Shown here in pieces: positions 1 through 33,375 of a DNA stretch of 33,375 nucleotides. The notes below the pieces were generated by a model. It did not search any database. It saw only the letters and a program-made list of their open reading frames with translations, and was not told the origin of the DNA. This DNA is from Thermoplasmatota archaeon. Its GTDB lineage: Archaea; Thermoplasmatota; JAQUQK01. Within the stretch, counting starts at the first letter, position 1. Each line of letters begins with the position of its first letter. The DNA lies in NCBI GenBank assembly GCA_028716125.1, contig JAQUQK010000002.1, forward strand, positions 1 through 33,375. The letters are read 5' to 3'. The translations under genes and the position numbers were made by a program.

Positions 1-98
1 TGCTTGTTGACCTGGTCCCACTGCTCGTGAAGCTGCTCTATTTTCTTAAGCACTTCTTCGCGTTTTCTTATTCCGCTCCTTTTTAGAAAAGGTGCCAT
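1..98 (-). CDS. N-terminus of a charged hypothetical protein (MAPFLKRSGIRKREEVLKKIEQLHEQWDQVNK...), truncated by window start
   Basis: Open frame from ATG (reverse complement, 98-96) to window edge. Confidence 0.45.
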   Translation of the reverse strand, partial: MAPFLKRSGIRKREEVLKKIEQLHEQWDQVNK

Positions 99-320
99 AG
101 TCGCCTGCATATAATATCCAGTTATAAAGGCTAGGGTTTCGCCTCAAATTTCGCACGAAAGAAAAGCCGAAATAAAACCGAACAAGAGCGTCCATCTCCA
201 AAGTCGGAAAAAATAGGCTTCGCGCCGGTCAGCGGCGCGCCTTCTTCTCTTCTTCATCAAGAGGAGAAACCCCATGTTGCAGAACGGAAACCCGCCAACG
301 GCCGGCATTGCGCCGAAAAA

Positions 321-518
321 TCACTTAATCTCTATTTTTACTGTTTTAACTGCGCGCTTGACGAATATTTCTCCACCCGGCTCTTTTTCAACAAATGCAA
401 GCCCCTCGCCTTCTTCTCCAGTAAAGCACAACCTTTTGCGCACATCGCTCGGCAACGCCAGATATATGCCGCGAGTAAGGGAGGAAATGGCAATAATTCT
501 CTCCTTTTTTTCTACCAT
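321..518 (-). CDS. AbrB/SpoVT-like small DNA-binding regulator (65 aa)
   Basis: ORF with LPSDVRKRL...GEGLAFVEK...GEIFVKRA pattern; palindromic upstream region. Confidence 0.5.
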   Translation of the reverse strand: MVEKKERIIAISSLTRGIYLALPSDVRKRLCFTGEEGEGLAFVEKEPGGEIFVKRAVKTVKIEIK

Positions 519-561
519 AGCAGTCTATTGTGGTATTGTTGCGAAATTATTAAATACATTC

Positions 562-602
562 ATTGTATACAATATTGTAATTATATTACAGAATTGTAAT
601 AT
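562..602. promoter_or_regulatory. Cluster of palindromes (ATTGTATACAAT 562-573, TACAATATTGTA 568-579, ATATTACA-gaat-TGTAATAT 583-602), candidate operator between divergent genes
   Basis: Perfect dyad symmetry read directly; lies between the 321-518 (-) and 614 (+) genes. Confidence 0.6.
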
Positions 603-613
603 GGGGTGTTGAT

Positions 614-793
614 GTGGGAGTACACAGGACAGATAAGTGGGTTGATAGGAAGATTGCCGAGAAGCAAGCCGAAATGACGTTGGATGGCTTGAAACCACAC
701 GAAAGAGACTCGGATGCGGCTCTGCGCGCCTTGCTTGAAGAAGGCGACGCCGCAATAGCCGAACTGAAACGCAGGGATGCCGAAAAACGATAA
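614..793 (+). CDS. Small hypothetical protein (GTG start, 59 aa)
   Basis: Continuous frame VGVHRTDKWVDRKIAEKQAEMTLDGLKPHERDSDAALRALLEEGDAAIAELKRRDAEKR*. Confidence 0.5.
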   Translation: MGVHRTDKWVDRKIAEKQAEMTLDGLKPHERDSDAALRALLEEGDAAIAELKRRDAEKR

Positions 794-1715
794 TCAATCA
801 TGGGGGAACCAACATGAAAACAGGAACCGAGAACCAAAAGGCAACGACAAAGACGGGGCAAGTACCCGCCGAGAACTCAATAGAAACGCGGGGGGCTTAA
901 TCGTGTGCGATTTCGTTTCTTGGATTGAAGCCAACGGCAAAAATTACTTCTTGACAGACGCCGAAGTATTTTCTGATGTCGGAAAGGAAAAATTAGAAGG
1001 CTCGAAACGCAGTGATTTCATCGGCCACGGGTCAATCAGAAAGTTTTACGGACTGATGAACGGCCACGAAGAAAAACAGGTAAGAAACTTTTGGGGCGAA
1101 AAAGCAAGACAGCACATTCCAGCAGAACTTCTTGCACTAGTAGATGATTTCGACAGAAACTTTGGGCGACTTTTCGAGACATCATTCGAGAACGACGATC
1201 TAACTTACCTTATCTCGCATGCGCCTGAAGCCTGGAAGAGCAAGGCATCGGCTCAGATTCTGAAGCAGAATCCTACCAACGACAACCTGCTTGACATCAT
1301 CTACAATGCGCCTGAAGCCTGGAAGAGCAAGGCATGGGCTCAGCTTCTGAAGCAGAATCCTACCAACGGAGAACTTGCTTACATCGTCAGGAATGCGCCT
1401 GAAGCCTGGAAGAGCAAGGCATGGGCTCAGCTTCTGAAGCAGAATCCTACCAACGGAGAACTTGCTTACATCGTCAGGAATGCGCCTGAAGCCTGGAAGA
1501 GCAAGGCATCGGCTCAGATTCTGAAGCAGAATCCTACCAACGGAGAACTTGCTTACATCGTCAGGAATGCGCCTGAAGCCTGGAAGAGCAAGGCATGGGC
1601 TCAGCTTCTGAAGCAGAATCCTACCAACGACAACCTGCTTGACATCATCTACAATGCGCCTGAAGCCTGGAAACAGAAAGCGCAGAAAATCTTGGACGAG
1701 CGCAACACGAAATAA
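777..1715 (+). CDS. Helical tandem-repeat protein (29-aa repeats); true start uncertain (777, GTG 903, or 814 via a frameshift at the G6 tract)
   Basis: ORF track; repeats NAPEAWKSKAWAQLLKQNPTNGELAYIVR. Confidence 0.7.
   Translation: MPKNDNQSWGNQHENRNREPKGNDKDGASTRRELNRNAGGLIVCDFVSWIEANGKNYFLTDAEVFSDVGKEKLEGSKRSDFIGHGSIRKFYGLMNGHEEKQVRNFWGEKARQHIPAELLALVDDFDRNFGRLFETSFENDDLTYLISHAPEAWKSKASAQILKQNPTNDNLLDIIYNAPEAWKSKAWAQLLKQNPTNGELAYIVRNAPEAWKSKAWAQLLKQNPTNGELAYIVRNAPEAWKSKASAQILKQNPTNGELAYIVRNAPEAWKSKAWAQLLKQNPTNDNLLDIIYNAPEAWKQKAQKILDERNTK
1221..1680 (+). repeat. 87-bp tandem repeats (about 5.3 units) inside the CDS
   Basis: gcgcctgaagcctgg at 1221, 1308 and every 87 bp after. Confidence 0.92.
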
Positions 1716-1745
1716 GCAACACCTTTCTCTTTTTTCATTTATCGC

Positions 1746-1814
1746 GGTGGCGGGAGTTCGTCGGACGGTTCCCCGGCGCAACTCTTCGGGGTTCAAGACC
1801 CCGCGCCACCACCA
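1746..1814 (+). ncRNA. tRNA-like element with encoded CCA and no D arm
   Basis: GGTGGCG(1746-1752)/CGCCACC(1804-1810) 7-bp acceptor; CGGGG-TTCAAGA-CCCCG T arm (1787-1803); A73 + CCA (1811-1814); single hairpin GAGTTCGTCGG-acggttcc-CCGGCG(c)AACTC replaces D/anticodon arms. Confidence 0.6.
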
Positions 1815-1834
1815 AGGAACCAAGAGGTAAGTGT

Positions 1835-2479
1835 ATGGATAATGTAAATGTCCCGGGAATGAACCAAATTCAACCGCAAATGCCAAGCCTCCGCCTGCCG
1901 TTCCAATCCAAAATCGACCAATTCAAGTTCCCAACAATCCCATCTCTCCGCTTCGGCTCAGCCACCGAATACGACCCTTATTTTGACCAGAACGAAGGCC
2001 AGTGGCACTGCAAAATCAAGGGAAAGAACCACGGATGCGAAGCCTTCGATGAATTCCACAGAAAAGGCCAGCACATAGAATGCCGCCACATCCTGCACAG
2101 GATTAACGACCGCCTGATCGCAAAGGGGCTGCTTCAGGACCTTCTCGCGCAGCGCCGCCGTGCAAAGGACACAATGACCCAGGGCGAGGCAAGGGAACTT
2201 ACAAAGAACTCCCCGGAAGGCCAGCTCCTACGCTACCTCTTCGAGGGGTACTTCTCCGACCATGCTGGCGAGGAAATCACGATTGACGACGTACACGAAT
2301 ACCTCGGCCCCGCCATTGCGGACAATAATCCGATGATGGGTTCTATCACGTCATGGCTTGCGCGGGACGGAATAATCGAGCCTGTGAAGTCCAGCGATGG
2401 CTATCAGAAGTTCGTAAAGAGCACCAGGGAAGCCAGAAACGGAAGCGCAATGCGCGTCTGGCGGTATCGGGAGGCGTAA
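1835..2479 (+). CDS. Zn-binding (SWIM-like Cys/His) protein with C-terminal wHTH-like region
   Basis: WHCKIKGKNHGCEAFDEFHRKGQHIECRH motif; RBS gaggt upstream. Confidence 0.65.
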   Translation: MDNVNVPGMNQIQPQMPSLRLPFQSKIDQFKFPTIPSLRFGSATEYDPYFDQNEGQWHCKIKGKNHGCEAFDEFHRKGQHIECRHILHRINDRLIAKGLLQDLLAQRRRAKDTMTQGEARELTKNSPEGQLLRYLFEGYFSDHAGEEITIDDVHEYLGPAIADNNPMMGSITSWLARDGIIEPVKSSDGYQKFVKSTREARNGSAMRVWRYREA

Positions 2480-2481
2480 AG

Positions 2482-2658
2482 GTGAGCAAGAAAATCGGCT
2501 TTTGTGACGTCGAAGGTTGCGAAAAACCGTGTTGTGCAACTCACAATCATAAAAGCGCGCATGGGCACCTACAGAAAGGCGGTGGGTGCAAATGCAATGA
2601 ACATGCAGGCCAGTTGACTTATGATCACAAGAAGCGGCAGTTCGTGATGGAGGAATAA
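2482..2658 (+). CDS. Small Cys/His-rich protein (GTG start)
   Basis: VSKKIGFCDVEGCEKPCCATHNHKSAHGHLQKGGGCKCNEH... Confidence 0.55.
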   Translation: MSKKIGFCDVEGCEKPCCATHNHKSAHGHLQKGGGCKCNEHAGQLTYDHKKRQFVMEE

Positions 2659-2659
2659 T

Positions 2660-2938
2660 ATGCCGACCATAAAAGAGAATCTTGAAGCAGAAGTCCGAGC
2701 CGCCGAAGAGAACGTCCGTATGGCAAGAGGCAGGCACATTTCATATAAAGAAGCCCTGCGACAGGCCGAACTCTCGCTGCGGAGGGTAAGACACGACGCG
2801 AACCAGGCATACACCAACTGGAAGAATGCGAGGCGCGAGCTGGCCAGGGCGAAAGCGCGCCTTTCTTCCTATCCCTCCAAGTCCCGCAACTGGGCGAAGG
2901 AAAACATCGGCAAGATTCTCGGCAAGATGGAGGCATAG
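2660..2938 (+). CDS. Coiled-coil hypothetical protein
   Basis: ORF 92 aa, long charged helix. Confidence 0.65.
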   Translation: MPTIKENLEAEVRAAEENVRMARGRHISYKEALRQAELSLRRVRHDANQAYTNWKNARRELARAKARLSSYPSKSRNWAKENIGKILGKMEA

Positions 2939-2940
2939 GC

Positions 2941-3132
2941 ATGGTTTCCGCTCAGTTCAAGCGCTGCGTAAGAACGCACCGCTTCGCCACAGATCCAAAC
3001 AAGCGCTGCGAAAAGTGCAAACACGCCGACCACAGCAAGATGCAGTTTAACAAGAATCAATTTCCGTGCAATCTTGCTGAAGACCTAACGACGCTTGCCG
3101 GCCACGTTTGCGACTGCTTTGCGGAGGCCTAA
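2941..3132 (+). CDS. Small Cys-rich protein
   Basis: CxxC pattern KRCEKCKHADH...CDCF. Confidence 0.6.
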   Translation: MVSAQFKRCVRTHRFATDPNKRCEKCKHADHSKMQFNKNQFPCNLAEDLTTLAGHVCDCFAEA

Positions 3133-3134
3133 TC

Positions 3135-3224
3135 ATGTCAGATTGGAACGACAGCATCCCGCAATTCGAAGATGATGAATTCCCGGACGACGAATTGCAG
3201 TTTGAACCTGAGGAGGAGAAGTAG
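3135..3224 (+). CDS. Very acidic 29-aa protein
   Basis: MSDWNDSIPQFEDDEFPDDELQFEPEEEK*, stop abuts next ATG. Confidence 0.4.
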   Translation: MSDWNDSIPQFEDDEFPDDELQFEPEEEK

Positions 3225-3347
3225 ATGCCTGAAAACCGCTGCATCTCTTGCGGAAGCACCGACACCAAGAAGGAACGCCCCACGCCAAACGGCGCTTTCG
3301 TGCTGACCTGCAAAACCTGCGGCAACGTTCATACTTCATGGAGGTAA
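3225..3347 (+). CDS. Zinc-ribbon protein (40 aa)
   Basis: MPENRCISCGSTDTKKERPTPNGAFVLTCKTCGNVHTSWR*. Confidence 0.55.
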   Translation: MPENRCISCGSTDTKKERPTPNGAFVLTCKTCGNVHTSWR

Positions 3348-3351
3348 GCGA

Positions 3352-3504
3352 ATGAATGAGAAAGATTTCAAGAGATACGTCGACTTTCAAGATAAGATGT
3401 GTGCGGGGACAATCACCAAAAAGGAAACGGCAGAATATCAAAAACTTCTGAAAAAAGAATGGGCATCTTACAGAAAAACATTGATGGAGGGTTTGGATGA
3501 GTGA
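3352..3504 (+). CDS. Small hypothetical protein (50 aa)
   Basis: MNEKDFKRYVDFQDKMCAGTITKKETAEYQKLLKKEWASYRKTLMEGLDE*. Confidence 0.5.
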   Translation: MNEKDFKRYVDFQDKMCAGTITKKETAEYQKLLKKEWASYRKTLMEGLDE

Positions 3505-3649
3505 ACAATGTATAAGATGCGGAAGATTCGGCGCGGAACATCAAGTCCAGATGATTTTTGCAGACAAAACCAAGACGGATGTTGTGATTTGCGGGCAATG
3601 CAAGGAAGAAGTCAAGGTCGAAATCGCTAAACAGAATGGGTGGAGGTAA
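3497..3649 (+). CDS. Zinc-ribbon protein (50 aa)
   Basis: MSEQCIRCGRFG...VVICGQCKEEVKVEI; overlaps previous gene. Confidence 0.55.
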   Translation: MSEQCIRCGRFGAEHQVQMIFADKTKTDVVICGQCKEEVKVEIAKQNGWR

Positions 3650-3653
3650 TCAC

Positions 3654-3740
3654 GTGAAACCAGAACATTGGTTATGGATCGTGGCTCCGCTGCTCATAGT
3701 AGGGGAACTTGCATTGGTTTTGGTTCTCAGGGGTGCATAA
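3654..3740 (+). CDS. 28-aa single-TM peptide (GTG start)
   Basis: VKPEHWLWIVAPLLIVGELALVLVLRGA*. Confidence 0.35.
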   Translation: MKPEHWLWIVAPLLIVGELALVLVLRGA

Positions 3741-3932
3741 ATGGCATCCTGTCACTATTTCGAATCGAATCTGGCCCTGGGAGGGGAAGGGAAACCAAGG
3801 CCTAAAGTCGGCGGCAAGCGAAAGGGCGGGAGTCCTGAATTTTTCGCATCTGCATCGGAATCCCATGGCTTGCTTACCCTCGCCCCGCGTAATGTCGCCG
3901 GCTTCTCTTTCTCTAGAATGGCGGTGCTGTAA
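3741..3932 (+). CDS. Hypothetical protein (63 aa)
   Basis: ORF abutting both neighbours. Confidence 0.4.
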   Translation: MASCHYFESNLALGGEGKPRPKVGGKRKGGSPEFFASASESHGLLTLAPRNVAGFSFSRMAVL

Positions 3933-4084
3933 TGCCAACCTACGCCCTGCCCTGCGGCAACAAGGTCGATGATGCCCGCGGCTCTGTGCAGCACGAGAGC
4001 ACCGACCCGTCTAAGAAGGTTCCAAGCGCTTTCTGCCCCAAGTGCGGAAAGTGGGAAGAAGCGACATTGGTGGTGGGGGCATGA
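3932..4084 (+). CDS. Small Zn-binding protein
   Basis: MPTYALPCGNK...SAFCPKCGKWEEATLVVGA*; ATGA overlap with methyltransferase. Confidence 0.5.
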   Translation: MPTYALPCGNKVDDARGSVQHESTDPSKKVPSAFCPKCGKWEEATLVVGA

Positions 4085-6075
4085 CCGAAAAGAGGCAAAT
4101 CTTCGCAGCCGACCTGTTCTGTGGCGCTGGCGGCACATCCAAGGGCCTTGTTGAAGCATGTCGCGCTGCCGGAATAGAAGTCAATCTCGTTGCAGTCAAC
4201 CATTGGAAGGTTGCAATAGCGACCCATAAGAAGAACATCTGCGGCCCGGGAGTTAACGCCACTCACGTTTGCGATAGGATTCAGGCAGTCAACCCGCTAA
4301 AGCTCGTCCCAGGCGGACACTTGGATATACTGGCCGCCAGTCCCGAATGTGTTTTCCACAGCAGGGCGAGAGGCGGAAAGCCCATAAACGACCAGCGCCG
4401 CACAACTGCATGGCGCGTTACCAAATGGATGAAAGTGCTTGATATTGACAGCGTTATAATCGAAAACGTTCCCGAATTTGAGCAGTGGGGGCCGCTCATG
4501 CAGAAAAAAGACAAGAATGGAAATCTTGTTTTTGACAAGAAAGGCCGCCCCGTTATGATTCCCGATCCGGCGCACCGGGGAGAGATATTCCAGCGGTATA
4601 TCAAGAAGATGCGCGACCTCGGATATAACGTAGAATACAAGGTTATGAATTCCGCGGACTATGGCGCATTCACTTCGCGCCGCCGCCTCTTCATACGCGC
4701 AGCCAAGAAGGGCGGCAAAATAATATGGCCAAACCAGACCCATTCAAAGGTTGGCAAGGACGGAAAGCCAACAATACCTGACACCCTGCCATGGAACGCG
4801 GCGCGCAAGATAATTGACTGGAAACTTGAAGGGCAGAGCATATTCAGCAGGAAAAAGCCGCTTTCTGAGAAGACGATGCAGCGCATAGTCCGCGGCCTTG
4901 AGAAGTTCGGCGGCAGAGAGCTAAAGCCGTTCATCGTGAAACTTCGCGGGACCAGCACCGTTTCGAGCATAGAGGAACCAATACATATGCTATCCGGCAG
5001 CACCAACATGGCGCTTGCTGAACCGAGACTTGACCATGCCTGCATAGTTGACATGTTCGGCAGGGACGACAAGCCGGACACGCGCATAGCGGGCATGGAC
5101 GGCCCTGTTCCAACACTACCGTGCAGTAATCGCGTAGGGGTTGCACGTGCTTTCATAGTCCCGCCACTAGGATATTATGCGCGAAATGGCGACGCCAACG
5201 CGCCAAGGAGTGTAGAAGACCCGCTGCAGACCGTCATAGCAAGCAGGGGCGGCGGCCACCTTGTAGAAGCCGAGCTTGTCCCGGATGATATATCGTTCAC
5301 TCTCGGCCAGCAGACTAACGCCGCTGCTCGTAACATAAGCGAACCGCTGGCGACTATTGCGACGGCTGGCGCCATCTCCCGGGTAAGCGCAGAACTGAAG
5401 CCATTCGTGGTGTCAATCGACCACAACACCAAGGCAGCCGGCGGAGTATCCAGCGTAGAGAATCCGCTTTCTGTAATTTCCTCAAAGGCGCGCCATGCGG
5501 TTGTTGCTGCTGAACTGACGCCAGACAACGAAAAGCTGGACGGCCAGAAGAATTCATTCATCGCGCAGTATTACGGCCAATCTATAGGCAGCTCGGTTGA
5601 TGCTCCGTTGCCATCCCAGACGGGCAAGGTAAAGAGCTATCTGGTAGGCGCTTTCATCACGCAGAACTTCGGAGAGCGCAATGGTCAAGAGCCAAGATGC
5701 CAGTCCATAGAAAATCCCCTTTCCGCGCCAACTAGCGCCGGAGCCGGGAACCTTGCAACTGCGCACTTGGTTGAATATTACGGGAACGGCCAGCCGCGCA
5801 GCATCGAAGAGCCATTGGGCACCATATCAACAAAAGACCGCTTCGCCCTTGTTCAGCCGGTAGTAGACGGCTGGAAGCTTGACATCAAGTTCCGCATGCT
5901 TCAGCCGCACGAGCTTGCCGCAGCCATGGGCCTGCCCGACTACGAATTCGCAGGAACCAAGACCGAGCAGGTTAAGCAGATCGGGAACGCCGTTGAGGGC
6001 CACAATGCGCTTGCGCTTTGCTACTCGGCGCTTACAGGAAACGCCCTTCCGCCGCAGACAGGGGGGATGGCATGA
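4081..6075 (+). CDS. DNA (cytosine-5) methyltransferase with expanded repeat-containing target-recognition region
   Basis: FAADLFCGAGGTSKG (motif I), ASPECVFHS (PC motif region), DSVIIENVPEF (ENV motif), ...GNAVEGHNALAL (motif X-like). Confidence 0.9.
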   Translation: MTEKRQIFAADLFCGAGGTSKGLVEACRAAGIEVNLVAVNHWKVAIATHKKNICGPGVNATHVCDRIQAVNPLKLVPGGHLDILAASPECVFHSRARGGKPINDQRRTTAWRVTKWMKVLDIDSVIIENVPEFEQWGPLMQKKDKNGNLVFDKKGRPVMIPDPAHRGEIFQRYIKKMRDLGYNVEYKVMNSADYGAFTSRRRLFIRAAKKGGKIIWPNQTHSKVGKDGKPTIPDTLPWNAARKIIDWKLEGQSIFSRKKPLSEKTMQRIVRGLEKFGGRELKPFIVKLRGTSTVSSIEEPIHMLSGSTNMALAEPRLDHACIVDMFGRDDKPDTRIAGMDGPVPTLPCSNRVGVARAFIVPPLGYYARNGDANAPRSVEDPLQTVIASRGGGHLVEAELVPDDISFTLGQQTNAAARNISEPLATIATAGAISRVSAELKPFVVSIDHNTKAAGGVSSVENPLSVISSKARHAVVAAELTPDNEKLDGQKNSFIAQYYGQSIGSSVDAPLPSQTGKVKSYLVGAFITQNFGERNGQEPRCQSIENPLSAPTSAGAGNLATAHLVEYYGNGQPRSIEEPLGTISTKDRFALVQPVVDGWKLDIKFRMLQPHELAAAMGLPDYEFAGTKTEQVKQIGNAVEGHNALALCYSALTGNALPPQTGGMA

Positions 6076-6248
6076 AGGATGCTGACCGCTACGGCAAGCC
6101 ATATGTCTGGCGGCTTACTTTAGATGATTTCGAAGAAGACCTCCGAATTCATGCAGATGGCGGCGCAGTATGCCCAATTATCGAGAACACGACCTGCGGC
6201 CACCCCTGGTCATTTTGCAAGACTTGCTATCATCGGGAGGTCAATTAA
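6072..6248 (+). CDS. Small Cys-containing hypothetical protein
   Basis: MKDADRYGKPYVWRLTLDDFEEDLRIHADGGAVCPIIENTTCGHPWSFCKTCYHREVN, ATGA overlap. Confidence 0.6.
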   Translation: MKDADRYGKPYVWRLTLDDFEEDLRIHADGGAVCPIIENTTCGHPWSFCKTCYHREVN

Positions 6249-6352
6249 TGTCCCAAACCCCCTACGCCATCCTTTTCCTCATCCTTTCGCCAATCATAAT
6301 CCCAATCTGCCTCTTCGGAAAGCCCGTAACATCATGGGGGTGGCGGCTCTGA
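6248..6352 (+). CDS. Small TM protein
   Basis: MSQTPYAILFLILSPIIIPICLFGKPVTSWGWRL*, overlap at start. Confidence 0.4.
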   Translation: MSQTPYAILFLILSPIIIPICLFGKPVTSWGWRL

Positions 6353-6845
6353 AGGATTTGATTGTAGAGAAACCTGTTTTAGACGCTTGCTGCGGCGGGC
6401 GCATGATGTGGTTCGACAAGCACCACCCGCTTGCGCTCTATGTCGATATCAGGTCAGCACCAAAAGGAATATGCCCAGAGCGCCCGGAATTTCATGTTGC
6501 GCCCGATATGATTGCGGACTTTACGGATTTGCCGTTTGCAGATAGGCAATTCAAGCTGATTGCGTGGGACCCGCCGCACATTTTAGATTTGGGTGCAAAC
6601 TCAATCATGTGTAAAAAGTTCGGCACACTGCAAAGCGATTCCTGGCGCTCGGTTCTGCGCAAAGGGTTTAATGAATTGTGGCGCGTTCTCGATGTAAACG
6701 GGACTCTCGTAATGAAATGGAACGAGGAGAGCATATCTGTTGGTGAATTGCTGAAATGCTTCAGTCCCCCCCCCTATTTGGGCATACTACAGGCAGTAAA
6801 TCAAAAACCCATTGGCTCTGCTTTTTCAAATCGGAGGTCTCCTAA
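6334..6845 (+). CDS. SAM-dependent (DNA) methyltransferase; C-terminus displaced by frameshift at C9 tract (track ORF 6124-6852)
   Basis: VLDACCGGRMMWF...ADFTDLPFADRQFKLIAWDPPHIL; after the C tract another frame reads PLFGHTTGSKSKTHWLCFFKSEVS* ending at 6845. Confidence 0.7.
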
Positions 6846-6940
6846 TGCTTGATCTGCTTCTTCTCACCCTTTTCTTCAACTATGACATGTTCCTGAACTA
6901 CGGGAAACTTGCAATCGCCGCTTTGGGAGGCATACAATGA
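6845..6940 (+). CDS. 31-aa hydrophobic peptide
   Basis: MLDLLLLTLFFNYDMFLNYGKLAIAALGGIQ*, TAATG / ATGA overlaps both sides. Confidence 0.4.
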   Translation: MLDLLLLTLFFNYDMFLNYGKLAIAALGGIQ

Positions 6941-8472
6941 CCGAAAACAGCGCGCTATCGGCCCTCGAATCCATCTTCATCAAGGCATTGGCGAGGACCA
7001 GCGAGAAATGCCCCGCGCCGACAATAGACCACATTCAAGGCGAGGCTTACCCCACCCTAAACGGCCAAAACGTGGCGCAAATCGCGGGAAATCTTGCTTC
7101 TTTGAGCTTAATCGCAAGCAACGAGGGAACATTCAGCCTGACCGAAAAAGGCGCAGAAACGGCTGCAAATCTGCCACAACTCGGCGACCTTTTGGCGCAA
7201 CTTGACGCAAGCAAGAAAGTTGCGTCAAGTGAAGTTGACGCAAGTGCGTCAAGTGCCGTAGAAAAACGCACAAACATACTCGACCTGACGCACGTAGACC
7301 AAAGCATCCTCACAGCCCTTGCGAAGTTCAAAAAACACTGCATAATCCCGCAAATGGAATCGCTTGTTTTACACACCGGTTTGAAGCGGACTACAATAAG
7401 CTCTTCCATAAGGAGAAAACTCGCCAAAGAAGGATATGTAAGAATAGACGAGAATGTATATCCCCACAGCTTCTTTTTGACGCGCTCCGGCGAAGAGAAT
7501 GCGGCGGCAGTTTCGGCGAAGGAAAAAACCGACTTGACGCAACCACTTGACGCAACCATCGCAGAGGGGGGGGTAGTTGCGTCAACTGACAACCAAAAAC
7601 GACATGCGAAGAAGGCATTGCAAGCAGAATCGCCGCTGTTCCAAAGAGCGCATGACTTGCGCTTCAGCGTAGTCGTCGACCGCCTCCCGAATACGGACGC
7701 GCTTCTGAATACGGGCTGGCTATTGGATACGACCATGACTGGATGGGTGCGCTACACTGGAGGGCAGATAGATGGAGTCAGAATCAACCTTAACGCAGGA
7801 ACGCCAGCCAAAGTAGTGATGTGGCTGCCGGAGATAGTGCGCCCGAGCGCGCTGGAAGTCGCGGGCCAGATATGCACATACCTGGAAAACACCTTGCGCA
7901 GCCTGAAGGCGCTATACCCAACCATTGTTTTCTCTACTGTGCAGATAGAAGGCGAAGAGACAAAGACATTTGTGAAGACTGTAAGTCAGCACTTTGCGCT
8001 CGTCGGTGATGCATTTGCCCGGAAATGCATTGCGGAGAAGTATCGCTGCTGGAACGACATATTCCACGTTGATATGTCAACAGGGGTTCCAGAACTGGAA
8101 GCGCATAATGCCGAGAGCGCTCAAGTGAATATGGAGAAATACGAAAGTCTGGTAATGGACACGATGACAGGGAAGTTCGATCATCTTGCAGTCAACGAGA
8201 ATATTAGTTCGCTCCACAGCACCGCGCAGCAGGCTCAGGCGCAGATGGGCGAGCTTGGCGCAGTCCAGCAGCTCCAGGCGCAGAAGACGGACGAATTGAG
8301 GGATTCTTTGGCCCTTATCGCCAAGTCGATGGCTTTTCAGATGATGCAGAAGGAGAACGAGGATTTGAGGGCGGGCATCCAGGAGCGCGACAGGCTTCTC
8401 GCGCAGCGCTCCGGATTCAGCCAGAGGCGCAGCAGGGCGCCAAAGGCATGGCACGACCCGGCCATATCTTAA
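6937..8472 (+). CDS. Winged-helix DNA-binding protein, possible replication initiator/partition factor
   Basis: 511-aa ORF with two wHTH-like segments (e.g. DQSILTALAKFKKHCIIPQMESLVLHTGLKRTTISSSIRRKLAKEGYVRI) and coiled-coil C-terminus. Confidence 0.7.
   Translation: MTENSALSALESIFIKALARTSEKCPAPTIDHIQGEAYPTLNGQNVAQIAGNLASLSLIASNEGTFSLTEKGAETAANLPQLGDLLAQLDASKKVASSEVDASASSAVEKRTNILDLTHVDQSILTALAKFKKHCIIPQMESLVLHTGLKRTTISSSIRRKLAKEGYVRIDENVYPHSFFLTRSGEENAAAVSAKEKTDLTQPLDATIAEGGVVASTDNQKRHAKKALQAESPLFQRAHDLRFSVVVDRLPNTDALLNTGWLLDTTMTGWVRYTGGQIDGVRINLNAGTPAKVVMWLPEIVRPSALEVAGQICTYLENTLRSLKALYPTIVFSTVQIEGEETKTFVKTVSQHFALVGDAFARKCIAEKYRCWNDIFHVDMSTGVPELEAHNAESAQVNMEKYESLVMDTMTGKFDHLAVNENISSLHSTAQQAQAQMGELGAVQQLQAQKTDELRDSLALIAKSMAFQMMQKENEDLRAGIQERDRLLAQRSGFSQRRSRAPKAWHDPAIS
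7202..7252. repeat. Iteron-like cluster 1: TTGACGCAA 7202-7210 and 7235-7243, TTGCGTCAA 7220-7228, GTGCGTCAA 7244-7252
   Basis: Direct reading, both orientations. Confidence 0.75.
7534..7585. repeat. Iteron-like cluster 2: TTGACGCAA 7534-7542 and 7547-7555, TTGCGTCAA 7577-7585
   Basis: Direct reading. Confidence 0.75.
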
Positions 8473-8486
8473 TCGAGGTGACAACC

Positions 8487-8846
8487 ATGGACGACACCAC
8501 AGCGCCGTCAGGCGCAGTTAAAGGCACGGAAGGCGCGGAGCAGGTATCCGCAACGAAGAACGACCCGTTCTGTTACAGCGCGGAAGAAGGGCGCAAGTTG
8601 ACCGGCGATTACAGTAAGGAGTATCTCGCTGGCGTAGAACTGCAAGAAGCCCAAGAACTTCTCCAGCATGCGAAGGACAAGTGCGAAGCTGCCGGAATCA
8701 AGCCCGACTCCATAAAGGCGCAGGCGGGCGAAGCGGTCGCGCAGGCCGTCTACTGCCGCATATGCCACCGTGAGCTGACAAACCAGAAGCACAAGGCAGC
8801 CGGCGTAGGCCCCGTATGCGCCAAGAAAGAGAAAGGAGGCGCTTAG
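8487..8846 (+). CDS. DUF6011-like Zn-finger protein
   Basis: YCRICHRELTNQKHKAAGVGPVCAKK. Confidence 0.65.
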   Translation: MDDTTAPSGAVKGTEGAEQVSATKNDPFCYSAEEGRKLTGDYSKEYLAGVELQEAQELLQHAKDKCEAAGIKPDSIKAQAGEAVAQAVYCRICHRELTNQKHKAAGVGPVCAKKEKGGA

Positions 8847-8847
8847 G

Positions 8848-9145
8848 ATGCCAAAACCGTACAATTTGCAGGGGGGGGGAATCGTGTCAAGTGAAGCAAA
8901 GCCCTGCGGATGCCCTGAACCGCAGGCTGAAGGAAATCCGGAGCGCGCCAGAGCTTCACGCGCTCCTGGAGGAAGCGGGAGCGCAAAAGCTGACGGTGAT
9001 AACGCGCCGCGACCACAAGCCGGTCTATGCGCTGACGTTCTGCCTGGACGGGGGAGTGGCCTTCAAGGTCAGGAACCGCCAGCGCACCCGTCAGAGGCGC
9101 AGCCATCCGGGGCAATTGCACAGAAGCCTGAAGGTGATAGAATGA
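8848..9145 (+). CDS. Hypothetical protein; ATG at 8848 connects to the conserved-looking frame only if the G9 tract is read as G8 (otherwise GTG start 8891)
   Basis: VKQSPADALNRRLKEIRSAPELHALLEEAGAQKLTVITRRDHKPVYALTF...; ATGA overlap with 9142 gene. Confidence 0.55.
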
Positions 9146-9402
9146 GCGCCAAGCAATATCTAAAATTCAAGGAACAGAAAGGATTCTACAACGTGCTGAA
9201 CCTGAAAGGCCAGTATCTAGGAAACATAGAAACGCGCAGGGGAAAATGGGTATTCTATCCCGACTGCGCAATCGACCACGAATTGTGGTTCTGGCCATCA
9301 TGCCTGCTTGAGCTTGCCGAGTTTATGAAACACCTGGAAAAACCAACTCCGAAAAGAGTCAGGAATACGCCACCAATGGGATGGGGCGAGAAGGAGGCAT
9401 AA
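9142..9402 (+). CDS. Hypothetical protein
   Basis: MSAKQYLKFKEQKGFYNVLNLKGQYLGNIETRRGKWVFYP... Confidence 0.65.
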   Translation: MSAKQYLKFKEQKGFYNVLNLKGQYLGNIETRRGKWVFYPDCAIDHELWFWPSCLLELAEFMKHLEKPTPKRVRNTPPMGWGEKEA

Positions 9403-9403
9403 C

Positions 9404-9694
9404 ATGATAATCGACGGCGAGACGATTGTGTTTAAGTCCATTCCGATTTTCTTCAACCTTGAGAAATCGGGTGTGAAAAACCACACCGAGCGATGGCTTA
9501 CCGCAGAAGAGCGAAAACAAGTTCACTGGGGCGAAATCAACAAAATCCGAATCTGCAACACCAAGACAGGTGAATCGTTCGACCGCGAGCTGGTCCTGCG
9601 CAGCAACATAACCAGCACGATGCCAGAAGAGGTCAAGATCCGCTGCCCTCAATATTCTCTCTTCTCTCTCACATGGAAGCATCAGGAGGCATAG
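9404..9694 (+). CDS. Hypothetical protein
   Basis: ORF track, contiguous operon. Confidence 0.6.
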   Translation: MIIDGETIVFKSIPIFFNLEKSGVKNHTERWLTAEERKQVHWGEINKIRICNTKTGESFDRELVLRSNITSTMPEEVKIRCPQYSLFSLTWKHQEA

Positions 9695-9695
9695 A

Positions 9696-10073
9696 ATGTC
9701 AAATAAGAAAGAAACCAAAAGCATCAGAGACGCAATGCAATGGGTAGGGCTTGCCTTCGGGCTATGGGCTGTCGCGGGGTTTGTTTTCTTCTCTGAAAGA
9801 ATACCCGCAGGAATTCATCAGGCAATCAACTCGGTTTTTGCTGTACTTCTCTTTTTTGGCGGATTGTTTTTCGTTATGTGCGCATACACATGCATCACAT
9901 ACAGCCCAGAAGTGAAATGCGAAGAGTGCGGAAGCAAAAAGGTGCGGAGAATATATATACACAGGGGCAAGCATCTTCGCGTGTCCGTAGTCGTTTGCAA
10001 AAAATGCAACAATGACCTCTTCTGGAGTATAGCATGGCGCTGGTCGATTGGTTCAGAGGTGGTGAAAGCATGA
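9696..10073 (+). CDS. Two-TM protein with C-terminal zinc ribbon
   Basis: TM segments; VKCEECGSKKVRRIYIHRGKHLRVSVVVCKKCNNDLF. Confidence 0.65.
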   Translation: MSNKKETKSIRDAMQWVGLAFGLWAVAGFVFFSERIPAGIHQAINSVFAVLLFFGGLFFVMCAYTCITYSPEVKCEECGSKKVRRIYIHRGKHLRVSVVVCKKCNNDLFWSIAWRWSIGSEVVKA

Positions 10074-10288
10074 AATCGCCCACAAGGGCAGTAAAAGGAG
10101 GCTGGACCAAGGTAGTGCGCGGGACAATCCCGATAGAGTCCGTTCCGCCAAGAAGCAAGCTTATGAAGCGCGAGACGTCAAAGAAGCCGGAAAAGGTCAT
10201 TGCCATAAACACAATGGACACCCCGCAGCCGCAGCCATATCCCATCTTCATAGACGCCGGCAGCCTTTACAAGTTCTCGGGGGTATGA
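10071..10288 (+). CDS. Hypothetical protein (72 aa)
   Basis: ATGA overlaps at both ends. Confidence 0.55.
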
Positions 10289-10470
10289 GCACGAAGCGCT
10301 GCGGAGTCCCGAAGTACGACAAGCTTCCGGATGTAGTAGGAAACACGAACATAGACGCCCTGCGCGCCGAGCTTGCAAAGGCCGAGAAGAGAAAGACCCT
10401 GATAAGGCGCGCCTTGGAAAGCGCCTGTCACCCGGGTAAAACTATAAATAAATCTGGGGGTTTACCAACT

Positions 10471-11448
10471 ATGAAAAGCAGAAAAATAATCTGCGAGGCC
10501 TTGGTTTTGATGGCGCTGTTTGGCGCCCTGTTTGTTCCGTCAGTTCTAGCCCAGTCCGAGCCTGCAACTCACGCGGACATATCCGAAGTGCTGGGTGCAA
10601 TAGGAGAAACCGGAGATGAGATTAAACTGATAATACAGTCTGGCGACTCAAGCACGGTGTTGGAGATAAACTCGGCTGAAGCTGCCATTCTGGCGCGCTT
10701 TGCAGAATCCGATGCCGCCGTATTGCAGGAACTGTCAGAACAGGGCATTGAACTGCAGGCAGCGCGTGCCGAAATAGCCGAGCTTGCAAGCACCGTAGAA
10801 AACCTAACGGCTTTGAACTGGAAACTAGACATGGTATTGTCGCGCCTTGGCCAGCCGAAGGACAAGAACGGCAACAACCTCTCTCTTTCGGATGCAACGC
10901 TATCTGACACCGAGGGTCTGCTGGGTGTGCTCGGCGCGATATACTCAGACACCGACGACCTTTCAATAAATGCCGCCAGAAAAACCGATGTTGCCGCAGT
11001 AAGCGGAAAACTGGGCGATCCGGAAGACGAGGAAACAGTGATAGGCAACCAGAACTACATAATGGACAAAAATGCGGAAATCGCATCGTCAATCGGCGGA
11101 AAATACGGAGTGCAGATATTCTTCGACCTGGTTTTTGTCGTGGGTCTTGGCTATATCACATACCAGAACAGGGCAGTAGGCAAGATTTCGAAGGCGGTTG
11201 ACGAAAAGAAGGATCTGAACAATCGCAGCGGATACAAGGACCCAAACGAAGACCCTCTTGAGCCGGTTGAAAAGGCCAAAGGCGCCCCCCCGCAAAGCAT
11301 CGCAGTTCCAAATACGCCTCAGCCGTCGCCGGCGATGGCTTATCCGCAGCCGGCTTTGGCGCAGCCGCCGCAGGAACCCGAGCCGCCATCCGCATTCAAG
11401 GAATTCATGCAATCGATTCCAGGCATAGGCGGTGGTAAGAATGTCTGA
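10471..11448 (+). CDS. Secreted/membrane protein with coiled-coil ectodomain and TM (in-frame extension to 10285 possible)
   Basis: Signal peptide MKSRKIICEALVLMALFGALFVPSVLAQ begins at 10471; TATA-like actataaataaat just upstream. Confidence 0.7.
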   Translation: MKSRKIICEALVLMALFGALFVPSVLAQSEPATHADISEVLGAIGETGDEIKLIIQSGDSSTVLEINSAEAAILARFAESDAAVLQELSEQGIELQAARAEIAELASTVENLTALNWKLDMVLSRLGQPKDKNGNNLSLSDATLSDTEGLLGVLGAIYSDTDDLSINAARKTDVAAVSGKLGDPEDEETVIGNQNYIMDKNAEIASSIGGKYGVQIFFDLVFVVGLGYITYQNRAVGKISKAVDEKKDLNNRSGYKDPNEDPLEPVEKAKGAPPQSIAVPNTPQPSPAMAYPQPALAQPPQEPEPPSAFKEFMQSIPGIGGGKNV

Positions 11449-12274
11449 GAAAGCCCCCCCTGCATGCGTATCGTGCATCCAAACCGGGGAAAATGCGAAG
11501 TTCAACCCGGAATGCCCCTATATAGCAGCCATTGGGGTGGCAGACAAGATGAAGCCATTCCTGAATCCGGCATCGGGCCAATGCATCTTCAGCCAGGGCG
11601 AGGACGAATGCTCACAATGCTTCCGCTTCGGCCTTGCAAAAGAAGCGGGATGCGCTTTCACGACAATGATGAAGGTAGATGAGCTGATAAGTGACCCGGC
11701 GGTAGTCTCTATATCGGCGCAGCTGAAGGACTTCGGCCAGCATCTTGTTTCCGGAAAGTCGGTTCTAGATATGACTCGCCGCCAGTGCGCCAAGGCGCGC
11801 CTGGAAGAGATAGCAAAGGAGCAGACGAATATAGTGCGGGACAAGGTCCCTGCATGCGCGGCCGAGCGCGAGAAGTTCATGCGCTGGCGCGAGCTTATGC
11901 CAGCCGTGGCGAACAGCCACCAAGCGGCAGCGGAAAAACCATCAAAACAGGCAGAAAAGGCGGCTGTTGACGAGCAGAAATTGGTTTTTGGAGACAAACT
12001 GCCGGATCCGCCTGGGCGCAAGCGCTACTTCATGCGCATTCCGAGGACCAAGCGCGAAAATATGATGGGCAAGATACGCGACAGCATGCAGGAGCTCGGA
12101 TTGCCGGAAAGCGCATTCATAGCAATAGAAGCAAGCCCCGGAAACTCCGAAGCAGTCTCGATCCTATATGACAAGGTGCTTTACGAGGAAGAGCAAAAGA
12201 AGAAGGCGGATGCCGCGCCGGCAGAGCAGCAATCGATTCCCGCCATGAATGGAGCGCCAGCGCCAATGGTTTGA
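11441..12274 (+). CDS. Cys-rich hypothetical protein
   Basis: PACVSCIQTGENAKFNPECPY...CSQCFRFGLAKEAGC. Confidence 0.7.
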   Translation: MSEKAPPACVSCIQTGENAKFNPECPYIAAIGVADKMKPFLNPASGQCIFSQGEDECSQCFRFGLAKEAGCAFTTMMKVDELISDPAVVSISAQLKDFGQHLVSGKSVLDMTRRQCAKARLEEIAKEQTNIVRDKVPACAAEREKFMRWRELMPAVANSHQAAAEKPSKQAEKAAVDEQKLVFGDKLPDPPGRKRYFMRIPRTKRENMMGKIRDSMQELGLPESAFIAIEASPGNSEAVSILYDKVLYEEEQKKKADAAPAEQQSIPAMNGAPAPMV

Positions 12275-12284
12275 GGGTGTAATC

Positions 12285-13025
12285 TTGAACATAAAAACTC
12301 GCGCAATCCGTGCGTTCGACCGCCTGATGATGAATTACATAATGAACGACAAGGTGGCAAAGAGGATGGCATGTGCAGTGATTGGGATATTCGTGCTGAT
12401 CGCCGCGCTCTCGGCTACCCGTCTGGTTCTCATGGCTCAAGCATCCAGCCCAACCGACATCCTGGCTGCAGCCAATACTCCGACATACTTCAATGACACA
12501 TTCCAGGGGAGGTCGTACATCGTAGGGGAAAAAGGCAGCCTCGAAAAGAAATACGGCGCGCTGATGGTTATGCCGGGGCAGTCAGGAAAGAAGATGTACT
12601 CGGAATTCGACGTCTACGTATTCGTCAACCAGCCGGCCGACTATGAAGTGTATTTATATAACAACCTGGTTGCAAAAGGAAAGACCAATTTTATAGCCAC
12701 CATACATCTAAAGCCAGAATACAACGATGCCACGGTTCTTGTGAAGATCTGGAATGCCACGAACAAGACGCTCCCGGACATGGAATTCTCGTCAATGAGG
12801 ATACTTGGCGCTTCCGAAACCGTAGAATCATCGGAAGAGGCGGATTACATTGAAAAGCACGAAACGCCGGCGACCCGGACAATATCCATGATTCAGGGTG
12901 TGCTATTGATAACGGCATGCATACTTGGAACCGGCCTTGCGCTGCGCTCAAAATACGAATACATGAAAATCGGATTCCCGGCGAAGGGAATACGGAAAGT
13001 CCTGGATGGGCAGGGGTTGTACTGA
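12285..13025 (+). CDS. Bitopic/two-TM membrane protein (TTG start or 12249 ATG)
   Basis: N- and C-terminal TM segments. Confidence 0.65.
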   Translation: MNIKTRAIRAFDRLMMNYIMNDKVAKRMACAVIGIFVLIAALSATRLVLMAQASSPTDILAAANTPTYFNDTFQGRSYIVGEKGSLEKKYGALMVMPGQSGKKMYSEFDVYVFVNQPADYEVYLYNNLVAKGKTNFIATIHLKPEYNDATVLVKIWNATNKTLPDMEFSSMRILGASETVESSEEADYIEKHETPATRTISMIQGVLLITACILGTGLALRSKYEYMKIGFPAKGIRKVLDGQGLY

Positions 13026-13297
13026 TGCTGGGAAAGAAGCAGCCGGCACAGCAGCAGCCGATAAACATCATCCCGCCGGCACAGGTAAGGAGCGTAAGGA
13101 TATATCCTAACGGCCGGAACGTCGACCTGGAGATGGTTGAAAATGGTGAGGATGGAAACGCATTCACTCTCTGGTTTATGGACATAATCGCATTTGTGAT
13201 CCGGCATTGGTACATCATCCTCGGGCTGGTGGCGGCAATACTCTACTTCACAGGCGGGCTCAACTGGATTATGCCGGAGGTGCTTAAATGGCAATGA
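13025..13297 (+). CDS. Single-TM membrane protein
   Basis: FVIRHWYIILGLVAAILYFTGGLNWI; TGATG overlap. Confidence 0.65.
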   Translation: MLGKKQPAQQQPINIIPPAQVRSVRIYPNGRNVDLEMVENGEDGNAFTLWFMDIIAFVIRHWYIILGLVAAILYFTGGLNWIMPEVLKWQ

Positions 13298-14394
13298 ACG
13301 AGGACCAGCTGAAGTCGCTCTCAAGCGACCCCCAGAAATGGACGCCAGAGCAGCGAAAGGAAGTGAACCGCGGCGAATCGCAGATTTATGAAGAGAACCA
13401 AGTGATAGAGCAGCGAACTATAACATGGCGCGACATAGCCGCGGCATACATAAGGCGGCACGGTGCAAGCAAACTCTGGGGCATGATTGGCATAGCTGCA
13501 ATGGAAATAGGCCTCATATTGGCGGCAATAATTTCTCAGGGCGATCCATTCTGGTTCCTGATGCTTGGCGCGGCTAACGTCCCATATCTGCTGGTATCGC
13601 AGTTCACGAAGAAATTCGAAGCGGCCGTGATGGCGAGGGATGCAAGATACGTTCTCTGCTATTCTGTCGCCGGAAAGGAGATACGATCATATTACAACGA
13701 CTGGAAGTTCAACGGCGCGCAATCGTTCAAATGCCACAAGACCGAGCTTGCTATGTTCGAATATTCCCAGGAGCTGGAAACGCTCGGGTACTTGCGCATA
13801 GATGGCCCGCGGGATTCGAAGCCATACGCCGGCATGAACATAATGATCGCGGATTACGTAAACCAGAACTCTATGCTTGTGATCCTGCCGCCATACGCAG
13901 AACTATCGAATCTCAGCTACCTGCTGGGCGCGGTTCCGGAAAACGATGAATGGATTGCCCAGATAGACGCAAGTGACGTTGATCTGAAGGAAAAGATAAG
14001 CTATCTTTCGCAGCGCATCAGAGAAATCGACGCAATGCCGGAATCATCATTCATCGGAAAATCCAAGCAGGAAGTGAAAATCGAGCTGATAAAGCAGCAG
14101 CTTTCCGCGCAGCGCGACAGGCTGAAGTTCAAGAAGCGCATCGAGAAGATAACCACCGACTACACGATGTACATGCAGTCGCAGAATGCAAGGCTCAAGT
14201 TCGAGAACGCGCAGCTCAGGATAGGATTTGCGACCGCCACTGATGTATATACCGCTGCAAGGATAAACGAGTTCTTCGGAAAGCCTCAGCCGCCGCGAGT
14301 AAGGGAGGAAACAATTACACTTGAGAAGACATTCGGATCTGATGTGCTGATTCCGGGGCTGAAGAAGTATTCAGGCGAAACAAAGCCAGCTTAA
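13288..14394 (+). CDS. Membrane protein with cytoplasmic coiled-coil domain
   Basis: 368-aa ORF, TM hairpin at ~70-110 aa. Confidence 0.75.
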   Translation: MAMNEDQLKSLSSDPQKWTPEQRKEVNRGESQIYEENQVIEQRTITWRDIAAAYIRRHGASKLWGMIGIAAMEIGLILAAIISQGDPFWFLMLGAANVPYLLVSQFTKKFEAAVMARDARYVLCYSVAGKEIRSYYNDWKFNGAQSFKCHKTELAMFEYSQELETLGYLRIDGPRDSKPYAGMNIMIADYVNQNSMLVILPPYAELSNLSYLLGAVPENDEWIAQIDASDVDLKEKISYLSQRIREIDAMPESSFIGKSKQEVKIELIKQQLSAQRDRLKFKKRIEKITTDYTMYMQSQNARLKFENAQLRIGFATATDVYTAARINEFFGKPQPPRVREETITLEKTFGSDVLIPGLKKYSGETKPA

Positions 14395-14408
14395 TCTCTT
14401 CTTTTTTC

Positions 14409-14442
14409 GTATACACAATTTTTATATTAGTTATGTGTATAC
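14409..14442 (+). promoter_or_regulatory. Type-Q promoter: GTATACACA-N16-TGTGTATAC flanking TATA
   Basis: 9-bp inverted repeat; same element at 19045-19078. Confidence 0.8.
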
Positions 14443-14455
14443 ATATTAGGATAGG

Positions 14456-14983
14456 ATGCTACAGGGCAATGGTAAGATAGGTCCGAACCCGGAAAACACG
14501 GCAGAATACATTGCATACCTGATGGGTTTGCCGCCAGAAGTTCGTCTCCCTCTAGCATGCGGCGAGGAGCGATCCATCCAATACACACAATTTTCAGAGA
14601 TTTTATCGCGCCTGGTAAAGAACGGGCTTATTTCTCAAGAGACGTCTGAAGAAGGGCTGGCATACTACCTTGACAGGAATTTCAAGATGGGCATAGCCGA
14701 GAAGCTTGGAAAGGAGCGCCTGGATCCTGCAGTGCTCTCGGCAGTCGCAAGCGCCAACATAAAGCCGGACAGCCCCCCATCAATAATCGAATATGCTGAC
14801 AAAACCCCCATTCCGCTGCAGGTAGCTAGGAAATTTGCAGCATCGGAAATTAGGAAGGGCGCAAAGATTCTCATTCCGGAGCCGATAGAACCTGGGCGGG
14901 AGCCGCATCATCCATCTGAAATACAGTCTGGAGACGGCAACGAGCCCAAAACCGCAGCCGAGGTATGTGTGCAAGGTGGTTGA
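14456..14983 (+). CDS. Hypothetical protein (possible HTH regulator)
   Basis: 175-aa ORF downstream of type-Q promoter. Confidence 0.65.
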   Translation: MLQGNGKIGPNPENTAEYIAYLMGLPPEVRLPLACGEERSIQYTQFSEILSRLVKNGLISQETSEEGLAYYLDRNFKMGIAEKLGKERLDPAVLSAVASANIKPDSPPSIIEYADKTPIPLQVARKFAASEIRKGAKILIPEPIEPGREPHHPSEIQSGDGNEPKTAAEVCVQGG

Positions 14984-17062
14984 GTGGACCAGCGCCCGGG
15001 GTTTATTGACATAACGAAGATAAACCTCGACAACGGAACGTGCCTTTCTGCCCTGAACGCCGAAGTAAGCTTCCGCCGGTCGTATTATGTCAGCAAGCCC
15101 GAAGACATTTCAAACGGATTCTACGGCGCGCTCCTCACGCCATGGCCGAAGGCCCCACGCGCAGATGCCAATGCGATAATCTCAAAAGTCATTTCTGTCG
15201 TTGGCCCGATAGGGTGCGGAAAGACCGAATTGTGCAAAGCCATAGCATTTGAATGTCTGGGCAATTATGGCGAGGCCGACACGGAAATCCTGTTCGGAAG
15301 GACATTCCGCAGCATACTGTACCGCGGAAGATTCCCAAAAGGAAAGCACGTTTGGGTGATTATAGTCGACGATGCCGGCGCAGGACAGGATTCAAGAAGC
15401 GGCATGGATGGGGAAAAGAAGGAAGAAACCCACATGCTTGCGGAAATAAGGCACCTGCTGCTGGAAAAGGCAGAGGTAAACGAAGGAATTGTCATCGTCA
15501 TAGAGAACGTGCAGCTCCCATCAATGATAGACAAGCGCTTCGAGCAGAAGAGGTTTGCGGAAATCTACAAGGCGGCGCTCGAAGGCAGAAACAGGCTCGA
15601 AATGCAGAATCGCTTCAAGCAGGAAGGCCATTATGATTGGGTGCCATGGATAATTGACAATTCAAGAAAAGCTTCAGGCGAGCCTTCGCCGGAACAGGAA
15701 ACGGCCAAATCCCGCGCACTCACATTCCCCGGCTCTTTCGGCGACTTTCAGCCGGGATATCTGTCAACAACCATGGTGCCGGAATGGTTTGTAAAGAAAA
15801 TACAGTTTATTTCGGACAACGAAGGCGAATCGAAGGACGATGTCATTCTTGACGAGCTTATCGCTGATTTCCTCTCTAAATCCATCCAGTATAACTTCTG
15901 GTCAAACTCGCAGGTAGGGGACAAGCAGCGGTCTGTCGAGCTATATCTCGAAGACATCCAGAAATATAAGAAAATCTCTGGGCGGAGCATAGGCAGGGAA
16001 GAGGAAGGGATAATCCGGACTCCGGGATTCTCAAAGAAGATGTTCACGAAGCTGTCAATCAAGATGCCGGACAAGAAAGCGCAGGAATTCGAGCAGAAGC
16101 GCGTCTGGGCCCGCAGCATAATCGAGTTCATGGAAAACGATGTCATGCGCTACACGCCACGAACAAAGGGCGCAAAAGACCGCGTGATGATCCGCGCAAT
16201 GCTGAAATGGCCTAACGAGCATTATTATCTGGAATCGAACTGGCCAATGATATGGAAGATTGTCTGCGCAGCATGGGACGAGAAATACCCGATCGGGCCG
16301 GAAGCAAAGCAAGTTGCGGAATCTGCCAGGGAAACAGCAAAGGAAGCGATGGAATCTGGAAATGTGCTCCGGAGCGTGGGCGGTTTTCCGGGAATTGACT
16401 TCCGCGAGGTCATTCGAATTGCAAAGGGAAATGACAACGAATCTGAAAGGAAGTGTGATTATGATGCGCTGGAATTCTCGACGATAGGAAACGCCGGCGA
16501 CCTGGACGAAAACGGCAACCCGTCTGTATATAGCGTCAGGGAACTGACAAGCAAGAACATATTTGGGGTCCCTCTCAAGAGCGATGCGGCAAAGCAGCGC
16601 CTGCACCGCGCAAGGGGGAAGATTTCCACGGTTCTTGGCAGCATTTTCGAGGAATGGATGGCAGGAATGCTGAAAAAAGGCTATGAGCTGCCGTATGCGA
16701 TAGAGAACATCGAGGAAGTCGTCCACGGTGGCGGAGAGAGCGAGCCGGATATCGTAGTGAGACACAAGGACGGCTCATATTCGGTCCTGTCGCTGAAGGC
16801 GAGGGTAACCGAGCGCAGCGAGTCTTTTGCGGAAACAGACTTCATGCCAGAAATAGCGGAAATGGAGAAGCTACGCGCAGAAGGCAGGCAGGCGAAGATG
16901 TTCATACTGTATACTAACGTGATCAGAAACACGCTTGCATATCGAGCGATAACGCACAGGTCGCAGCTGAAGGGATGCACACCGTTCAGGCCGGACGAGA
17001 GCACGGACGGATTGGAGCTGTCGAAGGCAGCCAAGGCGGTGGCAGAATATAATCAGAAGTGA
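14984..17062 (+). CDS. P-loop ATPase with C-terminal PD-(D/E)XK-like nuclease domain (GTG start)
   Basis: VVGPIGCGKTELCKAI Walker A; HVWVIIVDDAG Walker B-like; FEEWMAGML...EPDIVVRHKDGSYSVLSLKAR E-D-xK pattern. Confidence 0.75.
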   Translation: MDQRPGFIDITKINLDNGTCLSALNAEVSFRRSYYVSKPEDISNGFYGALLTPWPKAPRADANAIISKVISVVGPIGCGKTELCKAIAFECLGNYGEADTEILFGRTFRSILYRGRFPKGKHVWVIIVDDAGAGQDSRSGMDGEKKEETHMLAEIRHLLLEKAEVNEGIVIVIENVQLPSMIDKRFEQKRFAEIYKAALEGRNRLEMQNRFKQEGHYDWVPWIIDNSRKASGEPSPEQETAKSRALTFPGSFGDFQPGYLSTTMVPEWFVKKIQFISDNEGESKDDVILDELIADFLSKSIQYNFWSNSQVGDKQRSVELYLEDIQKYKKISGRSIGREEEGIIRTPGFSKKMFTKLSIKMPDKKAQEFEQKRVWARSIIEFMENDVMRYTPRTKGAKDRVMIRAMLKWPNEHYYLESNWPMIWKIVCAAWDEKYPIGPEAKQVAESARETAKEAMESGNVLRSVGGFPGIDFREVIRIAKGNDNESERKCDYDALEFSTIGNAGDLDENGNPSVYSVRELTSKNIFGVPLKSDAAKQRLHRARGKISTVLGSIFEEWMAGMLKKGYELPYAIENIEEVVHGGGESEPDIVVRHKDGSYSVLSLKARVTERSESFAETDFMPEIAEMEKLRAEGRQAKMFILYTNVIRNTLAYRAITHRSQLKGCTPFRPDESTDGLELSKAAKAVAEYNQK

Positions 17063-17066
17063 TACA

Positions 17067-17471
17067 ATGGAAGGAGAAACAGCAAATCAAGGCACAGGAC
17101 AGGCGGCGCCAGTAGCGGCCGCAGAGAACCCGCAGGGTGTAACGGAATGTTTACAAAACGTAACACCGGTGCAGCAGGCCGAACAGCAAAAGCCGGACAA
17201 ATATAAGCAGGCATGCGGCCTTATGAATGAGCATACAAAGCTTGCATGCGCACACAGCAATCTGGCATATGTGGCAATGTCGCTGATGCTCGCATTCGCG
17301 CTCAATCTGGCGCAAGGTTCCAGAATCGCATCGTTCATTGGCGGCAATGTGTTGATTTTTGTTGCAGTGGGACTCGGTTTTGCGTATATGGTCCTAAAGA
17401 TCCGCAGCAACAGGAAGGATGCGGAAGTAGTGAAAAAGCTGGAGGAGTTACTTAAATCAAATCTAAACTGA
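17067..17471 (+). CDS. Two-TM membrane protein
   Basis: AYVAMSLMLAFALNLAQGSRIASFIGGNVLIFVAVGLGFAYMVL. Confidence 0.7.
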   Translation: MEGETANQGTGQAAPVAAAENPQGVTECLQNVTPVQQAEQQKPDKYKQACGLMNEHTKLACAHSNLAYVAMSLMLAFALNLAQGSRIASFIGGNVLIFVAVGLGFAYMVLKIRSNRKDAEVVKKLEELLKSNLN

Positions 17472-17520
17472 TTTCTGACACACCCATTCTTTTATAAATT
17501 CATCCCATTCTTTTTTAATG
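17472..17520 (+). promoter_or_regulatory. Type-P promoter cassette copy 1
   Basis: tttctgacacacccattcttttataaattcatcccattcttttttaatg; near-identical copies at 20142, 21520, 26841. Confidence 0.85.
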
Positions 17521-17525
17521 ATATC

Positions 17526-18632
17526 ATGGCGGAATACGTTCAACTCAAGCACCAAGTAAAAACTCCTCCGAAAAAAACATTTTTTAATAAGGCGCAAAAG
17601 GAAGGAAAGGAGATATTCGGAGATGCAGGAAAAAGCACCAAGAGCCTCGCAAAATCCGTGATTTCCGCCCCTCCTGCGCTCCTTGGCAGCGCAGTGATAA
17701 CCACGACAAACCTGGTAAACATGGCAATCGTGCTTTTCGGCGCTCTGGCGTTTTTCTTCATACCGCTGGCGATACTTCCTGTGGGCGGCTGGGCGATATT
17801 TGCCATCTTCAGTTTCATAATCGGTCTAGGGTACTGGATGATTGCAACGTTCCTGACTTCGATGGCAAGCATATTTGTTGTGGGGATTGGCGGCGTAGGT
17901 TCGGGAATAGTCGGCGGTCTTGGATCGCTCTTCAAATGGGTGCTTAATCTATTCGGAAATGATGTGGGAACGAAATGGTTCATAGCAACCATCCAGCCAA
18001 TACTTGATTCTATAATCCCGTCTGCATCTAAGATAAATGTGGTTGCGCCGTCTCTTTACACTCTCGATCAGTTCAAGCTTGCAGGAAACGACATAACCGC
18101 ATACAAGCAGCCGCTTTTCAATTTCCTCGCCGACAAGCTGGGCCTTTCTGCATGGAAGATCGACACATCATTTTGGGCCGGAATCGGAGACGGGCTGATA
18201 TCTGGGATAAAATCGCTTCCGGTTGTCGTCCAGCTTCTGATTGGCGTAGGTATAGTAGGACTGGTGCTGTTTGTTCCGATACAGCTGCTGCGCAAGAGCA
18301 TATCAAAGAAAGACGGCCCAGCAAAGCAGGGATATGCAGAGAGGGCAAAGGCGTTCTTCTCTGGCGCAAAGTCGAAAGCGTCAGGCGCATTCGCAAAGGC
18401 CAAAGGCGGAGCTTCGACTGCATACGGCAAGGCGCGCACGATGCTCAACACAGTGGATACCAAGTCGGTGCTGTTCATAATCGGCGGAGCGACTATCGGA
18501 TTGGCGGCGCTCCTGATATTCTCAAAGGCGTACATCTCGGCGGCAGTAATTGGCGCGCTTGGAATTGCCGGCGCTGTGGCCGTGGTGTATATGTCGAAAA
18601 AGCCTAGCGGGGCAAAGGCGGTGATCGCATGA
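17526..18632 (+). CDS. Multi-TM membrane protein
   Basis: 368-aa ORF with several hydrophobic segments. Confidence 0.8.
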   Translation: MAEYVQLKHQVKTPPKKTFFNKAQKEGKEIFGDAGKSTKSLAKSVISAPPALLGSAVITTTNLVNMAIVLFGALAFFFIPLAILPVGGWAIFAIFSFIIGLGYWMIATFLTSMASIFVVGIGGVGSGIVGGLGSLFKWVLNLFGNDVGTKWFIATIQPILDSIIPSASKINVVAPSLYTLDQFKLAGNDITAYKQPLFNFLADKLGLSAWKIDTSFWAGIGDGLISGIKSLPVVVQLLIGVGIVGLVLFVPIQLLRKSISKKDGPAKQGYAERAKAFFSGAKSKASGAFAKAKGGASTAYGKARTMLNTVDTKSVLFIIGGATIGLAALLIFSKAYISAAVIGALGIAGAVAVVYMSKKPSGAKAVIA

Positions 18633-19030
18633 GTGAAACGAATTCAGATGAAAAGCAGAAGGTCTTGATAACGAACATAGCCGTAGGGGCAATACTCGTG
18701 TTCTTCAGCATGGTAGCCGTAGTAGGTGGATTCTCGATAATGCAGAATCCCACGGATCCAATTGTGTACACGATACTGCTGCTGCCAATGGCAATAGTAG
18801 TGAATACGATAGTCATATGGAGAAACATGCTCCCTGGAAAGCAGATACTGGCAATGGTGAGTGGGTCTGCCGCAATGGTCATGGGGATTGGGATGCTACA
18901 GTTCGTGAAGATCGACGTCAACTCTGTGACAATAATGGCATCTGTCATCTTCCTGGTTCCGTCGGCATATCTGTTCAGCGTCGCATTCGGCAAGCCGTTT
19001 TGGCCATTCAAGGTCAAAAAAGCGGCTTAA
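18629..19030 (+). CDS. Four-TM membrane protein
   Basis: 133-aa ORF, ATGA overlap. Confidence 0.75.
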   Translation: MSETNSDEKQKVLITNIAVGAILVFFSMVAVVGGFSIMQNPTDPIVYTILLLPMAIVVNTIVIWRNMLPGKQILAMVSGSAAMVMGIGMLQFVKIDVNSVTIMASVIFLVPSAYLFSVAFGKPFWPFKVKKAA

Positions 19031-19044
19031 TCTCTTCTTTTTTC

Positions 19045-19078
19045 GTATACACAATTTTTATATTATTTCTGTGTATAC
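19045..19078 (+). promoter_or_regulatory. Type-Q promoter copy 2: GTATACACA-N16-TGTGTATAC
   Basis: Identical arms and spacing to 14409-14442. Confidence 0.8.
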
Positions 19079-19086
19079 ATTATTGC

Positions 19087-19881
19087 GTGGAGAACGGAGA
19101 CGAAGATATTGCGTTCCTGCTCCAGGCAACTAGCCATCGGCCGCACGATTTGGCCGTATGGGCGCTGAATGATTTTTTGGAAATGCCGCCAAAGATGCAC
19201 CCCTATCTTATTCTCCCCGAAAAAAAGCGTAAGCAGTATGTTTCCAAACCGCTCCCACGGCACATCGAGGAATATCTGGGCGAATCCTGTCTTGCGCGCA
19301 TGGATTTTTATGGGAGGGGAATGGACTTGGCAAACGAGATTTTCCACTGGTGGGCGGGCCAGATGGCAAAAAGCATAATGAATGCATCAAATGGGGTGGG
19401 AATATCGTGCGCATACGAGCCAGTGCCGATAAAGTCGCCTAGCATATCTGCAAAATACTATCAGATAAAAGCGCAATGGGATGCAAACCAAAGCAGCAAA
19501 TACAGGCGCAGCATTTGGCGCCACAGGCTTTTTTCCATGGTTGTTGTGCCAAAAGCATACTGTGAAAAGTTGAAACGCACGTATCCGCAGCTCAGCGGAG
19601 CCAAAGCGATAGGCATGCTGCTGCATTTCAAATATGAAAATTACAAGCACGACCCATTTTTGTCAGTAGCAGATCTATTCCACAACTCCACTTTCGAAGA
19701 GCACGAGAAAAGGAAAGGGATACGAATCACATATCCGGAAGGAAAACATGAAGAGATAACGTGCTGGATTTACTATCTAATGAGAAAAGGCGTGATTAGC
19801 GGAATAGAAGAATTGGTTTGCAGAATAATAGACGGGATGGGGGATGGAAATGGTTCAAAACCAGGAAGGACTGTCAGTTGA
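19087..19881 (+). CDS. Hypothetical protein (GTG start VENGDEDIAFLL...)
   Basis: In frame with track ORF 18817-19881; start just after type-Q promoter. Confidence 0.65.
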   Translation: MENGDEDIAFLLQATSHRPHDLAVWALNDFLEMPPKMHPYLILPEKKRKQYVSKPLPRHIEEYLGESCLARMDFYGRGMDLANEIFHWWAGQMAKSIMNASNGVGISCAYEPVPIKSPSISAKYYQIKAQWDANQSSKYRRSIWRHRLFSMVVVPKAYCEKLKRTYPQLSGAKAIGMLLHFKYENYKHDPFLSVADLFHNSTFEEHEKRKGIRITYPEGKHEEITCWIYYLMRKGVISGIEELVCRIIDGMGDGNGSKPGRTVS

Positions 19882-20128
19882 AGGCCTGTGGGAGAGATGG
19901 CAAGGGGATTCGGCCCTGCAGAAACAATACCGTTTCAATTTTCCTCAATTTGTGATGGATTCAGTTCCGGCGTTCGAGCCGAATCGTGAATGTATCATAC
20001 AAACCGCGGTGCGAGTAGAAATTTTATTCAAGCGGACACGGGAAACCCCTATGCTGCAGACAAATGCCCGGATGGGGAATCAGGCAACTCTCAGGTTAAG
20101 CATGGCAAGCATACGCGGCTATTTCTGA
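19844..20128 (+). CDS. Hypothetical protein
   Basis: 94-aa ORF overlapping previous stop. Confidence 0.4.
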   Translation: MEMVQNQEGLSVEGLWERWQGDSALQKQYRFNFPQFVMDSVPAFEPNRECIIQTAVRVEILFKRTRETPMLQTNARMGNQATLRLSMASIRGYF

Positions 20129-20141
20129 TACACTTTTTTTA

Positions 20142-20190
20142 TTTCTGACACACCCATTCTTTTATAAATTCATCTCATTCTTGTAGAATG
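20142..20190 (+). promoter_or_regulatory. Type-P promoter cassette copy 2
   Basis: tttctgacacacccattcttttataaattcatctcattcttgtagaatg. Confidence 0.85.
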
Positions 20191-20201
20191 GTGATAAATA
20201 A

Positions 20202-21155
20202 ATGGCAAATCAACCAAGCAAGAACAGAGGCCTCTTCAGCGGGCTCTTCGGGGGGGTAATATTTTTGCTCGCCCTCGTTGGACTCGTACTGGGAGCGACA
20301 TCGAACGGATGGGCGGTACAAAGGAACGCGAATGCAGCGGACGGAAAGGTGGTTGCAACCGAATCGCCTTTTGAAGCAGACGACTGGACCGGAGATTATC
20401 ACTTCATAAACGCAACTGAAGTGACGGCTGGCCATGACGATATCCTGTCGACATACGACATAGCATTCAACAGCACATCCGGAGAACTTTCGTGCGCAAT
20501 CGCCGACGCGAAAGTCCTGAGCAACATAAACCACTCTGAATTCGACATTGGCGAATTCTACGCAGAGATGGTTAATGAGGGATACTCCCTGCAGGAGATG
20601 TTCGACAACATGGATACGTTCATACAAGTGAACATCACTGAAATAACCGGCTTCGAGGACGATCCAGAAGACAACGAGTTCACAATGGTCGTCAAGATCG
20701 GAACATATGTGATTGGAACATTCACGTTCACAGAAGAAGAAGTCGACGATGGCGACGCAGTGGCCCTCTGCTACGTATCCGATGAAACGCTCCGCAAGGC
20801 AATGGCAGCTGCAAGCGCAGACTTTGACGAGGACATATGCGGCGAGACATACCTTACCATAGACATCTATGGCGTATATCTCTCGAATGCAGGCGGAGTA
20901 GTGTCGTTCCAGGTTCCTGGAGCAAACGATGATACTGTCGCGCAGAAGATAACGAAGATGGATGGAAGCGGAATCTACGCATATGATGCAACTAAGCTCA
21001 TACCATATAGAGAGACCTATTCAATATTGGGCACTGGATGGTTCGTGCTGTTGATACTGGCATGCGCGATAGCGGTTCCAGGTATGCTCAAGGACCTTGG
21101 GCTTGTCCTGACGGGAAAGAAGAAGCTTGACTCGCTCTACAGCAGGGAGGGATAA
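20202..21155 (+). CDS. Surface protein with N- and C-terminal TM
   Basis: 317-aa ORF, Asx/Thr-rich ectodomain. Confidence 0.8.
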   Translation: MANQPSKNRGLFSGLFGGVIFLLALVGLVLGATSNGWAVQRNANAADGKVVATESPFEADDWTGDYHFINATEVTAGHDDILSTYDIAFNSTSGELSCAIADAKVLSNINHSEFDIGEFYAEMVNEGYSLQEMFDNMDTFIQVNITEITGFEDDPEDNEFTMVVKIGTYVIGTFTFTEEEVDDGDAVALCYVSDETLRKAMAAASADFDEDICGETYLTIDIYGVYLSNAGGVVSFQVPGANDDTVAQKITKMDGSGIYAYDATKLIPYRETYSILGTGWFVLLILACAIAVPGMLKDLGLVLTGKKKLDSLYSREG

Positions 21156-21156
21156 A

Positions 21157-21489
21157 ATGACCGCACTAGCAGTAGGAAACTTCTTCTCCCAGTGGCTGAT
21201 AATAATCGGCCTGATAGGAGCAGCAATAGCCATCCTCTACGGCTATAGCCGGGGGGCAAAGAAAGGCGCAAATCCGCTCTTGGCGGTATTATGCATCGCC
21301 GGAATAATCACGGCTGCATATTATCTCTTCAGCGTGTTCGTTCCGGGGAATTTCCTCGGCTTCATGCTGAGCGCGAACGGCGGAACGTTCCTGCAGATAT
21401 GGGGATATCTTATCTGCACCTTCATGGCACTGCTCTATGCATCAATCTGGGTGACGGCAGTCGTATCACGCGGAAAGGCGCTCACCTAA
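21157..21489 (+). CDS. Small multi-TM protein
   Basis: MTALAVGNFFSQWLIIIGLIGAAIAILYGYSRGAKKG... Confidence 0.75.
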   Translation: MTALAVGNFFSQWLIIIGLIGAAIAILYGYSRGAKKGANPLLAVLCIAGIITAAYYLFSVFVPGNFLGFMLSANGGTFLQIWGYLICTFMALLYASIWVTAVVSRGKALT

Positions 21490-21519
21490 TCCGCGGCACT
21501 TTTTCTTCATCTTTTTCCT

Positions 21520-21568
21520 TTTCTGACACACCCATTCTTTTATAAATTCATCTCATTCTTTTTTAATG
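21520..21568 (+). promoter_or_regulatory. Type-P promoter cassette copy 3
   Basis: tttctgacacacccattcttttataaattcatctcattcttttttaatg; ATG of gene lies in the cassette end. Confidence 0.85.
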
Positions 21569-22735
21569 ATGGAAGCTTTCCCGAACATGGTGTCCAAATC
21601 CGGTTTTTTCCTCGCCATGCAGCAGCGCGCAGAGGAGCGCCTTAATGAGGCCAAAGAAGCGCGCCTAGCATTCAAAAGGTCATTCTCATATCTGAAATTC
21701 TGGGCGAAGGTGGGCGGCTGGATTGCAATGAACATAAGGCCGGTTATAGTGATATTCCTCATTTTCATGCTTGTGTCGACTGTCGTGTGCATGGGCTCGG
21801 CTTACGGCCCGATGGCCATAATGGATGTAGGCGCAACCGGCTGCCTGCTGTACAATTCGGGCGCAATCGTGCTAGAGACCGCAATAAACATCCCTCTGCA
21901 GATCGCACGGGTAATTGCAATGGGAACAATGAACATCACAAACGCATTCGTGGATGGTGTTCTTGGGCCAATTGTTGAAACCATAAATAAGATTCCTGGA
22001 GCTAGCTTGACCGTTCCACTTCCTTTTGAGTATTATGTACAGCCAAATGCTCCGGTTTCATTGTCGTTCCTAGAGCCAGACTATCCGGCAGTGCGCGCTG
22101 CTGCCGAACAGGGGCGATACTTGAAGGCATTTAAGGAAGCATTTCACTTCTTTACCATATCTGCAACCGGCGCACATGTGAGAACCAATTCTCTAATCTC
22201 GGAAATTGGTATTGGCCTTGATGTGAAATTCCTCGGAGGGTCAGGAAGCTATATGAAAGAATTTGAAAACATCACAAAATTACCCGTTGAAGAAGAAAAT
22301 GGAATGAAAAAGGCAGGAAATATTTACGATACTGTATTAAAGGCAAGCGAACTGTCGAACGAATATGGAAACTGGATGAAAAAGATGGCAGGTGAGCAGT
22401 TTGTTGTTTGGTTTACTGCATCAAATCCACATCCCAAAGCAGATGAAAAGATAACGTTCTATGACAACACATACATAGCCAGAAGGCCGCTTAAGACCGA
22501 ATATTTCTGGGACTTTGGCGACGATTCAACGTCAACAGAGAAGAACCCCACACACACATATAATGCACCAGACACATACGAAGTTATGCATGTTGTAAAG
22601 ATAACTGTAATTTATCACCCATATACGAATATTAGCATATTGGGGTGGCGTTTACCTATACAACCTCTGGCATTTATTAGGCAAGCTACAGAGTTCGAAA
22701 CGACAATGACTGCAGTAATAGAGGTGACAACTTGA
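21566..22735 (+). CDS. Membrane-anchored surface protein with C-terminal PKD domain
   Basis: YFWDFGDDSTSTEKNPTHTYNAPDTYEV PKD signature. Confidence 0.8.
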   Translation: MMEAFPNMVSKSGFFLAMQQRAEERLNEAKEARLAFKRSFSYLKFWAKVGGWIAMNIRPVIVIFLIFMLVSTVVCMGSAYGPMAIMDVGATGCLLYNSGAIVLETAINIPLQIARVIAMGTMNITNAFVDGVLGPIVETINKIPGASLTVPLPFEYYVQPNAPVSLSFLEPDYPAVRAAAEQGRYLKAFKEAFHFFTISATGAHVRTNSLISEIGIGLDVKFLGGSGSYMKEFENITKLPVEEENGMKKAGNIYDTVLKASELSNEYGNWMKKMAGEQFVVWFTASNPHPKADEKITFYDNTYIARRPLKTEYFWDFGDDSTSTEKNPTHTYNAPDTYEVMHVVKITVIYHPYTNISILGWRLPIQPLAFIRQATEFETTMTAVIEVTT

Positions 22736-22992
22736 AGCCGCTCCAACTCCTCTTCCACCCACTAACCTGGATAGTTGCCGCCGTTCTATTGCCAATCGCA
22801 TACCTGGCGCGCATCCCGCTTCTCGCGCTCCCCGCAGCTCTAATCATAATCGCATATCTCTCCATCCGCTTCTATTCATGGAATGCCAAGAGCACCCAGA
22901 AAAGCGCCAAATCCCGCATAAAAGACCGAACGCCAGCATGGAAGCGCTCCCGCCCAGCAGTCACTATAAACATGGCGGAGGGAAAGAAATGA
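22732..22992 (+). CDS. TM protein
   Basis: 86-aa ORF; two hydrophobic helices. Confidence 0.65.
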   Translation: MKPLQLLFHPLTWIVAAVLLPIAYLARIPLLALPAALIIIAYLSIRFYSWNAKSTQKSAKSRIKDRTPAWKRSRPAVTINMAEGKK

Positions 22993-23450
22993 AGAAAGGC
23001 AAGCCGACTATAGCCATAATTGCGATATATTTCCTGCTGGTTGTCCTGCCTGTGGTTCCATGGATATGTGAATCAGGATTCAATCTTTCAGGCGGCGGCC
23101 TAGAGCTCGCCACAAGGCTGTCGGTAGGAATCATCGCAATGCTATTGTCATGGGCCTTGGCAAAGGTCTGGTTCGGCTTCAGGAAATCCGCAATATACCT
23201 CACGCTGCCGCGAATCGCAATCTCAATGGCGCTAATCGCTCTAATGGTCGCAACCTGGATGGGAATAAGCCCGCTGACCGGATGGTTCGTGTCCGGGATA
23301 CAGTCGGTGTATACATTCACAGGCACCCTATCGGGCTTGGAAGCGCGCCTCGCGGTGTCGTTCATCATAGGCGCTTCTTTCTGGCTGATCCGCAGGATTG
23401 CGACAAAGGAGATAGAGGTAAAGCAGAACATCAGGGTCGTGGAGGCATAA
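22989..23450 (+). CDS. Four-TM membrane protein
   Basis: MKKGKPTIAIIAIYFLLVV...; ATGA overlap. Confidence 0.7.
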   Translation: MKKGKPTIAIIAIYFLLVVLPVVPWICESGFNLSGGGLELATRLSVGIIAMLLSWALAKVWFGFRKSAIYLTLPRIAISMALIALMVATWMGISPLTGWFVSGIQSVYTFTGTLSGLEARLAVSFIIGASFWLIRRIATKEIEVKQNIRVVEA

Positions 23451-23491
23451 CATGTCAAAGGAACAAAATCTGAAGGAAAGGGGGCAATGAA

Positions 23492-23617
23492 ATGGAGAAG
23501 GACTCGTATGTGGCGATAATCGCAGTCCTGGCTATCTTGCTGGCGCTGACGCTAGCCGGATATCTGTCGTGGGACTGGATAGTGGAAAAGCTGGCATCGG
23601 TTGGAATAAACATCTAA
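23492..23617 (+). CDS. Single-TM peptide (41 aa)
   Basis: MEKDSYVAIIAVLAILLALTLAGYLSWDWIVEKLASVGINI*. Confidence 0.5.
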   Translation: MEKDSYVAIIAVLAILLALTLAGYLSWDWIVEKLASVGINI

Positions 23618-23624
23618 AACACAT

Positions 23625-23755
23625 GGCAGCGCAGGCGCTCGATGTCGACGCGCTCCCAGAGGTCATGCCTCGGCGCTGCGTCCATGGTATATCCCTAGGG
23701 CCTTACCAGCCCCGCCGCCGGCTGGCACCTCATCCGGCGGTGAAACCATAGCACA
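23625..23755 (+). ncRNA. Candidate structured RNA (GC-rich, several hairpins); strand assumed
   Basis: GCAGCGC...GCGCTGC outer stem enclosing GAGG-tcatg-CCTC; CCGCCGG-n12-CCGGCGG (23715-23740); ATGGT...ACCAT; no good ORF. Confidence 0.35.
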
Positions 23756-23783
23756 CTGTACAACTGAAAGGAATGTGATATAA

Positions 23784-24002
23784 TTGGCAACTCCAAGAAC
23801 ACAGAATGCGGAAATCGTCGTTAAGAAACAATACATCCTTACGCAGAAGCAAATCAAGAAGATTCTGAACACCGAAGGCGACATCATAACAATGGGATTA
23901 TGGAAAGGGCTGTCGCCAAACGACGAAGCGCAAGGAAAGAGCATGGATTTGCAGGAATTTATCATCGATGTTGTAGAAAAACGGAAAATCAAGTATCCAT
24001 GA
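23784..24002 (+). CDS. Hypothetical protein (TTG start)
   Basis: 72-aa ORF. Confidence 0.5.
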   Translation: MATPRTQNAEIVVKKQYILTQKQIKKILNTEGDIITMGLWKGLSPNDEAQGKSMDLQEFIIDVVEKRKIKYP

Positions 24003-24011
24003 TGTGATTTT

Positions 24012-24305
24012 ATGACAAAGAGCATACCTGATGAAATGGCCGATATGTTTCCTCTCGGTTTTTCTGAAAAATCAAAGCCCAACTACATCGGAGGGCACCG
24101 CCGGCGCATCCACTGCGCTGCAAAGAAATGGGCAGGCGGGCGCGCCTGCGATTGCGGCCAGTATGGCAAAAAGAATCTGAAAGCGCCGTATTACGTCAAG
24201 CTTGCAGCTCTAGACGGCCAGGAATGGGCCCTGCGCTACGAAGCGCGCTGTAAAAAGTGGAGAATCCACGAAGAGATAAGGAACCTGCAAAAATTCAGTA
24301 CTTAG
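24012..24305 (+). CDS. Hypothetical protein
   Basis: 97-aa ORF, Cys/Arg rich. Confidence 0.6.
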   Translation: MTKSIPDEMADMFPLGFSEKSKPNYIGGHRRRIHCAAKKWAGGRACDCGQYGKKNLKAPYYVKLAALDGQEWALRYEARCKKWRIHEEIRNLQKFST

Positions 24306-24618
24306 TCCACCCGATTGCCCTTTTCAGTCCCATCATCCCGCGGTTGAGCGCCTTCAGCATCCCATTTATGCGCTTCCTTCCCTCTTCGCGCTCCGGGCAC
24401 TTGTCAGAAATCAGGTAATTCGTATCGCAGACGCGGGTTTTCTTGTTCATCACGATCTTCCGCCCCAGCTCGTTTGCATCGGCGAGTGAGTCCCGAATCG
24501 CAGAAAAATAAGCGGCCATGGCCCGGTCGTGCCCGTCTTCCTCCACTATGGACGTCAAGTAGGTGACAATTCTAGCAACTTTCCTGTTCGTGTCAGTCCA
24601 TAGCGCCATAATTTTCAA
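24295..24618 (-). CDS. Hypothetical protein
   Basis: 107-aa ORF with AT-rich promoter containing GTATACACA half-site (24628-24636). Confidence 0.65.
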   Translation of the reverse strand: MKIMALWTDTNRKVARIVTYLTSIVEEDGHDRAMAAYFSAIRDSLADANELGRKIVMNKKTRVCDTNYLISDKCPEREEGRKRINGMLKALNRGMMGLKRAIGWTKY

Positions 24619-25086
24619 CTATCAATTTGTGTATACCAATATAATATATATATTTTATCTATATTGACAATCGAAAACTCAACTAGAAAAACAGTTTAAC
24701 TTTTATTCATATGATATTCGAATATAATCCACATCAAATACGCATGAAATTTAGATGCCTTTGGCCTAAAAAAAATCCAAACTGCCAGTTGTCCATCTCC
24801 ATCCCCTTCCTCTCATCAATCATCTCATCGCCCCTCTCCCATCCCCCATTCCGCAGCCCCCCTTCCGGCAGCCCCGGGCCATCCATCGCGTGCGCTCCAA
24901 TGATCCGTTCGGGTGCGCGAAGGAAAAAAAATTGGGGGAGGAGGCAGGGGCGGGAAACCGACCGGCACGGCAGGCGCGACCGTCCGGGCAGCGCACCCAA
25001 TCAGACAGCGCGCATCCGTCTATGGCATGACTAGACGAGAAAAAGGAGAGTTCCGACCCACGACCATCCCGGAAAAGCAATAAATC

Positions 25087-25118
25087 CGCGTCCACCGTGC
25101 CCTTTATCGGTGTCCGCG
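25087..25118. other. Hairpin CGCG-tc-CACCG-n10-CGGTG-tc-CGCG
   Basis: Dyad with symmetric TC/TC internal loop. Confidence 0.55.
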
Positions 25119-25195
25119 CCGCTTCGCTGATTTAATTCTTTTCCGGCCTATGACCTGCAAAAGAGGCAAAAGTGCAAAACCCGATGGAAAAAACG

Positions 25196-25224
25196 GCGCA
25201 ATCGCCTAAAATCGACGATTGCGC
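25196..25224. other. Inverted repeat GCGCAATCG-n11-CGATTGCGC abutting the tRNA 5' end
   Basis: 9-bp perfect arms. Confidence 0.65.
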
Positions 25225-25311
25225 GCTCCGGTAGTCTAGTCCGGTCAAGACGGCGGACTTAAGATTCACTTGGCTGGGAGGCCATCAAGGGTTCGAATCC
25301 CTTCCGGGGCG
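25225..25311 (+). tRNA. tRNA-Leu(UAA), long variable arm, non-canonical G73
   Basis: GCTCCGG/CCGGGGC acceptor; GTCT/AGAC D stem; loop CTTAAGA; variable hairpin TGGC/GCCA; AAGGG-TTCGAAT-CCCTT T arm; downstream T tract. Confidence 0.85.
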
Positions 25312-25324
25312 TTATTTTTTTTAT

Positions 25325-25390
25325 TTAAGGGAGAACGACGACGTTTTGCCGCGCCGGACATCTCCCTTAACAACCCACTGTCCGGCGCGG
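25325..25390. ncRNA. Interleaved inverted repeats, predicted H-type pseudoknot
   Basis: TTAAGGGAGA 25325-25334 / TCTCCCTTAA 25361-25370 and CCGCGCCGGACA 25349-25360 / TGTCCGGCGCGG 25379-25390. Confidence 0.65.
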
Positions 25391-25403
25391 GGGCATGTGC
25401 AAA

Positions 25404-25643
25404 CTAATTTTGTAACTGCTTTTTGTCAATTTTTGATAAATTGGCTATTATCTTATTCCAGGTTTTAGTAAGTGATTCAATCCCATCAACCGAAACATCC
25501 ACCAATTTGAAGTCGTTTGGAAAAAGAACAATTCGCACATTTGATATTGCTTCATTCAGAGTTTTTGTTAACAATTCAACAGTAGATACGACATCCATTT
25601 TCATCTCTAAATTATCACTCATCAAAACAAGCATCAATACCAC
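25404..25643 (-). CDS. Small hypothetical protein
   Basis: 79-aa ORF. Confidence 0.45.
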   Translation of the reverse strand: MVLMLVLMSDNLEMKMDVVSTVELLTKTLNEAISNVRIVLFPNDFKLVDVSVDGIESLTKTWNKIIANLSKIDKKQLQN

Positions 25644-25671
25644 GCTTAAAAAGCTGGCGCGAAAGTGTTAT

Positions 25672-25701
25672 ATTCGAATAAAATATAGATGTTATTCGAA
25701 T
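25672..25701 (+). promoter_or_regulatory. Paired ATTCGAAT palindromes bracketing an AT-rich promoter
   Basis: attcgaat 25672-25679 and 25694-25701; third copy 24716-24723. Confidence 0.5.
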
Positions 25702-25867
25702 GGAAGGAAGCCCGATAACAATATCGACAATTCCAAAGGTATTCAACGTAGTGGCTGAAGATGCCGTGGAGGGCACGGTTACTAAACAGGGAACCGGCGC
25801 GCACAAGATTTTGCCGAAAGAATGGCTTGGCCGCAAGGTTCTCGTAGTGTTGATAAAGGAGGGCTAG
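25700..25867 (+). CDS. DUF2080-like (transposon-associated) small protein, not in ORF track
   Basis: MEGSPITISTIPKVFNVVAEDAVEGTVTKQGTGAHKILPKEWLGRKVLVVLIKEG*. Confidence 0.75.
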   Translation: MEGSPITISTIPKVFNVVAEDAVEGTVTKQGTGAHKILPKEWLGRKVLVVLIKEG

Positions 25868-25919
25868 GTAAGCTTACTCCACCCTAAAGGGAAGGGCTTT
25901 CCATCGGAGATTGATTAAG

Positions 25920-26564
25920 ATGCACAGCACCAATACCAACCCCATCATCTGGACGCAAGAGACCGCTTACAGGGACTCGGGTTCTGGAAATCTGGATAAA
26001 ACCAGGATTGCTAAGGTCTTGGATTTTGTTCCGCTCCAGAACCGATTTGATGCCAACGGCGAGACCGGAAATCCGGTCAGTTCGGCAAATGCGCATGCGG
26101 CTGCAACAACTATCCTACTTGCAATTCGGGAGCATGAGTTTATGGCAGAGAAAGAAGAAAAATCAAAGGAGCGGGTAGTCGTCCCGCTGAAAATCAATGG
26201 AAAAGAGCAGGAAACCGCGCAGAAGGAAGAACCGAAAACCGAAGAAAAAACCGATGAAAACCGGCCGCTTTCCGAGCGCGTCCGTGCAACCCTGCGCGGG
26301 AATCCGGGGTTTGAGCTGCTGTTCGTCGTGTTTGCGTTCATCCCAAAGGCAGCAGCAATAATCGCAGTGATCATTGGTGCCACCGTGCTGTCTTTCAAAT
26401 ACTGGTATGTTGCGCTAGTTGCAATCGTTATCGCCCTGCTAATTTCGCTTGGCAAAATCAAGAAAGAGTCGGCAAATTCCGCGCTAGAAAAAGCAAAGTC
26501 GGCGGCAAAGAAAGCGCCCGAAGCCATATGGAATGCGTTTGTCTGGCCGTATGGAGGCGCTTAA
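25920..26564 (+). CDS. Membrane protein with charged N-terminus
   Basis: Track ORF 25911-26564; TM hairpin near C-terminus; start may be 26142. Confidence 0.65.
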   Translation: MHSTNTNPIIWTQETAYRDSGSGNLDKTRIAKVLDFVPLQNRFDANGETGNPVSSANAHAAATTILLAIREHEFMAEKEEKSKERVVVPLKINGKEQETAQKEEPKTEEKTDENRPLSERVRATLRGNPGFELLFVVFAFIPKAAAIIAVIIGATVLSFKYWYVALVAIVIALLISLGKIKKESANSALEKAKSAAKKAPEAIWNAFVWPYGGA

Positions 26565-26828
26565 ATGGCGGCTGAGCCGATAATCAAGGCAAGCGACATA
26601 ACGCCGGAGATGATTGGCGAATTCCAGGCGACGGTCAAGGACATAGCCGTAAAGGACAATGCGCTTGGCCAGGAGATATTTACAATGCGCATAATCGCAA
26701 AGCCGCCGCACGTTTTTGTATACTGCGATGGCATGGACGAGCCGCCGCCGCAGGTAATTGAGAAGGTGCTGCGCATCTATGGATACGACCCGAAGCGCGA
26801 TAGCATAAAAATAAGCGTAGTAAACTAA
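26565..26828 (+). CDS. Hypothetical protein
   Basis: 87-aa ORF. Confidence 0.65.
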   Translation: MAAEPIIKASDITPEMIGEFQATVKDIAVKDNALGQEIFTMRIIAKPPHVFVYCDGMDEPPPQVIEKVLRIYGYDPKRDSIKISVVN

Positions 26829-26840
26829 CTCCTTTTTCCT

Positions 26841-26889
26841 TTTCTGACACACCCATTCTTTTATAAATTCATCTCATTCTTGTAGAATG
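26841..26889 (+). promoter_or_regulatory. Type-P promoter cassette copy 4
   Basis: tttctgacacacccattcttttataaattcatctcattcttgtagaatg. Confidence 0.85.
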
Positions 26890-26894
26890 ATATC

Positions 26895-28658
26895 ATGCCC
26901 GGAAAATACTCTAGAGAATGGACAGCGATGACTGTTTCTGATGCGGCGACGGTGCGCCTGAATCCAAAAACGAAATGGGCGCTGACCGGCATTGCATTTG
27001 TGGCGCTCGTGCTTCTGCTGGTTTTCACAGAATCAAGCATAGGCGCTTTTGCGATGTTCATTTGGATAATTTATATCACATGGAATTCCAACAACAAGAT
27101 AACCACACGCGAGAAGCAGATCACGATTGTGCTTTTTGCAATTTTTGCGCTATTCTCTTTGCTGCCGATAGTCGGGGCGATTATACCGAATTATTACGCA
27201 TGGTTCGCAGTTTTGTGCATATCCCTGATGATATTGACAATTGCGCGCCCGTCTATGCTTTACAAGCGGAACATGGGCATCGATAAAATAAAGGTGTGGA
27301 AGCAAAGGCACTCTGCAGGAACATCAAGGAACGCAAAGCCACACAGGGCAAACTCAATAATGGCATTCATGGCCATAGTCGTTGTTTTGGGCATGATTTC
27401 GGGCCCGCTGGCCCCATTGGCGGATGCTGCCGCAGAACTCACGGAAACGGGAAAGCAAAACATGGCATTTGGATTCTGGAATGAATTTGGAATGCTTGTA
27501 CTAAAAGACTTGGTGCCGTATGTGGATAATGGGGGCTTATCTGTGGCAGGAATATTACAAAAAACCTTGGCGACAGAAGATCAGTATCATAGGATGAGCA
27601 TAACATACCTAATCAATGGCAGAGGTCCGAAGATTTCTGTTAAATCTGCCTCGGTAATGTTCAGCGGAGACCCCCCAAAAGGCAACTTCATCGGTCAAGG
27701 GCACTCATGGAACACAACAATAACAATGCAGTTTCAGGACTATATCCACAGCGAAACCTTAAACGATATGCCGGGCATATCGCCTTATACTATAAACTGG
27801 GAACTATGCGGCACGGGTGGTAGGGACTACTATTCGTGGCTTCCGCCAGAGGAACTTGCAAAAATAGAAGAAATGACTCTGTATGCAATTGTTACAAAGG
27901 CCGGGGCATACACACCCTCAAGCATTGTCAATTATCTCTTTCATAGCAACACCATATATTCGAATGATGATATGGTGTATGCAATTTCACAACCTACAAT
28001 ACCTCGCTTTCCGAACACAGACGATGGCAAAATATTGGAGTTGACCGCAAAATCACCAAGAACATCAATGTATGAACTCAAAGGCACCACATGTCCTAAG
28101 TTAGATGTTTTATATATATTCAGCGCAGATGTAGCATATTGGGGGGAATACACCGACTCAAACGGGGTGGTGCGCGATTTGACGAAACCAGCCGCATACC
28201 AATTCACACCATTTGTTTGGACAATAACAGTAGACAATCCATGGTATAATGGCAGAGAAGCACCAGGAACCTGGCAGGAGTATCCATCGTGGATAACTCG
28301 CACAGTAGCGGACTCGGTCAGCGGTGCGTTCCACAAAGTCGAAGTTGGGATGAGTAACGCAGCATCGATAGGCGACGCATATTATCCGGGCTTCGGCCTC
28401 TCCGCATTCAATGGCTACTGGCTTTGGGTGCTATTGGCGCTGATTCCGATATCCCTCTTTGCATCCTGGTACATGGGCGCCTTCAATGGATTGAGAAAGC
28501 GCAAGGGCTTCGGATGGATACCAGAACGCCTCAACAAGACGCAGAAGGAAATGAAGAAGATGGGCGCGCCTTTCAATTCGGAGCAGTTCGCAGACTTTGC
28601 CGGATCTAACTCGGGCGGAGTGGTCATAAACTACGCTGGCAAGGGGCGAAAATATTGA
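26895..28658 (+). CDS. Large surface protein with N-terminal multi-TM and C-terminal TM
   Basis: 587-aa ORF. Confidence 0.85.
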   Translation: MPGKYSREWTAMTVSDAATVRLNPKTKWALTGIAFVALVLLLVFTESSIGAFAMFIWIIYITWNSNNKITTREKQITIVLFAIFALFSLLPIVGAIIPNYYAWFAVLCISLMILTIARPSMLYKRNMGIDKIKVWKQRHSAGTSRNAKPHRANSIMAFMAIVVVLGMISGPLAPLADAAAELTETGKQNMAFGFWNEFGMLVLKDLVPYVDNGGLSVAGILQKTLATEDQYHRMSITYLINGRGPKISVKSASVMFSGDPPKGNFIGQGHSWNTTITMQFQDYIHSETLNDMPGISPYTINWELCGTGGRDYYSWLPPEELAKIEEMTLYAIVTKAGAYTPSSIVNYLFHSNTIYSNDDMVYAISQPTIPRFPNTDDGKILELTAKSPRTSMYELKGTTCPKLDVLYIFSADVAYWGEYTDSNGVVRDLTKPAAYQFTPFVWTITVDNPWYNGREAPGTWQEYPSWITRTVADSVSGAFHKVEVGMSNAASIGDAYYPGFGLSAFNGYWLWVLLALIPISLFASWYMGAFNGLRKRKGFGWIPERLNKTQKEMKKMGAPFNSEQFADFAGSNSGGVVINYAGKGRKY

Positions 28659-29668
28659 AGCTTGATTTGAAGAAAATGGGCGCAAGGCAGAAGCGTCGCT
28701 TCTACTCCAAGCTCGTAATCGCATGCTACGTCGGGTTCGTCGCAGTCATGGTTCTCTACGGCTATCTAGCAAATCCATCTATATCGAATTCCCGCGTTAC
28801 CGTTGACAGCGAATTCAAGCAGGTTTACGACCAGGGTGATGAGATCACGATTGCGGGGCGCATTCTAGGCGGGGCGGCAGTCCAAGCGATAGTTTTCGAC
28901 CCAAACACCAACATAGGCGTTGATGCCAAGGTCTCCGCTGGAGCGTATGGCGTATCGATTCCAGCAAACTCGCTCGGGCATCCTGGATGGCACCGTATCG
29001 GAGTTGTTGCCAAAGTAGAGCAGAACGGGCGCACAGGCTGGACGGAGCCGTCATATGTGGACATAAATACCGAGAACACGAATGAGCCATCGGCGCTTAC
29101 TGCTTTCAGGAATATATTCAAGCCGGTTACGGCCCCGATAGCTAACTTTATAGGCGTATTTGTAGAGGGCGGCACCGACCCTGCAGACCTGAACGGCGAT
29201 AACTATGCCGACGTCCTCGAAATGACGCCGGTGCAGCCGGCGCATCAGGCGGTTTCTAATTTTCCGCTTGTATTTGTATCTATCATCATGGTAATTGCTG
29301 TGGTGGTGGTTTATGCCTTCAGCGTAGAGCCTACTGGATGGTTGAGGGGCGTATTCGCGCAGAGCCGCAGGGACCGGATTAGGATCGCGGAGATAAAGAA
29401 GGAACGTGACATAGCGCTCAAAAGCATAGATGCGAGAAGGCAGCGCGAGGAGCAGAACCTCGCCGAAAGGCTGAGCCGCGCTCAGACCAATGCCGAAGTT
29501 CAGAAGATAAGAGAGATTGCGAGGGCCGGCGCACAAGCGCGCCGCGCTGAATCTGCTGACGTGCAGAAGTCATACCAGGCGCAGATAGAGCAGGCGAAGG
29601 CAGCGGCGGCGATGGCGCGTTCGAGGGAAGCACCGCGCACGACACAAGTTTTCATCGGGCAAAAATAA
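28655..29668 (+). CDS. Membrane protein: N-terminal TM, beta-rich ectodomain, second TM, cytoplasmic coiled coil
   Basis: 337-aa ORF; ATGA-type overlap. Confidence 0.8.
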   Translation: MKLDLKKMGARQKRRFYSKLVIACYVGFVAVMVLYGYLANPSISNSRVTVDSEFKQVYDQGDEITIAGRILGGAAVQAIVFDPNTNIGVDAKVSAGAYGVSIPANSLGHPGWHRIGVVAKVEQNGRTGWTEPSYVDINTENTNEPSALTAFRNIFKPVTAPIANFIGVFVEGGTDPADLNGDNYADVLEMTPVQPAHQAVSNFPLVFVSIIMVIAVVVVYAFSVEPTGWLRGVFAQSRRDRIRIAEIKKERDIALKSIDARRQREEQNLAERLSRAQTNAEVQKIREIARAGAQARRAESADVQKSYQAQIEQAKAAAAMARSREAPRTTQVFIGQK

Positions 29669-29714
29669 CTGTCACTACAGAAAATCATTATATATTAATA
29701 AAGGCTATCCAAAT

Positions 29715-32700
29715 ATGCAAAGCAAAACTGCACGAAATCGTGTTGCCTGCTTGATTCTCACAGCAATGCTGCTTTCCGGATGTTTCACAATATCCGAAAC
29801 GGCTTCTGCCTCCGCGCTTTCAAATATATATGGCATTCTCCAGACGGTGACATCGCCATCCAACATCCTAAACGCAAACATCAGGTTCATGGCGCAAACT
29901 GGCGAATATCGCTTGATCTCATCACTCATTGACCTGCTCAATACTTCATCTCTCATATCTTTCTCAATAAATGACCGCAGCATCGAACCCGTACGCATTC
30001 GTTTTGTTAAGTCATTCATAGATTCGAAATTCGCGCTTCCTGCCTTTTACATTGACAACAAGGAGCAGGCAATAATAATCGGCTCAGACTACTATGAGAT
30101 TCGTTTCACTCCAGTAATCGACACGTGGAGCGTAAAGGTCAACGAGTCCGCCGTCCCGTTCGATATCTCGAAGATTCTCGCAGGCACCAGGACATTCGGC
30201 AAAGGTTCGGCATCGAGCATCCTTTTGAGCCGCGCAGAGGGTATGTGGATTCGCCTGTCGCAGCACGATGGCAACGGCGGAATATTTACATTCATGCCAG
30301 CCACAGGCCGCTCTAACTACGGCTGTCCAGTATCATTCAGCAAGTCGTGGCTTTCAGCTACATTCGGCATCACGCATCCGTTCTTTGAGTGGGGCGACAG
30401 CAAGCCGCGGATGCTTCTTAAATACACGGAAAATGCGACGCATTACACAATCACGCCGGAGCATTTTTCAGTGATTGGAGTACATGAGGCGGCGACTGGC
30501 ATAATCACGAACGGCGGGCGAATTCTCTGCAAAGAACCCGTGGATGATTTGTTTTCGACGCCGGCGATGGTGACGGCATCAAGCGAAATGGGGAATATTA
30601 CAAAAGGTCTGTCTACGACTGAGGGCTACCCTGCCCCAACTCTCTTCGACATGAACGGCATATTATATGCAATAGTTGCTGGTGCTGGTGGTAGTTACTC
30701 GGGTTGGTTGTATACGAATTCTGGATGGATTTCAAACACAGCTATAGTTTCTGGCATTTCTACACCAGCCGAACACAGCGGTATAACAGTATTTTGTAAA
30801 GGCGGCATATGGTATTGCATTGTAACAGTAGGCAATAGTGGGACCGCATTTTATGGATTCAAATGGATGGGATCCACATGGGCTTCAAACGCATCCATCG
30901 TTTCTGGTCTAATATCTTCACAATCACATACAAAACCATCAGTATTCCAAATGGATGGAATATATTATCTCATACTCGGCAGTGCCGAAGGAATATATTC
31001 TGGATTCGAATGGATGGGATCCACATGGGCTTCAAATGCATCCATCGTTTCTGGTCTAATAGCAGGGTCGGGATGGAACTACCCATCGGTTTTCTATAAA
31101 GATTCTAATTGGTATGCCATAATTGGAAAGTATAATGCGATAAGTGGATTCAAATGGATGGGATCCACATGGGCTTCAAATGCATCCATCGTTTCTGGTA
31201 TATCTATAAGCGGCAGCCCACAATATCCATCTGTATTCTACATATATGGCACATATTGCATCATTATCGGTTCATGGCAAAAATTCTATGGCTATGTATG
31301 GGAGGGCTCCGCATGGACGAAAAATTGGTTAATTAAAACAAACGCAAAAGATGATTCAACATCAACAGGGTGGAGTCCCCTTCCTTCTAACGAGCCATCG
31401 GCGTGGATAAAATTCGATGCAGGCTCAGTCAAGAATATTTCATCATGCCGCATCTACTGGGGTTCAGAGGTTGCATTCCACCCAGCCAGATATCACATCC
31501 AAGTCTCTTCAGACAACAGCACATTCTACACAGTAGTCACCGAAACCTCCGCCCCGCCCGCTTCAGCCTGGAAGAAATATGGCTGGCTGAATTACACCAA
31601 TGTCCGTTACATCAAACTTATAATTGATCAGCACGGCAGTTCCGGCACGAGAGTTTTTGAGTGTGATTACTATCAATGTTCGGCATTTATACCATCAAGG
31701 ACATCGGGGTTAATTTCCGAAATCGATTCCTGTTCATTCTCAACCTCTTACGCATATTTCGCATCAACCACAATCAAAATCCCCATATCAACAAAAGTTA
31801 CTGGAATCGTCAGCGTCAAAAATAATGCTGGCAATATATATGCCACCAACGTCACCGCAATCAACCTTCTCATTAACAACACATATTATTACGATGCAGT
31901 AAATCAGTTCGTCTACATCGGAACCAATAATGTCTCGCAGAACAAAATAATCAACTGGACCGTCTCCGCTTTATATGGCAGTTCATTCAATATTACAATA
32001 GCACCAAAGCTTGTTGATGTTGGGTTCCCACTTCACTGCCAAGGCACAATTGGCGACGCAGACGGCAAGATGATTTCAGGAATGATGGCATACACTGATA
32101 TATATAGTGGAACCGAAAAAATAGCATCGGGCCCAATATGGAACTGCACGGGAGGAAACTACCTATCGCTAATAGATACTACTTCTATAGCACCAGGGCC
32201 ATATTCCATCAAAATATCATTTACAGATTCTGGAACGGGCACGACATTTTCCACAACTAAACCGATTTACATTGGAAAGAGAGATGTGACATGGGATCCA
32301 GACGATCCGCAATATTCTTCCGCGTGGCTATACTACACTTTCTTCGATTCAAATTCAGGCACCCAGCTCCGCGACGACATATACAAAGTTTATATCTCGT
32401 CAGATGCCACAATCGAAGCAGCCGATCGCGTCAAGGGCGGCAAGTTCCCGACATACATCAACCAAGAACTATTTCTTCAGATCCGCGACTACTGGGACAA
32501 CACAATATATCCTGCAGGCGGCGGCACATATCAGTTCCGCATTTCAAACGGGGAAACATATCTTGACATTCCAATCGCGTTGCGTTCGTTCAAGGTCAAG
32601 AACACAAATTCCAGTACCGTATACTTCACGATGACGCAAAACAGCATCCGCCACAGCGAATGGATTCTGCCACAGGAAATCACGAGCTGGTATATCGGGG

Positions 32701-33375
32701 ATGGCACGTATGCAATCACAAAGCAATATTACAACAGCAAGACAGGGGCATATCAGCAGACACTTAACGACAATGTCGCGGTCAGCAATGATTTGTTCTA
32801 CTGGATCCGCGGCTACGACCTCGAAGACATCATAATTAACATCGATGCCAGCAACGCTTCACTAGCAAATCTAATATTGAATGTCGATATAAATGTAGAT
32901 GCGACCAATGCGACAATAGGAGCACTGATTACTAACATCCAAAACAAAATCGAGGTGGTTAATTCAACCGTTGGCGAAATCTATTCGAACATGATTGTAA
33001 ATTTCGACATCGTGAACTCCAGCATAGACTGGCTTAACAACACCCTGCTTCTGAAGTTCGACATAACAAATTCAAACATAGATTCCCTTGAAAACTCAGT
33101 CCTCGTGGCCATCGACCTTTCAGAAACGAATCTTACCACATTGTCAAACACGATCATAAATGCCTTGTCGGTCGTGGACTCCGTAGTGGACACGATAAAT
33201 TCTTACCAGGTCACCCACTTTGCAATCACCGATGCAAAGATAAATTCCCTTAACAACACCCTGCTTCTGAAGTTCGACATAACAAATTCAAACATAGATT
33301 CCCTTGAAAACTCAGTCCTCGTGGCCATCGACCTTTCAGAAACGAATCTTACCACATTGTCAAACACGATCATAA
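29715..33375 (+). CDS. Very large lipoprotein-like adhesin/fibre protein with beta-propeller repeats and F5/8C-like region; continues past window end (not in ORF track)
   Basis: Open frame from ATG 29715; MQSKTARNRVACLILTAMLLSGC lipobox; WxGSxWASNASIVSG repeats; AWIKFDAGSVKNISSCRIYWG...YIKLII. Confidence 0.85.
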   Translation, partial: MQSKTARNRVACLILTAMLLSGCFTISETASASALSNIYGILQTVTSPSNILNANIRFMAQTGEYRLISSLIDLLNTSSLISFSINDRSIEPVRIRFVKSFIDSKFALPAFYIDNKEQAIIIGSDYYEIRFTPVIDTWSVKVNESAVPFDISKILAGTRTFGKGSASSILLSRAEGMWIRLSQHDGNGGIFTFMPATGRSNYGCPVSFSKSWLSATFGITHPFFEWGDSKPRMLLKYTENATHYTITPEHFSVIGVHEAATGIITNGGRILCKEPVDDLFSTPAMVTASSEMGNITKGLSTTEGYPAPTLFDMNGILYAIVAGAGGSYSGWLYTNSGWISNTAIVSGISTPAEHSGITVFCKGGIWYCIVTVGNSGTAFYGFKWMGSTWASNASIVSGLISSQSHTKPSVFQMDGIYYLILGSAEGIYSGFEWMGSTWASNASIVSGLIAGSGWNYPSVFYKDSNWYAIIGKYNAISGFKWMGSTWASNASIVSGISISGSPQYPSVFYIYGTYCIIIGSWQKFYGYVWEGSAWTKNWLIKTNAKDDSTSTGWSPLPSNEPSAWIKFDAGSVKNISSCRIYWGSEVAFHPARYHIQVSSDNSTFYTVVTETSAPPASAWKKYGWLNYTNVRYIKLIIDQHGSSGTRVFECDYYQCSAFIPSRTSGLISEIDSCSFSTSYAYFASTTIKIPISTKVTGIVSVKNNAGNIYATNVTAINLLINNTYYYDAVNQFVYIGTNNVSQNKIINWTVSALYGSSFNITIAPKLVDVGFPLHCQGTIGDADGKMISGMMAYTDIYSGTEKIASGPIWNCTGGNYLSLIDTTSIAPGPYSIKISFTDSGTGTTFSTTKPIYIGKRDVTWDPDDPQYSSAWLYYTFFDSNSGTQLRDDIYKVYISSDATIEAADRVKGGKFPTYINQELFLQIRDYWDNTIYPAGGGTYQFRISNGETYLDIPIALRSFKVKNTNSSTVYFTMTQNSIRHSEWILPQEITSWYIGDGTYAITKQYYNSKTGAYQQTLNDNVAVSNDLFYWIRGYDLEDIIINIDASNASLANLILNVDINVDATNATIGALITNIQNKIEVVNSTVGEIYSNMIVNFDIVNSSIDWLNNTLLLKFDITNSNIDSLENSVLVAIDLSETNLTTLSNTIINALSVVDSVVDTINSYQVTHFAITDAKINSLNNTLLLKFDITNSNIDSLENSVLVAIDLSETNLTTLSNTII
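30855..31200 (+). repeat. Three near-identical ~54-bp segments (30855, 31002, 31146) in propeller blades
   Basis: ggattcaaatggatgggatccacatgggcttcaaatgcatccatcgtttctggt. Confidence 0.85.
33033..33375 (+). repeat. 216-bp tandem repeat; 33033-33159 identical to 33249-33375 (127 bp, cut by window end)
   Basis: cttaacaacaccctgcttctgaagttcg...cacgatcataa. Confidence 0.9.

Follow-up and report, generated by a model that had tools for sequence, protein, structure and literature searches.

A tRNA-like element with a single-hairpin body and an encoded CCA in an intercistronic gap of an archaeal mobile element

Architecture of the locus

The stretch analysed (the window, 33,375 nt) covers the initial 33.4 kb of a 45.7-kb contig binned with a Thermoplasmatota archaeon, and is followed by 100 N at 33376-33475. 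Two co-directional plus-strand genes near its start are separated by a gap of 119 nt, which holds a tRNA-like element beginning 30 nt after the upstream stop codon and ending 20 nt ahead of the next start codon (Table 1). Its placement in the 5′ leader of the 1835 gene, on the same strand, was borne out. The tandem protein repeat of the upstream gene (APEAWKSKAWAQLLKQNPTN...) is a unit of about 29 aa, encoded by near-identical 87-bp DNA repeats at 1191-1672. A T-rich stretch, which follows the upstream stop codon and precedes the element, may act as a weak terminator. Neither this stretch nor the sequence directly upstream of the element holds a clear copy of the TATA-type promoters seen on the contig, and no terminator was found downstream of the element. 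The Shine-Dalgarno-like sequence follows the end of the element by 8 nt. Since the 1835 gene has such a sequence, unlike the genes right behind the repeated TATA-type promoters of the contig, it looks like an internal operon gene.

Table 1. Features of the tRNA-like element and its surroundings (window coordinates).
Feature	Position	Strand	Description or basis
Upstream gene	777..1715	+	312 aa; tandem protein repeat
T-rich stretch between upstream stop codon and element	1724..1739	+	direct reading
tRNA-like element, CCA included	1746..1814	+	69 nt; sequence reading, fold, Rfam scan, simulation
Acceptor stem, 5′ strand GGTGGCG	1746..1752	+	direct reading, fold; G1746 is the predicted RNase P 5′ end
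Single 11-bp hairpin replacing D and anticodon arms	1754..1784	+	fold; stem 1754-1764 with 1773-1778 and 1780-1784, loop 1765-1772, bulge C1779
T arm, 5-bp stem and TTCAAGA loop	1787..1803	+	direct reading, fold; stem CGGGG 1787-1791 with CCCCG 1799-1803, loop 1792-1798
Acceptor stem, 3′ strand CGCCACC	1804..1810	+	direct reading, fold
Discriminator A and encoded CCA	1811..1814	+	direct reading; A73 at 1811, CCA at 1812-1814
Shine-Dalgarno-like AGAGGT	1823..1828	+	direct reading; 6 nt before the ATG at 1835
Downstream (1835) gene	1835..2479	+	214 aa; no recognised family, no homologue found

The acceptor stem is Watson-Crick paired at all seven positions and the T stem at all five. Exactly 34 nt separate the 5′ acceptor strand from the T stem, and these contain a hairpin with the strands GAGTTCGTCGG and CCGGCG-c-AACTC (11 bp, one bulged C, 8-nt loop). 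The initial annotation had described both stems, the TTCAAGA loop, A73, the CCA and a 34-nt spacing folding as one hairpin instead of D and anticodon arms; direct reading and folding confirmed each of these. The predicted fold of the 69-nt element was a three-way junction of −40.2 kcal/mol (z = −4.3), and none of 200 shuffles was as good.

Chance expectation and classification

In 20 Mb of simulated sequence (Markov-1, window composition, middle allowed 13-42 nt) a strict Watson-Crick acceptor stem combined with a TTCRANN T arm was found 0 times, against once in the window. A back-of-envelope product gave about 2 × 10−4 such elements expected per window, counting both strands and leaving the CCA uncounted. 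An origin of the acceptor and T-arm element by chance is excluded. The middle hairpin taken alone had −16.0 kcal/mol against a shuffle mean of −9.0, with 51 of 5000 shuffles as low (about 1 in 100). This is just moderately above chance, so the firm evidence lies in the acceptor and T arms.

The element was not called as a tRNA by ARAGORN or by the Rfam tRNA model RF00005. With these results, and with one hairpin in place of both the D and anticodon arms, classification as a canonical tRNA was rejected. The best match in a permissive Rfam scan was mascRNA-menRNA (RF01684), where membership was rejected at 27.7 bits against a gathering threshold of 42.5. Membership of the tmRNA family (RF00023) was likewise rejected, at 10.2 bits against a gathering threshold of 47 and with a U-A pair at 3-70 rather than G3-U70.

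The contig and its host bin

The contig encodes DNA methyltransferases, an AAA ATPase, long membrane- or surface-type proteins and an integrase, a tyrosine recombinase closest to the archaeal XerA model, which lies at the opposite end of the contig from the element. Two families of repeated leaders of 50-60 nt with archaeal TATA-type boxes (TTTTATAAAT, TTTTTATATTA) stand shortly before gene starts and are probably the promoters with which the mobile element itself drives genes that have short leaders or none. The near-identical repeats upstream of gene starts, of 50-65 nt, lie at 14379-14444 and 19016-19080 for the first family and at 17472-17522, 20133-20190, 21511-21570 and 26832-26891 for the second. 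Among the tRNA genes of the bin, several measure 100-138 nt and were interpreted as carrying introns, which is an archaeal trait; CCA is encoded in roughly a third of the bin's tRNAs. From the gene content, the archaeal promoters and the intron-type tRNAs of the bin, the contig is identified as a mobile element, either a virus or a plasmid, that was binned with the archaeon.

Among the genomes searched, the nearest relatives of the bin belonged to the same phylum only. The archaeal RNase P RNA model found no match in the 78%-complete bin, a family that passes its own cut-off in just 4 of 14 control genomes. A complete tRNA-Leu (TAA) lies on the same contig at 25224-25312; its CCA is not encoded, and a run of T comes after it. 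Long near-identical repeats at window positions 33024-33375 and L049 3476-4905 are split by the 100-N gap and belong to a giant surface-type protein gene.

Searches for homologues

No exact copy of the element was found elsewhere in the genome, and a covariance model of the element run over 393 genomes of the phylum returned no homologue; its best identifiable matches there were ordinary tRNAs at 29.7 bits and below, and the remainder look weak or due to chance. A first 17-mer scan of IMG/VR gave 15 matches, none with a tRNA-like structure. For the 1835 protein, no homologue was found in 99 relatives, IMG/VR or phage records, and a structure search by sequence gave no match. The ATPase, one further protein and the integrase were without homologues in IMG/VR or phage records, the ATPase having weak AAA-level matches alone in the relatives.

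Truncated tRNA-like elements in viral and cellular sequence

A pattern combining the same acceptor with a shorter middle and the T loop of a tRNA was run over IMG/VR and matched three contigs (L070, L071 and L072), every T stem being perfect. The L070 element (3818-3869) lies 20 nt upstream of a portal gene, that of L071 between a terminase gene and a portal-like one, and that of L072 (3294-3344) in the leader of an SSB-like gene, the gene names having been assigned by reading translations and not by family search. The terminase-portal gap is occupied by tRNA-like elements in two unrelated phages. Over 264 Gb of bacterial and archaeal genomes the same pattern gave 12 matches; the T stem was perfect in two of these, one being a copy of L070 in a prophage and the other a bona fide tRNA-Cys.

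When the acceptor was relaxed to GGTGNNG, at least 121 viral matches were obtained among the loci retrieved, and at least 30 had perfect acceptor and T stems, against an estimated one or so expected by chance. Some of the GGTGNNG matches are near-normal small tRNAs and several are just 44-52 nt long. Elements of 44-52 nt with perfect acceptor and T arms were seen in L130 (5895-5938, about 20 nt before a nuclease-like gene), L171 (4066-4109), L100 (6631-6675), L169 and L175, besides L070 and L072, and several sit in gaps directly before a gene. Two further acceptor types with encoded CCA gave more truncated forms, of 50-69 nt, among the matches listed.

One family of 67-nt phage tRNA-like elements (GGTGTGGTAGCGCAGTGGCAGACGCGGGCA...) has a shortened anticodon region (L087:691-757, L098:11356-11422, L136, L148:252-318, L149, L180, L190), and in several contigs stands just before a gene start. 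The two sides of a flanking stem that encloses these elements change together across contigs (TTGGCTT/AAGCCAA, GTGCTT/AAGCAC, AATGTTT/AAGCATT), which suggests that at least this family is under selection as RNA. The truncated tRNA-like elements between phage genes were missed by the tRNA finder. They are analogues, not homologues, of the present element, and many retain a D arm. In the literature, no description of a class of truncated tRNA-like elements in viruses was found beyond the remark on HF1-group haloviruses discussed below.

Interpretation

What the analysis shows is the structure of the element, its non-randomness, its site between two genes of the same direction and the lack of a standard tRNA fold. 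On this anatomy we tentatively favour, as the best explanation, an intercistronic t-element-like processing signal in a polycistronic mRNA of the archaeal mobile element. Transcription would run from the upstream gene through the element into the downstream gene, and host RNase P would take the stacked acceptor and T arms for a pre-tRNA and cut just before G1746, separating the upstream message from the downstream one. Because the CCA is already encoded here, 3′ cleavage by tRNase Z may be disfavoured, as would be expected from the general properties of this enzyme, and the 69-nt structure would then stay on the 1835 mRNA as a protective 5′ cap that might stabilize it.

Several observations count for a processing signal. 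The perfect acceptor, T arm and RCCA are the tRNA parts that RNase P recognises, the enzyme being known to recognise the acceptor/T stack and to accept the non-tRNA substrates tmRNA, plant-virus tRNA-like structures, phage M3 RNA and phage C4 antisense RNA (PMC11143913). The anticodon-less elements with perfect arms in viral leader positions (L070, L071, L072, L130) were counted on the same side, as were the site of the element between two same-strand genes, the internal-operon look of the 1835 gene, the Haloferax t-element before 5S rRNA, and the cellular control, where a perfect T stem occurred in just two of 12 matches. Counted against it were that the searches gave no homologue of the element or of the 1835 gene, that the precedents come from Haloferax and bacteria, not from the present lineage, and that the phage cases are analogues.

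The element could instead be a recently eroded tRNA gene, picked up by the mobile element, that lost about 7 nt from its D/anticodon region and has an accidental hairpin and no function. Archaeal viruses are known to carry partial tRNAs, such as the tRNA-Arg with a 28-nt deletion in some members of the HF1 group (PMC7230728); the complete tRNA-Leu on the same contig, the single known copy of the element and the modest statistics of the middle hairpin are in keeping with this. A decaying tRNA is, however, expected to lose stem pairs at random, whereas all 12 acceptor/T pairs are Watson-Crick and the CCA is intact, and no parental tRNA was recognisable among the tRNAs of the bin or in the 393 genomes of the phylum. 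We consider erosion unlikely. The initial argument against random erosion is supported, not proved, by these intact pairs, the retained CCA and the single-hairpin middle.

A free small RNA cut at both ends that mimics a tRNA in trans, for instance to divert tRNA-binding enzymes or the host's defence nucleases, is less likely and in our judgement improbable. The encoded CCA and A73 would give it a ready 3′ end, a mobile element could profit from decoying tRNA-directed enzymes, and the nearest Rfam family, mascRNA, is itself an excised tRNA-like RNA; but neither a contig-type promoter directly upstream nor a terminator downstream was found, the element is very tightly coupled to the ribosome-binding site of the next gene, and it has no anticodon and, with U-A at 3-70, no G3-U70 alanine signal. 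Similarly less likely, and rather improbable, is an unprocessed cis-regulatory leader, for instance a structure before the 1835 gene that controls translation and binds a tRNA-binding protein: a simple hairpin would suffice for this, leaving the exact tRNA features (T-loop consensus, 7 + 5 bp, A73-CCA) unexplained, even though a stable fold (−40 kcal/mol) does end 8 nt before the Shine-Dalgarno sequence. Also less likely, and very improbable, is an integrase attachment site with the 3′ half of the element as a copy of a host tRNA 3′ end used in integration, for although a XerA-like recombinase is encoded on the contig and HF1-group archaeal viruses carry partial tRNAs as attP beside the integrase, attP needs the 3′ half alone and yet the 5′ acceptor strand is perfectly complementary, the 3′ half is shared with no tRNA in the 78%-complete bin, and in a linear contig the integrase is some 43 kb distant, no terminal overlap having been found to suggest a circular one.

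A processing signal combines two of the three options originally put forward, tRNA mimic and regulatory leader, which are retained in this form; the third, an eroded tRNA, is less favoured. If the processing signal is real, tRNA processing has been co-opted for the shaping of mRNAs by a mobile element from an archaeal lineage about which little is known, and such co-option would also account for the truncated tRNA-like elements between phage genes, which might otherwise be dismissed as broken tRNAs. A broader proposal, speculative and somewhat doubtful, is that viruses and mobile elements of bacteria and archaea have repeatedly and independently placed anticodon-less tRNA-like elements before particular genes as mRNA-processing signals that use host RNase P, the present element being an archaeal case with a fully remodelled single-hairpin body.

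Comparison with known systems

The tRNA-like RNAs of the mascRNA and MEN beta type are like the element in having an acceptor and a T arm with a degenerate middle, but they are vertebrate RNAs, the element scores below the gathering threshold of their family, and mascRNA keeps a small D-like hairpin and does not encode its CCA. The resemblance is by convergence. The MALAT1 and MEN beta transcripts are cut by RNase P (PMC4919922). The tRNA-like domain of tmRNA also has an acceptor and T arm, with a long helix where the anticodon arm would be; compared with tmRNA, the element is far shorter and has neither a tag reading frame nor G3-U70.

A tRNA-Pro call that lies upstream of the gene for the large terminase is conserved throughout the HF1 group of haloviruses and has been described as aberrant (PMC7230728). 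In the Halophage HF1 record (L085:37858-37928) this tRNA-Pro is annotated on the strand opposite to terL; the acceptor stem, an anticodon loop TTTGGGA and the consensus T arm GCCGGTTCGACTCCGGC read properly on the terL strand, where the feature ends 17 nt before the terL start, and the annotation appears to be on the wrong strand. At 71 nt, with D- and anticodon-like arms and no CCA, it is unlike the present element and parallels it in position more than in structure. The phage RNase P substrates M3 RNA of phi80 and C4 antisense RNA of P1/P7 are similarly phage-encoded and non-tRNA (PMC11143913), but belong to another host domain and are likened here by description, not by sequence.

The t-elements of Haloferax volcanii are archaeal and lie, like the present element, directly upstream of another RNA; the t-element fold is recognised by RNase P and tRNase Z (PMC4326828), and tRNase Z processes the tRNA-like t-element that immediately precedes 5S rRNA (PMC4946936). 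Cleavage of archaeal t-elements by the two enzymes releases the flanking RNAs in vivo (PMC4326828, PMC4946936). The present element differs in residing in a mobile element, before a protein gene, with an encoded CCA, a single middle hairpin and a predicted cleavage; its structure and position fit an archaeal t-element, and it would share one transcript with its flanking genes.
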